In this document: in pieces, positions 1 through 49,121 of the stretch | Numbering within the stretch: the first letter of the stretch is position 1 | Layout of the letters: every line of letters starts with the position of its first letter | NCBI GenBank assembly: GCA_023150415.1 | Contig: JAKLKY010000012.1 | Coordinates: 1 to 49,121, forward strand | Direction of reading: 5' to 3' | Origin: Alphaproteobacteria bacterium | GTDB taxonomy: Bacteria > Pseudomonadota > Alphaproteobacteria > Micavibrionales > Micavibrionaceae | Length of the DNA: 49,121 nt | The notes under the pieces: generated by a model | What the model saw: the letters and a program-made list of their open reading frames with translations, nothing else | Database searches by the model: none | Told to the model about the DNA's origin: nothing | Program-made: the position numbers and the translations under genes

Positions 1-2242
1 TACGAATGTCGAAATAAAACGCCGACAGTTCGTTATTGCAGAACAGGTGCAGCACCTGCGCCAGCTTGCCAAATTCAAAATCCTTGATGAGATCGCGCAC
101 CTGTTGGTCGACACTATACAGACGGTGGAGCATATATTGCTCCAACGCGGGCATCTGCGCGTATTCCTTGTCGCTGATTTTCTCGGCCGTGCTAAATCCA
201 TCCAGCGCACCCAGCAAGAATCGCAACGTGTTGCGGATGCGGCGATACAGATCCGCCGTGTTTTTCAGCATATCCTGCCCGATTTTCAGATCCTCGGAAT
301 AATCCGACGTCACCGTCCACAAACGCAGAATATCGGCGCCGTGCGTGTACATCATCTTCAGCGGATCAACAACATTACCCAGCGATTTGGACATTTTATA
401 GCCCTTCTCATCGAGCACAAAGCCGTGCGTCAGCACAGCCTTGTACGGCGCATGGCCGCGCGTGCCGCAACTCTCGAGCAACGAAGAATGGAACCAGCCG
501 CGATGCTGGTCCGATCCTTCAAGATACAAATCAGCCGGGCTGTGCAGCTCGGCACGGTCTTCGCACACGAACGCGTGCGTTGCGCCGGATTCAAACCACA
601 CATCGACGATGTCGAAAATCTGATCGTAATCCTCGGCGTTGTAATCGGGGCTGAGGAAATCCGACGCCGGGCGCGACCACCATGCATCGGCGCCTTCGGA
701 TTCAAAAATCGCGACAATGCGCTCGAACACTTTTTTGTCTTTCAGAACTTCACCGGTTTTCTTGTGCACGAACAGCGCAATCGGCACGCCCCAGGCGCGC
801 TGGCGCGAGATGCACCAATCGGGGCGCTGTTCGATCATCGCCGTGATGCGCGTCTCTCCCTTGGCGGGCAGCCAGCGTGTCTGTTTGATCGCCTTCAGCG
901 ACGTTTCGCGCAACTTTCCCGCGCTATCCATCCCGATAAACCATTGCGGCGTCGTGCGGAAAATCAGCGGCGCCTTGGAACGCCAGCTGTGCGGATATTC
1001 ATGGCGCAGTGAACCTTTGGCAAGCAACGCACCCGACTCATCCAGCGCCTTGAGCACAGCAAAATTGCCCGCACCAATCTCGCCTTTTTGCGTATAGACC
1101 TCAAGACCCGCAAACAGCGGCACATGATCGCGGAATTTGCCGTCATCGGTGACGTTGTCTGTGACTTCAATGCCATGCGCCTGTCCCAGATAAAAGTCAT
1201 CCGCCCCATGGCCGGGCGCGATATGGACGAAACCCGTTCCGGCCTCTTCAGTGACAAAATCGCCAAACAGGACAGGCACAGCGAAATCATAGCCTTTACC
1301 CTTAAGCGGATGCGCGCAAACGGCGCCGCTTAATTCTGCGCCCTTGAACGTGCCAATCTGTGTCCATTCCTCAATCTTTGCGGCCTTTTTGACGTCTTCG
1401 GCGAGCGACAGCGCGACAGCGATTTTCTGATCGCCGCTTTGATAAACGCCGTATTCAATATCTCTACCCGCTGCAATCGCGCGGTTGGAGGGCAGGGTCC
1501 AAGGCGTCGTCGTCCAGATCACGATCGATGCGCCGTCCAGAATTTTCAAAGGCGATTTCACCACCGAAAACTTCACCCAAACGGTGATGGATTTATGTTC
1601 CTTGTATTCGACTTCCGCTTCGGCCAGCGCGGTTTTCTCCACGACCGACCACATCACCGGCTTCACGCCTTTATACAAAAGCCCATTGTTGGCGAAGCTG
1701 TGGATTTCACGCGCGATCAGAGCTTCGGCGCGATGCGCCATCGTCAGATAGGGATTGTCCCAATCGCCCAGCACGCCCAGGCGCTGAAACTGCGCGGATT
1801 GCACATCAACCCAATGCTGGGCGAATTTGCGGCATTCCTCGCGGAAGGCGAGAATATCGACCTTATCCTTGTCCTTGCCCTGTTCGCGGTATTGCTCCTC
1901 GATCTTCCATTCAATCGGCAGGCCGTGGCAATCCCAGCCCGGTACATAAGGCGCGTCATAGCCCAGCATCGCGTAAGACTTCACCACCACGTCTTTGAGG
2001 ATTTTATTCACCGCGTGGCCCATGTGAATATCGCCGTTGGCATAGGGCGGGCCGTCATGCAAAACCCATTTCGGCTTGCCTTTGGCGCTCGCGCGGATCT
2101 TCTTGTAAATGCCGGAATCCTGCCATTGCTTGACCATCGCCGGTTCGCGCTGCGGCAGGTCGCCGCGCATGGGAAATTCCGTCTTCGGCAAAAAGACGGT
2201 GGAGCGGTAAAATTCTTCTTGAGACTTTTGATCCTTCGACAT
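1..2242 (-). CDS. ileS: Isoleucyl-tRNA synthetase (3' part outside window)
   Basis: Class I aminoacyl-tRNA synthetase that charges tRNA-Ile in the cytoplasm. Translating the minus strand from the ATG at 2242 gives [20 protein letters not shown], then the adenylate-forming HIGH-type motif in [19 protein letters not shown], the family segments [13 protein letters not shown] and [15 protein letters not shown], and further on the KMSKS loop ([14 protein letters not shown], about 350-400 on the plus strand). About 747 codons are visible with no stop; the family is usually about 930-960 residues, so the C-terminal anticodon-binding and zinc region lies left of base 1. The start is three bases after the stop of the AEC transporter, so the gene is the last visible member of a ribF-AEC-ileS operon. 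The identity is certain from sequence alone. Long plus-strand frames across this stretch are antisense shadows. Confidence 0.97.
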
Positions 2243-2245
2243 GTC

Positions 2246-3172
2246 CTAAAAACCCAGTAAAACCAAAACAGCCGGAATGTAGAACAACGCGAACAAAGTT
2301 CCCAGCAAAATCGTGCTGGCGGCCTTTTCGGGGCGCAAATCCATCTGCGCAGCGAAGGCGGCGATATTGGCACCGGGCGGCACCAGCGCCAGGATCATAA
2401 CCAGCTGATAAACCGGCGCGGTGAACAGGTGGAAAAACTGCCGGTCGATTACAATCAACCCCGCGGCCAGCAAGGGGCAGAACAGAAATTTCCCAACAAA
2501 GGTGAGAATCAGAAAACGCGGCGCGATCACCGGGCGCAGCGTCCCGCCCAGCGCGATGCCGATCAGCATCATGCCGGCGACGATATAAGCGCCTTTAAAA
2601 TAGACCCAATAGGTTTCAAACAGTGGCGGCAGCACACCCCCAAGCGCATGCACCATCAAACCCGCGACCATGGCATAGAGCATCGGCAGGCGCGCGAGTT
2701 TGCGCAAGGAATCGGCAACATTGAATTTACCCCGCGCGGCGAAATAATAGGACAAGGTGGCCTCGAACACTGAACCGCCCAGCAACATGAACATATACAC
2801 AGCCACCCATTGCGGCGCATCGGCGAAAACGGTCATCACCAGCGGCAGGCCGAAATAGCCGGTATTGCCGTGCCCTGTGCACATCGCCAGAAGATTGGCG
2901 CGGTTGTCGCCATACACCCGTTTGCCGATGGTATAAAAAACCAGACTTGTGACAGACATCAGGAAAAACGCCACAAACGGCAGCACCATAAAAGCGGGCT
3001 GCAATTCCAGATGCGCGAAGAATCCGAAACACACCACGGGGCCGAAAATATACACCGTGAGATTAGCCAGCGTCAGCCGGTCCGCATGCAACCAGCGCGC
3101 CGCGCCCCAGCCCAGCGCGATCAGGGCATACAGGGGAAGCAGGCTGGTGAGAAGGGTCAGGAAGATTTCCAT
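2246..3172 (-). CDS. AEC family transporter (auxin efflux carrier type)
   Basis: Predicted inner-membrane permease of 308 residues, the usual length for the AEC (PF03547) family, whose members export or import small organic acids. The sequence is nearly all hydrophobic, with about ten membrane segments in two five-helix halves. The first half ends in the conserved GNTGYFGLPLV motif (about residues 101-111); the second carries PPGANIAAFAAQ (about 265-276), the matching broken-helix proline region. The substrate cannot be read from sequence. It sits between ribF (1-base gap upstream) and ileS (3-base gap downstream) on the same strand, so all three are very likely cotranscribed. In many proteobacteria ribF and ileS are direct neighbours, so this gene looks like an insertion into that pair. 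Confidence 0.9.
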   Translation of the reverse strand: MEIFLTLLTSLLPLYALIALGWGAARWLHADRLTLANLTVYIFGPVVCFGFFAHLELQPAFMVLPFVAFFLMSVTSLVFYTIGKRVYGDNRANLLAMCTGHGNTGYFGLPLVMTVFADAPQWVAVYMFMLLGGSVFEATLSYYFAARGKFNVADSLRKLARLPMLYAMVAGLMVHALGGVLPPLFETYWVYFKGAYIVAGMMLIGIALGGTLRPVIAPRFLILTFVGKFLFCPLLAAGLIVIDRQFFHLFTAPVYQLVMILALVPPGANIAAFAAQMDLRPEKAASTILLGTLFALFYIPAVLVLLGF

Positions 3173-3173
3173 T

Positions 3174-4094
3174 TCAAATTCCTAAAATTTTGCGAGCTTC
3201 TATACAATCCTGCGCCATTTGCGCTTTGAGCGCGTCAAGCGTTTCAAATTTCGCCTCGCTGCGCAAGCGTTCGACGGGCATGACGCGCAGGCGCTTGCCA
3301 TAGATTTCCTGATCGAAATCGAAAATATAAGATTCCACTTGCCCCACCTTCACCGCGAACATCGGGCGGATACCAATATTCACAGCAGCACCCCGCCATT
3401 GGCTCTCGCCTTCTACCTGCACCCAGGCGGCATAGATTCCGTAGGCGGGATGCAGCGTATCGCCCAGCGGCATATTGGCTGTGGGATAGCCCAACGCGCG
3501 GCCGCGCTGATCGCCCTTTTGCACAATACCCCAAATCTCCCACGCCCAGCCCAGCAGATTATTCGCCTGCGCGATCTCCCCGGTTTCCAGCAACTGGCGG
3601 ATACGGCTGGAGGCGAGTTTTTCACCCGACCCATCCTGCGCCTGCGCGATGATGGTGGTGGGAATGCCGGCAGTTTGCAGATCAGCGGGCGTGCCCTTGC
3701 GCATCTGGCCGAACTGAAAATCATACCCGACCACCACATGCGCCGCGCCCAGCCCATCTTTAAGAATATTTTGAATGAAATCATCCGCGCTCTGGCTGGC
3801 GAAATCCCAGGTAAAGGGAATGGAGAAAAGAATATCGCAGCCCGCCTCGGCCAGCCGCCACGCTTTGACATCCGGCGGGCTCAGCCGCGACGGCGGATCA
3901 TCAGGGCGGAATAGGGCGCGTGGGTGCGGCTCGAACGTCAGCACAGCCAGGGGCTTTTTTTCTTTTTGCGCCAGTGCGCGCGCCGCGCGCAGCACATACA
4001 TATGGCCCTTATGTACGCCGTCGAAATTGCCAATCGCAACAACTGCACCCGGCGCATTGTGATCGTGACGGCGATAGGACGTGAAAATTTGCAT
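3174..4094 (-). CDS. ribF: Bifunctional riboflavin kinase / FAD synthetase
   Basis: Converts riboflavin to FMN and FMN to FAD in the cytosol; 306 residues, normal for the bifunctional enzyme. The N-terminal adenylyltransferase half has the nucleotide-binding sequence VVAIGNFDGVHKGH (about residues 18-31, the HxGH motif of the nucleotidyltransferase fold) and the later SSRIRQLLETGEI. The C-terminal kinase half has GRALGYPTANMPLG (about 198-211), the PTAN motif that binds Mg-ATP and riboflavin, and ends in LRSEAKFETLDALKAQMAQD. It is the first gene of the minus-strand operon running into the AEC transporter and ileS, and is divergent from lspA across a gap of 95 bases that contains a perfect palindrome. 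ATG at 4094 is the natural start because the GNFDGVH motif follows at the usual distance. Confidence 0.97.
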   Translation of the reverse strand: MQIFTSYRRHDHNAPGAVVAIGNFDGVHKGHMYVLRAARALAQKEKKPLAVLTFEPHPRALFRPDDPPSRLSPPDVKAWRLAEAGCDILFSIPFTWDFASQSADDFIQNILKDGLGAAHVVVGYDFQFGQMRKGTPADLQTAGIPTTIIAQAQDGSGEKLASSRIRQLLETGEIAQANNLLGWAWEIWGIVQKGDQRGRALGYPTANMPLGDTLHPAYGIYAAWVQVEGESQWRGAAVNIGIRPMFAVKVGQVESYIFDFDQEIYGKRLRVMPVERLRSEAKFETLDALKAQMAQDCIEARKILGI

Positions 4095-4131
4095 GCGCAG
4101 ATGATAAGAGAATCAGCAATGGGGAAGCAAT

Positions 4132-4157
4132 GGGGACACAATGATTATTGTGTCCCC
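4132..4157. repeat. REP-like perfect palindrome, GGGGACACAAT family
   Basis: Arms GGGGACACAAT (4132-4142) and ATTGTGTCCCC (4147-4157) are exact reverse complements around a four-base centre (GATT). It lies in the divergent ribF/lspA promoter gap. Related copies appear at 11057-11083, 25265-25284 and 37598-37622, so this is a dispersed repeat and not a site private to this promoter. Such short imperfect palindromes are typical of REP sequences moved by RAYT transposases; no such transposase is in the window. It could also act as a bidirectional hairpin. Confidence 0.8.
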
Positions 4158-4189
4158 TTTTGCCCGTTTTTGCTCTATGATCCCCCCTC

Positions 4190-4780
4190 ATGAAACCCTC
4201 AAACGCTCCCTTTTTTCTGCTGTCGCTGGCGATGATTATTGTCGATCAGGTCAGCAAATGGGCCGCAGATGTCTTGATCCTGCGCGTGCCGCCTCTGCCG
4301 GATTTCTGGACGTGGCTGACCCAGCCCGGTCCGCGCCTGCCGTTTTCAGCCGTGGAGATCACGCCCTATTTCAATATCGTCATGGTCTGGAATTTCGGCG
4401 TCAGTTTCGGCACGCTGAATTATCAAAGCGCATGGGGCGCGGTGATCCTAAGCTCGCTAGCGGTTGTGTTATGTCTGATATTCAGCGTCTGGCTGATGCG
4501 CACCCACAGCCGCATCATAGCCGCGGCGCTGGCGCTCGTGATCGGCGGTGCCATGGGCAATGTGATTGACCGGATGCGCATGGGCGCGGTCATGGATTTT
4601 CTGGATTTTCACGTTGCGGGTTGGCACTGGCCGGCCTTTAATGTGGCGGATAGTTGCATATGCATAGGCGTGGGTATATTACTATTCCATGCACGCCTAT
4701 GGAAAGATTCCAGACATGACCCTGAGCTGTTAAAACTCAGGGATCTGGCGAAAACCGGGAATAGGGATCGATCAGCATGA
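4190..4780 (+). CDS. lspA: Prolipoprotein signal peptidase (signal peptidase II)
   Basis: Aspartyl protease of the inner membrane that removes the signal peptide of diacylated prolipoproteins just before the lipidated cysteine. The four-helix layout is visible: N-terminal helix with IIVDQVSKW, the conserved VWNFGVSFG (about residues 66-74), and the two catalytic aspartates in GNVIDRM (about 123-129) and FNVADS (about 149-154). At 196 residues it is longer than the usual 160-170; the extra length is in the periplasmic loop after helix 1 and in a polar C-terminal tail. Its stop overlaps the start of the next gene (ATGA), and that gene encodes a lipoprotein. No strong ribosome-binding site precedes the ATG. 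Confidence 0.95.
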   Translation: MKPSNAPFFLLSLAMIIVDQVSKWAADVLILRVPPLPDFWTWLTQPGPRLPFSAVEITPYFNIVMVWNFGVSFGTLNYQSAWGAVILSSLAVVLCLIFSVWLMRTHSRIIAAALALVIGGAMGNVIDRMRMGAVMDFLDFHVAGWHWPAFNVADSCICIGVGILLFHARLWKDSRHDPELLKLRDLAKTGNRDRSA

Positions 4781-5304
4781 GAATACTTTTTGCCCTCGGA
4801 TTTATATCGCTTGCTGTTTTACTTGCAGGCTGCAGCAATGCGCGGGAAGAGCTGGGCCTCAAGCGCGACGCGCCCGATGAATTCGCGGTGGTCAAGCGCG
4901 CGCCGCTGGAACTGCCGCCGAATTACGATCTGCGTCCGCCGCGCCCCGGCGCATCGCGCCCGCAGGAACAGACAACATCGCTGCAGGCGCAATCGGCCGT
5001 CTATGGGCGTGATCCCGTGGCGGGCAATGAATTGCCAGCCAATGCCAGCTCTGCCGACCGCGTGTTTCTGGAGATGGCGGGCGTGTTGACTCTCGATCCG
5101 CAGATCCGCGCCAAACTCGACCGCGAGACCCAGTATCTGGCCGACCAGAACACCACCGTGATGCAAAAGCTGGGCATCAGCGAGACAAAGCCCGGCGGCG
5201 AGGCGAACATCGTGAACGCGCCGGAGGAAGCCGCGCGTTTGAAGAAAAACCAGCAGGAGGGCAAACCCGTCACGGACGGCGACACCCCCACCATCAAGCA
5301 ATAG
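4777..5304 (+). CDS. DUF3035 outer-membrane lipoprotein, BamF-like
   Basis: Small lipoprotein of 175 residues. A signal peptide ends in the lipobox LLAGC (cysteine about residue 19), followed by the family start SNAREELGLKRDAPDEFAVVKRAPLELPPNYDLRPP, here seen at about residues 20-55, which is the hallmark of the DUF3035 family. In Caulobacter this family was described as BamF, an accessory lipoprotein of the beta-barrel assembly complex. The middle ADRVFLEMAG segment and the charged C-terminal tail also fit. The gene overlaps lspA by four bases and is followed seven bases later by the M16 peptidase; lspA, lipoprotein and M16 is a recurring alphaproteobacterial arrangement. The family call is firm; the BamF role is inferred from the named homologue. 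Confidence 0.85.
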   Translation: MRILFALGFISLAVLLAGCSNAREELGLKRDAPDEFAVVKRAPLELPPNYDLRPPRPGASRPQEQTTSLQAQSAVYGRDPVAGNELPANASSADRVFLEMAGVLTLDPQIRAKLDRETQYLADQNTTVMQKLGISETKPGGEANIVNAPEEAARLKKNQQEGKPVTDGDTPTIKQ

Positions 5305-5311
5305 GTTTGGC

Positions 5312-6655
5312 TTGCGCAGTTTTCGCCTTTTTTTGCTGTTTATCATTTTGTGCGCGCCGCTCCAGGCGCGCGCCGGCGTTTTCGACGCGCAAAGTTTCAC
5401 CCTGCAAAACGGGCTGCAGGTCGTAGTGATCCCCAATCATCGCGCGCCGGTGGCCACGCATATGGTTTGGTACCGTGTCGGCGCGGCGGATGAAGCGCCC
5501 GGGCAATCGGGCGTCGCGCATTTTCTCGAACATCTGATGTTCAAAGGCAGCGGTGATCTCGCCCCTGGCGAATTCTCGCGCCGCGTGCGCGCCATGGCCG
5601 GACAGGACAACGCCTTCACATCGCGCGATTACACCGCCTATTTCCAGTCGATCCCGGTGGAACATCTGCAAACCGTCATGCGCATGGAAGCCCAGCGCAT
5701 GCGCGGCTTGTATCCTCCATTGAAGGAAGTGGAATCCGAACGCCAGGTTATTCTGGAAGAGCGTATGCAGCGCACAGAAAACGATCCGCAGGCGCGTCTG
5801 GCTGAGGAAATGGACGCCGCACTGTTCGTCAATCATCCCTATGCCAAGCCGGTGATCGGCTGGCGGCAGGAGATGGAGCAACTGACCTGGCCGCAGGCCA
5901 AAGCGTTCTACGACATCTGGTATGCGCCCAACAACGCGATCCTTGTCATCAGCGGCGCTGTCGACGCAGCACAGGTCCAGCAATGGGCGCAGGAGATTTA
6001 TGGCCCGCTGAAACCGGAGATCATCCCCGCCCGCAACTGGCCGCGTGTACCGGCGTTGGAGGCGCGCAAAACCGTCACGCTGCGCGACGATAGCAACCGC
6101 CAGCCGATGGTGCAGATCGCCTTTCGCGTTCCCGGCTTCCGGCAGGACAAGAAAGCGGCGCTGGCGCTGGAGGTCCTGGCCGATATTCTGGGCAACGGCC
6201 CCAGCGCCCGGCTTTACCGTCATCTGGTCTCGGAGCAAAAAGTCGCCGTCGATGCGGGGATCAGTTTCCGCAAGGAATCATGGGATGAGGGCGATGTGAC
6301 ATTGTATGCCGCTCCTGCAAATCTAACCCCGCCCGAGCAGGTAATCACAGCCCTTGAGATGGAGCTTCGCGCCATCATCGAACAGGGCGTCAGCACGGAC
6401 GAAGTCGCGCAATCGATCAAGCGCCTGCAGGCGCAGGCCGTCTATGCGCGTGATTCATTGGCAGGCCCAGCGATGATTGTGGGCCAAGCCCTGATCACCG
6501 GTGCAAGCCTCGAAGATGTCGAAACCTGGCCGCAGGCAATTGCCGCTGTCACCGCCGATGATGTGCAAGCAGCAGCGAATGCATATCTCAATCCAGATCA
6601 TATGCGTGGCCGTGCGCCGGTGGTGGGCCTCCTGCCCGAGGCAGAGGGGGAGTGA
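5312..6655 (+). CDS. M16 family zinc metallopeptidase (catalytic type)
   Basis: Secreted pitrilysin-family peptidase of 447 residues. The N-terminus MRSFRLFLLFIILCAPLQARA is a signal peptide, which supports the TTG start at 5312 because no ATG lies early enough to keep it. The inverted zinc motif HxxEH is present as HFLEH (about residues 70-74), and the third zinc ligand is the glutamate in the downstream ESERQVILEE segment (about 147-156), so this copy should be active. A second M16-like domain follows (TVTLRDDSNRQPMVQIAFRVPG onwards). Its stop overlaps the start of the next gene, which encodes a motif-less M16 partner; such pairs commonly form heterodimers in the periplasm. Substrate unknown. 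Confidence 0.92.
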   Translation: MRSFRLFLLFIILCAPLQARAGVFDAQSFTLQNGLQVVVIPNHRAPVATHMVWYRVGAADEAPGQSGVAHFLEHLMFKGSGDLAPGEFSRRVRAMAGQDNAFTSRDYTAYFQSIPVEHLQTVMRMEAQRMRGLYPPLKEVESERQVILEERMQRTENDPQARLAEEMDAALFVNHPYAKPVIGWRQEMEQLTWPQAKAFYDIWYAPNNAILVISGAVDAAQVQQWAQEIYGPLKPEIIPARNWPRVPALEARKTVTLRDDSNRQPMVQIAFRVPGFRQDKKAALALEVLADILGNGPSARLYRHLVSEQKVAVDAGISFRKESWDEGDVTLYAAPANLTPPEQVITALEMELRAIIEQGVSTDEVAQSIKRLQAQAVYARDSLAGPAMIVGQALITGASLEDVETWPQAIAAVTADDVQAAANAYLNPDHMRGRAPVVGLLPEAEGE

Positions 6656-8025
6656 TGCAAATAGCAGCAATACGTTCTTTTGCTTTCGTTCTCGCCAGCG
6701 TTCTTTTGATGATCGCGCCGGCTCACGCCTCTGAAAAAATTCTCGACATCAAAACTGTCACCAGCCCCGGCGGAATCACGGCCTGGCTGGTGGAGGATCA
6801 CAACGTGCCGGTAATCGCCGTGGAATTCGGCTTTCGTGGCGCGGGCACAGTGAATGATCCTGCCGATAAACAGGGCTTGATCCGTCTGTTATCGAATACG
6901 CTGGATGAGGGCGCCGGTGCGATGGACGCGCAGGCCTTTCAAAAAGAACTGGCCGACCGCGCCATCAGCCTGTCCTTCGGCGCCAGCCGCGATCATTTCA
7001 CCGGCGCCTTGAAAACCTTGCGCGCGGAGAAGGACAAGGCGTTTGAACTTCTGGCCCTGGCCCTCACCCAGCCGCGCTTTGATGCCGAAGCGGTGGAGCG
7101 CATGCGTGCCGCCAACATCGCCCGCATCCGCGAGAGCCTGTCCGATCCGGACTGGATCGCCACGCGGCTTTTATATGCTTCGGCCTTCTCGGGTCATGCC
7201 TACGCCCGCAACAGCGGCGGTACGCTCTCCGGCTTGGCGAAGATCACGCCCGATGATCTCCGCGCCGCGCATAAAACGCTGCTGGGTCGTCATGCGCTGA
7301 TGATCGGCGTGGCGGGGGATATCACCGCCGCAGAACTGGCGCCACTGCTCGACCGCGTGTTTGGCGCGATGCCCGTTGTAACACCGCCCGCTGCACCAGC
7401 GGAAACACAGATCACAGGCGCGCAGGATATCCGCGTCTACGACAAGATGCTGCCGCAATCGGCGATCCAGGTGATTCAACCCGGCATCAAACGCGCCGAT
7501 CCCGCTTACGCAGCGGCCGAAGTGGTGAATTTCACGCTGGGCGGTTCGGGCTTCGGCGCGCGTTTAATGGAATCGGTTCGCGAAAAGCGCGGGCTCAGCT
7601 ATGGCATCAGCAGCGGCTTTTTGCATCTGGACAAGGCCGATGGCCTGATGATCAGCACGTCGACGAAGAATGCGAATGTCGCGCAGGTGATTGACCTGAT
7701 CCGCCAGGAATTGCGCGATGTATCCAAAAACCCCATCACCGCACAGGAATTAAAGAACGCGCAAACCTATCTGACCGGCGCATTGCCACTGTCGCTCACG
7801 TCGACGAACGCGATTGCGGGGCTATTGCTCTCGCTACAAGAAGATGGATTGCCGATCACCGCGCTGGAAGATCGTGATGCGAAATTGCGCGCACTGAGCC
7901 TACAAGATGTGAATGCGATGGCGGCGCGGCTGCTGCGACCCGATGATCTCCGGATCGTCGTAGTCGGGCAGCCCAGGGATCTCAAAAACGCAACGGTGGT
8001 GAAGGATCTGCCTGATGTCGAGTAA
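6655..8025 (+). CDS. M16 family peptidase homologue lacking the zinc motif
   Basis: Second member of the M16 pair, about 456 residues, with signal peptide (FAFVLASVLLMIAPAHAS). At the position where HxxEH should stand the sequence reads KQGLIRLLSNTLDEG, so both histidines and the glutamate are missing and the protein should not bind catalytic zinc. The C-terminal half retains the substrate-clamp signature of this subfamily: GSGFGARLMESVREKRGLSYGI (about residues 297-318). ATG at 6655 overlaps the upstream stop (TGATG) and has GGGGG a few bases before it; GTG at 6652 is an in-frame alternative but too close to that site. Probably the non-catalytic subunit that completes the chamber of the upstream peptidase. 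It overlaps pgi by 11 bases. Confidence 0.9.
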   Translation: MQIAAIRSFAFVLASVLLMIAPAHASEKILDIKTVTSPGGITAWLVEDHNVPVIAVEFGFRGAGTVNDPADKQGLIRLLSNTLDEGAGAMDAQAFQKELADRAISLSFGASRDHFTGALKTLRAEKDKAFELLALALTQPRFDAEAVERMRAANIARIRESLSDPDWIATRLLYASAFSGHAYARNSGGTLSGLAKITPDDLRAAHKTLLGRHALMIGVAGDITAAELAPLLDRVFGAMPVVTPPAAPAETQITGAQDIRVYDKMLPQSAIQVIQPGIKRADPAYAAAEVVNFTLGGSGFGARLMESVREKRGLSYGISSGFLHLDKADGLMISTSTKNANVAQVIDLIRQELRDVSKNPITAQELKNAQTYLTGALPLSLTSTNAIAGLLLSLQEDGLPITALEDRDAKLRALSLQDVNAMAARLLRPDDLRIVVVGQPRDLKNATVVKDLPDVE

Positions 8026-9445
8026 GGCTCTTGAAAATCTGCGCTCACACGCCAAAACGCTACAACAGACACCCATCGCGGCGTTGTTTGATGATGATAC
8101 GGCGCGTGCGAAGAATTTCAGCGTTTCCGAAGGCGGACTGACGTTCGATTATTCGCGCCACAAGATCACGACACAGACTCTGCAAATGCTCTGCGATTGG
8201 CTGGAATCACGGGACTTCTCAGCGCGGCGGCAGGATTTATTTTCCGGCGGCATGATCAACCGCAGTGAAGGGCGCGCGGCATTACACACGGCGCTACGCA
8301 GCGGTGGGCCAGCAGAGGCACAAGCGTATGTCCATGCGATGCTTGAAAAAATGAAAGGCGCTGCAGATATGGCCGCGCCGTATACCGATGTGGTGCATCT
8401 CGGGATTGGTGGATCGGATCTGGGGGCGCGGCTTGTTTGTGAGGCTCTGCCGCGCCGCGCCGGGGCACCGCGCTTGCATTTTCTCTCCAGCATCGACGGC
8501 AGCGCGGTTGCGGCCGTGATGAAGGCGTGTGATCCGCAGCGCACATTGGTGATCATCACGTCCAAAAGTTTCACGACGCAAGAGACAATGCTCAATGCCC
8601 GCGCGTTTGCAGACTGGCTGGGCGCCGCGAAAATAAAACACAATGTCTGGGCCGTGACAGCCGCGCCGGAAAAAGCCCACGCATTCGGCATCGCGCCAGA
8701 AAATGTTTTTGCGCTGCGCGACTGGATTGGCGGACGGTTCAGCCTGTGGTCGGCGGCGGGGCTGCCGATTGTATTATCGGCTGGGTTTGCGGCATTTTCG
8801 GATCTGCTAGCCGGTGCGGCGGCTGCGGATGCGCATTTTCAAAATGCGCCCATGGCCCGGAATATTCCGGTCTTAATGGCGCTGATTGGCGCGTGGTACC
8901 GCGATTTCTTTGATTACCGCGCCCAGGCGGTGCTGCCCTATGCGCACGGGCTTGAAGGGTTGGTGCCGTATTTGCAGGCGCTGGAGATGGAATCCAACGG
9001 CAAGGGCGTCGATCATGACGGTCATGCGCTCTCTGTCTCTGGCGCGCCGCTGGTGTTCGGCGGTGTGGGCACACAGGCGCAGCATGCGTTTTTTCAATGG
9101 CTGCATCAGGGGCGCGATATCACCCCTGCTGATTTCATCACCGTTGCGCTGGCCGATCACGATTTTTCCGCGCATCACCGCACCCTGCAGGCCAATGCGC
9201 GCGCGCAAGCGGATGCGCTGATGCGGGGGCAGAGCAACGCCCAGCAGCCCCACCGCCACTTCCCCGGCGACCGCCCCAGCAGTTTTATTACGCTCACGCG
9301 CCTGGACGCGCGGGCATTGGGATTCTTGCTGGCGGTGTATGAGCATAAAATCTTTACCCAAGGCGTCTTGTGGAATATCAACAGCTTCGACCAATGGGGC
9401 GTAGAGCTGGGCAAAACGCTGGCGGATGCGCTGTTGCGGGCCTAG
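8015..9445 (+). CDS. pgi: Glucose-6-phosphate isomerase
   Basis: Interconverts glucose-6-phosphate and fructose-6-phosphate in the cytosol. The 476-residue protein is of the shorter bacterial type. Seen motifs: HLGIGGSDLGARLV (sugar phosphate-binding, about residues 128-141), the first family signature DWIGGRFSLWSA with the active-site arginine, MESNGK with the catalytic glutamate, GTQAQHAFFQWLHQG with the ring-opening histidine (about 352-366), and the C-terminal SFDQWGVELGK with the catalytic lysine. The gene starts inside the end of the upstream M16 gene, so it belongs to the lspA transcription unit although its function is unrelated to the outer membrane. Downstream lies a repeat-filled gap and no clear terminator. 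Confidence 0.96.
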   Translation: MSSKALENLRSHAKTLQQTPIAALFDDDTARAKNFSVSEGGLTFDYSRHKITTQTLQMLCDWLESRDFSARRQDLFSGGMINRSEGRAALHTALRSGGPAEAQAYVHAMLEKMKGAADMAAPYTDVVHLGIGGSDLGARLVCEALPRRAGAPRLHFLSSIDGSAVAAVMKACDPQRTLVIITSKSFTTQETMLNARAFADWLGAAKIKHNVWAVTAAPEKAHAFGIAPENVFALRDWIGGRFSLWSAAGLPIVLSAGFAAFSDLLAGAAAADAHFQNAPMARNIPVLMALIGAWYRDFFDYRAQAVLPYAHGLEGLVPYLQALEMESNGKGVDHDGHALSVSGAPLVFGGVGTQAQHAFFQWLHQGRDITPADFITVALADHDFSAHHRTLQANARAQADALMRGQSNAQQPHRHFPGDRPSSFITLTRLDARALGFLLAVYEHKIFTQGVLWNINSFDQWGVELGKTLADALLRA

Positions 9446-9497
9446 CCGCGTTTCAGCTATGATATGCGCACGTCAGAACGACGCCCTGAATCCGCCA

Positions 9498-9722
9498 AGG
9501 CTCTGGCCTCATTCATTTAAGAAAATATTTTTAAAACAGCAGACGGGCAGAGAAGAAAAGTATATTTAACACGGAGCGCACAGAGGAAAAGGAGATCACA
9601 GACATTCTCCGAGAGCTCCGTGAACTCCGTTCTTAAAAACTATTTTTTAAAAACTCTGCGTTCTCTGAGTCACTGCGTTATACTCTCAACACAGACTTTC
9701 TTTAATTTATGAGACCTGACCC
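9498..9722. repeat. Non-coding composite element with imperfect terminal inverted repeats
   Basis: The gap between pgi and the pentapeptide gene contains no convincing gene. The left end (9498-9521, AGGCTCTGGCCTCATTCATT and onward) and the right end (9700-9722, reverse complement GGGTCAGGTCTCATAAATT and onward) resemble each other in opposite orientation. Between them are AT-rich stretches and several short ACGGAG/CTCCGT inverted repeats (about 9572-9660). This looks like a miniature, non-autonomous repeat element or a REP doublet. The left arm closely matches the one at 13558-13579. Confidence 0.6.
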
Positions 9723-9733
9723 AAGGAGTGCGC

Positions 9734-11032
9734 ATGCAAAGTTCAGCCCCCGACCCACATGCAATGCCCGCGTTGTCACAGGGGGATCTCGATGAAGTCG
9801 TGCGTCGCCACCGGCTGTTCCAGCGCGGCCAAAAAGGCGGCGCGCGCGCTGTCATTCATTATCATGATCTTTCGGGTCTGGATCTGACGGGTCGGGATTT
9901 ATCGCAGGCGGATTTCACGGGCTGCCACTTCGAAGATAGCAACCTGGCCGAAGGAATTTTCCAGGCCGCGATTTTTTTTGCCTGCGATCTGCGTGGTGCC
10001 AATCTTCGCGATGCCGATCTTTCGCGCTGTGATCTGCGTGGTGCATATCTCGCGGGCGCAAACATGAGCGGCGCCAACATGACCGATGCCGATCTGCGCC
10101 AGGGCAAGGTCATGAAGCGCGATGAAAGCGGTGTTCTGGTGGATCGCCAGCGCGCCGGCGGCGAAGGAGCGAAAACAATCCTTGCGGGGGCGAAGTTGAA
10201 CGGTGCGAACATGGCGCGTGTGCAAGGTGGCGGCGCGGATTTCACGGATGCCGATCTCAGCGGCGTAACGCTGTTCATGAGCGACCTGCGCGATGTGGAT
10301 CTGAGCGGTGCAAACATGACCGACACCGATCTCAGCGGTGCGAATATCGAGAACGCTATGATGCGCGGCACGATCATCGCCGGGGCGCTGCTGGAGAACG
10401 CCGAGAAGCACGGGCTTGACCTGCGCGAAGCCATTACCGACCGTGACATGGGCGAGACGCTGGAGAATCTGGGCAAGACTTTATCCGAGCTTCTGGAGAC
10501 TCACACACTCTGGGTGTCCAGCGCCGGAACGAAAGGGCGGCAACTGGATCTCAGCGGCTATGACTTGCGCAATGTTGTGGATTTGCGCAAATTTCCGCTG
10601 ACGGCTGTCAAAGCCGTTGGCGCGCGCTTTTTGAATCAGGATTTACGCGACGCGCAAATGCAAAGCGCCGTGTTCGATGAAGCGGATTTCCGCGATTGCG
10701 ATCTGCGCGAGGTGGATTTGCGCGGCTCCAGCCTCCGCTACGCACAGCTTGCGCGCGTCACACTTGATGGCGCAAAGCTTTGCCCGCTGCAATTTGGGCG
10801 CGGAAAGAACAAGCGCCTGCAGCGCGTCGATCTCAGCGGCGCCAATTTGCGCTATGCACGCATTGACAAGGGCGATCTGCGCGACTGCATCATGATGGGC
10901 GTCGATCTGGGCGGCGCTGTGTTGCGCAACTGCGATCTGCGCCGCGCCGACATGACGGGCGCGATCCTCAAGGGCTGTATATTGATGAACTGCAAGCTGG
11001 ACGGCGCGATCATCGACTTTACGTCGTTGTAG
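9734..11032 (+). CDS. Pentapeptide-repeat protein
   Basis: About 432 residues built largely of A(D/N)LXX-type five-residue repeats (DLSGLDLTGRDLSQADFTG, then ANLRDADLSRCDLRGAYLAG and many more), which fold as a right-handed quadrilateral beta-helix. The repeats form blocks separated by two non-repeat stretches, about residues 130-155 (KRDESGVLVDRQRAGG) and 230-270 (a helical linker around EAITDRDMGETLENLGKTLS). The N-terminal LDEVVRRHRLFQRGQKGGARA is a helical cap. No signal peptide or membrane segment is seen, so it is probably cytosolic. AAGGAG at 9723-9728 places the start at ATG 9734; GTG 9728 is an alternative. Molecular role unknown; some family members mimic DNA but nothing here proves that. 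Confidence 0.88.
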   Translation: MQSSAPDPHAMPALSQGDLDEVVRRHRLFQRGQKGGARAVIHYHDLSGLDLTGRDLSQADFTGCHFEDSNLAEGIFQAAIFFACDLRGANLRDADLSRCDLRGAYLAGANMSGANMTDADLRQGKVMKRDESGVLVDRQRAGGEGAKTILAGAKLNGANMARVQGGGADFTDADLSGVTLFMSDLRDVDLSGANMTDTDLSGANIENAMMRGTIIAGALLENAEKHGLDLREAITDRDMGETLENLGKTLSELLETHTLWVSSAGTKGRQLDLSGYDLRNVVDLRKFPLTAVKAVGARFLNQDLRDAQMQSAVFDEADFRDCDLREVDLRGSSLRYAQLARVTLDGAKLCPLQFGRGKNKRLQRVDLSGANLRYARIDKGDLRDCIMMGVDLGGAVLRNCDLRRADMTGAILKGCILMNCKLDGAIIDFTSL

Positions 11033-11056
11033 TTCCCCTGAAATCACGGCCAGACA

Positions 11057-11083
11057 GGGGAGCACAATAATCATTGTGTCCCC
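11057..11083. repeat. REP-like palindrome, GGGGACACAAT family
   Basis: GGGGAGCACAAT (11057-11068) pairs with ATTGTGTCCCC (11073-11083) around AATC, with one bulged G. Same family as the perfect copy at 4132-4157. It sits between the pentapeptide gene and mutL, 27 bases before the mutL start. Confidence 0.75.
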
Positions 11084-11110
11084 CGTGAAGGGCATATTAA
11101 CCTAAGGTTT

Positions 11111-12877
11111 ATGCGAATCCGGATATTGCCTGAAACCCTGGTCAACCAGATTGCCGCGGGGGAAGTCATCGAACGCCCCGCAGCTGCGGTGAAGGAACTT
11201 GTGGAGAACGCCATCGACGCGCAGGCGCGGCAGATCCATATCGATCTGGAGCAGGGCGGAAAGAGCCTTATCGCCGTCAGCGATGACGGCCTTGGCATGA
11301 GCGCGGATGAAATCGCCGCCGCGCTGGAGCGTCATGCGACATCGAAATTGCCGGATGCGGATTTATTGAACATCCAGTTCATGGGCTTCCGCGGCGAGGC
11401 CTTGCCGTCGATTGCTTCCGTTTCACGGATGCGGATCGAAAGCCGCGCGCGCGGCGTGGCTGAAGCGTGGCAGATCAATGTCGAAGGCGGGCGCAAAAGC
11501 GATATCATCCCCAGCGCCCAGCCGCACGGCACGCGCGTAGAAGTACGGGATTTATTTTATGCCACACCGGCGCGCCTGAAATTCCTGAAATCCGACCGCG
11601 CGGAGATGATGGCCGTCAAGGATATCGTGGCGCGGCTGGCGATGGCGCAGCCCGCCATCGGTTTTCGCCTCAGCCATGACGGGCGCGTGCTGCTGAACAT
11701 TCCGCCCGGCCAGACTGATGAAGCGCGGCTCGGCGCTGTCATGGGCGCTGAATTCGTCGCAAACGCACTTTCCATCACCGCACAGCGCGATGATATGCGT
11801 ATCAGCGGGCGCGCCAGCCTGCCCACCCACAGCCGTGGCACGGCCAGCGAGCAGTTTTTATTCGTCAACGGGCGGCCGGTGCGCGATCGTTTGCTGCTGG
11901 GATGCGTGCGCGCGGCCTATGCTGATGTAATGGCGCGCGACCGTCATGCGGCGCTGGCGTTATTTCTGACCTTGCCGCCCGAAGAGGTGGATGTGAATGT
12001 CCACCCCGCGAAGGCCGAGGTGCGATTCCGCGACGCGGCGGCGGTGCGGGCAATGATCGTCAGCGCCTTGAAACATGCGCTGCATGATCAGGGTTTGCGC
12101 GCCGCGCCCGCGTTGGGCGGCCAGACAGTGACCGCCTTTCGCGCCGCGCCGGTGCAGGCAACAGCGCGCTTTTATGATATTCCCACCCCCGCCTATGGCC
12201 AGCTGGCCGAGGCACTGCCCGCTGATTTCGCGCCGCAGGCGCGCATCGCGATCGCAGCAAACCCTTCACCGGCACCTGCTATAACGCCGGAATTTCCTTT
12301 GGGCGCGGCGCGGGCGCAGATTCACGGCAATTACATCGTGGCGCAAAACGCCGATGGTCTGGTGCTGATCGACCAGCATGCGGCGCATGAGCGCCTGGTT
12401 TTTGAAAAATTCAAGGCGCAGATGGAAGCGCACGGCATCGAGCGGCAAGGCTTGCTCAGCCCCGTGATTGTCGATCTGGAAGAAGGTGCTGCTGCGGCGC
12501 TGCTGGAGCAGGCAGACGCCTTAAACAAGCTGGGACTGGAGATCGAGCCATTCGGCGCCGGCGCCGTGGCGGTGCAAACCGTGCCGGCCTTGCTGGGGGC
12601 AGGGGCGGATATTACCGGGCTGGTGCAGGATCTGGCCGCGCAGGCGCGGGATGAGCATGACGCGGGGCAGGATTTGCAGACGCGCCTGAACGATCTTCTG
12701 GCGACGATGGCCTGTCACGGTTCGGTGCGATCAGGCCGAACCCTGAACGAGGCCGAGATGAACGCCTTGCTGCGGCAGATGGAGCGCACCCCGCGCGCGG
12801 GCCAGTGCAATCACGGCCGGCCGACCTATGTCAGCCTCAGTTTAAAAGATATCGAAAAATTATTCGGACGCAGGTAG
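11111..12877 (+). CDS. mutL: DNA mismatch repair protein MutL (endonuclease type)
   Basis: Couples mismatch recognition by MutS to strand incision and removal. The 588-residue protein has the GHKL ATPase N-terminus: IAAGEVIERPAAAVKELVENAIDA (about residues 14-37, motif I with the catalytic glutamate and Mg-binding asparagine), DDGLGM and GFRGEALPSI. After a proline/alanine-rich linker (about 330-395), the C-terminal dimerisation domain contains DQHAAHERLVFE, matching the DQHA(X)2E(X)4E metal-binding motif of nicking MutL proteins, plus ACHGSVRSG and CNHGRPT. This predicts a MutL that nicks DNA itself, as expected for bacteria without MutH. ATG at 11111 is the only sensible start. It stands alone in its transcription unit except for a possible link with the downstream membrane protein. 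Confidence 0.97.
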   Translation: MRIRILPETLVNQIAAGEVIERPAAAVKELVENAIDAQARQIHIDLEQGGKSLIAVSDDGLGMSADEIAAALERHATSKLPDADLLNIQFMGFRGEALPSIASVSRMRIESRARGVAEAWQINVEGGRKSDIIPSAQPHGTRVEVRDLFYATPARLKFLKSDRAEMMAVKDIVARLAMAQPAIGFRLSHDGRVLLNIPPGQTDEARLGAVMGAEFVANALSITAQRDDMRISGRASLPTHSRGTASEQFLFVNGRPVRDRLLLGCVRAAYADVMARDRHAALALFLTLPPEEVDVNVHPAKAEVRFRDAAAVRAMIVSALKHALHDQGLRAAPALGGQTVTAFRAAPVQATARFYDIPTPAYGQLAEALPADFAPQARIAIAANPSPAPAITPEFPLGAARAQIHGNYIVAQNADGLVLIDQHAAHERLVFEKFKAQMEAHGIERQGLLSPVIVDLEEGAAAALLEQADALNKLGLEIEPFGAGAVAVQTVPALLGAGADITGLVQDLAAQARDEHDAGQDLQTRLNDLLATMACHGSVRSGRTLNEAEMNALLRQMERTPRAGQCNHGRPTYVSLSLKDIEKLFGRR

Positions 12878-12901
12878 AATAAACCCTGGAAAGGAATTCC
12901 C

Positions 12902-13438
12902 ATGACCCAGCATCACGCCAGCGATGAACGCAATACGATTTTATATCTTTACGGATTTTTCGGTCTGGCCGTGCTGTCCTCGGTTATTCCGCACACACTG
13001 GCAGCGGTGATCAGCATTGTTCTGATTCTACTGATTTTACCCTTGGCCTATCATCTGCGCAGAAAGGCGGATGCAGAATCGCTGCTGGCCAATCATGCTA
13101 CGTTTATCATCTGCACCATCTGGGTCGGCAGCTTTGTGGCGGTCGCCGGATTGTTGGCGGGCAGCACGGTGTTGCTGCTCTATATCGATCATAATCCGCT
13201 CTATCCTTGCCTGAGCGGAATTATGGACGGGCACCCCGTGCCGATGGATGGGCCGGGCCTGCACGCGCTGTTTAGCCCGTGCCTCGGCGATTATCTCAGC
13301 AAGAACGGCACGATTTTCGCGATCAGCGGCCTGCTGGCGATTGTCCCGCCGCTGGCTTATGTCGGTGTGCGCTATGTGCGGGGGTTGAGCCGCGCAGCGA
13401 AGGGCCACCGGCTGGCGCATCCGCAGGCGTGGATTTAA
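12902..13438 (+). CDS. Small membrane protein of unknown function (DUF4870-like)
   Basis: Predicted 178-residue inner-membrane protein with a good ribosome-binding site (GGAAAGGAA) before ATG 12902. Membrane segments are visible at about residues 14-32, 34-50, 68-93 and 135-155. A large loop (about 97-132) contains two cysteines, YPCLSGIM and SPCLGDYL, which could pair if the loop is periplasmic. The first part (LYLYGFFGLAVLSSVIPH, then LILPLAYHLRRKADAESLLANHATFIICTIW split over the next helices) resembles the DUF4870 group in layout, but I do not recognise a specific family with certainty. It follows mutL by 24 bases and may be cotranscribed. Function unknown. Confidence 0.75.
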   Translation: MTQHHASDERNTILYLYGFFGLAVLSSVIPHTLAAVISIVLILLILPLAYHLRRKADAESLLANHATFIICTIWVGSFVAVAGLLAGSTVLLLYIDHNPLYPCLSGIMDGHPVPMDGPGLHALFSPCLGDYLSKNGTIFAISGLLAIVPPLAYVGVRYVRGLSRAAKGHRLAHPQAWI

Positions 13439-13480
13439 ACGTCGTCTTTCGCAATCACGCCCAAAAACACACCCACCGTC

Positions 13481-13528
13481 ATCACCCGCTTCATGCGGGT
13501 GATCCAGAAGTTTTTTAACCACTAAGCG
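13481..13528. repeat. Hairpin repeat (CGTCAT...GATCCAG type) with TTAACCACTAAG tail
   Basis: ATCACCCGC (13481-13489) and GCGGGTGAT (13495-13503) form a perfect nine-base stem with loop TTCAT, preceded by CCGTC and followed by CCAGAAG. This is the layout of the common CGTCATCCCGGC...GCCGGGATCCAG intergenic repeats of many bacteria. Directly after it, 13510-13525 reads TTTTTTAACCACTAAG, a sequence also present in the element between mraY and murD (21588 onward). Confidence 0.65.
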
Positions 13529-13557
13529 CATCAAGCTTTCCGTGCCTCAAAACGCTT

Positions 13558-13634
13558 AGGCTCTGCCCTCATTGATTAAAAAAATAAGTCCTACAAGGAT
13601 TCAAATATTTTCTTAATCAGTGATGTCTGACCCT
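13558..13634. repeat. REP-like inverted repeat, AGG(G/C)TC family
   Basis: Left arm AGGCTCTGCCCTCATTGATT (13558-13577, continuing AA) is an imperfect reverse complement of the right arm at 13612-13634 (ending GATGTCTGACCCT). The inner AT-rich parts also pair (TGATTAAAAAAATA with TATTTTCTTAATCA, one mismatch). The left arm matches the left end of the element at 9498. The rest of the gap 13635-13752 is AT-rich and presumably holds the promoter of the next gene. Confidence 0.65.
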
Positions 13635-13752
13635 CGCTTCCGAAATGATGAAGGCAGGCACAATCCCACACGTTCCCATCTTGACAAACCTATAAAAATT
13701 CATAAAATAAGAACATATAGTGAACAAATAAAGTTTAAAAGGAGATTATAAA

Positions 13753-14166
13753 ATGTCCTCAGGTTTCGCCCACAGCCTCCAGATGGAGAGAATAAAAACC
13801 GCGCAATGGCGCGCGCAGCGCGCCGCCCGCCGTGAATTTTTCGAAAGCCTGACGCCGACCCAGCTCGTCCGTCATCTCGCTCAGAAGCTGGAAATCGCCG
13901 CGCCGCCCGCCGATGCGGATGATCTGGCCGCTTTGCTGCGGCGTCAGTTGCAAGTGCTGGATACGGTCTTTCTCACCGCCTTGCACCAGGCCGGCCTGGG
14001 TCAGGACAACACTCTCTCGGCGGAGCCTCTGGTCACGGCGCTGGCGGCGCAGAAACTCTGCCGCCAGACCTACGATTCCCTGCAAACCCATGCGCGGAAG
14101 ATGGCAAGCGCCGCGTCCCGAAAAATAGGCAAACAAACTGAAGGACTAGAAAATTGTCAACAATAA
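13753..14166 (+). CDS. Conserved-type small hypothetical protein
   Basis: 137-residue soluble protein, mostly helical, with a strong ribosome-binding site (AAAAGGAG) before ATG 13753. Seen features: basic N-terminus (RIKTAQWRAQRAARREFFESL), LTPTQLVRHLAQKLEIAAPP, and RRQLQVLDTVFLTALHQAG followed by LVTALAAQKLCRQTYDSL. The last part resembles small alphaproteobacterial proteins with a conserved A(L)xAQ..CRxT motif that are often encoded beside a STGPR...KHGLYS protein, as here. The downstream frame starts 13 bases before this gene ends, so translation is probably coupled. No known function; no signal peptide or membrane segment. Confidence 0.7.
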   Translation: MSSGFAHSLQMERIKTAQWRAQRAARREFFESLTPTQLVRHLAQKLEIAAPPADADDLAALLRRQLQVLDTVFLTALHQAGLGQDNTLSAEPLVTALAAQKLCRQTYDSLQTHARKMASAASRKIGKQTEGLENCQQ

Positions 14167-14780
14167 CAAAGGGTTGGCCACCATCGCGGCGCCAGGCGCA
14201 GGCTGTGCGTATCCGCCGCTTGCGGCCCTGGCGCTGGTCGACGGGTCCACGCAGTGGGGCGGGCAAGGCGCGGGTGGCGATGAATGCGCGCAAACATGGG
14301 CTCTATGGCGCTGAATACCGTGCGCTGCGCCTGCAAATGCGTGCTTATCGGCGCTTTTTGGAAGGTTTGCACAAATTTGCCGACCCGGCGCAAGCATGGT
14401 ATAACGCCTACAGCAAAGAAGATCGGGCGGCCGCTCGTCCTTCGTCTCTTTCAGGTTTTTTTCCGGGCGCGTCCGGCGAAGCCTCGAAGAGGCGAAGGCG
14501 GGAGGAAAGTCCGGGCTTCATGGAAAGATGGTGCCGGGTAACACCCGGGCGGCGCGAGCCGACGGACAGTGCAACAGAAAACAAACCGCCGACCTGTCCG
14601 GCCAAGCCCTTTGGGCGAAGCCGGATGGAGGTAAGGATGAAACGGTGCGGTAAGAGCGCACCGCGCGGCTGGCAACAGACGTGGCATGGCAAACCCCACC
14701 CGAAGCAAGACCAAATAGGCGCTGCATTTTCTGCCTTTCCACAGACGTGGCGCGGGTCGGTTGCTCGAGGTTTGCGGTAA
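14154..14780 (+). CDS. Hypothetical protein with STGPR...KHGLYG motif; frame runs into rnpB
   Basis: TTG start at 14154 with AAGGA about nine bases upstream, overlapping the previous gene by 13 bases. The first about 87 residues look like a real small-protein family: RWSTGPRSGAGKARVAMNAR followed by KHGLYG, then a basic helix (RALRLQMRAYRRFLEGLHKF). From about codon 88 the frame lies entirely inside the RNase P RNA gene (14415-14848), and no stop appears until 14780. The residues encoded there (PSSLSGFFPGASGEASKRRR and on) are low-complexity and imposed by the RNA sequence, so the functional protein probably corresponds only to the part before rnpB, or the ancestral stop has been lost. The family has no assigned function that I know. 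Confidence 0.5.
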   Translation: MSTITKGWPPSRRQAQAVRIRRLRPWRWSTGPRSGAGKARVAMNARKHGLYGAEYRALRLQMRAYRRFLEGLHKFADPAQAWYNAYSKEDRAAARPSSLSGFFPGASGEASKRRRREESPGFMERWCRVTPGRREPTDSATENKPPTCPAKPFGRSRMEVRMKRCGKSAPRGWQQTWHGKPHPKQDQIGAAFSAFPQTWRGSVARGLR

Positions 14781-14848
14781 CGCAAATCCCAGATGAATGG
14801 TCGCCGCCTCTGTAAAGAGGCACAGAACCCGGCTTATAGATCTTCTTT
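14415..14848 (+). ncRNA. rnpB: RNase P RNA (bacterial type A)
   Basis: Catalytic RNA that trims the 5' leader of precursor tRNAs. The universally conserved parts are visible: GAGGAAAGTCCGGGCTTC (14502-14519), GGTAACACCCGGGCGG (14537-14552), GACAGTGCAACAGAAA (14565-14580), AAGGATGAAACGGTGCGGTA (14633-14652), AAACCCCACCCG with GCAAGACCAAATAG, and at the 3' end AGATGAATGGTCGCC and ACAGAACCCGGCTTA. Helix P1 closes the molecule exactly: AAAGAAGATC (14415-14424) is the reverse complement of GATCTTCTTT (14839-14848), and GGCGGCC pairs with GGTCGCC to form P2. A T-rich stretch (14845-14859) follows and could terminate transcription. The position just upstream of the dcw cluster is usual for alphaproteobacteria. 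The mature ends may differ by a few bases. Confidence 0.96.
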
Positions 14849-14923
14849 GTTTTTTATTTCTTATAATATATTAACGTCACCTTCCTAATAATTACAACAT
14901 TACAACCTCCAACCCCATCTCCT

Positions 14924-15036
14924 TGTGGATAGTATTTGCGACTCGCAGGTTTTGTTGACGATTCGCAAAACGCTGGTGTAGCCTAGCAAAGAGTCAAGTC
15001 TTGCGATCCTGAATCATCATAATCTTTCACCGATTC
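14924..15036 (+). promoter_or_regulatory. dcw promoter region with five GANTC (CcrM) sites, DnaA-like box and inverted repeat
   Basis: GANTC sites start at 14940 (GACTC), 14960 (GATTC), 14991 (GAGTC), 15011 (GAATC) and 15032 (GATTC), with start-to-start spacings of 20, 31, 20 and 21 bases, close to whole helical turns. TGTGGATAG (14924-14932) matches the DnaA box at eight of nine positions on the minus strand. A candidate sigma-70 promoter is TTGACG (14955-14960), 18-base spacer, TAGCCT (14979-14984). Arms TTTGCGACTCG (14935-14945) and CGATTCGCAAA (14959-14969) form an inverted repeat, one mismatch, over the -35. No GTGGG-type MraZ boxes are seen. Confidence 0.7.
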
Positions 15037-15052
15037 CTTTTTCATTATTGTC

Positions 15053-15991
15053 ATGCCTCATCAGCCTGTTTTGCTTGCCGAAGTATTGGATGCGCTCAAA
15101 CCTGTGGCGGGCTGCATTTATGTTGATGGTACGTTTGGCGCGGGCGGCTACAGCCGCGCGTTGCTGCAGGCCGCGCCCTGCCGCGTCATCGCTATCGACC
15201 GCGATCCCAGCGCGGCGGCATATGCCGCAAAACTCGGCGCGGAATTCGGCGCGCGCTTTGTGTTCATGCAGGGCTGCTTTGGTGATGTCGAGGATCTGCT
15301 GCGTAAGGCAGGATTTTCCAAAGTCGATGGTTTTGTGTTGGATCTTGGTGTGTCGTCAATGCAGCTCGACGAAGCGCAGCGCGGCTTTTCCTTTCGTTTC
15401 GATGCGCCGCTTGATATGCGCATGGACCCAACCAGCGGTCAAAGCGCTGCTGATCTCGTTAACACAGCCAATGAAAAGACGCTGGCCGATATCCTCTTCC
15501 AATATGGCGAGGAACGCGCCTCGCGCCGCATCGCGCGCAAGATCATCGAAATCCGCAAATCCGCGCCCATCACCACCACCGGCGCACTGGCCGATCTGAT
15601 CCGCGCCGTTGTGTCGCAATCCTTCAAGGACAAAAGCGATCCAGCCACGCGCAGCTTCCAGGCGCTGCGCATCGCGGTGAATGACGAGCTGGGAGAGCTG
15701 CGCCGCGCGCTGGGCGCCGCGCCGCGTATCCTCAGACCCGGCGGCCGCTTCGCCGCAGTGAGCTTTCATTCGCTCGAAGATCGCCTCGTAAAGGACTATC
15801 TCAAAGACCACAGCGGCCGCGCGGAGTCCGGCTCGCGTTACCGCCCGCAAACGCAATCCGCGCCGGCGTTGTTTGTGGTGGAGAATGCGCGCGGCGTCAC
15901 GGCAAGCGCTGAAGAAACAAAAGCCAACCCGCGCGCCCGTTCGGCGCGATTGCGCTGGGCGGTGCGGACGGAAACGGAGGCAAGCGTATGA
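15053..15991 (+). CDS. rsmH: 16S rRNA (cytosine(1402)-N(4))-methyltransferase
   Basis: S-adenosylmethionine-dependent enzyme that methylates C1402 of 16S rRNA at the ribosomal P site. The 312-residue protein begins MPHQPVLLAEVLDAL, with the SAM-binding YVDGTFGAGGYSRALL (about residues 23-38), AIDRDPSA, the family signature VLDLGVSSMQLDEAQRGFSF (about 96-115) and the C-terminal PGGRFAAVSFHSLEDRLVK (about 228-246). It is the first gene of the dcw cluster here because mraZ is missing: only about 200 non-coding bases separate it from rnpB. The stop overlaps ftsL (ATGA-type, 4 bases). No clear ribosome-binding site precedes ATG 15053. Confidence 0.97.
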   Translation: MPHQPVLLAEVLDALKPVAGCIYVDGTFGAGGYSRALLQAAPCRVIAIDRDPSAAAYAAKLGAEFGARFVFMQGCFGDVEDLLRKAGFSKVDGFVLDLGVSSMQLDEAQRGFSFRFDAPLDMRMDPTSGQSAADLVNTANEKTLADILFQYGEERASRRIARKIIEIRKSAPITTTGALADLIRAVVSQSFKDKSDPATRSFQALRIAVNDELGELRRALGAAPRILRPGGRFAAVSFHSLEDRLVKDYLKDHSGRAESGSRYRPQTQSAPALFVVENARGVTASAEETKANPRARSARLRWAVRTETEASV

Positions 15992-16329
15992 AAATCCGTG
16001 TGCGCAGTCTCGTTCTTCTCGGCGCGGCCTGCATGTGCGGTGGGCTATTGATGCACATCTCGCAGCGCGTGCAAGAATCACAAGAATCGCTCAAGCGCCT
16101 GCACGCGCAAATGGACGCCGAACGCGAATCTATCATCATGCTGCAAGCCGAATGGGAAGCGCTGAACGCGCCCTCGCGTCTGGAGGTGCTGGCGAAAAAA
16201 TATCTCGATCTCAAACCCGCAGAAACACGCATGTTGCGCGCCCAGATTCCCGATTCCGCGCCGCCTGTTGAAATCATGCAGGTCCAGCCCGTCGCGATCG
16301 GGGTTGAGCCAAAGGCGGTGCAGCCATGA
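15988..16329 (+). CDS. ftsL: Cell division protein FtsL
   Basis: Bitopic inner-membrane divisome protein of 113 residues, recognised by place and shape more than by sequence, as usual for FtsL. It has a short cytoplasmic N-terminus, one membrane helix (about residues 7-23, SLVLLGAACMCGGLLMH), and a periplasmic coiled coil (about 26-60, VQESQESLKRLHAQMDAER) ending in the FtsL-like EWEALNAPSRLEVLAKKYLDL (about 55-75), followed by a Pro-rich tail. It works with FtsQ and FtsB to recruit and activate FtsW-FtsI. It overlaps both rsmH and ftsI by four bases, so the three are translationally coupled. Confidence 0.92.
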   Translation: MKIRVRSLVLLGAACMCGGLLMHISQRVQESQESLKRLHAQMDAERESIIMLQAEWEALNAPSRLEVLAKKYLDLKPAETRMLRAQIPDSAPPVEIMQVQPVAIGVEPKAVQP

Positions 16330-18038
16330 CCCTTGCCGTGGCGCAAGTCATATCGCTCACAGGCGACCGCAGCAGCGCACTCTATATCGCGCGCGGACGA
16401 TTGGTGCTGATTGGCGCTCTGTTCGCGCTGGCGTTCTTTCTTCTCGCGGTGCGGGCGGTGGATGTCACGGTCATGCAAGCACTGCCGCAAACTGAAACCG
16501 CCGCGCCCGTGCCCGCGGTCCAGGGTGCGCCGCTCGTGCGCCGTGCGGCGATCCTTGATCGCAACGGCGTTTTGCTGGCCACCAGTGTCAAGGCCGCTTC
16601 GCTTTATGCCGATCCCACCCTGATTGCCGATCCGAAAGGTGCTGCGCATAAAATCGTGCAGATTTTCCCCGATCTTAGAATCCAGGATATCATGCGCAGC
16701 CTCACCGCGCCGGGGCGTTTCCACTGGATCAAGCGCCATATCACGCCCGCGCAGCAAGCAGCCGTTCTACGCATTGGTGAACCAGGCCTGGCCTTCGCCG
16801 AGGATTATCGGCGCATCTATCCGCAAGGCGCTTTGGCCGGGCATTTACTGGGCTATACGAATGTCGATGGGCGGGGCCTTGCCGGGTTCGAGCGCGCCTT
16901 TGATGACACGCTTGCGCAGGGTCAGGACTCTGTGCGCCTGTCGCTTGATACGCGCCTGCAGCATGCGCTGCGTCGCGAGATCGAGAACACCATGCGGCAA
17001 TTCAATGCCAAGGCTGGAATCGGTACGATTTTGGATGCGAATACGGGCGAGGTTCTGGCTGGCGTATCCTTACCTGATTACGATCCCAATCACGTTGCCC
17101 GCGCAGATAAAGACGCTGTGTTCAATCGCCTGAGCCTGGGCGTGTATGAGCTAGGCTCGATTTTCAAGATCTTCTCGACCGCCGCACTGCTGGATAAAAT
17201 GAGCGACGCCTTATCCATGGAATTCGATGCGCGCCAGCCGATCCAGCACGGCCGGTTTTCCATCAAGGATTACCATCCACAGAACCGGGCGCTGAGCGTG
17301 CCCGAAGTGTTCATGTATTCATCGAATATCGGCTCGGCGCTGATGGGACAGGCCGTGGGCACCAAGCGCTTGCGCACTTTCTATGAACGTCTGGGATTGT
17401 TGACGCCCATGACATTTGAATCGCGTGAAATCGCGCGTCCACTGGTGCCCAGCCCGTGGCGCGATATTGATACACTGACAGCCGCCTATGGGCATGGCCT
17501 GGCCACAACGCCACTACAGACGGCTGCGGCTGTGGCCAGCATCGTCAATGGCGGCACCTTGGTGCGCCCGACTTTACTGGCAGGCGGCAGCGCCTATGGT
17601 CAGGGCGAGCGCATTGTCTCGGCGCAGACGGCGGCGCACATGCGCAGTTTGCTGCGTCTGGTTGTAACGGATGGAACCGGCGCAAAGGCCGATGTTCCGG
17701 GTTATTGGATCGGTGGCAAGACGGGTACTGCGGAAAAGGCCCAGGGCGGTGCATACAATCACGACCGTTTGTTGTCCTCTTTTATCGGGATTTTTCCGGC
17801 CCATGCGCCGCGCTATGTTGTTCTGATTGCAATCGACGAGCCGCGCGGAAACGCGCAAAGTCACTTTTATGCCACGGGCGGCTGGGTGGCCGCACCGGCG
17901 GTTGGACGCGTGGTTGCGGCTATGGGAGCTATTCTGGGATTGCCGCCGCAAAACAGCGATGCGCTCAAGGATCCGGCGCAAAGCATGCGCGCCTATATTT
18001 CCGCCAATGCCGCCACGCAGGGGGTACATGATGAATAA
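16326..18038 (+). CDS. ftsI: Septal peptidoglycan transpeptidase (PBP3)
   Basis: Class B penicillin-binding protein that cross-links peptidoglycan at the septum; 570 residues. One membrane anchor (about residues 26-47), then the pedestal with RRAAILDRNGVLLATSV, and the transpeptidase domain with all three motifs: SIFK (active-site serine, about residue 277), SSN (about 333) and KTGT (about 464). The N-terminus overlaps ftsL by four bases; its 3' end overlaps murE. Partner of FtsW (23037-24185). The C-terminus ends in a short Ala-rich tail with no extra PASTA domain. Nothing abnormal is seen. Confidence 0.97.
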   Translation: MTLAVAQVISLTGDRSSALYIARGRLVLIGALFALAFFLLAVRAVDVTVMQALPQTETAAPVPAVQGAPLVRRAAILDRNGVLLATSVKAASLYADPTLIADPKGAAHKIVQIFPDLRIQDIMRSLTAPGRFHWIKRHITPAQQAAVLRIGEPGLAFAEDYRRIYPQGALAGHLLGYTNVDGRGLAGFERAFDDTLAQGQDSVRLSLDTRLQHALRREIENTMRQFNAKAGIGTILDANTGEVLAGVSLPDYDPNHVARADKDAVFNRLSLGVYELGSIFKIFSTAALLDKMSDALSMEFDARQPIQHGRFSIKDYHPQNRALSVPEVFMYSSNIGSALMGQAVGTKRLRTFYERLGLLTPMTFESREIARPLVPSPWRDIDTLTAAYGHGLATTPLQTAAAVASIVNGGTLVRPTLLAGGSAYGQGERIVSAQTAAHMRSLLRLVVTDGTGAKADVPGYWIGGKTGTAEKAQGGAYNHDRLLSSFIGIFPAHAPRYVVLIAIDEPRGNAQSHFYATGGWVAAPAVGRVVAAMGAILGLPPQNSDALKDPAQSMRAYISANAATQGVHDE

Positions 18039-19464
18039 TAATATCAACAGCCTTGACCTTGCTTCGATCACAGGTCTGACGCAAGACAGCCGCGCCGTGC
18101 GTCCGGGATTTTTGTTTGCGGCACTGCCTGGCAGCAAGGCCGACGGCAGGCGTTATATCAACGACGCCATCCGCAACGGCGCCAGTGTCATTCTGGCACC
18201 GCGCGGCACCGGCATCGAAGCGGCGCATCTTTCGGGGGATGTAAAGCTGATCACCGATGAAAATCCCCGCCGCGCACTGGCTCTGCTGGCGGCGCGGTTC
18301 TATGGCCAGCAACCGCAGACCATCGTCGCGGTCACAGGCACCAACGGCAAGACATCGACCGTGCACTTCGTGAAGCAATTCTGGCTGGCGGCCGGATATA
18401 AGGCGGCCAGCATTGGCACGCTGGGCGTGCGCGCGCCGGGTCTGATCCGCTCCGGCTCGATGACCACACCCGATCCTGTTTCGCTGCATGCTGAACTGGC
18501 TGATCTTTGTGCTGTGGGGATCACGCATCTGGCGATGGAGGCATCCTCACACGGGCTCGATCAATATCGACTGGATGGTGTGCAGATCCGGGCGGCGGCG
18601 TTTACGAATCTCAGTCGCGATCATCTGGATTACCATCCCGACATGCAGGCGTATTTCGCTGCCAAGACGCGCCTGTTCACGGATATCCTGCAAGAGGGTG
18701 GCGCTGCAGTGCTCAACGCCGATGTGCCGGAATGCAAGCATCTGATCGACGCCATTGGTGGCCGCGCGCATGTCTTGACTTACGGCGCGGCGGGCAGGGA
18801 TTTCAAACTGCTGCAAGCCACGCCCACACCGCAGGGTCTGGATCTTCAGCTTGAGATTCAAGGCCAGGCGCATAATCTGGCATTGCCGCTCGCGGGTGCG
18901 TTTCAGGCAATGAATGTGCTGTGCGCGCTGGGGCTTGCGATCGCGTGCGCACCCGCGCATGCCCAAACGTTCATCGACGCTTTGCGCGCGCTGCAGGGCG
19001 TTCCGGGCCGGATGCAGCATGTGGGTGGACCCAAAGGCGCAGCTGTTTATATCGATTACGCGCATACACCCGATGCGCTGGAAACGGTTTTAAAAGCCCT
19101 GCGTCCGCACACCCAGCGGCGGTTGGTGGCATTGTTTGGCTGCGGCGGCGACCGGGATCGGGGCAAGCGTCCGCTGATGGGCAAGATCGCGCATGATCTT
19201 GCCGATACTGTGATAGTGACGGATGACAATCCGCGCTCGGAGCGGCCCGATTCCATCCGGGCGGCCATTCTGGCGGGGGCGCAGGGCGCGCGCGAAATCC
19301 CCGGCCGACGCGAAGCCATTGCCCAGGCCATCCAGGATCTGGCCGCGGGCGATGTGCTGGTGATCGCGGGCAAGGGCCATGAACAGGGACAAATTTTTGA
19401 AAATCACACCGAACCCTTTGACGACGCGCAAGAGGCGCGTAAAGTAATCGGAGAACTGACATGA
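18031..19464 (+). CDS. murE: UDP-MurNAc-L-Ala-D-Glu:meso-diaminopimelate ligase
   Basis: Cytosolic ATP-dependent ligase adding meso-diaminopimelate as third residue of the peptidoglycan stem. About 477 residues. Seen: N-terminal substrate domain (GLTQDSRAVRPGFLFAALPG, about residues 11-30), ATP loop VTGTNGKTSTVHFVK (about 101-115), THLAMEASSHGLDQYRLDG (about 165-183), NLSRDHLDYH, and in the C-terminal domain DNPRSERP (about 398-405), the DNPR motif that marks mDAP rather than lysine specificity. ATG 18031 (or 18028) follows the GGGGG-containing site and overlaps the ftsI stop; a much longer upstream frame reads back through ftsI and is not the real start. It overlaps the next gene by four bases. 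Confidence 0.97.
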   Translation: MNNNINSLDLASITGLTQDSRAVRPGFLFAALPGSKADGRRYINDAIRNGASVILAPRGTGIEAAHLSGDVKLITDENPRRALALLAARFYGQQPQTIVAVTGTNGKTSTVHFVKQFWLAAGYKAASIGTLGVRAPGLIRSGSMTTPDPVSLHAELADLCAVGITHLAMEASSHGLDQYRLDGVQIRAAAFTNLSRDHLDYHPDMQAYFAAKTRLFTDILQEGGAAVLNADVPECKHLIDAIGGRAHVLTYGAAGRDFKLLQATPTPQGLDLQLEIQGQAHNLALPLAGAFQAMNVLCALGLAIACAPAHAQTFIDALRALQGVPGRMQHVGGPKGAAVYIDYAHTPDALETVLKALRPHTQRRLVALFGCGGDRDRGKRPLMGKIAHDLADTVIVTDDNPRSERPDSIRAAILAGAQGAREIPGRREAIAQAIQDLAAGDVLVIAGKGHEQGQIFENHTEPFDDAQEARKVIGELT

Positions 19465-20438
19465 AAACACTCTGGACATCTTTAGAAGCGGATATCATCA
19501 CCGGCGGGCGCAGCACACAGCCCTGGCGCGCAACGGGTATAGCGCTGAACATGCGCCAGCTTCGTCCGGGCGATCTGTTCTTTGCGGCATCGTTGCGCGA
19601 AGCCGCGCAGGCGCTGGCGCATGGCGCTGCGGCCGCTGTGATTGCCAGCCGGGGCGGGGATATACTGCCGTCGGGGCCCATGATGCTGGTGCCCGATTTG
19701 TACGAGGCCTTGCGTGATCTGGCGCGCGCAGCGCGGTTTCGCACGCATGCGCAGATTTTGGCTGTGGCCGGGTTTACCTTGCGCGAGCAGTTGAAATCAG
19801 TCTTGAAGGCGCATGGGCATGTGCATGCGGCGGGGCCGCACTTCTCGCACAGTCTTGCCCTGTTGCCGGAGATGGCCGATTACGCGCTCTTTGGCTGCGT
19901 GCCGGGTTTGCGTCCTGATCTGTGCGTGATTACCGACGCGCGCTCGACCCAGATCGCCGCGTTGGAGGGGATGAATGTACAAGGGCGGGTGATCGTCTGC
20001 GCCGATGATCCTCATCATCTCGAGGCCGTAACGCGCGCCCGCGCGTTGGGCATCGCCGGAATTATCACGGTGCCTGAGGGCATGGGCCGCGGGCAAGACC
20101 TTGCATCATTCATCGCACATCTGGCCGGTGCGCCGCTCGGCGAATGGGGGAATGTGCATCTTTATCGTCCGCGCGCGCTCAGCTTCGGCGTTAATCAGGT
20201 TATTGAGATCGGCGGGCATAAGACGGCCATGCTCATAGGCCGCAAGGGTGGCATTGCGCTGCAGACAGCTTATGCGCCGTTTGGCTATATGTGTTCGGGC
20301 GGAGGGATCGCAACCGATGCACGCCCGCCGCGCGAATGGGAAGAGATTTGCCCGCAGGTTCTGGGGCCCGGTGATCGCGTCGTGTTTGATATACAGCAGC
20401 CCGAAGCCACTTTCGCCGGCGCGTTCCGGCGCTTGTAA
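19461..20438 (+). CDS. Degenerate MurF-like protein in the murF position (predicted non-catalytic)
   Basis: An intact 325-residue frame occupying the place of murF between murE (4-base overlap) and mraY (12-base gap). Residues about 1-60 match the MurF N-terminal domain (LWTSLEADIITGGRSTQPWR, RQLRPGDLFFAASL, AHGAAAAVIAS). At about residues 96-110, where MurF has the ATP loop G-x-x-GKT, it reads ILAVAGFTLREQLKSVL: glycine, lysine and threonine of the loop are gone. The central region keeps only weak similarity (LRPDLCVITDARSTQIAALEG; CADDPHHLEAVTRARALGIAGIITV). The ligase C-terminal domain with DDAYNxNP is absent, replaced by an unrelated tail ending LGPGDRVVFDIQQPEATFAG. MurF is normally about 450-480 residues. 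It should not ligate D-Ala-D-Ala; whether it binds substrate or a partner is unknown. A second MurF at 28246-29808 could supply the activity. Confidence 0.8.
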   Translation: MKTLWTSLEADIITGGRSTQPWRATGIALNMRQLRPGDLFFAASLREAAQALAHGAAAAVIASRGGDILPSGPMMLVPDLYEALRDLARAARFRTHAQILAVAGFTLREQLKSVLKAHGHVHAAGPHFSHSLALLPEMADYALFGCVPGLRPDLCVITDARSTQIAALEGMNVQGRVIVCADDPHHLEAVTRARALGIAGIITVPEGMGRGQDLASFIAHLAGAPLGEWGNVHLYRPRALSFGVNQVIEIGGHKTAMLIGRKGGIALQTAYAPFGYMCSGGGIATDARPPREWEEICPQVLGPGDRVVFDIQQPEATFAGAFRRL

Positions 20439-20450
20439 GGGAGAAATTTC

Positions 20451-21536
20451 ATGCTCTATCACCTGTTGCCCCAACTTGCAGATGAATTTATTGCCTTCAA
20501 CCTGTTTCGATATCTGACGTTTCGCACCGGCGGCGCGGTGATGACGGCGCTGTTCATCGGGCTTTATATCGGCCCTAAAATGATCCGCTGGCTCAAAAGC
20601 AAACAAAAGGAGGGTCAGCCCATTCGCGCTGATGGGCCTGAAGGCCATTTCATTAAGGCCGGCACGCCGACGATGGGCGGTTTGCTTATTCTGATTTCTG
20701 TGACGATATCGACGCTGCTGTGGGCGGATTTGCGCAATCCACTGATCTGGCTCGCGTTGCTGGTGATGTGCGGCTACGGCCTGATTGGCTTTGGCGATGA
20801 CTATCTCAAGCTGACAAAACGCAACAGCAAGGGTTTATCCGGGCGGTTGAAGATCGTCGCGCAGTTCGCAATTGGTCTGGTCGCAGCGCTGGGGATGATG
20901 TTTGTTCTCCCGTCTGATTTGGGCGCGCATGTGGCCATTCCATTCTTCAAGCATTTCTTTGTTTATCTGGGCTGGGTGTTTCCGTTCTGGGCGCTGTTTG
21001 TGATTATTGGCTCATCGAACGCGGTGAATTTGACAGACGGGCTCGATGGTCTTGCGATTGTGCCGGTGGCGATTGTCGCGGCGTGTTTTGGTTTGATCGC
21101 CTATCTTGTGGGGCGCGCGGATTTCGCCAATTATCTCAACATTCCCTTTGTTCCCGGGACGGGCGAACTTGCGGTTTTGTGCGGTGCGCTGATTGGCGGC
21201 GCGATGGCGTTCTTGTGGTATAACGCGCCGCCGGCGATGGTGTTCATGGGCGATACGGGATCGCTGGCGCTGGGCGGGGTTCTGGGCACGATTGCGCTGA
21301 TGACCAAGCAAGAGCTCGTCCTGGCAATCATCGGCGGGCTGTTCGTGCTGGAGACTGTGTCGGTGATCGTGCAGGTGGCATCATTTAAACTGACCGGAAA
21401 GCGCGTGTTCGCCATGGCGCCGCTGCATCACCATTTTGAGAAGAAAGGCTGGTCGGAGCCTACAATCGTCATCCGCTTCTGGATCATCGCTGTCGTTCTG
21501 GGCATTCTGGGTCTGGCGACTTTGAAACTGCGGTGA
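20451..21536 (+). CDS. mraY: Phospho-N-acetylmuramoyl-pentapeptide transferase
   Basis: Integral membrane enzyme forming lipid I from UDP-MurNAc-pentapeptide and undecaprenyl phosphate. 361 residues and about ten membrane segments. Motifs: [21 protein letters not shown] (here about residues 60-80), [21 protein letters not shown] with the Mg-binding aspartate pair (about 107-127), [14 protein letters not shown] (about 188-201), [12 protein letters not shown] (about 261-272) and the cytosolic [14 protein letters not shown] (about 322-335). A good GGGAGAA site lies before ATG 20451. The gene is followed by a palindromic element, so murD may have a separate promoter. Confidence 0.97.
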
Positions 21537-21544
21537 GAGATGAT

Positions 21545-21699
21545 CGTCATTGCGAGGAGGCAACGCCGACGAAGCAATCCAGAAAAGTTTTTTAACCACT
21601 TAGACACCAAGCTTACGGAGACCTCGTTTTTCTTAGTGTTCTTAGTTGTTAAGTTTTTTAGTCTCCGGATGGCTTCGGCCTGACGGCCTCGCAATGACG
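21545..21699. repeat. Nested palindromic element between mraY and murD
   Basis: Outer arms CGTCATTGCGAGG (21545-21557) and CCTCGCAATGACG (21687-21699) are exact reverse complements. The outer sequence continues as GACGAAGCAATCCAG, the widespread CGTCATTGCGAG...GCAATCCAG intergenic repeat. Nested inside, TTTTTTAACCACTTAGACAC (21588-21607) pairs imperfectly with the stretch 21632-21659 (CTTAGTGTTCTTAGTTGTTA and on). The nested part shares TTTTTTAACCACT with 13510-13522. No coding potential is seen; the element separates two genes that are normally adjacent. Confidence 0.8.
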
Positions 21700-21714
21700 G
21701 CAAGGGTATTTTAA

Positions 21715-23040
21715 ATGCAGACAGATTGGACAAATTTCGCACAAGGGCTTTCCGGGCGCGCGGTGGCGGTGGTCGGGCTGGGGCTGTCGGGATTGGCCAG
21801 CGCGCAGGCGTTGCGGGCGGGCGGTATCAAGACGTTGGTGTGGGATGACAGCCCCGCGCAGCGCGAACAAGCCGCCGTCGCAGGGTTTGAAATCTGTGAT
21901 TTCACGGCATTGACGGATTGGACCCGTATTGCCTTTGTTTTGCTTTCGCCCGGGATACCGCTGCACTTCCCGCAGCCGCATGCGGCCGTGACCATGGCAC
22001 GTGCGGCGGGCGTGGAGGTTATCGGCGATATCGAGGTTTGGTGCCGCCTCAACAAACATGCGAAGACCGGCGCGCGTATTATCGCCATCACCGGCACCAA
22101 TGGCAAATCCACGACGACTGCGCTCATTCATCACGTTTTAAAAGAAGCGGGAATATCCTGTGCAATGGCGGGGAATATCGGTAAGCCGATTTTGCAGGCA
22201 GAGCCCGATGCGCAATGGATGGTGCTTGAGATGTCCTCCTACCAGCTTGACCTTACTCCGTCATTTGCGCCGGATGTGGCGATATTGCTCAACATCACGC
22301 CTGATCATCTTGATCGTCACGGCAGCCTGGCGCATTACATCGCTGCGAAGGAAGCCATCTTCCGCAAGGCGCTGCGATGCGTGATCGGCGTGGATGATGA
22401 AATCTGCCGCGCGATGGCGGAGCGACTGGCGCAGGCGGGCAAAGATGTAAAGCGTATATCGTATCGCGATGCTGCGCTGGATGCGTTTAAGGATGTGGGC
22501 GTTCTGCGCGGCGATCATAACCGGCAGAACATCGTCGCTGCTTTTGCCGCCGTGCAGGCGACTGGGTTAGATGTAGCCGCGTTCAAAAAAGGGCTGGCCA
22601 CATTTCCTGGACTGGCGCACCGGCAATTCCGCGTGCGACAGATCGGGCCTGTGGTGTTTATCAACGACAGCAAGGCCACCAATGCCGATGCGACGCGGCA
22701 TGCGCTGGCCGCGTATGAGGATATTTACTGGATCGCGGGCGGACGGCCCAAAGAAGGGGGGCTACAGGGTCTGGAATCCTTCGCATCCAAAATTCGCCAT
22801 GCCTATCTCATCGGTGAGGCGACGGAGGATTTTGCACGTTGGATGCAGGCGCAGCAGATCTCCTTCACGCGCAGCCATACATTGGAATCCGCCGTTCAGA
22901 ATGCGTATAATGATGTGCGAAATGCAGGCACCGCAGCGACAGTTTTGCTCTCGCCCGCCTGCGCATCCTTCGATCAGTTCAAAAACTTCGAAGCACGCGG
23001 CGATGCGTTCGCAGCGCTCGTAAATGGTCTCAAGTCATGA
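21715..23040 (+). CDS. murD: UDP-MurNAc-L-alanine:D-glutamate ligase
   Basis: Adds D-glutamate as second stem-peptide residue. 441 residues in the usual three domains: N-terminal Rossmann-like AVVGLGLSGLASAQALRAGG (about residues 17-36); ATP loop ITGTNGKSTTTALIHHVLK (about 124-142), EMSSYQLDLT and LNITPDHLDRHGS (about 186-198) with the conserved histidine; C-terminal FINDSKATNADATRHALAAY (about 315-334) and GGRPKEGG. It starts 15 bases after the palindromic element and overlaps ftsW by four bases. Nothing unusual. Confidence 0.97.
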   Translation: MQTDWTNFAQGLSGRAVAVVGLGLSGLASAQALRAGGIKTLVWDDSPAQREQAAVAGFEICDFTALTDWTRIAFVLLSPGIPLHFPQPHAAVTMARAAGVEVIGDIEVWCRLNKHAKTGARIIAITGTNGKSTTTALIHHVLKEAGISCAMAGNIGKPILQAEPDAQWMVLEMSSYQLDLTPSFAPDVAILLNITPDHLDRHGSLAHYIAAKEAIFRKALRCVIGVDDEICRAMAERLAQAGKDVKRISYRDAALDAFKDVGVLRGDHNRQNIVAAFAAVQATGLDVAAFKKGLATFPGLAHRQFRVRQIGPVVFINDSKATNADATRHALAAYEDIYWIAGGRPKEGGLQGLESFASKIRHAYLIGEATEDFARWMQAQQISFTRSHTLESAVQNAYNDVRNAGTAATVLLSPACASFDQFKNFEARGDAFAALVNGLKS

Positions 23041-24185
23041 CCCTCTTCACCCGCACGGACCGATCGTTTTTGTCCCGCTGGTGGTGGACACTGGACAGGC
23101 CCTTGCTGGCAGCGCTGCTCGTGATGATGGGTGTGGGCGCTATGCTTGTGGCCACAGCCAGCCCGCCCGTGGCCAAGCATCTGGGCTTGCATCCTTATCA
23201 CTTTCTGTTCCGGCATATGATTGTTCTGGGTCCGGCATTGGTTTTGCTGCTCGGGGTTTCCATGCTCAGCCCGCGCTGGGTCTGGCGCGTGGCCAGTGTC
23301 CTGTTCGTGATCGCCGTCGGTTTTATGGTGGCGGTTCTGTTTCACGGACTGGAGATTAAGGGCGCGCAGCGCTGGATTGACCTTGGCGCGTTCTCGCTTC
23401 AGCCCAGCGAGTTCATCAAGCCTGGCTTTGCTATCTGTGCTGCCTGGTTCATGGCGGGTCAAAAGACGGAACGCAATTTCACCGGGCATAAAATCGCAGC
23501 GGGGTTCTACGCCTTGACGATTTTTTTGCTGTTGCTGCAACCCGATTTTGGCATGACATTCGTGGTGTCGTGCATGTTCGGGGCGCAAATTGTACTGGCC
23601 GGGTTGCCGATCCGGCTCATGCTGATTTTGTTGGGCGTCGGCGTGCTGGGAATTGGTGCGGCGTATGTCAGTTTTGATCACGTGCAAAGCCGCATCGATC
23701 GTTTTCTCGATCCTGCCAGCGGCGACAATTATCAGGTCGAACGCGCGCTGGAGGCCTTTCGCGCCGGTGGCGTTCTGGGCACGGGGCCGGGTCATGGCAC
23801 GGTTAAGGAAGGCCTGCCCGATGCCCATGCTGATTTCATTTTCGCCGTCGCGGGGGAGGAGTTGGGCCTGGTGTTCGTTGTGCCGTTGATTGCACTCTAT
23901 GCTTTTATTGTGATGCGTGGCCTGAGTCGCCTGATGCAGGGGGCAGAGTTGTTTGCGTTGCTGGCGGCGGGCGGATTGCTGACGATGTTTGGGTTGCAGG
24001 CGGTGATTCACATGGGCTCGGCACTACAGGTGTTGCCCGCAAAGGGCATGACGTTGCCGTTCATCAGTTATGGGGGATCGTCATTGCTGGCGATGGGATT
24101 TACCATGGGCGCTGTGCTGGCCTTTACGCGGCGCGAAGGACGGCCCAGCGCGGCGCGCGGGGGCCTTTCCGTGGGGAGTGTTTAG
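23037..24185 (+). CDS. ftsW: Septal peptidoglycan polymerase FtsW (SEDS)
   Basis: SEDS-family lipid II polymerase working with FtsI at the septum. 382 residues, about ten membrane helices. Family features: IDLGAFSLQPSEFIKPGF (about residues 116-133), the long periplasmic loop with FLDPASGDNYQVERALEAFR (about 224-243) and GPGHGTVKEGLPDAHADFIF (about 254-273, containing the catalytic aspartate region), and the C-terminal LPFISYGGSSLLAMGF (about 341-356). The gene overlaps murD (ATGA) and abuts murG directly. No other SEDS gene is in the window. Confidence 0.97.
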   Translation: MTLFTRTDRSFLSRWWWTLDRPLLAALLVMMGVGAMLVATASPPVAKHLGLHPYHFLFRHMIVLGPALVLLLGVSMLSPRWVWRVASVLFVIAVGFMVAVLFHGLEIKGAQRWIDLGAFSLQPSEFIKPGFAICAAWFMAGQKTERNFTGHKIAAGFYALTIFLLLLQPDFGMTFVVSCMFGAQIVLAGLPIRLMLILLGVGVLGIGAAYVSFDHVQSRIDRFLDPASGDNYQVERALEAFRAGGVLGTGPGHGTVKEGLPDAHADFIFAVAGEELGLVFVVPLIALYAFIVMRGLSRLMQGAELFALLAAGGLLTMFGLQAVIHMGSALQVLPAKGMTLPFISYGGSSLLAMGFTMGAVLAFTRREGRPSAARGGLSVGSV

Positions 24186-25274
24186 ATGAAAACCATTGTC
24201 CTCAGCACCGGCGGCACAGGCGGGCATGTTAGTCCGGCGGCGGCGTTGGCGCAGGTGTTGCGCGCGCGCGGCCATCGCGTGCTGGTGATGACTGATGTGC
24301 GAGGGCAGAAATATGCGCCGATGTTCGGTGATATCCCGCTGATGGTCTTGCCCGCCGCGACGCTGAGTGGTTCTGTCGTGGCGCGGCTGCGTGGGGTCGG
24401 CATTTTGTTGTTCGGGCTGTTTAAGGTCTTGCGTGTTTTGCGCCGCTTGCGGCCCGATGCAGTGGTCGGATTTGGCGGGTATCCGTCGTTGCTGCCCGTT
24501 CTGGGCGCGCAAGTGTTGGGGATCAAAACCTATGTGCATGAACAAAACGCCGTGCTGGGCCTGGCGAATGTGATTGCCGCGCACCGGGCGAAAGCATTGG
24601 CCCTGTCTTTGCCGCAGACTCACGGCGTGCCGAGGGGTGCCCGGTCTGTTGTCGTGGGGAATCCGGTGCGGGCGGAGATTGCGGCGCTGGCTTCTGAGCC
24701 TTATCCGCCGCTGGCAGCAGATGGCGGTTTGCAGGTGCTGGTGATGGGTGGGTCGCTGGGCGCGAAAATCTTCAGCGATGTGATGCCGGCCGCTCTGGCG
24801 CTGTTGCCGGAGGCCTTGCGCGCGCGGGTGCGTCTGACGCAACAGGCGCGGGCGCAGGATGTCGAAGCGCTGCGCGCGGCCTATGCGCAGGCGGGTGTGA
24901 ACGCGCAGGTCAGCGCCTTTATTGATGATGTCGCCAGCGCACTGCGCGATGCGCATCTGGTGATTGCCCGCGCCGGTGGCAGTACGGTGGCGGAGCTGGC
25001 CGCTGTCGGGCGCCCGGCGGTGTTCGTGCCTTATCCGCATCACAAGGACCGCCAGCAGTTCAAGAACGCGCAAGAACTTGTGCGCAATGGCGGTGCAGTG
25101 CTGATGGATGAGGCGGATATGACGGCACAGGCGCTGGCAGATATTTTAGAGAAGTATTTAAATAACTATAACTTGTTGTGTGATATGGCGGCCCGGGCTC
25201 GCAGCTGCGGCCGCCCCCAGGCGGCGGAGAGATTGGCGGATTTGGTGCTGACCCCGGTTAAGGCAGCACAATAA
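24186..25274 (+). CDS. murG: Lipid II synthase (GlcNAc transferase) MurG
   Basis: Peripheral inner-membrane glycosyltransferase (GT28) adding GlcNAc to lipid I. 362 residues. Seen: GGTGGHVSPAAALAQVLRARGH (here about residues 10-31, the first G-rich loop), FGGYPSLLPVLGAQ and THVHEQN-type YVHEQNAVLG (about 117-126), MGGSLGAKIFSDVMP (second G-loop, about 188-202) and IARAGGSTVAELAAVGRPAV (about 262-281) for UDP-GlcNAc binding, then PYPHHKDRQQFKNA. It begins immediately after the ftsW stop (zero gap). Its last three codons and stop lie inside a degenerate REP-like palindrome (25265-25284). Confidence 0.97.
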   Translation: MKTIVLSTGGTGGHVSPAAALAQVLRARGHRVLVMTDVRGQKYAPMFGDIPLMVLPAATLSGSVVARLRGVGILLFGLFKVLRVLRRLRPDAVVGFGGYPSLLPVLGAQVLGIKTYVHEQNAVLGLANVIAAHRAKALALSLPQTHGVPRGARSVVVGNPVRAEIAALASEPYPPLAADGGLQVLVMGGSLGAKIFSDVMPAALALLPEALRARVRLTQQARAQDVEALRAAYAQAGVNAQVSAFIDDVASALRDAHLVIARAGGSTVAELAAVGRPAVFVPYPHHKDRQQFKNAQELVRNGGAVLMDEADMTAQALADILEKYLNNYNLLCDMAARARSCGRPQAAERLADLVLTPVKAAQ

Positions 25275-25284
25275 TGATTGTATC
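25265..25284. repeat. Degenerate REP-like palindrome overlapping the murG stop
   Basis: AGCACAAT (25265-25272), centre AATG, then ATTGTATC (25277-25284): the core of the GGGGACACAAT family with eroded ends. The murG stop TAA (25272-25274) lies inside it, so the insertion or its remnant defines the C-terminus of MurG. Confidence 0.55.
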
Positions 25285-25311
25285 GCCAGGGCTACGCCGC
25301 TATAAATTCCT

Positions 25312-26754
25312 ATGACCATATTTCCCAAAGACAGCGGCTTTTTGCATTTCATCGGTATTGGCGGTATCGGCATGAGCGGCATCGCCGAGGTCCTGCATAC
25401 GCAGGGCATGCGTGTGCAGGGTACCGATCTGGCGGAAAATTATAACGTGCAGCGCCTGCGCGCCCAGGGTATGCGCGTGCTGGTGGGGCATGATGGCGCA
25501 CATATTCATGACGAGAGCGGGGCTCTGCCTGCGGCGGTGGTGATTTCATCGGCGGTGAAGGATTCCAATTCCGAATTACAGGCCGCGCGGACCTTGAATA
25601 TTCCTATCGTGCGCCGCGCGGATATGCTGGCTGAACTGATGCGCGGCAAATGGGCGGTGGCGGTGGGCGGCACGCACGGCAAGACGACGACCACAGCCAT
25701 GACGGGGCATCTGTTTGAGGTAGCGGGGCTGGACCCCACGGTGATCAACGGCGGCATCGTCAATGCCTATGGCACGAATGTGCGCCTGGGCGGCAGTGAT
25801 TATATGGTGGTGGAATCGGATGAAAGCGACGGCAGTTTTATACGCCTGCCCGCCACGGCCGTGATCGTCACCAATATCGACCCCGAGCATATGGAGAATT
25901 ACGGCAGTTTCGATGATGTGCGCGCGGCCTATCGTCGCTTCGTCACGCAGGTGCCATTCTATGGTTATGGCGTCCTGTGCGTGGATCACCCGGAAGTGCA
26001 GGCGATGATCCCGCATGTGCGCGAGCGGCGCTTAATCACTTACGGGTTTTCGCCGCAGGCCCAGGTGCGCGCGGAAAATCTGCGCATCACGGCCGAGGGC
26101 AGCACGTTCGATGTGCATTTTTCCGATCCGGATGATGTCATCAAGGATTTGAAGCTCTCGATGCCGGGGCGCCATAACGTGCAAAACGCGCTGGCGGTGC
26201 TGGCAATCGCGCGGGAGCGCGGTGTGGCACCGGCCCTGATGCGCAAGGCGATGAGCAGCTTCGAGGGCGTCAAGCGCCGCTTCACCAAAACCGGCGCAGC
26301 GGGTGGCGTTACAGTGATCGACGATTACGGCCATCACCCGGTGGAGATCGAAGCCGTTTTGAAAACCGCGCGTATGGCCGTATCCGAACAGAGCGGGCAT
26401 GTGATCGCGGTGGTGCAGCCGCATCGCTATTCACGCCTGCATGAATTGTTCGCGAGCTTTTGCACCTGTTTTCATGAGGCCGATCATGTGATCGTCGCCG
26501 ATGTCTATGCCGCCGGCGAAGCGCCGATCGAAGGTGCGAACCGTGATTCTTTGGTGGCCGGAATCCGCAATCACGGGCATCGCAGCGTTACGGCGCTGGA
26601 CGGGCCGGAGGCCCTGCCTGCGCTGGTGGCCGGGCTGGCGCAGCCGGGCGATCTTGTCGTTTGCCTCGGCGCGGGCGACATCACCAAATGGGCGCAGGGC
26701 CTGCCCGCCGCGTTGGATACGCTTTATGCTGCCAAAACAAAAGCCCGTGCGTGA
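25312..26754 (+). CDS. murC: UDP-MurNAc:L-alanine ligase
   Basis: First Mur ligase; adds L-alanine to UDP-MurNAc. 480 residues. N-terminal nucleotide-binding domain FIGIGGIGMSGIAEVLHTQG (about residues 13-32), ATP loop VGGTHGKTTTTAMTGHLF (about 118-135), ESDESDGSFIRL (about 163-174), NIDPEHMENYG with the conserved histidine, C-terminal DDYGHHPVEIEAVL (about 337-350) and VVQPHRYSRLHELF (about 367-380). Its 3' end overlaps murB by 29 bases if murB begins at ATG 26726. Typical for the family. Confidence 0.97.
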   Translation: MTIFPKDSGFLHFIGIGGIGMSGIAEVLHTQGMRVQGTDLAENYNVQRLRAQGMRVLVGHDGAHIHDESGALPAAVVISSAVKDSNSELQAARTLNIPIVRRADMLAELMRGKWAVAVGGTHGKTTTTAMTGHLFEVAGLDPTVINGGIVNAYGTNVRLGGSDYMVVESDESDGSFIRLPATAVIVTNIDPEHMENYGSFDDVRAAYRRFVTQVPFYGYGVLCVDHPEVQAMIPHVRERRLITYGFSPQAQVRAENLRITAEGSTFDVHFSDPDDVIKDLKLSMPGRHNVQNALAVLAIARERGVAPALMRKAMSSFEGVKRRFTKTGAAGGVTVIDDYGHHPVEIEAVLKTARMAVSEQSGHVIAVVQPHRYSRLHELFASFCTCFHEADHVIVADVYAAGEAPIEGANRDSLVAGIRNHGHRSVTALDGPEALPALVAGLAQPGDLVVCLGAGDITKWAQGLPAALDTLYAAKTKARA

Positions 26755-27640
26755 CTTGCTCGAATACGCCCCCATTGGCCGCGAGAGCTGGTTTGGCTGC
26801 GGCGGTGTGGCGGAGCGGTTGTTGGAGCCTGCCAGCATTTCCGAACTTCAGGCGTTTTTGCGATCTTCTTTTTTCCCCTCTCCCTACACTCTCATCGGCG
26901 GCTTGGCCAACACCATCGTCCGCGATGGCGGCGTGAAGGGGTTAACTATTCGTTTGGGCAAGGGTTGTGATTCCATTCACGTTTTGGATGAGACGACGCT
27001 GGAAATCGAGGCTGGCGCGCTGAACGGCTCGGTCGCGGCGGCGGCGCTCAAGGCCGGGATTGCGGGTCTGGAATTTCTCTCGGGTATACCAGGGCGCATC
27101 GGCGGTGCTGTGGCGATGAATGCTGGTGCCTATGGCACGGAGATGAAAGATGTTCTGGTTTCGGTGCAGGGCATGACTACGCAAGGGCAGGAATGGAACG
27201 GTGTGCCCGCCATGTCCTACCGCCATACGGATTTGCCTGAAGATACGATTGTCACATCCGTCATCCTGCGCGGCGTGAAGGAGAATTACGAAACGATCAA
27301 GGCGCGGATGAATGAGATCAAAACCAAACGCAACGCCACTCAGCCGATCAAGGAGCACACGGGCGGGTCAACCTTCGCCAATCCGTTGGATGAGGATTTG
27401 ATTCAAGCGGGCCTGGAGCCAGGCCTGCGCGCCTGGCAGATTGTCGAGCGCGTCGGCGGGCGGGGATTAAAAATCGGCGGCGCGATGATGTCGGAGCAGC
27501 ATTGCAATTTCATGATCAACACGGGCAATGCTTGCGCGGCCGATTTGGAAAATCTCGGCGAGGAAATCCGCAAGCGCGTGCTAGATCAATGCGGGCTGGA
27601 TTTACGATGGGAGATCAAGCGGATTGGCGTCAGCTTGTGA
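26726..27640 (+). CDS. murB: UDP-N-acetylenolpyruvoylglucosamine reductase
   Basis: FAD-dependent reductase making UDP-MurNAc. About 304 residues from ATG 26726 (GTG 26747 is an alternative; longer frames reach back into murC). FAD-binding part: NTIVRDGGVKGLTIRLG (about residues 54-70) and SGIPGRIGGAVAMNAGAYG (about 113-131). Catalytic part: SYRHTDLP with the conserved Tyr-Arg, GGSTFANP with the proton-donating serine (about 212-219), and KIGGAMMSEQHCNFMINTGN (about 250-269). The usual GSNLLV strand before VRDGGV reads GLANTIV, a mild departure. The gene ends 11 bases inside the convergent methyltransferase-like gene. This is the end of the first plus-strand block of the dcw cluster. Confidence 0.95.
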   Translation: MLPKQKPVRDLLEYAPIGRESWFGCGGVAERLLEPASISELQAFLRSSFFPSPYTLIGGLANTIVRDGGVKGLTIRLGKGCDSIHVLDETTLEIEAGALNGSVAAAALKAGIAGLEFLSGIPGRIGGAVAMNAGAYGTEMKDVLVSVQGMTTQGQEWNGVPAMSYRHTDLPEDTIVTSVILRGVKENYETIKARMNEIKTKRNATQPIKEHTGGSTFANPLDEDLIQAGLEPGLRAWQIVERVGGRGLKIGGAMMSEQHCNFMINTGNACAADLENLGEEIRKRVLDQCGLDLRWEIKRIGVSL

Positions 27641-28232
27641 AAAAAGTCGGCACCCATCCGGCTGTCTGCAGATATTCCACCAGTTCGATCACCGGCAACG
27701 CGGCCAGCCACCAAACCGCATCGGCAAAGGCTTTGTTCAGGAATCGCGGCGTGAGTTCAGTTGTTTGCGGCGCATTGTAATTTGAAAAGCGCGGCCAGAG
27801 CGCGGGAACGCGCTGCATATAGTCCGTGAACGCTGCGCCGAATTTTTCCAGCAGGAATGATTCCTCTCGTGCGATCAGTTGCAGATAAATCAGCAAGAAA
27901 AACATCGGCAGGCCGATCATGACAACCAGATGGTTGGACACCAGGGCCACGCCCGTAATACCAATCAGGGAAAAGAAATATAACGGATTGCGCATTAAGG
28001 AATAAATGCCGTGTGTTACCAGACGGTCATTTTTAAAACCGCCTAAAAAGGCGGTGGCGTAGACGCGTCCCATCGCGCAGATGGCGATCAGAAAATTCCC
28101 GACCAACTCAAGAACTTCATGATAGGCGCTGTCATCCTGCCAGTACTGGCGAGAAAACAGGACGATCAGCAAGGTTGATATCAGGGCGGCTTTGGAGGCC
28201 AGAATGCGGCTTTTATTGAGATTTTTTGCCAT
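27630..28232 (-). CDS. Isoprenylcysteine carboxyl methyltransferase-like membrane protein
   Basis: About 200 residues from ATG 28232 (a longer frame from 28286 would overlap the upstream gene). Membrane helices at about residues 8-27, 37-55, 80-112. The ICMT/PEMT signature is clear: THGIYSLMRNPLYFFSLIGI (about residues 72-91) and REESFLLEKFGAAFTDYMQR (about 122-141). Family members methylate carboxyl or amino groups of membrane-embedded or lipid substrates using SAM; most bacterial ones have no known substrate. Prenylated CaaX proteins are not expected in bacteria, so the eukaryotic role should not be transferred. It is 13 bases downstream of the membrane-anchored murF on the same strand and probably cotranscribed. 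Confidence 0.85.
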   Translation of the reverse strand: MAKNLNKSRILASKAALISTLLIVLFSRQYWQDDSAYHEVLELVGNFLIAICAMGRVYATAFLGGFKNDRLVTHGIYSLMRNPLYFFSLIGITGVALVSNHLVVMIGLPMFFLLIYLQLIAREESFLLEKFGAAFTDYMQRVPALWPRFSNYNAPQTTELTPRFLNKAFADAVWWLAALPVIELVEYLQTAGWVPTFFTS

Positions 28233-28245
28233 TTTATTTGCTCGT

Positions 28246-29808
28246 CTATAGTTTTGGCACGCGCTCATAAATATCAGGCAAATCATTCTCCAGCAAGATC
28301 ACATCGCCTTCGCGAGCGTTGGCTTCGATCCATGCGGAGGCCTGCGAAAAGTTTTCCATGGGCACAAGCTGCGCGCCCTTCCCGGTTGCTTCGAATCCTG
28401 CGACGAAGCTGGGGATACGCTGCGGCCCGACCACCAGCGCGATGTCGCAGACTTTGCCCGCGTGCTGTCCGATGGTGCTGTGCGCTTCCTCATGCGCGGC
28501 GCCAAGTTCGACCATGCCGGGTGTGACGAGAATTTTCCGCGCGGCGGGGTTGAGTGTTGCCAGCAGATCCAGCGCGCAGCGAAAACCCACGGGGTTTGAA
28601 TTATAGGCATCATCAATGATGGTGATGCCGCCGGTGCGCTTTTTGACCTCCAGCCGGTGAGCGATTTGCGGCACGGATTGCAAGGCGGTGATGACGCTGT
28701 CGGATGGCAGGCCGAGGCTCAGCGCCGCAGCGAAGGTCAGCGCGACATTGTGCGCATGATGCAGGCCATAGAGCGGGACGGAGAAATTATACTCCTTGTC
28801 CTTCCAGCGGAGACTCATCTGAATGCCGTCCGACATTTGCACGGCGCGGGTGATGTGCACGTCGTTTTCCTTCAGATAGGTGATATCATTGGGCCGCACT
28901 TCGCCCGCGATGACAAAACGTTCTTCATGCGCATCTTTGAAGGCGCGGGGGATGGGGAAGCGCAGTGTGCGCTCATGCGCGACGACGATTCCATTCTTTT
29001 CGATGGTGGCATGGGCAAGCTCGTATTTCGCATCCGCCACGGTCTCGAGCGTTTTAAAGCGCTCATAATGCGCGTGGCCGATGTTGATGGATCCAGGGCC
29101 ATAGGCGCCCATCTCCACCACGAAATACTGATGTGTCTCATCCAGATTTTCGCGAATGATGCGGGTGACGCCCATCGGGGTGTTGACGCTGCCCGGCGTG
29201 ATAAGCGTGGGGGCATGCATTTTCAGCACATGGCCCAGCATATGCTTGACCGAGGTCTTGCCGAACGAGCCGGTGATGGCGATGACTTTCGGCTTGAGCC
29301 GCGCCAGTTTCTCATGCGCTTGCGCCCAGAGTTTTTTCTGCACGCTGTCTTCATAGGGCTGCAGCGCCATATTCCCCAGCACCAGAAAAAGAGGCATCGC
29401 CTGCACCGGAATAATCCACAGCAATGGCCAGCCGATAATGGTCAGGATCATGCCGATCAGTGCGGCAACGGCCAGCGCTGCACCCAAAATGCGTTTGACA
29501 CGATCGGTCAGGACGAGCTTCTTTTTCGCCTCCCGCGTGGGGTCTTTTTCCAAAACCGTGATGGTCAGGAACGCGAAGAAGGTCAGCGCCTGAGTCATGA
29601 AGCTGGAGAGGAACAGCGCCACAATTCCGCATGCCACGAGCATCGCACTAAGACGCGTGTCGAAAACGCGGTTGACCAGAACCCAGCGCAAAAAGCGCTC
29701 GCTGTCATACTCTTCCTGCTGATAGGCATGAAGATAGGTGAGCAACCTGCGCGCGGCGAAGGCGAGATAGGCGATGAAGACAAGCGGTGGGGCGAAATAT
29801 TCGATCAT
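28246..29808 (-). CDS. murF: Membrane-anchored UDP-MurNAc-tripeptide:D-Ala-D-Ala ligase (MurF-type)
   Basis: 520 residues. The first about 155 residues hold four or five membrane segments (about 5-22, 53-85, 108-128, 129-148), an extension that ordinary MurF lacks. The Mur ligase core follows: ATP loop ITGSFGKTSVKHMLGHVL (about 177-194), VEMGAYGPGSI (about 225-235), HRLEVKKRTGG and DDAYNSNPVGFRCALDLL (about 397-414), then GMVELGAAHEEAH (about 426-438). These are MurF signatures (DDAYNxNP, GxMxELG). The usual stretch between the glycine-rich EMGAYGPGSI and the HxERF segment is short here (SINIGHAHYERF), about 16 residues less than I expect. Operon: overlaps the upstream hydrolase by four bases. 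It is the likely source of MurF activity because the gene in the murF position is degenerate. Confidence 0.88.
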   Translation of the reverse strand: MIEYFAPPLVFIAYLAFAARRLLTYLHAYQQEEYDSERFLRWVLVNRVFDTRLSAMLVACGIVALFLSSFMTQALTFFAFLTITVLEKDPTREAKKKLVLTDRVKRILGAALAVAALIGMILTIIGWPLLWIIPVQAMPLFLVLGNMALQPYEDSVQKKLWAQAHEKLARLKPKVIAITGSFGKTSVKHMLGHVLKMHAPTLITPGSVNTPMGVTRIIRENLDETHQYFVVEMGAYGPGSINIGHAHYERFKTLETVADAKYELAHATIEKNGIVVAHERTLRFPIPRAFKDAHEERFVIAGEVRPNDITYLKENDVHITRAVQMSDGIQMSLRWKDKEYNFSVPLYGLHHAHNVALTFAAALSLGLPSDSVITALQSVPQIAHRLEVKKRTGGITIIDDAYNSNPVGFRCALDLLATLNPAARKILVTPGMVELGAAHEEAHSTIGQHAGKVCDIALVVGPQRIPSFVAGFEATGKGAQLVPMENFSQASAWIEANAREGDVILLENDLPDIYERVPKL

Positions 29809-30545
29809 GGCTTCGTGCGAATAAAATCCTTGATATGCCGGGCGGTAAGATGCCGCCCCGGTCCCAGAACACTATAATGGTCTTGTCCGGGCAGTAAAAC
29901 CATTTGTGCGCCCGTGATCAGGCGGGTATAATGCTGGCCGATGGCGGGGGGCGTTTCGCTATCGTTTTCACCATAAATCAACAGTGTCGGGCAGCGGATT
30001 TGCGCGGCTTGCGGGGCCAGGTTTTCGCGGATCACATTCAAGAAAATCGGGCGCAGTGGCCCTGCGTTTTGATAGTCGCGGCTGCCGAACCACGCGGCCA
30101 GCTTGTCTTTATCAAGGGGCAAGCGCTTGAGGATTTTATAGGCGCGGACTTTCGCCTGCATCCATAGCTTTTGCCACAGCGGACGCGGGCGGGGCAGGCC
30201 AGCGGCGGCAATCAGGATGAGTTTTTCAACCAGCTCTGGATGGCGCGCCGCGATCTGGACGCCCACGCGCCCGCCGAAGGAATGGCCGATCCAGATGATT
30301 TTTCCGATGTTCTGCGCCTTGAGAAATTCTGCCATATGATCGGCGTAATCTTCTGTCGTCCAAGGCCCTGATGGCAGGGGTGAGGCGCCAAAGCCGGGGA
30401 AATCAATCGCGATTTGCGGCGCGGCCTGCTCAAAGGATTGTGCCAGCGCGGCCATCGCCCGGTGGTCCTGGCCCCAGCCATGCGCCCAAAGCATCGGGGT
30501 TGCTGCGCCGCTGCCGATTTTAACAAAGTGCATGTTCAGGGTCAT
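29805..30545 (-). CDS. Alpha/beta-fold hydrolase
   Basis: 246-residue cytosolic alpha/beta hydrolase. Oxyanion-hole region AHGWGQDHRAM (about residues 21-31), nucleophile elbow GHSFGGRVG (serine about residue 96), acid in YGENDSETPP (about 194-203) and catalytic histidine in GQDHYSVL (about 222-229). The substrate is not evident. It is the first gene of a minus-strand operon with the membrane MurF (ATGA overlap) and the methyltransferase-like gene, so a role in envelope or precursor metabolism is conceivable but unproven. ATG 30545 and ATG 30533 are both possible starts; the former keeps the whole first strand. Confidence 0.87.
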   Translation of the reverse strand: MTLNMHFVKIGSGAATPMLWAHGWGQDHRAMAALAQSFEQAAPQIAIDFPGFGASPLPSGPWTTEDYADHMAEFLKAQNIGKIIWIGHSFGGRVGVQIAARHPELVEKLILIAAAGLPRPRPLWQKLWMQAKVRAYKILKRLPLDKDKLAAWFGSRDYQNAGPLRPIFLNVIRENLAPQAAQIRCPTLLIYGENDSETPPAIGQHYTRLITGAQMVLLPGQDHYSVLGPGRHLTARHIKDFIRTKP

Positions 30546-30597
30546 GGCGGCAGCATAGAGAAAAAGCCAAAAAGTATAAAGTCATGTCTTTCATGCT

Positions 30598-30637
30598 GGG
30601 GACGTCATACCGGGGATGGAACCAAGTTTCCGTCCCC
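30598..30637. repeat. GGGGACG...CGTCCCC hairpin before ddl
   Basis: GGGGACG (30598-30604) and CGTCCCC (30631-30637) are reverse complements enclosing a smaller imperfect hairpin (GGAA...TTCC). It ends two bases before the ddl ribosome-binding site. The ends resemble the GGGGAC...GTCCCC palindromes elsewhere in the window. A further half-copy-like GGACACAATGACTATT lies at 30661-30676. Confidence 0.55.
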
Positions 30638-30649
30638 TGAGGAGGGTTA

Positions 30650-31912
30650 TTGCCCTATCCGGACACAATGACTATTCTCTCTCTCATGGCCCCACACAAG
30701 AAAACCATCGCTGTCTTTTTCGGCGGGCGCAGCCCGGAACATGATGTCTCGGTGGTGACGGGGCTGCAGGCGATGGGCGCGCTGGACCCCGCGCGTTATG
30801 ATTCCTTCGCTGTGTATGTCGATCCGCAGGGGCGCTGGTGGACGGGCGAAGCCCTGCACAAGCGCGAAAATTATATGATGGGCGCGGCCTTGGGAAAAAC
30901 CCTGCAGGGCGTGACGCTCGATGTGCGCTCGGCGCAGGGAAAAGGGCGGTTGATCAGCGATAAGGGTGGATTGTTTGGCAAGGCGGCGGTACGAGAATTC
31001 GATGTGGCCTTGCTGGCGTTTCACGGCGGCACGGGCGAGAGCGGCGCGATACAGGGGATTTTGCAAACGGCTGAAATTCCCTTCACCGGCCCGCGCGTGA
31101 CGGCTTCCTCCCTGTTCATGGACAAGGTTCTGACCAAGCAATTGATGCGCGCGCTGGATATTCCCACACTGCCCTTTGCCGTGCTGAACCGCCCGGCGCA
31201 GGGGTATCTGATTCCCGCAGACGCATTGCAAGATGCGGTTGCGGCGCTGGATTTCCCGATGATCTTAAAGCCCGTGCATATGGGCAGCTCGATCGGTATT
31301 GCCAAGGTGAATACGCTGCAGGAGCTGGCGGCTTGTCTGCCGCGCGTGTTCGAATGGGATGAGCAGGCGATGGTCGAGCCTTTCGTGCAGAATCTGGTGG
31401 AATACAATGTCGCCTTGCGCAACAGCGCGCAAGGCATTCAAACCTCCGCCATCGAACGCCCCAAAAGCAAGGATGAGCTGCTTGATTTCAAGCAGAAATA
31501 TCTGGCCGGCGGCGGAACAAAAGGCATCAAGGGCGGCGTGAAGGCACCGGGCCAGCGCAGCGAGGGGATGCTCTCGCTAACGCGCGAGATCAACCCCGCC
31601 TTGCCCGCGCAAGCAGAAGCAAATATCCGCCAATGGGCCGCGCGGATTTTCGCCGCCGCAGGGCCCGTCGGCGCGCCGCGCATTGATTTTATTTCGAACG
31701 GCGCGACGGGCGAGATCTGGATGAATGAGGTCAACCCGATTCCCGGATCGTTCGGTTATTTTTTGTGGGAGGCTGCGGCGCAGTCCATCTTGTTCAGCGA
31801 ATTGCTCGATCACCTGATCGATGAAGCGCGTGCGCAGCACCGGCGATTGTCTTTGCCCGCCGATCCGGTGCCGGTGGATGCGCGGCTGTTTGAACGCAAG
31901 GGCGGGCCGTGA
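30650..31912 (+). CDS. ddl: D-alanine:D-alanine ligase
   Basis: ATP-grasp ligase producing the D-Ala-D-Ala used by MurF. N-terminal IAVFFGGRSPEHDVSVVTG (about residues 19-37), LLAFHGGTGESGAIQG with the conserved HG(x)xGE region (about 121-136), ATP-grasp core PMILKPVHMGSSIGIAKV (about 203-220), VEPFV and the metal-binding end WMNEVNPIPGSFGYFLWEAA (about 358-377). At about 410-420 residues it is the longer Ddl type (ordinary DdlB is about 310), with extra sequence around 60-100 and 275-310. TTG 30650 has a strong GAGGAGG just upstream; ATG 30668 and ATG 30686 are alternatives without such a site. It overlaps ftsQ by four bases and resumes the plus-strand dcw order after the minus-strand block. 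Confidence 0.94.
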   Translation: MPYPDTMTILSLMAPHKKTIAVFFGGRSPEHDVSVVTGLQAMGALDPARYDSFAVYVDPQGRWWTGEALHKRENYMMGAALGKTLQGVTLDVRSAQGKGRLISDKGGLFGKAAVREFDVALLAFHGGTGESGAIQGILQTAEIPFTGPRVTASSLFMDKVLTKQLMRALDIPTLPFAVLNRPAQGYLIPADALQDAVAALDFPMILKPVHMGSSIGIAKVNTLQELAACLPRVFEWDEQAMVEPFVQNLVEYNVALRNSAQGIQTSAIERPKSKDELLDFKQKYLAGGGTKGIKGGVKAPGQRSEGMLSLTREINPALPAQAEANIRQWAARIFAAAGPVGAPRIDFISNGATGEIWMNEVNPIPGSFGYFLWEAAAQSILFSELLDHLIDEARAQHRRLSLPADPVPVDARLFERKGGP

Positions 31913-32730
31913 GCGCGCGCCGCCCGCGCATACTTTCCAACAAACGCCGCAAGGGCGTTCTGGCGGTCGCTGTGCCCTGGTTGCGGCGCTTTGGCCTGAT
32001 CGCGGGTGGTGCGTTTCTTATTCTTTGGGCCGGGGCGTGGCTTTGGGTCTCCGGCGCTGTGATGCGGTTGTATGAACGCGCGCAATCGTCTTTTCATGAA
32101 TCCGTCGCTGCCAACGGCTTTATTCTGCAAGATGTCCAGATCGAAGGTCTGGTCTTTGCAGACCGGGTGCGCGTCGAAAATGCGATCGCCGCTGCACCGG
32201 GAATGCCGCTACTGGATTATGATGTGCAGGCCGCGCGTCAGCGGCTGGAATCCTTGCCCTGGATCGCGCAGGCGCATGTCGAGCGGCGCATGCCCGCAAC
32301 GATTTATGTCCGGATAAAGGAACATGAGCCTTTGGCGCGCTGGCGCATTGACGAAAAACTCACGCTGCTGGACACCCAGGGGCAGCCAATTATCAGGCTT
32401 AGCAAACCCGATGATTTTTCCGAGTGGCCGCTGGTGGAAGGGGCAGGGGCGGATCAGGGCGCCCCGGTTTTGTTGTCGCTGCTGCGTAGCTTTCCTGATC
32501 TCCTGGCGCGGTTCGATCATGCGCGCTTTGTCGAGGGGCGGCGCTGGGATCTGATCTTCACATCCGGGCTGGTGGTTTACCTTCCCGAGCAGGATATCCC
32601 CCAGGCGCTCGACCGTCTGGCGCGCGCGCAGGTGCAAGGCGGTCTGCTTGAGCAGCCCTACCAAAGCATCGATTTGCGCAGTTCTGGGCGCATGGTGCTG
32701 AAGCCCGTGGCGCAAGGCCCAGGGGTGTAG
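31909..32730 (+). CDS. ftsQ: Cell division protein FtsQ
   Basis: Bitopic divisome protein, 273 residues, starting with GTG that overlaps the ddl stop. Basic cytoplasmic N-terminus (ARRPRILSNKRRKG), one membrane helix (about residues 27-48), then the POTRA domain FILQDVQIEGLVFADRVRVE (about 71-90) with LESLPWIAQAHVERRMPATI (about 117-136), and the FtsQ beta domain to about residue 265. FtsQ recruits FtsL/FtsB and regulates septal synthesis. Downstream lies a hairpin repeat before ftsA. Confidence 0.95.
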   Translation: MSARRPRILSNKRRKGVLAVAVPWLRRFGLIAGGAFLILWAGAWLWVSGAVMRLYERAQSSFHESVAANGFILQDVQIEGLVFADRVRVENAIAAAPGMPLLDYDVQAARQRLESLPWIAQAHVERRMPATIYVRIKEHEPLARWRIDEKLTLLDTQGQPIIRLSKPDDFSEWPLVEGAGADQGAPVLLSLLRSFPDLLARFDHARFVEGRRWDLIFTSGLVVYLPEQDIPQALDRLARAQVQGGLLEQPYQSIDLRSSGRMVLKPVAQGPGV

Positions 32731-32742
32731 AGTTTGAAAGCC

Positions 32743-32770
32743 GGGGACGCAACAAAAAGGTTGCGTCCCC
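32743..32770. repeat. GGGGACGCAAC hairpin and 14-base tandem between ftsQ and ftsA
   Basis: GGGGACGCAAC (32743-32753) pairs perfectly with GTTGCGTCCCC (32760-32770) across AAAAAG. The right arm is followed by GTCCCCTTTAACAC present twice in tandem (about 32765-32792). It could act as a terminator or a transcript-stabilising hairpin inside the ftsQAZ transcript, but the following tract is not a clean T-run. Confidence 0.7.
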
Positions 32771-32803
32771 TTTAACACGTCCCCTTTAACACTGTTTGGC
32801 TTG

Positions 32804-34102
32804 ATGCTAAAACATAAGCCCATGACTCTCCGCCTGAAGCAAAAAAATCTTCCCAAAGGTGCTGTGCTGGCCGCGCTGGACATCGGCTCCAGCAAGGTAG
32901 TCTGTTTCATCGCCCGCGTGAGCGACGATCAGGGCGGGCTGGAGGTTATCGGCGTGGGGCATCACCCTTCGCGCGGCATTAAGAACGGCACCATTACCGA
33001 TCTGGACGCGGCTGAGGCTGTGATCCGCCAATGCGTTCACGCGGCGGAGAACATGGCATTAACCATTATGAAGGGCTATCCGCTGCGCGAGGTGATAGTG
33101 AATCTGCCAGGCATTCATGCGCTCTCGCACGGGCGTAGCGTCGATGTGCAGATCGCCGGGCACGCCGTTACGGATAATGATTTGCGCCGGGCGCTGGCCC
33201 GCGCGCAGCAAGATCTGGTGACGCCACAGGCCGAGCTGGTGCATACGATCGGCGTGAACACCGCCATCGACGGGCATGAGGGGATTCACGAGGCCCGGGG
33301 TATGTATGGCGGCGAGCTACGCATGGATATTCATCTGGTGACGGGCGATCAGGCGGCGCTGCGCAATATCGCGGCCAGCGTTGGGCGCTCGCATCTGGAT
33401 ATTGACGCGTTTTGTTTGTCCTCATACGCCGCGGGTCTTGCCACGCTGGTGGAGGATGAGATGGATCTGGGCTGTACCGTCATTGACATGGGCGGCGGTA
33501 TTACGTCCTTCGCCGTGTTCCAAAATGGGGCGATGATCTATGCTGACGCGGTGCCGCTGGGCGGCAAGCACGTCACGGCGGATATTGCCAGCGGTCTGAC
33601 CACCAGCATTGAAGACGCTGAGCGTATCAAGAAATTCTACGGCAGCGCCTTGGCCAGCGCCATGGACGGGGCGGAGCTGATTGACGTGCCGCGTGTCGGC
33701 GAGGGTGACCGGCGCGCGCCCAACCATGTGCCGCGCACGGTTCTGGTCGGGATTATTCAACCCCGGCTGGAGGAGATTTTTGAAATGATCCGCCACCGCC
33801 TGGCCGAGAGCGGCATCGAAAACGCGCAGGGGCGGCGTTTGATCCTGACCGGCGGCGCGTGCCAGCTGACCGGGATGCGGGATCTGGCCACGCATGTGAT
33901 GGATTCGCCGGCACGGCTGGGCCGTCCGATTCGCCTTGCAGGCTTGCCCGATGCGGTGGCGACCCCAGCGTTCGCAGTGGCTTCAGGCTTGCTGACCTAT
34001 CGCGCCGCCCGCGCCGAGGAAATGCCCGCCGCGATTCTGGCGCAGGTCACGCCCGCCAATCTGTGGGAGCGCCTGAAAACATGGCTGCGCGAGAATTGGT
34101 AA
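32804..34102 (+). CDS. ftsA: Cell division protein FtsA
   Basis: Actin-like protein that tethers FtsZ to the inner membrane; about 432 residues. Phosphate-1 motif LAALDIGSSKVVCFIAR (about residues 21-37), phosphate-2 TVIDMGGGITSFAVF (about 225-239), the adenosine motif LILTGGACQLTGM (about 347-359) and the C-terminal amphipathic membrane anchor ending LKTWLRENW. ATG 32804 is preferred; ATG 32822 is possible and TTG 32801 is in frame. ftsZ follows after a long non-coding region rich in regulatory sequences. Confidence 0.95.
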   Translation: MLKHKPMTLRLKQKNLPKGAVLAALDIGSSKVVCFIARVSDDQGGLEVIGVGHHPSRGIKNGTITDLDAAEAVIRQCVHAAENMALTIMKGYPLREVIVNLPGIHALSHGRSVDVQIAGHAVTDNDLRRALARAQQDLVTPQAELVHTIGVNTAIDGHEGIHEARGMYGGELRMDIHLVTGDQAALRNIAASVGRSHLDIDAFCLSSYAAGLATLVEDEMDLGCTVIDMGGGITSFAVFQNGAMIYADAVPLGGKHVTADIASGLTTSIEDAERIKKFYGSALASAMDGAELIDVPRVGEGDRRAPNHVPRTVLVGIIQPRLEEIFEMIRHRLAESGIENAQGRRLILTGGACQLTGMRDLATHVMDSPARLGRPIRLAGLPDAVATPAFAVASGLLTYRAARAEEMPAAILAQVTPANLWERLKTWLRENW

Positions 34103-34105
34103 AAC

Positions 34106-34259
34106 TTATCCACAACCATTTGATTCGGTTGAAATTGACTCTCTTGCATGGTGGTCCGAATCGGGTGTGGCAAAAAATCATGAGTCGGATGAATCACTTA
34201 CAGCTTTTATTTGCCCTGCGGTTTCTGTGCTGTTAGGCTGGTGAAAGGATTTATCAACA
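34106..34259 (+). promoter_or_regulatory. ftsZ upstream region with five GANTC sites and DnaA boxes
   Basis: TTATCCACA (34106-34114), four bases after the ftsA stop, is a perfect DnaA box; TTATCAACA (34251-34259) differs at one position. GANTC sites start at 34122 (GATTC), 34137 (GACTC), 34158 (GAATC), 34182 (GAGTC) and 34191 (GAATC): five in 74 bases. TTGACT (34135-34140) is a possible -35 overlapping the second site. In Caulobacter, ftsZ transcription depends on DnaA, CtrA and CcrM methylation with GcrA; the same logic is inferred here. The remaining leader up to 34389 contains no gene. Confidence 0.75.
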
Positions 34260-34389
34260 GGAAACGCGTGAATTTGTCTCTCTTTTCGCTTTGCACTCTG
34301 CATTAACTCTCCTACACTCACAGTCACCCACCGCGAAGGTGTTCACTGCTCTTCGTACCCAACTTCAAATCCCTGAGGGATATAACGCC

Positions 34390-36081
34390 ATGATTAATAT
34401 TCGTATGCAAACTAAGGACGATCAAAAGCTCTCGCCCAAGATCATTGTGATCGGCGTTGGTGGGGCTGGCGGAAATGCCGTGAATAATATGATCGCCTCG
34501 AATCTTGAGGGCTGCGAATTTCTGGTCTGCAACACCGACGCGCAGGCGCTGGCCAATTCACTGTGCCCGAACCGGGTGCAGCTGGGTGTGCATGTGACGG
34601 GCGGGTTAGGCGCGGGATCAAAGCCCGATATCGGCCGCGCCGCGGCTGAGGAGTCGCTGGAGGAAGTGCTGCACTATGTTGAAGGTGCGAACATGGCCTT
34701 TGTCACGGCCGGTATGGGTGGCGGTACAGGCAGCGGCGGGGCGGAAGTCATCGCGCGCGCCTGCCGGGAGCGCGGTATTCTGACGGTTGGTGTTGTGACC
34801 AAACCGTTTCATTTCGAGGGCACTCACCGGATGCGCATCGCCGAGAACGCAATCAGCGGTTTGCAGGATCAGGTGGATACGCTGATCGTTATTCCGAATC
34901 AAAATCTTTTCCGCATCGCCAATGAAAAGACAACGTTCGCCGAAGCGTTCCGCATGGCCGACAGTGTGTTGCAATCTGGTGTGCGCGGCGTGACGGATTT
35001 GATGGTCCGTCCGGGTCTGGTGAATCTGGATTTTGCTGACATCCGCACCGCCATGAGCGAAATGGGCAAGGCCATGATGGGCACCGGCGAAGGCACGGGT
35101 GAGCGCCGTGCGATCGAGGCCGCCGAGGCTGCGATTAATAACCCGCTGCTGGACGATGTATCGATGAAGGGCGCGCACGGTGTCATCATCAACGTCACCG
35201 GCGGCTACGACATGACGCTGTTCGAGGCGGATGAAGCCTGCAACCGCATCCGCGATGAGGTCGATCCCGATGCCAATATCATCTTCGGCGCGACCTTCGA
35301 TGAGAGCCTGGAAGGCGTGATGCGTGTTTCGATCGTCGCCACCGGCATCGACAAGGAGAACTTCAAAAAAGGCCGCATGAATGGTGGCAAAGGGGTTCTG
35401 GAGCGCGCCAAGCCGCAGACCTTGCAGGCTGAGAATAATGAACAATCGGCAGTTCCTGCCATTCCTGTGGTGCCGCCCTATCATGCGGCGGCCCGTACGG
35501 CAACGCCGGTTTCGTCGGCTGCGGCCGCTATTCGCGGTATTACGGCCCCCGTTGCGCCTGGCCCGGTCACCAACCAGGTTGTCCAGCCCAAAGGCCGCGA
35601 CCCCGAGCCGGAAGCCGATCTGTTCGAGCAAAACGCGTTTTCAGCCCCTGGCGCATCCTCTGCGCCTGTCCGTAACACCGCCATGCGCGGCACGCGTTAT
35701 AATGATTCCTTCATCCCGCCGCGCCCGATTGAGGCCGCGACTGAGGATCGTTTTGTTCCGCCTTTTGCCACGCAGACAGCCAGTTTCCAAAGCAAGGCTC
35801 CTGGTGCGGAGTCATCTGCGCCGCGTGAACATGCGCCGCCTGTACCCGTATCGCGCCGCCGCTCGCCTTCGCTGTTCGAGCGTATCACCGGCACTGTGCA
35901 GCACCATCTCGACTCCTTCCGCGAGGAGCATGAGCAGCGCCATCACCACCCGGCATCCGCTGGGCCTTTGTCGGCGCCCGCACGCAAGGGCAACGCGATG
36001 GAAGCGCCTGCGGCCAAGCCACGCGCGGCCACCGATGAATCGCTGGATATTCCGGCTTTTCTTAGACGTCAGGCGAATTAG
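34390..36081 (+). CDS. ftsZ: Cell division protein FtsZ
   Basis: Tubulin-like GTPase that forms the division ring; about 563 residues from ATG 34390 (GAGGG upstream; the longer frame from 34291 has no family sequence). GTP-binding: [19 protein letters not shown] (about residues 15-33), then the tubulin signature [16 protein letters not shown] (about 113-128), which in most FtsZ proteins reads GGGTGTGAAPVIA, so here Thr to Ser, Ala to Gly and Pro to Glu. The T7 loop [11 protein letters not shown] (about 212-222) has the catalytic acid. A linker of about 200 residues rich in Pro and Ala, long as in other alphaproteobacteria, leads to the C-terminal peptide [11 protein letters not shown] that binds FtsA. 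The 3' end overlaps a convergent hypothetical gene by 20 bases. Confidence 0.96.
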
Positions 36082-36547
36082 AAAACTCAATAATTCCTGA
36101 TTGTGATCGTACGCACAAAATGGCTTCGTCTAGCAATTTACTCTCAGCGGCTTCGGGGGAAGTTTTTGATCTGGCGCGAATTCGCCCAAGTGCCCCATAG
36201 TAACGATCAGGTCCGTTACATAGAAACTGGACGCTGCGCAAAGTTAGCTCTCGCAGGTTTTGTTGGGCCCTTTCCGAAAAAACAAAGCAAATTGCATTTC
36301 GGTTGTGCTTTGGTGTCCATTCTCTGATGTGTTGAATATCATAAAGATGAGGTTCTTCACGGATCATCCGGTAAAGAACGCCACGCACTGCGCAATGAAA
36401 ATAGGATCGCAACCGTTTATATGTGAGCGGCAGCTGCGGTTGGGTCGGATCAGGATATCCAATGCCTGTGACCGTCCCTTCAAAAAACCATCGTTGGTTT
36501 TTAAGAATACGTGATAGGTCCAATATTGTTTCAAAATGATTTTTCAT
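36062..36547 (-). CDS. Hypothetical protein, low-GC orphan after ftsZ
   Basis: 161-residue frame on the minus strand in an otherwise empty 600-base gap between ftsZ and lpxC. The base composition is clearly more AT-rich than neighbouring genes and the upstream sequence is very AT-rich (36541-36600), suggesting recent acquisition. The protein is soluble and basic, with [22 protein letters not shown]-like helical sequence (about residues 56-77) and a plausible amino-acid mix, but I recognise no family. No ribosome-binding site is evident before ATG 36547. No promoter or terminator was identified. It may be a real accessory gene or a chance frame. Confidence 0.45.
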
Positions 36548-36597
36548 GAAATTATATTATATATATACATTGTATTATAATCAATATTTAATACTGA

Positions 36598-36636
36598 GAA
36601 TGTTTCAGCCTTTCATATTTAAAGATAGAAACATTC
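36598..36636. promoter_or_regulatory. Inverted repeat upstream of lpxC
   Basis: GAATGTTTC (36598-36606) and GAAACATTC (36628-36636) are exact reverse complements with a 21-base AT-rich spacer (centre-to-centre 30 bases, about three helical turns). It lies 55 bases before the lpxC start and is the right size for a dimeric repressor or activator, but no known binding motif is recognised. Confidence 0.45.
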
Positions 36637-36690
36637 CGCAACAAAGCGTGATTTGTTGAATACCATCAGCGGTTTATATTAAAAGACAGC

Positions 36691-37581
36691 ATGCAACACA
36701 CGCTTTCATCGCCGATTACGGTTCAGGGTATTGGTCTGCATTCCGGCCGCGCCGTGGCCATGACCCTGCATCCTGCGCCCGCTGGGCACGGCATCGTGTT
36801 TGAGCGTACGGATTTCAGCGGCGCTGACAACCGGATTCCCGCGCGCTGGGATCGTGTCACCGACACGCGTCTGTGTACCCTGATATCCAACGAATCCGGC
36901 GCATCCGTGGGCACGGTGGAGCATATCATGGCCGCGCTGTGCGGCTGTGGCGTTGATAATGTTCTGATCACGCTCGATGGGCCGGAAGTGCCCGTGATGG
37001 ACGGCAGCGCTCAGGAATTCGTCAAGCGCATCGACGCGACGGGACTGACAGCGCAGGCCGCGCCGCGCCGTTGGCTGCGCATTCTTAAAACCGTTACTGT
37101 GACGCACGGCGATAAAAGCGCCAGCCTGAGCCCGGCGCCTGTGGCCGCCTATTCCGGCGAGATTGAATTTCCCCACCCGGCCATCGGGCGGCAGGCCTAC
37201 GCGACGCAGCTGGTGAACGGCAATTTCCGCCATGAACTGGCCGATTGCCGGACCTTTGGTTTTATGCATGAAGTCGAAGCCATGCGCGCGCAAGGGCTGG
37301 CGCTGGGCGGTTCGCTGGATAACGCCATTGTGCTGGACCGTGAAACCATTCTCAATCCTGGCGGTTTGCGCCGCGCTGATGAATTTATCCGCCATAAATT
37401 GCTCGATGCCGTGGGTGATTTATATCTGGCCGGTATGCCGATTATGGGCGCCTATCACGGTGTGAAGGCGGGCCATGCGCTGAACAATGCCTTGCTGCGC
37501 GCAGTGTTTGCCGATCCCTCATCCTACGCGATCGTCAACGATACGCCCGCTACCGCCGCCGAACACGCGGTTTTTGCTTAA
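36691..37581 (+). CDS. lpxC: UDP-3-O-acyl-N-acetylglucosamine deacetylase
   Basis: Zinc enzyme catalysing the first committed step of lipid A synthesis. 296 residues. Seen: QGIGLHSGRAVAMTLHPAP (about residues 12-30), the first zinc histidine in VEHIMAALCGCGVDN (about 75-89), MDGSAQEFV (about 103-111), the second zinc histidine and catalytic acid in FIRHKLLDAVGDLYLAG (about 231-247), and the catalytic histidine in AYHGVKAGHALNN (about 254-266). Position after ftsZ is classical. The upstream region is AT-rich with an inverted repeat; ribosome-binding site weak. Presence of this enzyme indicates a lipid A-containing outer membrane. Confidence 0.97.
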   Translation: MQHTLSSPITVQGIGLHSGRAVAMTLHPAPAGHGIVFERTDFSGADNRIPARWDRVTDTRLCTLISNESGASVGTVEHIMAALCGCGVDNVLITLDGPEVPVMDGSAQEFVKRIDATGLTAQAAPRRWLRILKTVTVTHGDKSASLSPAPVAAYSGEIEFPHPAIGRQAYATQLVNGNFRHELADCRTFGFMHEVEAMRAQGLALGGSLDNAIVLDRETILNPGGLRRADEFIRHKLLDAVGDLYLAGMPIMGAYHGVKAGHALNNALLRAVFADPSSYAIVNDTPATAAEHAVFA

Positions 37582-37597
37582 GCGCGCGCAAGGCACA

Positions 37598-37658
37598 GGG
37601 TCACAATAATCATTGTGTCCCCATGGTTTCACAAGACACTTTGATTATTGTGTGTCTC
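37598..37658. repeat. REP-like palindrome pair between lpxC and bamD
   Basis: GGGTCACAAT (37598-37607), centre AATC, ATTGTGTCCCC (37612-37622): same family as 4132-4157. About 15 bases later a degenerate second copy (37634-37658, GACACTTTGATTATTGTGTG and on) occurs, making a REP doublet immediately before the bamD start. Confidence 0.7.
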
Positions 37659-37682
37659 TGGTTTCTGGTCTAAACATGGATC

Positions 37683-38498
37683 ATGTCGCGCTTTCTTGTC
37701 CTCACCTTTATTCTACTGACCGCTTTTCTCGGTGGGTGCAGCACGTCGGATAAAGACGAGGCGAAGGAAGAAGCTGTTGAAGTCCTCTACAACAAGGGCG
37801 CGGACGCGCTGGCGGAGAAGGACTATATCGCCGCCACGAAAATGTTCGAGGAAGTCGAGCGCCAGCATCCCTATTCGCAATGGGCCACACAGGCGCAGCT
37901 GATGGGTGCGTATGCGTCGTACAAGGATTCGCGCTATGAAGAGGCTTTGGTGGCGCTGGACCGGTTTATCGAGCTGCATCCCGGTTCGTCGGATATTCCC
38001 TATGCGTTTTACCTCAAAGCGCTGTGCTATTACGAGCAGATCACCGATGTGCGCCGCGATCAGGAAATGACGAACAGAGCCCTTTCATCGCTGAACGCTT
38101 TGATCCAGCGCTTTCCTGATAGCCAATACACGCGCGACGCGACGCTCAAGCGCGATCTGACGCTTGACCACCTGGCCGGCAAGGAGATGGAGATTGGACG
38201 CTATTACCTGTTCCGCAAGCAGGTGACTGCGGCGATCAACCGTTTTCGCGCTGTCATCAAGGACTATCAGACAACAACCCATGTGCCCGAAGCCCTGCAC
38301 CGTTTGGTGGAATGTTATCTTTCGCTGGGCATGCGGGAGGAAGCCACACGCGTCGCCGCTGTGCTGGGCCATAATTACCCCGGCGATGCGTGGTATCAGC
38401 GCAGCTATGATTTGATGGATGAAAAGGCGCGCACCAGGCTGCGGGATGAGGCGGGCTTCTGGGACCGCACGATTGATTCGCTCCTGAAAGCCGATTAA
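37683..38498 (+). CDS. bamD: Outer-membrane protein assembly factor BamD
   Basis: Lipoprotein of the BAM complex, 271 residues. Lipobox FLGGC (cysteine about residue 19), then TPR-like helical repeats: LYNKGADALAEKDYIAATKMFEEVERQHPYS seen over about residues 36-66, AYASYKDSRYEEALVALDRF (about 76-95), AFYLKALCYYEQI with RRDQEMTNRALSSLNALI, and GRYYLFRKQVTAAINRFRAV (about 166-185). BamD is essential for folding of beta-barrel proteins; together with the BamF-like protein at 4777 the window encodes two BAM lipoproteins. Next gene recN follows after 12 bases. Confidence 0.95.
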   Translation: MSRFLVLTFILLTAFLGGCSTSDKDEAKEEAVEVLYNKGADALAEKDYIAATKMFEEVERQHPYSQWATQAQLMGAYASYKDSRYEEALVALDRFIELHPGSSDIPYAFYLKALCYYEQITDVRRDQEMTNRALSSLNALIQRFPDSQYTRDATLKRDLTLDHLAGKEMEIGRYYLFRKQVTAAINRFRAVIKDYQTTTHVPEALHRLVECYLSLGMREEATRVAAVLGHNYPGDAWYQRSYDLMDEKARTRLRDEAGFWDRTIDSLLKAD

Positions 38499-38510
38499 GG
38501 AGGCGCGGCC

Positions 38511-40232
38511 ATGCTGGTCTCCCTCACCATCCAGAACGTCGTTTTGATCGAACAGCTCAGCCTTACGCTTGAATCCGGCCTGTGTGCGCTGACGGGGGAA
38601 ACTGGCGCGGGAAAATCTATTTTGCTGGATGCGCTGGGTCTGGCGCTTGGCGCGCGTAGCGAGGCGGGGCTGGTACGCGCAGAGGCGGAGCAAGCGCAGG
38701 TGAGCGCCGTGTTTGAGCTTCCTGCTTCTCATCCTTCGCTTATTATCTTACATAATTCAAATCTTTTTATTGAATCTGGAACAGAAGGACATCAAGCAGA
38801 GGGACATCAAGCAGAGGGACATCAAGCAGAGGGACATCAAAGACGGGGCCTGATCCTCCGCCGCTCGATCGGTCGTGATGGACGCAGTCGTGCGTTCATC
38901 AATGACCAGCCGGTGTCGGTGGGCTTGTTGCGGCAGGTTGGTGAAACGCTGGTGGAAATTCACGGTCAGTTCGAGACACAAGGCTTGTTGAACCCGGCGA
39001 CGCACGGCGCTTTGCTTGATGATTACGCCGGCGTGGCGGGCCGCACGGAAACATTCTGGCGGGCGTGGCAAGATGCGCAGCAGGCTTTGGCTGATCATCG
39101 CGCCGCCGTCGAATCCGCCCGGCGAGAGGAGGATTATCTGCGTACTTCGGTGCAGGATCTGGATTCATTGGCGCCGCAGTCCGGTGAGGAAACGCACTTG
39201 GCGGCGCGGCGCGAGCGCCTGATGCACCGCACGCGCGTTCTGGAGGCGTTGAGCGCGGCGGATGAGATTCTTTCGGCTGATTCCGATCCGCTGCGCAAGG
39301 CGGCGGCGATTGTGCAGCGCGTGGCGGACAAGGCCGGGCCGGAGGCTGAGCAGGCGATAGCGGCGTTGGATCGCGCGATGGAAGAAGTGACGCAAGCGCA
39401 AGGCCTTCTTCAGAGCCTTTCAACAGATTTGCAAGAGGGTGAGGGCGATCTGGAGAGTGTGGATGAGCGCCTGCATGAATTGCGCGCTCAGGCCCGCAAG
39501 CATCAATGCGCACCCGATGATCTGCCGCGCATCCGCGATGAATTGGCGGGTCGTTTGAATGCGCTGGAGGCGGGTGAGGACAGGCTGGCGGATTTGATTC
39601 GCGCTGCCGATCAAGCGCGCACCGCATTTGTGAAGGAAGCGCAGCAGGTTCATGCAGCGCGGCTCAAGGCCGGACAGAAGCTCGATAGGCTCATGAAGGC
39701 GGAGCTGGTGCCGCTCAAGCTCGAGAAGGCACAATTCATGACGGCGGTGGAAGAATTGCCGGAAGCCGAATGGGGCCCACAGGGGATCAGCCGCGTGCGC
39801 TTTTTGGTGGCCACCAATCCCGGCGCGACGCCGGGGCCGCTGAACAAGATCGCCTCGGGCGGGGAAATGGCGCGGTTTATGCTGGCGCTGAAGGTTGTCA
39901 TGGCGAAAGTCGGTGCTGCGCCCACGCTGATTTTCGATGAAGTCGATACCGGTATTGGCGGTGCGGTGGCGGATGCTGTGGGGGAACGGCTGGCCGCGCT
40001 GGGCCAGAGCCATCAGGTGCTGGTCGTCACCCATGCGCCGCAGGTGGCGGCGCGCGCGGCACATCATTACATTGTCCGCAAGGAAGGCGCCAAAGCCCTG
40101 AAAACCAACGTTATTGTTCTTGAGGATGCGCGCGCCCGGCGCGAGGAAATCGCCCGCATGCTCTCCGGCGCGTCCATCACGGACGAAGCCCGTGCGGCAG
40201 CGGATCGGTTGCTGGCGGCAGGCAATGCTTGA
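38511..40232 (+). CDS. recN: DNA repair protein RecN
   Basis: SMC-like ATPase acting in double-strand break repair. 573 residues with ribosome-binding site AAGGAGG before ATG 38511. Walker A ALTGETGAGKSILLDALGLA (about residues 27-46), central coiled coil (about 185-390), ABC signature NKIASGGEMARFMLALK (about 445-461), Walker B APTLIFDEVDTGIGG (about 470-484) and the VLVVTHAPQVAARA switch. Odd feature: about residues 93-110 consist of four tandem copies of EGHQA, encoded by a 15-base DNA repeat, inserted just before the LILRRSIGRDGRSRAFIND strand of the head domain, in a locally AT-rich stretch. Confidence 0.95.
   Translation: MLVSLTIQNVVLIEQLSLTLESGLCALTGETGAGKSILLDALGLALGARSEAGLVRAEAEQAQVSAVFELPASHPSLIILHNSNLFIESGTEGHQAEGHQAEGHQAEGHQRRGLILRRSIGRDGRSRAFINDQPVSVGLLRQVGETLVEIHGQFETQGLLNPATHGALLDDYAGVAGRTETFWRAWQDAQQALADHRAAVESARREEDYLRTSVQDLDSLAPQSGEETHLAARRERLMHRTRVLEALSAADEILSADSDPLRKAAAIVQRVADKAGPEAEQAIAALDRAMEEVTQAQGLLQSLSTDLQEGEGDLESVDERLHELRAQARKHQCAPDDLPRIRDELAGRLNALEAGEDRLADLIRAADQARTAFVKEAQQVHAARLKAGQKLDRLMKAELVPLKLEKAQFMTAVEELPEAEWGPQGISRVRFLVATNPGATPGPLNKIASGGEMARFMLALKVVMAKVGAAPTLIFDEVDTGIGGAVADAVGERLAALGQSHQVLVVTHAPQVAARAAHHYIVRKEGAKALKTNVIVLEDARARREEIARMLSGASITDEARAAADRLLAAGNA
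38787..38840 (+). repeat. 15-base tandem repeat inside recN
   Basis: Unit GGACATCAAGCAGAG at 38787-38801, 38802-38816, 38817-38831, and nine bases of a fourth copy (GGACATCAA) to 38840, without mismatch. It is in frame, encoding repeated EGHQA. Perfect identity suggests recent slippage expansion. Confidence 0.9.
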
Positions 40233-40275
40233 TCTGGTGTTTGACGCCACGGGTTAAAAACCATATAACATTCCG

Positions 40276-40836
40276 ATGCAGGTTTCGATTTCCAAAGCCG
40301 CGGAAATGGCAGGCGTCACACGAGCGACGTTTTATCGCCACATCGAACGCAAAGGTATTCATATTATCAAGGATGCCGAGAATAACCCGAAAGTGGATGT
40401 GGCGGAGCTGATCCGCGTTTATGGCGACACGGTGCGCCAGAATTTGTTGGTGGCCAACGATGAGGGCGCTGGCGGATTCTCCGCGCGCGAAGGCTTGCGC
40501 ACACGCTCGGAGATGCTGGCGCAGGAGATCGCGAAGATCCAGGACGAGCGGGCGCGAGAGCGCGCACAACTGCTGGAGCAGATTGAAATGCTGCGCGCGG
40601 CGCTGGCTGAGGCGCAGGCGCAGAACAAATCTCTGACGGAGATTATGATCGCGCAAGGCCAGCGCGATGATGATGGGGGGATCAGCCGTGCCAGCCTGGA
40701 GGAACAACGCCGCAAGATCGATTCCTTCGAACAGACCTTGCTCACGCTTAAGCGCATGAATGCCCGCATCTATCAGGAAATTATGGCGCGGCGCCCGAAG
40801 GCGGCGTGGCGGCGCTGGCTTGGCCTTGACGCATAA
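40276..40836 (+). CDS. Helix-turn-helix / coiled-coil DNA-binding protein
   Basis: 186-residue protein. Residues 1-55 form a predicted helix-turn-helix (VSISKAAEMAGVTRATFYRH, then KGIHIIKDAENNPKVDVAEL), followed by a conserved LIRVYGD. Residues about 80-125 and 140-165 are coiled coil (MLAQEIAKIQDERARERAQL). This architecture resembles DNA-binding proteins common on small mobilisable plasmids of Proteobacteria, placed beside replication genes; here it stands in the chromosome behind recN, where ligA often follows in related genomes. It ends 56 bases inside the convergent hydrolase gene. Target DNA and role unknown. No clear ribosome-binding site before ATG 40276. Confidence 0.75.
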   Translation: MQVSISKAAEMAGVTRATFYRHIERKGIHIIKDAENNPKVDVAELIRVYGDTVRQNLLVANDEGAGGFSAREGLRTRSEMLAQEIAKIQDERARERAQLLEQIEMLRAALAEAQAQNKSLTEIMIAQGQRDDDGGISRASLEEQRRKIDSFEQTLLTLKRMNARIYQEIMARRPKAAWRRWLGLDA

Positions 40837-41680
40837 GCGCCAGCACGGGTTCTATGATTGTGATATGATCGGCGTGGGGGATTTTCATCACATGATGATT
40901 GGGCGCTTGCTTAGCAAATGACTCCGCAAGCTCGCAGGGGACTGTCTCATCATCGGCACCACAATAATCAACAAACGGAATATGCGCCGTGCGCGCTTGC
41001 AGCGCGGCTGTGGTTTCCGGCAGTTGTAGGGGCGTAACGCCGTGATAATCCGTCCAGGCGGGGGGATCGAGGAGGCCTGCGGCGGTGGTCACGGACAGAA
41101 TGTCTTGTCGCTGTGCTGCCAGAGCCAACGCCACATAGGCCCCGCCGGAATAGCCGTATAGATGAAAACCCTGCGCGCCGGTTTGCGTTTTGATCTGGTT
41201 GAGGGCGGACTGGAAGGTCGCGATAATTTTTGAATCAAAGCGTTGATCTGTCCAATAAGGAATGTCGCACAGATCGTTGGTGATGTATTGGCAGGGTCGG
41301 GCCAGATAAAGCGTATTGGACCCGCCCAAACCCAAAGCCCAGCGTAGGCCCAGCGGATCCTTTGGCGTTGGGTCCCAGGATGGGGTACGCCGCGTCGACC
41401 AGGCAAAGCCGTCACCTTCGATGACAATGTTCAAGGAGCCGGACGAATCGGGCGCCATCACCTGTGCAGGGCCAGCGGCAAATAGCGCGAAGGGCTGGCT
41501 GGGGAGTGTGAAGGGACGATAGCCGCCAGCGCTGATCAGGCTCATGGCCAGGGATTCGCGCTTTTCATGCTGATAATTTTCAAGCGGTGCACAGGCGCTT
41601 ATGCAGAAAAGAAGAATAAAGGCAAAAAAGAAAGCCTGGCGCTGAGGCCAGGCTTTCCCGTAGTGCGTTCGTGAAGTCAC
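40781..41680 (-). CDS. Lipoprotein alpha/beta hydrolase (putative)
   Basis: 299 residues from GTG 41680. The signal peptide (FFFAFILLFCISAC) ends with a lipobox-like ISAC, cysteine about residue 30, so the enzyme is predicted to be an envelope lipoprotein. Nucleophile elbow YGYSGGAYVALALAAQ (about 174-189), acid in CGADDETVPCEL (about 238-249) and histidine in IPHADHITII (about 264-273) complete the triad. The codons for the N-terminus span the terminator of the upstream outer-membrane gene (41624-41657), with no alternative start that keeps the signal peptide. The 3' end overlaps the convergent HTH gene by 56 bases. Substrate unknown; esterase or lipase activity is a family-level guess. Confidence 0.75.
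   Translation of the reverse strand: MTSRTHYGKAWPQRQAFFFAFILLFCISACAPLENYQHEKRESLAMSLISAGGYRPFTLPSQPFALFAAGPAQVMAPDSSGSLNIVIEGDGFAWSTRRTPSWDPTPKDPLGLRWALGLGGSNTLYLARPCQYITNDLCDIPYWTDQRFDSKIIATFQSALNQIKTQTGAQGFHLYGYSGGAYVALALAAQRQDILSVTTAAGLLDPPAWTDYHGVTPLQLPETTAALQARTAHIPFVDYCGADDETVPCELAESFAKQAPNHHVMKIPHADHITIIEPVLALMRQGQASAATPPSGAAP
41624..41657 (-). terminator. Rho-independent terminator of the outer-membrane barrel gene
   Basis: On the minus strand GAAAGCCTGGC, loop of six bases, GCCAGGCTTTC (plus-strand arms 41647-41657 and 41630-41640, perfect 11-base stem) is followed by TTTTTT (41624-41629). It lies 26 bases after the stop of the barrel gene and inside the signal-peptide codons of the next lipoprotein gene. 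Confidence 0.85.
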
Positions 41681-41682
41681 GA

Positions 41683-42903
41683 TTAGAAGTTCAGGCGCAG
41701 ACCGCCGCCAACCGTGATTTCTTCGTAGTCTTCGCGGAATTCAACCGTGTAGGCTTCGATACCGCCTGTCACGTTTGAACCCAGCTGGAAGTTCAGACCG
41801 CCACCGAAACGGGCGCCGAAATCTGAATCATCCAAAGAGGCTTTTTGCTGAGCCGGAGCCAGGCTGGTGCCGAGACCGACAGGCGCTTCGTCTTTCTCGA
41901 AGTCATAGTCGGCGGCTGCCAGAACATAAGGCTCGGCGTAGCGGAAAGCGTAACCCAGGCGTGCTTCCAAAGAGGCCTGACCGAAGGCATTGTCCAGGGC
42001 GCCTTGATCAATGGTAGCGCCGTCGGATTCTGTTTCGGTGAAAGCATCTTTTTCTTCATCAGCGTAGAAAGCACTCAAACGGCCCCGCAGGTTCCAGTTC
42101 GAAGCCATCTTGTGCGCGCCGTTCAAGGCACCGCTGACAAACCAACGCTCAGCATCGGTCGAACCGGTGATGCTGTTGGAGCTGATCGGGTCATAGCGCA
42201 GCGTATCGTATTCCAGATCCGCGTAGCCGCCGGTCAGGCTGAACGAAGCATTTTTGCCGAGTTCTACACCCAAGTAAGGCGCAATGGTGTAGCCATCGCC
42301 TTCAACATTACCGTCTGCTCCCGTTGAGCTTTGGTTGTACGCTGTGTCGATGTCAGCATCTTCGTAGCCGACGGACAGACCAACCAGTGCCCGATTTGTG
42401 ACTTTGTAGTCTACACCGGCAAAGCCCGTGTATACCGTGCCGTCAAAAGCTGTGGCTGTGTTATCGTCAGAAACATCGCTGTAGGAACCGCTGACCCAGA
42501 CGCCCATGCGGTTTTCCATGCCACCAGCGGCAACGCCGGAAGAAGCAGAGAAGCCGTTATCGGCGACGTTAAAGCCCGCACCACCGCCAGACAGGGCGCT
42601 GCTGACGCGGTTGCCAATAAGTCTTGCAGCTTGTGAAGAAGCAGCTTGCAGAACGGCATTAGCCGTGGCAACCGTGGAATTTTGGTTGGCTGTATTGCCG
42701 TACAAGCACGAATCATATGTCGATGCATATGTTCCGTAGCTCGAACCGGGGCCGTAAGCACTGGCGTTAGTGGCACCACCGATAACGAGGTCAGAGCAAG
42801 AATCTCTGCTGCCACCGGACGTTGATGCCATGGCCTGCGATGCTGTGCCCATAACGGCCAACGCACCGGCAGCCAGGGCGATGTATCGTACTGATTTCAT
42901 CAT
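41683..42903 (-). CDS. Outer-membrane protein with autotransporter-type beta-barrel
   Basis: About 406 residues from ATG 42903 (AAAGGAA at a good distance; a longer frame from 42957 adds no signal sequence). The signal peptide is VRYIALAAGALAVMGTASQA MA-like, ending about residue 24. A short passenger (about 25-140) contains two cysteines (SCSDLVIGG; DSCLYGN) and a Ser/Gly-rich stretch. From about 145 the barrel begins: RMGVWVSGSYSDVSDD, then repeated amphipathic strands (GFAGVDYKVTNRALVGLSVG, APYLGVELGKNASFSLTGGY, ARLGYAFRYAEPYVLAAADY), ending in GGGLRLNF with the terminal phenylalanine recognised by BamA. Probably a small autotransporter-like or adhesin-like barrel, well expressed judging from its ribosome-binding site and terminator. 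Confidence 0.88.
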   Translation of the reverse strand: MMKSVRYIALAAGALAVMGTASQAMASTSGGSRDSCSDLVIGGATNASAYGPGSSYGTYASTYDSCLYGNTANQNSTVATANAVLQAASSQAARLIGNRVSSALSGGGAGFNVADNGFSASSGVAAGGMENRMGVWVSGSYSDVSDDNTATAFDGTVYTGFAGVDYKVTNRALVGLSVGYEDADIDTAYNQSSTGADGNVEGDGYTIAPYLGVELGKNASFSLTGGYADLEYDTLRYDPISSNSITGSTDAERWFVSGALNGAHKMASNWNLRGRLSAFYADEEKDAFTETESDGATIDQGALDNAFGQASLEARLGYAFRYAEPYVLAAADYDFEKDEAPVGLGTSLAPAQQKASLDDSDFGARFGGGLNFQLGSNVTGGIEAYTVEFREDYEEITVGGGLRLNF

Positions 42904-42978
42904 TGGACTGTTCCTTTGCAAAAAGATTGATAAAGTTAAAGAAGTCACTGATTCCAAATACCATCGCTACCTTCTTAT

Positions 42979-43005
42979 GGGGGTGGGGGTTGGGTCAAGG
43001 CGGGG
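42979..43005 (+). promoter_or_regulatory. Putative G-quadruplex motif in the divergent gap
   Basis: G-runs at 42979-42983, 42985-42989, 42992-42994 and 43002-43005 with loops of one, two and seven bases satisfy the G3+N1-7 pattern. It lies between the outer-membrane barrel gene (minus) and the polysaccharide polymerase gene (plus), 57 bases before the start of the latter, so in its transcript leader if transcription begins upstream. Effect unknown. The rest of the 158-base gap contains both promoters but none is clear. Confidence 0.5.
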
Positions 43006-43061
43006 CAAGCAGATTTTCGCAGTTTTTCACAGAGGTGTTGTTTTTGCGCAACAGAGAAAGA

Positions 43062-45146
43062 ATGAAACAAAAAATTATTTTAAACACTTCGTTTTTTCTT
43101 CTGACAATCGGTGTTGTGGGAGGGTTGAGTGTTTTTGTTTTTGGTTTGCATTGGTTTCGTTATGGCATTTGGCCGCAATCGGAACCGCCGCTTGTTGCTT
43201 TTCATAGTGCATCTACGATAGTTGGGATAGGGATGCTGATGCTGTTTTTTACCCGGCATCGGGAAACGGTTATTCGTGCTGCTCTGCATCCTTATGCTTT
43301 AGGTCCCCTGGTTTTATGTTTGTGGTCGTTATTGACGATGCCGTTGCAGATGATTCCCGTACGGCATTTTCTGGGTTCGGCGCATATCGGCGAGGGGAGC
43401 GCGCTGTGGGCCGGATGGGCGATGATGATCGCGGCGGTGCTGATTCTCAGGCAAACGCGCATTTTTAAGTATGTCGTGGTTGTAGCAGGCTTGGTGGCTT
43501 TTGCAATTCTCTACGGCATGTTGATGAATTTCCGCTGGCGCGGAGAATTGCTGACGCCGCTGTATTTTCCGGATTTTCTCTCGCTCTCGATTTTCGGGAT
43601 TTTGCCGGTTTTGTTCTGGCTGTTTGAGAAGAGCGTGCAGGGTCAGCAGGCGCTGCGGTTTTTCATCTGGCCTGTTTTGCTTGCGGTGCTTGTGGGCCTG
43701 AACATCTTTACGGAGAATAATGTCGGCGTGGCCTACAGCGCGGCCGGCGTTGCCTTTTTTCTGGGTGTTTTCGCATTGCCGATCGCGCGGCAGAAGCAGG
43801 AGCGTTATGCGTTATGGACGCTGGCGGCGATACCGGCGGGATTTTTAATCCTGCTGATCGTCAGTGTGCAGATCTACCCGCGCGAAGGCTATTACGCCAC
43901 CCATGACTGGGGTGCGCTGACGACGATCTTTTCGCGCGGCTATCTGATCGACATGGTGTGGCAGCCGATGTTTGAACGGCCTCTTTCCTGGCTCATTGGT
44001 TTGGGCTGGGGCAGCTACGGCGAGATTGTCAGCGGCTATTTGCCCACAGGCTGGGTGGATTTCACCGGCGAGAAGGGTGTGTGGGACGGTGTCAGCACCG
44101 ATCATTTTCACAGCCATAACCTGTTTGTCGACGTGCTCTACAGCGCGGGTCTACCGGCGTTGCTGATCTTTACGGCGTGGATTGTCACGATTCCTTTGTT
44201 CGCGCGGCGCGGGCAAAAAATCTGCGCTTTTGTTTTTGCGGGCGCGTTGGCGGGGATCGGTTCGTTCTGGTTCATCATGCCGCATAATATTGGCTTCATT
44301 ACGCTGGGTTTGGGTTTTCTGGGACGTCCTCTGGCGTTGCGGCCCGTTCTGCGCCGGCACCCTAAAATGCTGGAGCGCGCCGTTCTGTTTGTGCTGATGC
44401 TTTGTATAACCTGCGGTGTGCTGGCGGTATGCGGAATTGTTCGTGCGATGCGCACAACCGATCAATACACCCCACCCGCTTTTGCAAAGGCAGGCGATTA
44501 TACCAGTTGCACGCTTGATTATAACGATTACGGCGCGGGCGGTGTGCATCTGGCGCGGATGATGACCTTGCGCCTGCGCGTCATCACCACCCGCTGGGAG
44601 AACAAGGAAGACGCGGATGATGAAAAGAAGCTCAAAGATGAATTGAAAGGCGATCTTGTGGGCCTGACACATTTATTCTGCCAGGCGGATTTGTACCGCA
44701 AGGCGCATCCGGCGAGTGAAAAACTGGCGATTGCGCGTTTGCTGGTGCGCGGTGAAACGTTGTTGAGCGCTGCGGCGTTGATGGACAAGCCGCTGCAAAA
44801 TCATCTGGCGCAGGGGTGGGAGGAGGAGCTTGATGTCTGGCTCGATCGCCATCCTGCACGGGTGGATCTGGCGGTGCCCTATCTGCTGTGGTCCTTATTG
44901 CAGCATCAGGAAGAGGCAATGAACCGCATGGCGCAGCGCCTTTATGCGCATAACCCGCAAGATCCCGTGGGTTTGTGGTTCACGGGGCTGGCGATGACAG
45001 GCAGTGATGCCACCGCGCAAGAGGGTGTGTGGCGGATGCGCCGGGCGCTGGATTTTGGTATCACGCGCTTTATGCCGATTGAAGATGAGATCAAAGTGCA
45101 GTTGGGCGTTGAGGATCAGAAATCCAGCTTCTCAAACACGGAGTAA
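43062..45146 (+). CDS. O-antigen ligase / Wzy-type polysaccharide polymerase
   Basis: About 694 residues from ATG 43062 (GAGAAAG upstream; a longer frame from 42903 reads through the divergent promoter). Around 11-12 membrane segments occupy about residues 5-480. The characteristic periplasmic loop ends in DHFHSHNLFVDVLYSAGLPAL (about 347-367, shown in part), the H-x-x-N motif of the Wzy_C/WaaL family PF04932. The last about 200 residues are soluble, helical and probably periplasmic, with repeat-like KAHPASEKLAIARLLVRGET and RMAQRLYAHNPQDPVGLWFT, similar to TPR tails of this family. It probably polymerises or transfers the polysaccharide made by the downstream sugar genes. It overlaps the convergent gspF-like gene by 31 bases. 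Confidence 0.85.
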   Translation: MKQKIILNTSFFLLTIGVVGGLSVFVFGLHWFRYGIWPQSEPPLVAFHSASTIVGIGMLMLFFTRHRETVIRAALHPYALGPLVLCLWSLLTMPLQMIPVRHFLGSAHIGEGSALWAGWAMMIAAVLILRQTRIFKYVVVVAGLVAFAILYGMLMNFRWRGELLTPLYFPDFLSLSIFGILPVLFWLFEKSVQGQQALRFFIWPVLLAVLVGLNIFTENNVGVAYSAAGVAFFLGVFALPIARQKQERYALWTLAAIPAGFLILLIVSVQIYPREGYYATHDWGALTTIFSRGYLIDMVWQPMFERPLSWLIGLGWGSYGEIVSGYLPTGWVDFTGEKGVWDGVSTDHFHSHNLFVDVLYSAGLPALLIFTAWIVTIPLFARRGQKICAFVFAGALAGIGSFWFIMPHNIGFITLGLGFLGRPLALRPVLRRHPKMLERAVLFVLMLCITCGVLAVCGIVRAMRTTDQYTPPAFAKAGDYTSCTLDYNDYGAGGVHLARMMTLRLRVITTRWENKEDADDEKKLKDELKGDLVGLTHLFCQADLYRKAHPASEKLAIARLLVRGETLLSAAALMDKPLQNHLAQGWEEELDVWLDRHPARVDLAVPYLLWSLLQHQEEAMNRMAQRLYAHNPQDPVGLWFTGLAMTGSDATAQEGVWRMRRALDFGITRFMPIEDEIKVQLGVEDQKSSFSNTE

Positions 45147-46300
45147 ATAGGCCCGAACACGGCAGCAGCGATCCATAGGATGATAACGCCCAGAACGCCG
45201 GTCAGGCCGGGTTCGAGATAATCCAGCGCGGCCTGGATGGTTTGGTCGACTTCGGTGTTGTAGATGTCCGTGATTTGTTTCAAGGCGCTGTTGAGGCCCG
45301 ATGATTTTTCAGCGACGTCAATCAACTGGACACAAAGCGCGTCGAATTCGCCGGTCTGGTTGATGGATGCTTCCTTCAGCACTTCGTTGGTGACGATCTT
45401 GCTGCTTTCGCGCAGGGCGACGACGATGGGAATGCCGGCGCCGTAGAGAACTTCGAGAACGTGCATGAAGCGCGCGATCTCGGTTTTGCGGACAAGCTCG
45501 CCAAACACCGGCAGCTTCAGTGTCAACTTGTCGGTTTGATAGCGGAAGGGGAAATAAAGCTGGCGCAGGAAATACGCGACCACGACGACAATCGCCAAAA
45601 CAAGAAGCGCGTAGAGCGAATAGTTGCGGAAGAAATCCGACACCGCCATCAGCGCGATTGTCTGGAACGGTAATTCGAACCCTTTGGCGATTTTCAGGAA
45701 GCCGATGATTTGCGGCACCACAAAGCCCATCAAAATCACCACCGCCAGAATGACCACCGCCAGAATAATCATGGGATAGCGCGTGGCCTTGGCAATGCGC
45801 GCCTGCATTTTTTCAGCACTTTCAAGATAGTCGATGAGGTACTGGTAGGAATCGATCATGTTCCCGGTGCTTTCCGCGAGTTTAATAATCGCGATTTCAA
45901 GCTTGGTAAAGCATTCGGGGAAGGTGGTCATAGCCTCGGAGAAGGACATGCCTTCGGAAATCATGCGCCGTAAATCGTTGGTGATGCCCTGCATGACGAT
46001 ATTGGTGATGGTGCTGGCGACATAAGACAGGGCGTGCGTGAGGCCGATATCGGCCTTTTGCAGCTGTTTGAGCTGGAAATAAAACTGGATGCGGTCGCGG
46101 ATGCGCACGCGGCTGGTGAAGAAGATTGTCTTAAGTTGCGAGGTGCGCCGGTCAACCTTATAGCTTTTAATTAAGGAGAGCTGCATCTCCTCCAGCAGAT
46201 GATGCAGGTGAATCTCATTCTTGGCGGAGATTGACCCGTTCACGACGCGGCCGCGCTTGTTGACGGCCTTATATTTATAGGTGGAAAATTCTTCTTGCAT
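45116..46300 (-). CDS. Type II secretion / type IV pilus inner-membrane protein (GspF/PilC family)
   Basis: 394 residues, normal for the GspF/PilC platform protein that couples the ATPase to the pseudopilus or pilus. N-terminal YKYKAVNKRGRVVNGSISAK (about residues 8-27) is the family start. Two T2SSF domains follow (about 70-195 and 270-390), each with helix bundles and membrane segments at about 173-196, 222-245 and 365-385; the second ends GLTGVLGVIILWIAAAVFGP. The GspF motif G(x)xLxxAL appears as GAGIPIVVALRES. No other secretion or pilus gene is in the window, so this is an isolated member or belongs to a scattered system. It is convergent with the polymerase and divergent from the epimerase. 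Confidence 0.88.
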   Translation of the reverse strand: MQEEFSTYKYKAVNKRGRVVNGSISAKNEIHLHHLLEEMQLSLIKSYKVDRRTSQLKTIFFTSRVRIRDRIQFYFQLKQLQKADIGLTHALSYVASTITNIVMQGITNDLRRMISEGMSFSEAMTTFPECFTKLEIAIIKLAESTGNMIDSYQYLIDYLESAEKMQARIAKATRYPMIILAVVILAVVILMGFVVPQIIGFLKIAKGFELPFQTIALMAVSDFFRNYSLYALLVLAIVVVVAYFLRQLYFPFRYQTDKLTLKLPVFGELVRKTEIARFMHVLEVLYGAGIPIVVALRESSKIVTNEVLKEASINQTGEFDALCVQLIDVAEKSSGLNSALKQITDIYNTEVDQTIQAALDYLEPGLTGVLGVIILWIAAAVFGPIYSVFEKLDF

Positions 46301-46354
46301 AACAAATAGATGTCAGTCAGGGGCCGCAGCAACGCGCACAGCCATTATACACTA

Positions 46355-46399
46355 ACATTCTAATTTTGAACTGGTTAAAATTTAATCAAAATAGAATGT
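46355..46399. promoter_or_regulatory. Long inverted repeat in the gspF/epimerase divergent gap
   Basis: ACATTCTAATTTTGA (46355-46369) and TCAAAATAGAATGT (46386-46399) are reverse complements apart from one extra A, with a 16-base centre. The site is AT-rich and lies 55 bases from the gspF-like start and 100 bases from the epimerase start. Downstream, TCCCCAAAAAGGGGA (46448-46462) forms a small hairpin. Could be an operator controlling both genes or an old repeat remnant. Confidence 0.45.
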
Positions 46400-46498
46400 A
46401 AATTTCTTCTGGACCTGTTACCGGGCATGATTTAAGAAACAAAGACTCCCCAAAAAGGGGATTATGGCAGATTAACCCTTTATATTATCGACGCTCTC

Positions 46499-47488
46499 AT
46501 GGCACAAGCTTCTTCTATTCTGGTTACCGGCGCGGCTGGCTTTATCGGTTTTCATACAGCTCTGCGCCTGCTGCAGGCTGGCCAGCGTGTTGTGGGCATA
46601 GACAATCTAAATGATTATTATGATGTGACGCTAAAAGAGGCGCGCCTCAAGAAACTTCGGGAATTTTCGCACTTCGCGTTCCGCAAAGTCGATATTGCAG
46701 ACCGCCCAGCCATGGAAAAATTATGGGCCGACTCAGGGCCGTTTCTGGAAGTGGTCCATCTGGCAGCACAAGCGGGGGTGCGCTATTCGCTGACCAATCC
46801 TTATGCTTATGTGATGAGCAATTGTCTCGGCCATTTGACCGTGCTTGAGATGTGCCGCCACACGCCTGGATTCAAGCATCTGGTTTATGCCAGCACCTCA
46901 TCGGTTTACGGCGGCAATACCAAAGTGCCATTTTCGGTTCAAGATCCGGTTAATGCGCCGCTCTCGCTCTATGCCGCGACCAAGCGCAGTGATGAGTTGA
47001 TGAGCCATACTTATGCCCATCTTTATCAATTACCGCAGACAGGACTGCGATTTTTTACGGTGTATGGTCCCTGGGGCCGGCCGGATATGGCGCTGTTCAT
47101 TTTTACCAAGGCCATTGCCGAAGGGAAGAAAGTACCCGTTTTTAATGGCGGTGATATGCAGCGCGATTTTACTTATGTTGATGACATCGTCAGCGGCGTT
47201 GTTGCCGCGTTGGCCCATCCGCCGCAAGGACAAGCTTTGCCGCATAATGTCTATAATCTGGGCAACACGCGCAGCGAGAATTTAATGGATTTTGTCCGGC
47301 TAATCGAAAAGGAACTGGGCCGCAAGGCGGATATCGAATTTCTGCCCATGCAGGCCGGCGATGTGAAGTCAACGTATGCGGAGATCAGTGAAAGCACGGC
47401 CGCTTTTGGTTATCGCCCGACAACCAATATCGAACAGGGCATTCCAAAATTCATCGCGTGGTATAAGGATTATTATCATGTTTCCTGA
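46499..47488 (+). CDS. UDP-glucuronate 4-epimerase
   Basis: Short-chain dehydrogenase/reductase-type sugar-nucleotide epimerase, 329 residues. NAD-binding VTGAAGFIGFHTALRLLQAG (about residues 9-28), VVGIDNLNDYYDVTLKEARL (about 32-51), catalytic Ser and the YxxxK motif in YASTSSVYGG and YAATKRSDEL (about 159-168), and RFFTVYGPWGRPDMALFIF (about 183-201). The segments NDYYDVTLK, GVRYSLTNPYAYVMSN and GPWGRPDMA are those of the UDP-glucuronate 4-epimerase (LpsL/Cap1J) branch, giving UDP-galacturonate. The stop overlaps the next gene by 11 bases. Activated uronic acid is a likely building block for the surface polysaccharide. Confidence 0.9.
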   Translation: MAQASSILVTGAAGFIGFHTALRLLQAGQRVVGIDNLNDYYDVTLKEARLKKLREFSHFAFRKVDIADRPAMEKLWADSGPFLEVVHLAAQAGVRYSLTNPYAYVMSNCLGHLTVLEMCRHTPGFKHLVYASTSSVYGGNTKVPFSVQDPVNAPLSLYAATKRSDELMSHTYAHLYQLPQTGLRFFTVYGPWGRPDMALFIFTKAIAEGKKVPVFNGGDMQRDFTYVDDIVSGVVAALAHPPQGQALPHNVYNLGNTRSENLMDFVRLIEKELGRKADIEFLPMQAGDVKSTYAEISESTAAFGYRPTTNIEQGIPKFIAWYKDYYHVS

Positions 47489-48785
47489 CTTTCAAAAACA
47501 GAAACCGCATGTGGCGGTGGTTGGCCTGGGGTATGTGGGATTGCCGCTGGCGCTGGGGCTGGCGAAGCATATGCCAGTCACCGGTTTTGACATCAGCGCG
47601 CGCCGGGTGCAGGAGCTTAAGCGCGGCGAGGATTCCAACCGCGAGACAGATGCGGCCGAACTGCGCGCAACATCCTGCCGCTTTACCAGTGATGAGAATG
47701 ACATCGGTGATTGCAGCGTTTTTATTGTCACTGTGCCGACACCCATCGACGCGCATAACGAGCCGGATCTGACCGCTGTGCGGCAGGCCACCGCGCAAGT
47801 TGGCAGACATTTGAAGAAGGGCGATATTTATGTGCTGGAGAGTACGGTTTATCCGGGCGTGACCGAAGATGTTTGCGGCAAGATTTTGGAAGATGTGAGT
47901 GGGCTGAAATGCGGGGTGGATTTTTTCCTGGGTTATTCGCCTGAGCGCATTAATCCCGGCGATACAGAACATACGGTGGAAACAATCACCAAAGTCGTTT
48001 CAGGGCAGACATCGGTGGTAACCGAATTTCTGGCGGCCATTTACGGCAGCGTTAACCGTGGCAATGTTTTCAAGGCCACCAACATCAAGGTTGCCGAAGC
48101 GTCGAAGGCAATTGAAAACGCGCAGCGTGATATCAATGTCGCTTTTATCAATGAAATCACCATGGTTTTGAACAAGCTGGGCCTGTGTTCGCATGATGTG
48201 CTGGATGCGGCGCGCACGAAATGGAATTTTCTGCCCTTTACGCCCGGTCTTGTCGGCGGGCATTGCATCGGGGTGGATCCGTATTATCTGGCGCGCTGCG
48301 CCCAGAATCTGGGGCATGAGCCGGAGGTGATCCTCTCCGGCCGGCGCATCAATGACGGCATGGGTGCCTATGTGGCCGAGCGCATTGATCGCATCTGGAA
48401 TGAGCGCACATCGCCTGCTGGCCCGCGCGCCCGCGTTTTACTGCTGGGCTTTACATTTAAAGAAAACATCAACGACATCCGCAATACAAAGGTAGTTGAT
48501 ATTATCGCACGCCTGAAGGCGCTGGGGCATACGGTTGTAGTCCATGATCCGCATGCTGATCCACACATGGTGGCGGAGGAATATGGCGTTGAATTGCTTA
48601 CGACGCTGGCCGCCGCGGGACCGTTTGATTGTCTGGCTTTGGTGGTTGCGCATGAGATTTATGCGAAAATGAGCGATCAGACATTCGCAGACTTGCTGGG
48701 CGGTAAAGGCGGGATTATTTATGATCTCAAGGGACTTTGGCGCCGCCGCAGCTTTGGGCCTGAATTCGCCTATCAGTGTATTTAG
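47478..48785 (+). CDS. Nucleotide-sugar 6-dehydrogenase (TviB/WbpO type)
   Basis: UDP-glucose/GDP-mannose dehydrogenase family, about 435 residues from ATG 47478. N-terminal NAD domain VAVVGLGYVGLPLALGLAKH (about residues 12-31), VPTPIDAHNEPDLTAVRQAT, ESTVYPGVTEDVCG; central EASKAIENAQRDINVAFINE (about 211-230) and the catalytic cysteine in LVGGHCIGVDPYYLARCAQN (about 257-276); C-terminal LLGFTFKENINDIRNTKVVD (about 327-346). The KWNFLPFTPGLVGGHCIGVD and GRRINDGMG segments point to the TviB/WbpO branch, which oxidises UDP-GlcNAc or UDP-GalNAc to the uronic acid. Longer frames from 47376 lie inside the epimerase gene. Translationally coupled to the epimerase. Confidence 0.9.
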   Translation: MFPDFQKQKPHVAVVGLGYVGLPLALGLAKHMPVTGFDISARRVQELKRGEDSNRETDAAELRATSCRFTSDENDIGDCSVFIVTVPTPIDAHNEPDLTAVRQATAQVGRHLKKGDIYVLESTVYPGVTEDVCGKILEDVSGLKCGVDFFLGYSPERINPGDTEHTVETITKVVSGQTSVVTEFLAAIYGSVNRGNVFKATNIKVAEASKAIENAQRDINVAFINEITMVLNKLGLCSHDVLDAARTKWNFLPFTPGLVGGHCIGVDPYYLARCAQNLGHEPEVILSGRRINDGMGAYVAERIDRIWNERTSPAGPRARVLLLGFTFKENINDIRNTKVVDIIARLKALGHTVVVHDPHADPHMVAEEYGVELLTTLAAAGPFDCLALVVAHEIYAKMSDQTFADLLGGKGGIIYDLKGLWRRRSFGPEFAYQCI

Positions 48786-48792
48786 GATTTCT

Positions 48793-49121
48793 ATGGCCGA
48801 AACGGTTTTTTTCTTGCTGCCCAATTTCCAGACCGGTGGCGCCGAGCGCGTGTTGCTGACGCTCGCCAATCATATTGACCGTGTGCGCTTTAAACCCGTT
48901 CTTGTGGTGCTGGATGCGCGCGGCCCGCTGGCGCGCGAGGTGCATAAGGATATCACGGTTATTAATCTGCGCAGCAAGCGGGTGAGCCTGTCCTGGCGCG
49001 CGCTTTTGATGTGTTTCCTCAAATACCGCCCGCAGGCGGTGGTGAGTACGCTGGTGCATTTGAATGGGATTTGCCTGACGCTCAAACCCTTTTTTCCACG
49101 CACACGTTTTATCATGCGCGA
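48793..49121 (+). CDS. Glycosyltransferase, GT4-type (cut by window end)
   Basis: 109 residues visible from ATG 48793, seven bases after the dehydrogenase stop. VFFLLPNFQTGGAERVLLTL (about residues 5-24) is the typical N-terminal GGAE loop of GT4 glycosyltransferases, followed by KPVLVVLDARGPLAREV and PQAVVSTLVHLNG. The donor-binding C-terminal domain lies beyond base 49121. As third gene of the epimerase-dehydrogenase unit it probably transfers a sugar in assembly of the surface polysaccharide. Specificity cannot be read. Confidence 0.85.
   Translation, partial: MAETVFFLLPNFQTGGAERVLLTLANHIDRVRFKPVLVVLDARGPLAREVHKDITVINLRSKRVSLSWRALLMCFLKYRPQAVVSTLVHLNGICLTLKPFFPRTRFIMR

Follow-up and report, generated by a model that had tools for sequence, protein, structure and literature searches.

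Five GANTC sites are packed into the short interval between the RNase P RNA gene and rsmH, at the head of the dcw cluster, and the question raised by this locus is whether they belong to a promoter that takes its timing from DNA methylation. In Caulobacter, CcrM and GcrA time ftsZ, mipZ and ctrA, and the targets of GcrA are rewired between orders. We analyzed a stretch of 49,121 nt (the window) of the source genome, labelled G000, together with related genomes. We think it probable that these sites form the heart of a sigma-70 promoter from which the dcw operon is transcribed and at which CcrM methylation is read by GcrA, likely with an input from DnaA.

GANTC sites and promoter elements upstream of rsmH

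The features of the locus are the following:

14415–14852, + strand: RNase P RNA gene rnpB, the upstream neighbour (Rfam RF00010, 305.7 bits)
14924–14932, − strand: DnaA-box-like element TGTGGATAG, a sequence match at 8/9 positions to TGTGNATAA, 31 bp upstream of TTGAC
14940–14944: GANTC site A (GACTC), 15 bp upstream of TTGAC, in 14/15 genomes with this promoter
14955–14960, + strand: −35 hexamer TTGACG, located by sequence; TTGAC invariant in 15 genomes selected on it
14960–14964: GANTC site B (GATTC), overlapping the end of the −35 hexamer; present in all 15 genomes, which were chosen for it
14979–14984, + strand: candidate −10 TAGCCT, weak, inferred with an 18-nt spacer; aligns with TG-N-TA... 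of relatives
14991–14995: GANTC site C (GAGTC), near the inferred transcription start, aligned in G006, G007, G010, G085, G087, G088 and G116
15011–15015: GANTC site (GAATC) of G000 only, relatives having no aligned site
15032–15036: GANTC site E (GATTC), 72 bp after site B, aligned at 71–72 bp in G006, G007, G010 and others
15053–15991, + strand: rsmH (mraW), an ORF, first gene of the dcw cluster

The preliminary description of this DNA had reported five GANTC sites, starting at 14940, 14960, 14991, 15011 and 15032, within 97 bp at spacings of 20, 31, 20 and 21 bases, along with a near-consensus DnaA box and a −35-like TTGACG overlapping the cluster. Reading of the window sequence bore out the coordinates, the spacings and both elements, as well as the location upstream of rsmH, from which the dcw cluster extends as far as ftsZ. 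Site B shares the final base of TTGACG, which puts a GANTC in or beside the core promoter. Directly after site C lies CAAGTCTTG (14995–15003), with CAAGGCTTG in several relatives, a short conserved palindrome-like word.

Some properties of the locus count against a CcrM/GcrA promoter. The −10 is poor, and a consensus promoter scan called no + strand promoter in the rsmH upstream region; of the five sites, A and B alone match the extended GcrA motif YGAKTCK.

The enrichment in GANTC claimed earlier holds for the cluster, while over the whole window the motif is rarer than dinucleotide shuffles predict (128 sites observed against a mean of 181 expected) and is thus avoided overall. A group of five sites within 97 bp arose in two of 60 first-order simulations of the whole window and in none of the 60 third-order ones. 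Genome-level density was assessed on a 163-kb sample of G000 sequence, where groups of at least four GANTC per 100 bp were seen only before rsmH, before ftsZ, in a hairpin that precedes obgE and, in one case, inside pepN. The obgE group, six GANTC within 70 bp of the rpmA–obgE interval (L123 6111–6190, contig C39), consists of GAATCTCA repeats and inverted copies; being a repeat hairpin, it was rejected as a related element. GANTC is under-represented in coding DNA, as it likewise is in coding DNA of CcrM-bearing alphaproteobacteria, whose intergenic DNA is enriched in it (PMC3973325). The observed-to-expected ratio (O/E) of GANTC in the dcw region of G000, 0.70, is the weakest avoidance among 17 genomes compared, which is one more point against the CcrM/GcrA reading; elsewhere in G000 the avoidance holds (O/E 0.50).

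Conservation at the two ends of the dcw cluster

With RsmH as query we collected relatives and compared the sequences that precede their first dcw gene. Fifteen genomes, from six genera of one family, were picked for TTGACGANTC, so that TTGAC and site B are present in them by selection; sites A, C and E and the DnaA-like box had no part in it. Before rsmH these genomes have a common frame: a DnaA-like box, a GANTC, 10 bp, and TTGAC fused to a GANTC. The DnaA-like element keeps its place, matching at 8/9 positions in 14 of the 15 genomes (7/9 in G011); it lies 31 bp upstream of TTGAC in G000 and, as an 8/9 match, 33–34 bp upstream in 13 of the other 14. Site A is kept in 14 of 15 genomes with C or A as its N, the one deviant letter being an A in G001. 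At site B the N may be T, A or G, with G, A, T and C unvarying. The flanks of the G000 copy are only 21–44% identical to those of relatives. Since the N varies, the four other letters are fixed and the flanks have diverged, the alignment points to selection acting on the GANTC (CcrM) word itself. In several genera there follow a GANTC near the inferred start with CAAG(G/T)CTTG and then another GANTC 71–72 bp after site B.

The 25-bp pattern GANTC-N10-TTGACGANTC had 18 matches in 104 family genomes, 14 of them upstream of rsmH and a single one in G000; the reversed control had one match in the same 104 genomes. Both the aligned sites and the pattern search therefore show strong positional conservation among relatives, the lack of which the preliminary description had named as evidence against its proposal. 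Most family genomes, on the other hand, have CcrM and GcrA and no rsmH module, and this has to be counted against the CcrM/GcrA promoter reading.

The preliminary description had also placed the sites on nearly the same face of the helix. The spacings are right, but the 15011 site is not conserved and the conserved spacings (20, 30–31 and 41) are those of the promoter frame, so the same-face arrangement is not independent of promoter geometry; extra GANTC sites in relatives stand at offsets of 9 and 11 bp, contrary to helical phasing. We rejected helical phasing as a signal.

At the far end of the cluster the window contains a second group of sites:

34106–34114, + strand: perfect DnaA box TTATCCACA upstream of ftsZ, in 25/30 ftsZ loci including that of G000
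34122–34195: second five-site GANTC cluster, between ftsA and ftsZ, found by sequence
34182–34195: GANTC-N4-GANTC pair upstream of ftsZ, at −160 to −235 in most relatives

The string GANTC-N4-GANTC-NN-TTAG upstream of ftsZ is conserved across the family, and the distance from the GANTC pair to the perfect DnaA box is 65–68 bp in 18 of 21 genomes and 76 bp in G000. A perfect box is found at ftsZ and none at rsmH. With the rsmH module and an independent ftsZ module, DnaA-like and GANTC elements are found at either end of the dcw cluster.

Distribution of CcrM and GcrA and alternative readings

Of 79 good family genomes, 78 have CcrM, recognized by its RAMA domain; GcrA is present in 46 of 48 good relatives. 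The preliminary description had proposed a check of the source genome for ccrM, gcrA and ctrA. A CtrA orthologue (71% identity) is present in the G000 assembly (92.5% complete, 96 contigs); the same assembly contains no ccrM, no RAMA domain anywhere and no gcrA, and it also lacks rnc and era, the neighbours of gcrA in relatives. The absence of ccrM and gcrA from the assembly counts against the CcrM/GcrA reading.

On contig C39, rnhB and mutY share 4 bp and leave no room for ccrM between them, a junction that we at first took for loss of ccrM. In 17 of 20 further relatives the order is ccrM> F7< mutY< F12> efp>, and wherever the sequence extends far enough, rnhB> precedes ccrM; each of the remaining three is incomplete at the ccrM locus or has no mutY match. 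C39 runs on into the hypothetical gene F7 and ends inside it, and contig C53 starts inside F12, the DUF721 gene preceding efp. On C39 (L123 819–2545) and at the start of C53 (L302), mutY and F7 are inverted in comparison with relatives, and both contigs break where ccrM is predicted. Inverting ccrM-F7-mutY reproduces the G000 order exactly and puts ccrM into the gap that separates C39 from C53. The conclusion of loss was withdrawn: as the two contigs break in genes flanking ccrM, and as rnc and era are missing too, assembly gaps are the better explanation for the missing ccrM and gcrA.

Other methylases of G000, two on contig C1 and one on C40, are all without RAMA. One of them, of phage type, is encoded on C1 (L287 1429–2658) close to other phage-like genes; its N-terminal part is ParB-like, and it contains a DPPY motif. 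The end of C39 (L123 9295–11986) has microvirus-like ORFs, named by eye as replication-protein-like and pilot-protein-like, beside rplU/rpmA/obgE; they represent either an integrated microvirus or a chimeric contig.

True loss of ccrM in the G000 lineage, leaving sites that are a relic or are read without methylation, is in our view unlikely. It would account for the rnhB–mutY overlap, the missing RAMA domain, the slightly relaxed avoidance of GANTC in the dcw region and the long RsmH branch. Yet a simple inversion places ccrM in the contig gap, the conserved sites are intact despite flanks diverged to near random, and avoidance persists elsewhere in the genome. A little less likely again is that the conserved words are the site of another DNA-binding protein, such as LexA, CtrA or some other regulator, which contains GANTC and for which methylation is irrelevant. 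LexA sites can indeed overlap GANTC in alphaproteobacteria (PMC7987155), and the ftsZ pair sits in a longer conserved string; however, a free central N at sites A and B within a fixed methylase word fits CcrM and not an ordinary site, and the CtrA motif TTAA-N7-TTAA is absent from both the rsmH and the ftsZ promoters.

Chance enrichment in an A+T-richer intergenic stretch seems very improbable. Intergenic enrichment in GANTC is general in CcrM-bearing alphaproteobacteria (PMC3973325), but the probability of the cluster under the local composition of 14853–15052 is about 5e-5, and the mraZ promoters of relatives, which are equally intergenic, have a mean of <0.5 sites per 300 bp. The orthologous positions of the sites across six genera already contradict chance.

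Proposed control of the dcw operon and the absence of mraZ

Methylation, binding of GcrA and of DnaA, and timing at the rsmH promoter are what we infer from the conserved positions, the free N in a fixed word, the divergence of the flanks, the rsmH-specific pattern, the near-universal CcrM and GcrA, the presence of CtrA and the ftsZ module. A sigma-70 promoter would start the dcw operon from rsmH onward, with an activity dependent on N6-adenine methylation of GANTC by CcrM, and the sigma-70 cofactor GcrA would read this methylation. Counting from an inferred start near 14991 (TTGACG plus the 18-nt spacer), site B would occupy about −31 to −27, abutting the −35, and site A, two turns upstream of it, could be a second docking place; DnaA would likely act from the box just upstream. 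Passage of the fork would make the sites hemimethylated and change promoter output, tying wall and division genes to replication, and the comparable GANTC pair and DnaA box may serve ftsZ at the far end. If true, a whole operon for wall precursors and the divisome is tied to replication-fork passage in a group that includes Micavibrio-like bacteria. In the open-access literature we found no paper connecting CcrM or GcrA with mraZ or with the head of the dcw operon, and our literature search found none linking GcrA with Micavibrio, a genus that the NCBI taxonomy lists in Bdellovibrionota.

Several Caulobacter promoters offer comparisons. GcrA occupies 12 nt of hemimethylated ctrA P1, spanning the −35 and the GANTC next to it (PMC3667746), and the site beside the −35 is at about −29 (PMC3667746, PMC4287350), similar to site B. 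Unlike the rsmH promoter, with its several sites and DnaA-like box, P1 appears in the relevant passages of these sources with one GANTC and with no DnaA box described, and its target is not a dcw operon. Two juxtaposed GANTC sites are known at mipZ (PMC3667746), and at podJ P2 a GANTC at −24 is paired with a DnaA motif at −82 (PMC4287350). These promoters differ in driving other genes, whereas the fixed A-N10-TTGAC-B module is nearly confined to the DNA before rsmH. A GANTC between −35 and −10 characterizes one timing class of promoters, with activation at 40–60 min (PMC4287350), and GcrA speeds open-complex formation at methylated promoters (PMC7403470). The Caulobacter ftsZ promoter is likewise activated by GANTC methylation and regulated by DnaA (PMC3973325, PMC4287350); ftsZ of the family studied here differs in having a GANTC pair 9 bp apart and a perfect DnaA box 65–68 bp off, or 76 bp in the window.

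An MraZ-controlled dcw promoter likewise stands before the first gene of the cluster, but genomes with the GANTC module are without mraZ. The mraZ gene expected in a genome with such control is lacking in G000, where no PF02381 match was found and no mraZ lies upstream of rsmH, and it is lacking in all 15 module-bearing genomes. Conversely, TTGACGANTC was found within 300 bp upstream of mraZ in 0 of 76 mraZ-bearing loci. It is possible, and we put it forward tentatively, that in one lineage the dcw cluster lost MraZ and gained replication-coupled methylation control through the GANTC-A/TTGAC-GANTC-B promoter with DnaA input. A highly conserved operon would then have been rewired from local feedback to control by the cell-cycle clock, a datable case of regulatory change in which MraZ gave way to a methylation promoter. 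The link of the module to mraZ loss rests on few independent events; the RsmH tree is too weak to place G000, whose RsmH branch is long, and in another family of the same order mraZ is missing without a gain of GANTC sites. The association lacks phylogenetic independence, with one pair supported and six on the best tree: at least three GANTC upstream of the first gene were found in 0 of 74 mraZ-bearing genomes and in 19 of 28 mraZ-less ones, the mean numbers of sites being 0.47 and 4.14, respectively.

Follow-up and report, generated by a model that had tools for sequence, protein, structure and literature searches.

The Mur ligases are essential targets for antibacterials, and it has long been asked whether they assemble into a physical complex inside cells. 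MurF, the UDP-MurNAc-tripeptide–D-Ala-D-Ala ligase (PDB 4CVM, 1GG4; TIGR01143), is a protein of ~480 residues with which the protein described here shares gene position and descent. In Bordetella, MurE and MurF form one protein (PDB 8F5D) with both halves active, and its complex with MurG has been measured (PMC6420597). MurT, the Mur-ligase homologue of the MurT/GatD lipid II amidotransferase, amidates D-Glu together with GatD; its substrate is lipid I/II, not the soluble UDP precursors, and does not carry the uridine bound by the Mur N-terminal domain (PMC6085368). In plants, a Mur ligase descended from MurE has become a structural subunit of a transcription complex, and in most streptophytes it keeps many catalytic residues (PMC12681378). 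No report of a MurF pseudoenzyme, a Mur ligase pseudoenzyme or Micavibrio MurF turned up in the literature searched, which covered subscription journals only sparsely.

The DNA analysed here (the window) is a 49,121-nucleotide stretch of a Micavibrionaceae draft genome (1.92 Mb, 92.5% complete), whose named relatives by sequence are Micavibrio sp. UBA1672, M. aeruginosavorus CP066681 and a MAG labelled 'Micavibrionaceae'. It carries a dcw cluster in the order rsmH, ftsL, ftsI, murE, the open reading frame at 19461-20438, mraY, murD, ftsW, murG, murC and murB, followed by three genes on the opposite strand and then ddl, ftsQ, ftsA and ftsZ; dcw genes without a profile match were named by reading their sequences. 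The original prediction, of an intact 325-codon frame between murE and mraY that keeps its coupling to murE and leaves mraY a ribosome-binding site, holds: the frame opens with ATG, its start overlaps the murE stop codon (ATGA, 19461-19464), and GGGAG lies at 20439-20443, upstream of the mraY ATG. The features discussed below are collected in Table 1. Elsewhere in the window, a recN-like frame (38511-40232) contains an in-frame tandem repeat of EGHQA (EGHQAEGHQAEGHQAEGHQ).

Table 1. Coordinates of the dead MurF, its parts and associated genes in the window
Feature	Position	Strand	Basis
murE	18028..19464	+	Pfam Mur N, M and C domains
Dead MurF, 325 aa	19461..20438	+	MurF profiles; fold match Z 19 over residues 2-225; catalytic motifs gone
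Mur N-terminal domain, residues 1-98, fold kept	19461..19754	+	16/24 classical invariant positions kept
Shrunken Mur middle (ATPase) domain, residues 99-226, catalytic loops deleted	19755..20138	+	
Former P-loop, GFTLRE in place of GSVGKT	19770..19787	+	
Eroded MurF C-terminal region, residues 227-325	20139..20435	+	hhalign E 4e-6; AF2 confidence under 50
Tail motif EEICPQVLGPGDRVVFD, counterpart of classical LAEIVPDVLTPGDVVMVKG	20340..20390	+	
mraY	20451..21536	+	Ortholog search
TM-MurF: membrane segments with Mur middle and C domains; lacks the Mur N-domain and is presumed to be an active MurF	28246..29808	-	Pfam, motifs
Alpha/beta hydrolase preceding TM-MurF in a conserved two-gene cassette	29805..30545	-	Pfam; pair repeated in relatives

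Profile, fold and synteny agree on the homology of the 19461-20438 product to MurF, and we consider its reading as a MurF by descent, turned in place into a pseudoenzyme, to be well supported. The NCBIfam MurF models cover its N-terminal 130-140 residues: PRK14093 matches residues 3-144 (E 1.2e-20), whilst TIGR01143 matches with E 2.5e-7 and 30 bits, short of its curated cut-off of 288.6 bits. The proposed MurF-like N-terminus is thereby borne out. Searched by itself, the protein gave no Mur domain in Pfam and nothing relevant among PDB sequences; its descent was detected via relatives, by profile-profile comparison and by fold. Residues 3-323 align with sister-genus dead MurFs (E 2e-43), which in turn align over their whole length with classical MurF from this order (E 9e-68). 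An AlphaFold2 model built with 26 relatives is confident for residues 1-200 and fair to residue 226, with no confident model for the remainder. Its best PDB matches are both MurF (4cvm, Z 19.2, rmsd 2.9 over 219 aligned residues; 1gg4, Z 19.0), with residues 1-225 as the predicted matching region. The N-terminal and middle folds (Z 19) are shared with the ligase, and the C-terminus is a remnant. The plant subunit is matched at Z 11-13; it differs in deriving from MurE, not MurF.

The catalytic apparatus of the ligase is gone. Residues 104-109 of the window protein read GFTLRE, against GSxGKT in each of the 18 classical MurFs examined, which confirms the missing ATP-loop lysine. Across nine motifs the window keeps none, whereas the same 18 proteins, taken from genomes without TM-MurF, keep all bar scattered single changes. 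In the middle domain NNHxG, ExGMNH, HxxxF and AKAEI are deleted or replaced, and DxSYNAxP and GDMxELG are absent from the C-terminal domain; the deletions that remove NNHWG, most of ExGMNH and most of HxxxFxS are found in the window and in eight long dead MurFs. At 98 positions invariant among 15 classical MurFs, the window keeps 11/43 in the middle domain and 6/31 in the C-terminal domain. Those kept over the whole protein are mainly glycine, alanine and leucine, and no invariant lysine, glutamate or asparagine is among them. D36, G56 and H57 of the N-terminal domain are lost in the window and in all eight long dead MurFs. Judged on these motifs, it is well supported that the protein is catalytically dead.

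The tail had been thought not to derive from MurF. This is not borne out: residues 226-325 align with the C-terminus of the longer sister-genus dead MurFs at the E-value given in Table 1, and the segment EEICPQVLGPGDRVVF aligns with the classical MurF segment LAEIVPDVLTPGDVVMV, which rules out a foreign tail. The C-terminal domain has therefore been eroded, not replaced. The related claim that the ligase domain is missing stands in part, in that its motifs are gone and Pfam recognises no Mur domain, but an eroded MurF C-terminus remains.

A second MurF-like protein had been noticed in the window, and the candidate replacement enzyme is indeed present there: besides MurC, MurD, MurE and the dead MurF, it is the only MurF-like protein in the genome, and a genome search found no second classical MurF above the cut-off. 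We refer to it as TM-MurF, a name coined in this analysis. Pfam recognises only Mur middle and C-terminal domains, behind hydrophobic N-terminal segments, and the protein has a P-loop (GSFGKT, residue 180) and DAYNSNP at residue 400 (D-YNxNP motif), consistent with a putatively active enzyme. Its best family is TIGR01143 (188 bits, under the 288.6 cut-off) and its match to MurT is marginal. The likeness to MurT, which concerns TM-MurF only, lies in a Mur-ligase homologue with a possibly lipid-linked substrate; TM-MurF differs in scoring best as MurF, and in its membrane segments and D-YNxNP motif. The alpha/beta hydrolase gene precedes TM-MurF in all relatives with flanks read, and in most of these the pair lies between murB and ddl, or beside ddl. 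The cassette (28246-30545) recurs in other Alphaproteobacteria. A phospholipid/isoprenylcysteine methyltransferase-like gene (27630-28286, minus strand) overlaps the TM-MurF 3′ end in the window and was not seen adjoining TM-MurF in the relatives read.

Among 104 Micavibrionaceae genomes, 57 have a classical MurF (53 above the cut-off, four with truncated or lower-scoring matches), 43 have only TM-MurF, and none has both; the same mutual exclusion holds in 58 genomes of the order. Four genomes have neither: G106, which carries a short dead form, G015, G025 and G069. An intact dead murF frame lies in the murE-mraY interval of 38 of the 39 readable TM-MurF genomes of the family, as well as in G106 and G015, two fragmented genomes in which TM-MurF was not found. 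The sole readable exception is G027, and the locus was not found in G016, G020, G086 and G109; the genomes read are drafts, mostly MAGs. The G015 dead MurF (375 aa; L016, minus strand, reverse-complement 1501-2625) comes from a genome that is 84% complete in 290 contigs. G025, a family member that is 96% complete, gave no match to MraY, MurF or TM-MurF, and may have lost peptidoglycan synthesis or have a very divergent form of it. In f2 and f7 of the order (G037, G043, G055) the dead murF is gone.

The dead proteins fall into three size classes. Nine genomes encode 414-430 residues, counting G117, for which the retrieved sequence lacks the start of the gene; the window, G018, G033 and G015 encode 325-375; and 27 genomes, counting G084, encode 141-157, consisting of the C-terminal domain behind a short N-terminal stretch, with no Mur N-domain. 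Against the short form, the C-domain of MurF scores E 1e-14 and that of the long dead form E 1e-36. Its predicted model is beta-rich and of middling confidence, and neither Foldseek nor VIA-align gave a clear PDB match for it, which is not evidence of a new fold. The G117 locus has an extra hydrophobic frame of 107 residues between the dead MurF and mraY (L092, reverse-complement 1188-1508).

Catalytic decay has probably occurred repeatedly within the Micavibrionaceae, since G018 and G033 group with classical genomes and not with the other dead-MurF genomes (FastTree supports of 0.88-0.98 nearby). The short form may have arisen once or several times: the free tree leaves these proteins ungrouped, but holding them together gives an AU p of 0.084, and a more careful subset tree has a poorly resolved backbone. 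Outside the order, TM-MurF was found in 20 of ~380 sampled Alphaproteobacteria; three of these also keep a MurF above the cut-off, so that the two proteins can coexist. The fate of the old gene varies among them. In G276 and G373 (one family) and in G174 (another) the MurE C-terminus is fused to a dead MurF that comprises the N-domain and some of the middle domain, an arrangement resembling the Bordetella fusion, from which it differs in that the MurF half is dead. The MurFs of G342 and G289 are long and have lost part of their catalytic motifs, in G505 and G239 the in-place MurF is largely intact and stands alongside TM-MurF, and in further genomes the old murF gene is lost.

Selection on the dead gene was assessed by Nei-Gojobori dN/dS in close pairs of relatives. 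Values lie between 0.03 and 0.13 for long and short forms alike: 0.042 for G010/G118 (the 426-430 aa pair), 0.05-0.13 among G029, G119 and G120, 0.047 for G100/G101, 0.03 for G103/G104 (at high dS), 0.08 for G007/G085 and 0.075 for G005/G070. In the same pairs, raw pN/pS of the dead gene is ~1x to ~4x that of mraY, and the closest long-form pair shows constraint across all three domains. Purifying selection on the dead murF in relatives is thus well supported at the level of sequence. The dead murF is therefore not a decaying gene there, and a recent pseudogene is ruled out: frames are intact, dN/dS is far below 1, and the random decay that the original prediction had named as contrary evidence is not seen. 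The idea that the frame is kept by selection consequently stands for the relatives; for the window, which was compared with sister genera, selection on its own branch is what we infer. Residues 1-223 are 36-44% identical to the sister genera, from which the window differs by 0.65-0.81 synonymous differences per site, near saturation. When neutral substitution was simulated in 2000 runs per distance, a 325-codon frame survived in 36 of them at 0.25 substitutions per site and in one at 1.0.

The account that we favour, with moderate confidence, is that TM-MurF took over D-Ala-D-Ala addition and that the former MurF persists in a non-catalytic capacity, most likely as a scaffold or binding subunit of the MurE/MraY/MurG machinery. 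That TM-MurF, encoded with the hydrolase and usually next to ddl, took over this step is a well supported reading of the sequences. The murF between murE and mraY lost its catalytic motifs, largely via small deletions, as the alignments show. Its frame stayed intact under purifying selection even as it shrank, as seen in relatives and presumed for the window, in some lineages to ~150 residues of C-terminal domain. The dead MurF most likely acts without catalysis, as a binding or scaffold subunit in contact with MurE and with MraY or MurG next to it, and active MurF may have filled this role alongside its chemistry. A probable non-catalytic role at the site where MurE, MraY and MurG work draws its best support from retention of the gene at the murE-mraY position and from the separate MurE fusions, and binding of MurG by Bordetella MurE-MurF gives a structural role for MurF a precedent. 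Of the roles raised originally, scaffolding or regulation may apply; substrate binding seems unlikely, since the N-domain has lost invariant residues and is missing from the short forms. More tentatively, TM-MurF may use a membrane-linked tripeptide precursor, as MurT uses lipid I and II, because it lacks the UDP-binding N-domain.

The part that is kept differs by lineage: short forms keep the C-domain, MurE-fused forms the N-domain and part of the middle, and the window the N-terminal and middle domains well and the C-domain poorly. No part is common to all lineages, which weakens the idea of one conserved interface and has to be accounted for by any scaffold model, and the absence of the gene in f2, f7, G027 and several other TM-MurF genomes indicates that its role is dispensable in some backgrounds. 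We regard a broader generalisation as doubtful, namely that MurF has a conserved non-catalytic role in the Mur machinery, so that when a membrane MurF takes over the chemistry its predecessor tends to be retained as a dead scaffold, adjoining MurE or fused to it and shrinking to a minimal domain, with TM-MurF adding D-Ala-D-Ala at a lipid-linked stage.

The dead MurF might alternatively complete TM-MurF as a split enzyme, supplying in trans, for example, an N-terminal domain or an activating surface. The fold that TM-MurF lacks is kept by the window and the long dead MurFs, and 38 of 40 carriers of the dead gene in the family also have TM-MurF; but the N-domain has lost classical invariant positions, the short forms have no such domain, and in several TM-MurF genomes a dead MurF is absent altogether. 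Such an arrangement is possible for the long forms and cannot be general, and we judge it improbable. Marginally less probable is recruitment to a new function outside the Mur pathway, with the position kept only for operon expression. The beta-rich short form without a clear fold match and the lineage-dependent choice of retained parts would suit it, but where kept in the family the gene always lies between murE and mraY, and in two other families it is fused to MurE. That the window copy is itself a gene in retirement, the copies of relatives being functional, we consider distinctly improbable: it is shorter than its long relatives, has a poorly predicted, weakly conserved C-terminus and was compared with sister genera alone, but its frame is open despite near-saturated synonymous change, under which neutral frames mostly break, and residues 1-223 retain both their identity to the sister genera and a confident MurF fold. 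An inert spacer that only couples murE and mraY translation would explain the overlap with murE and the 8-base overlap of the gene end with the mraY start in many relatives, but is very hard to reconcile with selection at the amino-acid level or with f7, which does without the gene and has murE directly overlapping mraY.

A dead murF kept by selection suggests that MurF has a function besides catalysis, and evolution appears to have split the chemistry of MurF from this other role in several lineages. The ~150-residue forms indicate which part is sufficient in their lineages, and offer a small protein for pull-downs and structures. TM-MurF in turn raises the question of D-Ala-D-Ala addition on a lipid carrier; if true, addition at the lipid-linked stage would reorder the textbook pathway.

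Follow-up and report, generated by a model that had tools for sequence, protein, structure and literature searches.

Control of ftsZ by GANTC methylation is known from Caulobacter, where methylation directly activates ftsZ transcription and cells without CcrM are rescued by raised ftsZ expression, according to PMC3973325; the same paper describes CcrM control of ftsZ and mipZ in C. crescentus (citing Gonzalez and Collier 2013) and lists ftsZ in both the CtrA and DnaA regulons. GANTC methylation has little effect on ftsZ in Agrobacterium (PMC11514494). GcrA has been described as a dimer with affinity for methylated promoters (PMC3667746); at methylated GANTC promoters it binds and brings in RNA polymerase (PMC3667746, PMC7403470), and an extended motif, YGAKTCG, has been given for GcrA-sigma70 promoters (Haakonsen et al. 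2015, as described in PMC7987155). Comparative genomics of GcrA regulon rewiring in Caulobacterales inferred ftsZ and ctrA as lineage-dependent GcrA targets by scoring single extended GANTC sites; no paired element was found in the accessible text of that work (PMC7987155), and a term search of its text returned neither ftsB nor dnaB.

The ftsZ promoter in the window (the whole 49,121-nucleotide stretch analysed here) resembles that of C. crescentus in its GANTC sites and its link to division, but differs in that a conserved 20-bp pair of sites with a TTAG flank stands at set distances from a DnaA box and is common to ftsB. In the available part of PMC3973325, ftsB was not seen among the CcrM-controlled essential genes of Caulobacter, and the literature searched yielded no paper on paired GANTC elements and no description of one joined to a DnaA box and common to ftsZ and ftsB. 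GANTC control of ftsZ as such is already known. The features concerned are collected in Table 1.

Table 1. Genes and regulatory features of the ftsZ and rsmH regions (window coordinates)
Feature	Position	Strand	Remark
rsmH (mraW)	15053..15991	+	TIGR00006
CTATCCACA, DnaA-like box before rsmH	14924..14932	-	relatives have degenerate counterparts only
Five GANTC sites before rsmH	14940..15036	.	arrangement unlike that at ftsZ
TTGACGATTC, -35 box fused to GANTC, rsmH promoter	14955..14964	+	CGATTCG fits the GcrA motif YGAKTCG
ftsA	32801..34102	+	Pfam FtsA, NCBIfam TIGR01174
TTATCCACA, perfect DnaA box	34106..34114	+	conserved in family gaps
GATTC, lineage-specific GANTC	34122..34126	.	no site at a matching position in relatives
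GACTC, lineage-specific GANTC	34137..34141	.	no site at a matching position in relatives
GAATC, lineage-specific GANTC	34158..34162	.	no site at a matching position in relatives
GAGTCGGATGAATCACTTAC, paired element	34182..34201	+	consensus YGARTC-RNWW-GARTC-RYTTAG; contains GANTC sites 4 and 5
TTGCCC, proposed -35	34211..34216	+	inferred from the alignment; TTGNNN at +29 of the pair in closest relatives
TAGGCT, proposed -10	34234..34239	+	inferred from the alignment; TATGCT, TAGACT, TAGGAT in relatives
TTATCAACA, second DnaA-like box	34251..34259	+	one mismatch; not conserved
ftsZ	34390..36081	+	ATG at 34390; TIGR00065 above cut-off

The gap between ftsA and ftsZ contains five GANTC sites within 74 bp (34122-34195; starts at 34122, 34137, 34158, 34182 and 34191) directly preceded by a perfect DnaA box, TTATCCACA, both as the initial annotation had it. 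Under a first-order Markov model of the gap, the probability of at least five GANTC in 74 bp is 1e-4, and the cluster before ftsZ is real and beyond chance. Background statistics were taken from a 431-kb sample of the same genome, in which GANTC occurs at 2.23/kb and at least four sites per 100 bp are found at just five places, three of them within coding sequence, the only non-coding ones being the ftsZ and rsmH promoters. Two of the three coding clusters consist of in-frame CTGAGATTC-type repeats, in genes that look like argS and ubiE (L230, 10835-10884; L233, 6200-6278). The suggestion that the number of sites is unusually high did not survive comparison, as relatives' gaps hold 0-7 GANTC with a median of 4, which makes five ordinary for the family (Micavibrionaceae), and site number was dismissed as a conserved feature.

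Family ftsA-ftsZ gaps carry 12.8 GANTC/kb as against 2.2/kb in the genome sample, and PMC3973325 describes GANTC as depleted genome-wide and enriched intergenically in CcrM-bearing Alphaproteobacteria. Both observations would suit an ordinary Caulobacter-like enrichment at cell-cycle promoters, with no special element and with the five-site cluster as a statistical extreme. We consider this explanation improbable: enrichment cannot alone yield the fixed 9-bp spacing, TTAG flank, directional centre and restriction to ftsZ and ftsB described below, and it is contradicted by the reversed-pattern control of the ftsZ-derived search.

Of the five sites, the pair at 34182 and 34191 is kept in relatives, whereas the other three are not and are lineage-specific additions. 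This emerges from ftsZ loci sampled in 80 named Alphaproteobacteria and in as many as 58 genomes from the family and order to which the window belongs. Among relatives the fixed part consists of two GANTC with starts 9 bp apart, then TTA and mostly G, and a composite element, TTATCCACA followed by the directional pair GARTC-N4-GARTC-RYTTAG, is kept in at least 24 genera; the window copy of the pair, GAGTCGGATGAATCACTTAC, scores 24.1 bits against the model. Over 23 loci, mean pairwise identity between genera is 0.78 at the element's 20 positions and 0.31 in the flanks, which are saturated, the former value being inflated since loci were chosen by the GANTC pair and TTA, with the free positions conserved too. 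Of the 90 half-sites in 45 collected copies (a set that includes three judged chance or belonging to a different gene), 89 have A or G as the central GANTC base, and G follows TTA in 35 of the 45 copies, TTA itself being fixed by the collecting pattern. Because A or G at this base was a condition for collecting the ftsB copies, the ftsZ set provides the free test, and here A or G occupies 41 of 42 half-sites. This bias goes beyond mere tolerance of GANTC and suggests that a protein probably reads one strand at the pair. One decayed ftsZ copy (L085) retains a single GANTC. The composite element exists and is under selection.

The perfect DnaA box is present in 19 of 20 resolved family ftsA-ftsZ gaps, compared with 3 of 65 in other Alphaproteobacteria. 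As at a DnaA-controlled promoter, TTATCCACA is conserved in place, and its distance to the pair falls into fixed classes: 65-68 bp in 19 loci, 76-77 bp in three (76 bp in the window) and 85 bp in a single locus; intermediate distances do not occur. These classes are consistent with helical-turn steps, just four loci departing from the main class. GANTC in the promoter region, as at CcrM-controlled promoters, is likewise found at ftsZ. The second DnaA-like box that had been noted at 34251, TTATCAACA, is indeed present with one mismatch, but relatives have no equivalent at that place; it was rejected as a conserved element and is probably incidental.

Downstream of the pair, a putative ftsZ promoter can be placed by a consensus reading of the alignment, with predicted -35 and -10 boxes separated by 17 bp in the window and 17-18 bp in the closest relatives. 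The GANTC pair would then sit approximately 45-65 bp upstream of the proposed ftsZ transcription start, like an upstream activator site. In more distant genera a -35/-10-like pair precedes the element instead, and the geometry of pair and start may vary across the family. It follows that in some genera the element could be transcribed, and many copies read ATGARTC, which would place a possible start codon inside the pair; the element might work at the RNA level, or encode a leader peptide in the ftsZ transcript, rather than serve as a protein-binding site in DNA. We regard this as very improbable and set it aside because the ATG is not conserved, being replaced by AAG, TTG or TAG in several genera; moreover, ftsB has the same element some 110 bp upstream, in a different setting, and the fixed letters of the element are CcrM sites.

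A search of 38 genomes with the ftsZ-derived pattern gave 28 matches, against 0 with the reversed control. Eleven of these are ftsZ promoters. Of the other 17, 14 lie before a gene of roughly 103 codons, at a distance of about 80-220 bp; Pfam identifies it as DivIC (FtsB) in a member tested, and the next gene, at loci that include it, is pdhA. A sequence-only model, R1, built from 42 copies and run on 58 genomes at E<0.01, returned 54 matches, of which 24 are at ftsZ, 27 at ftsB and three elsewhere; most are training sequences, and by our own count 9 of the 12 non-training ones are at ftsZ or ftsB. The three elsewhere lie upstream of gcrA, near rplU and within a coding sequence. The gcrA match (G024) looks real, as does a weak ccrM match (G042), each being a single case; the matches in G035 (near rplU) and G048 (coding sequence) were judged chance. 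Within the family the element is common almost only to ftsZ and ftsB, a distribution over two genes that is observed directly. Decayed ftsB copies with a single GANTC occur at L186 and in the window's own genome, whose ftsB promoter carries GAGTCGTTTGAAGGGGTTAG.

A second sequence feature accompanies many ftsB promoters. In a dozen genera, GTTC-N7-GTTC (or GTAC), the form of the alphaproteobacterial LexA box, follows the ftsB GANTC pair by 7-8 bp; it is found in the ftsB promoter of the window's own genome (L191, 1349-1363; G000:C22), at L115, L116, L117, L119, L122 and L128, and at the ftsB promoters L135, L170, L171, L178, L184 and L187. SOS control of ftsB through this predicted box is possible.

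The exact pattern is rare in the class as a whole: 387 genomes gave 19 matches outside the family versus 8 for the reversed control. Those outside the family include matches upstream of ctrA in three genomes and of dnaB in one, the identities resting on response regulator/CtrA-like and DnaB N-terminal domains in the genes scanned. Two families of the order, f3 and f5, keep GcrA and CcrM yet give almost no good R1 match. The paired element was also seen in other settings. At L274, L280 and L283 (position 1500) it occurs with a TTGACTA...TATTATA-like promoter before an NPPY-motif, methylase-like gene, whose first 120 residues gave no Pfam or NCBIfam match. At L266, L267, L268 and L272 (around 1500) it lies about 10 bp downstream of TGTGGATAAG, and in L266-L268 the surrounding DNA is non-coding, rich in GANTC and close to an ELM1-like gene. 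The exact pattern at L271 (1500, reverse strand) comes just before an IS5-like transposase gene and is possibly a terminal repeat.

The gene with which ftsZ shares its element is ftsB, in a different operon, rather than rsmH. The initial annotation had assigned the same architecture to the rsmH and ftsZ promoters; this was rejected, as the pair model gives no match at the rsmH promoter, where the GANTC sites are arranged otherwise and the DnaA-like box is degenerate. Instead, rsmH has TTGACGANTC, in which the -35 box and a GANTC are fused; it is present in 6 of the 7 genomes without mraZ there (window included), with box-like TGTGG sequences of uneven quality upstream. GANTC methylation could still control rsmH and ftsZ jointly, though not by way of one shared architecture. 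With respect to the GcrA-sigma70 motif of PMC7987155, the rsmH promoter sequence TTGACGATTCG fits YGAKTCG, in a family where GcrA is near-universal, whereas the ftsZ/ftsB pair has R and not K centrally, two sites 9 bp apart and the TTAG flank, and at ftsZ lies upstream of the proposed -35. In most of the family rsmH directly follows mraZ; in the window and its nearest relatives there is no mraZ directly upstream of 15053. MraZ is an unlikely reader of the pair, as the window's subclade has no mraZ before rsmH yet keeps the element.

Of 58 relatives, 55 have GcrA and 56 a match to the CcrM-type RAMA domain. In the window's own assembly (G000, 92.5% complete), gcrA, ccrM and era were not found. 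Since era adjoins gcrA in 5 of the 6 relatives' loci inspected and is missing too, an assembly gap is the simplest reading for gcrA, and its true loss from the species was not concluded. The parallel drawn previously with Caulobacter control by DnaA and CcrM/GcrA is supported in part, by the conservation of the DnaA-box/GANTC region across genera and the presence of GcrA and CcrM-type proteins in nearly all relatives, but with both genes missing from the own assembly its trans side is taken from those relatives. In the window the first half-site, TGAGTCG, fits YGAKTCG; the family consensus is YGARTCR, with GAATC (not GAKTC) commonest.

In the family, upstream regions of gcrA (L155, L156, L157, L159, L160, L162 and L255) carry a TGTGGATAA DnaA box and usually several GANTC, and dense GANTC clusters lie before ccrM at L223 (480-720) and L225 (560-700), the latter with a weak paired-element match. 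At L236 (around 5851, minus strand), TTCACGAATC occurs 31 bp before a gene that by eye resembles a GapR-type nucleoid protein (DUF2312).

It is possible, if rather doubtful, that the pair is the operator of another transcription factor, one that binds the direct repeat GARTCRNNT-GARTCRCTT plus AG, with GANTC partly coincidental and CcrM at most modulating. Such an operator would account for the strong preference for A or G at the N position and the asymmetric TTAG flank, for decayed copies that drop one GANTC while the remainder persists, and for the several genomes with GcrA and CcrM but without the element. Against this, the four fixed GANTC letters are kept at both half-sites in all aligned instances (which were collected with a GANTC pattern), the extra-family targets ctrA and dnaB are cell-cycle genes of the GcrA/CcrM type, and no candidate factor was found.

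We give slightly better than even chances to a replication-linked division switch, in which the pair would be read by a cell-cycle regulator in a methylation-dependent way, with DnaA acting upstream. As to the reader, the methylation and the timing, we infer the following. The pair is a candidate binding site at which regulator binding may depend on methylation of both adjacent GANTC, and the leading candidate for the reader would be GcrA, a recruiter of sigma-70 RNA polymerase that responds to CcrM methylation. Passage of the replication fork would leave both sites hemimethylated, shifting ftsZ and ftsB output together, and DnaA bound upstream could add an input from replication initiation. 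That the targets outside the family, ctrA and dnaB, are cell-cycle genes counts for a GcrA/CcrM switch. Counting against GcrA are the A or G at the centre (89/90), which exceeds what plain GANTC needs, the difference between the published YGAKTCG and the pair consensus, and the missing element in some families bearing GcrA and CcrM; the TTAG flank is absent from the published GcrA motifs found. The decayed copies with a single GANTC, and the failure to find gcrA and ccrM in the window's own assembly, also weigh against this reading.

An arrangement of this kind has a counterpart in Escherichia coli, where SeqA and paired GATC provide two methylation sites about one helical turn apart, a possible site for a reader of hemimethylation. 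The likeness lies in the spacing of the pair; methylase, site and organism differ. More tentatively still, with the balance somewhat against it, the pair may form a dedicated division switch, where a regulator (a GcrA dimer or other protein) responds to the combined methylation state of two CcrM sites spaced by one helical turn, tying ftsZ and ftsB, in different operons, to fork passage, and where the element also serves ctrA and dnaB in distant Alphaproteobacteria.

How division is linked to replication in bacteria is a long-standing question. A 20-bp element with an invariant core and two methylation sites, confined to ftsZ and ftsB in one family, offers a testable handle on the timing of division, and as a search pattern the element may be used to find the reader protein and to trace the rewiring of the cell-cycle circuit among Alphaproteobacteria.
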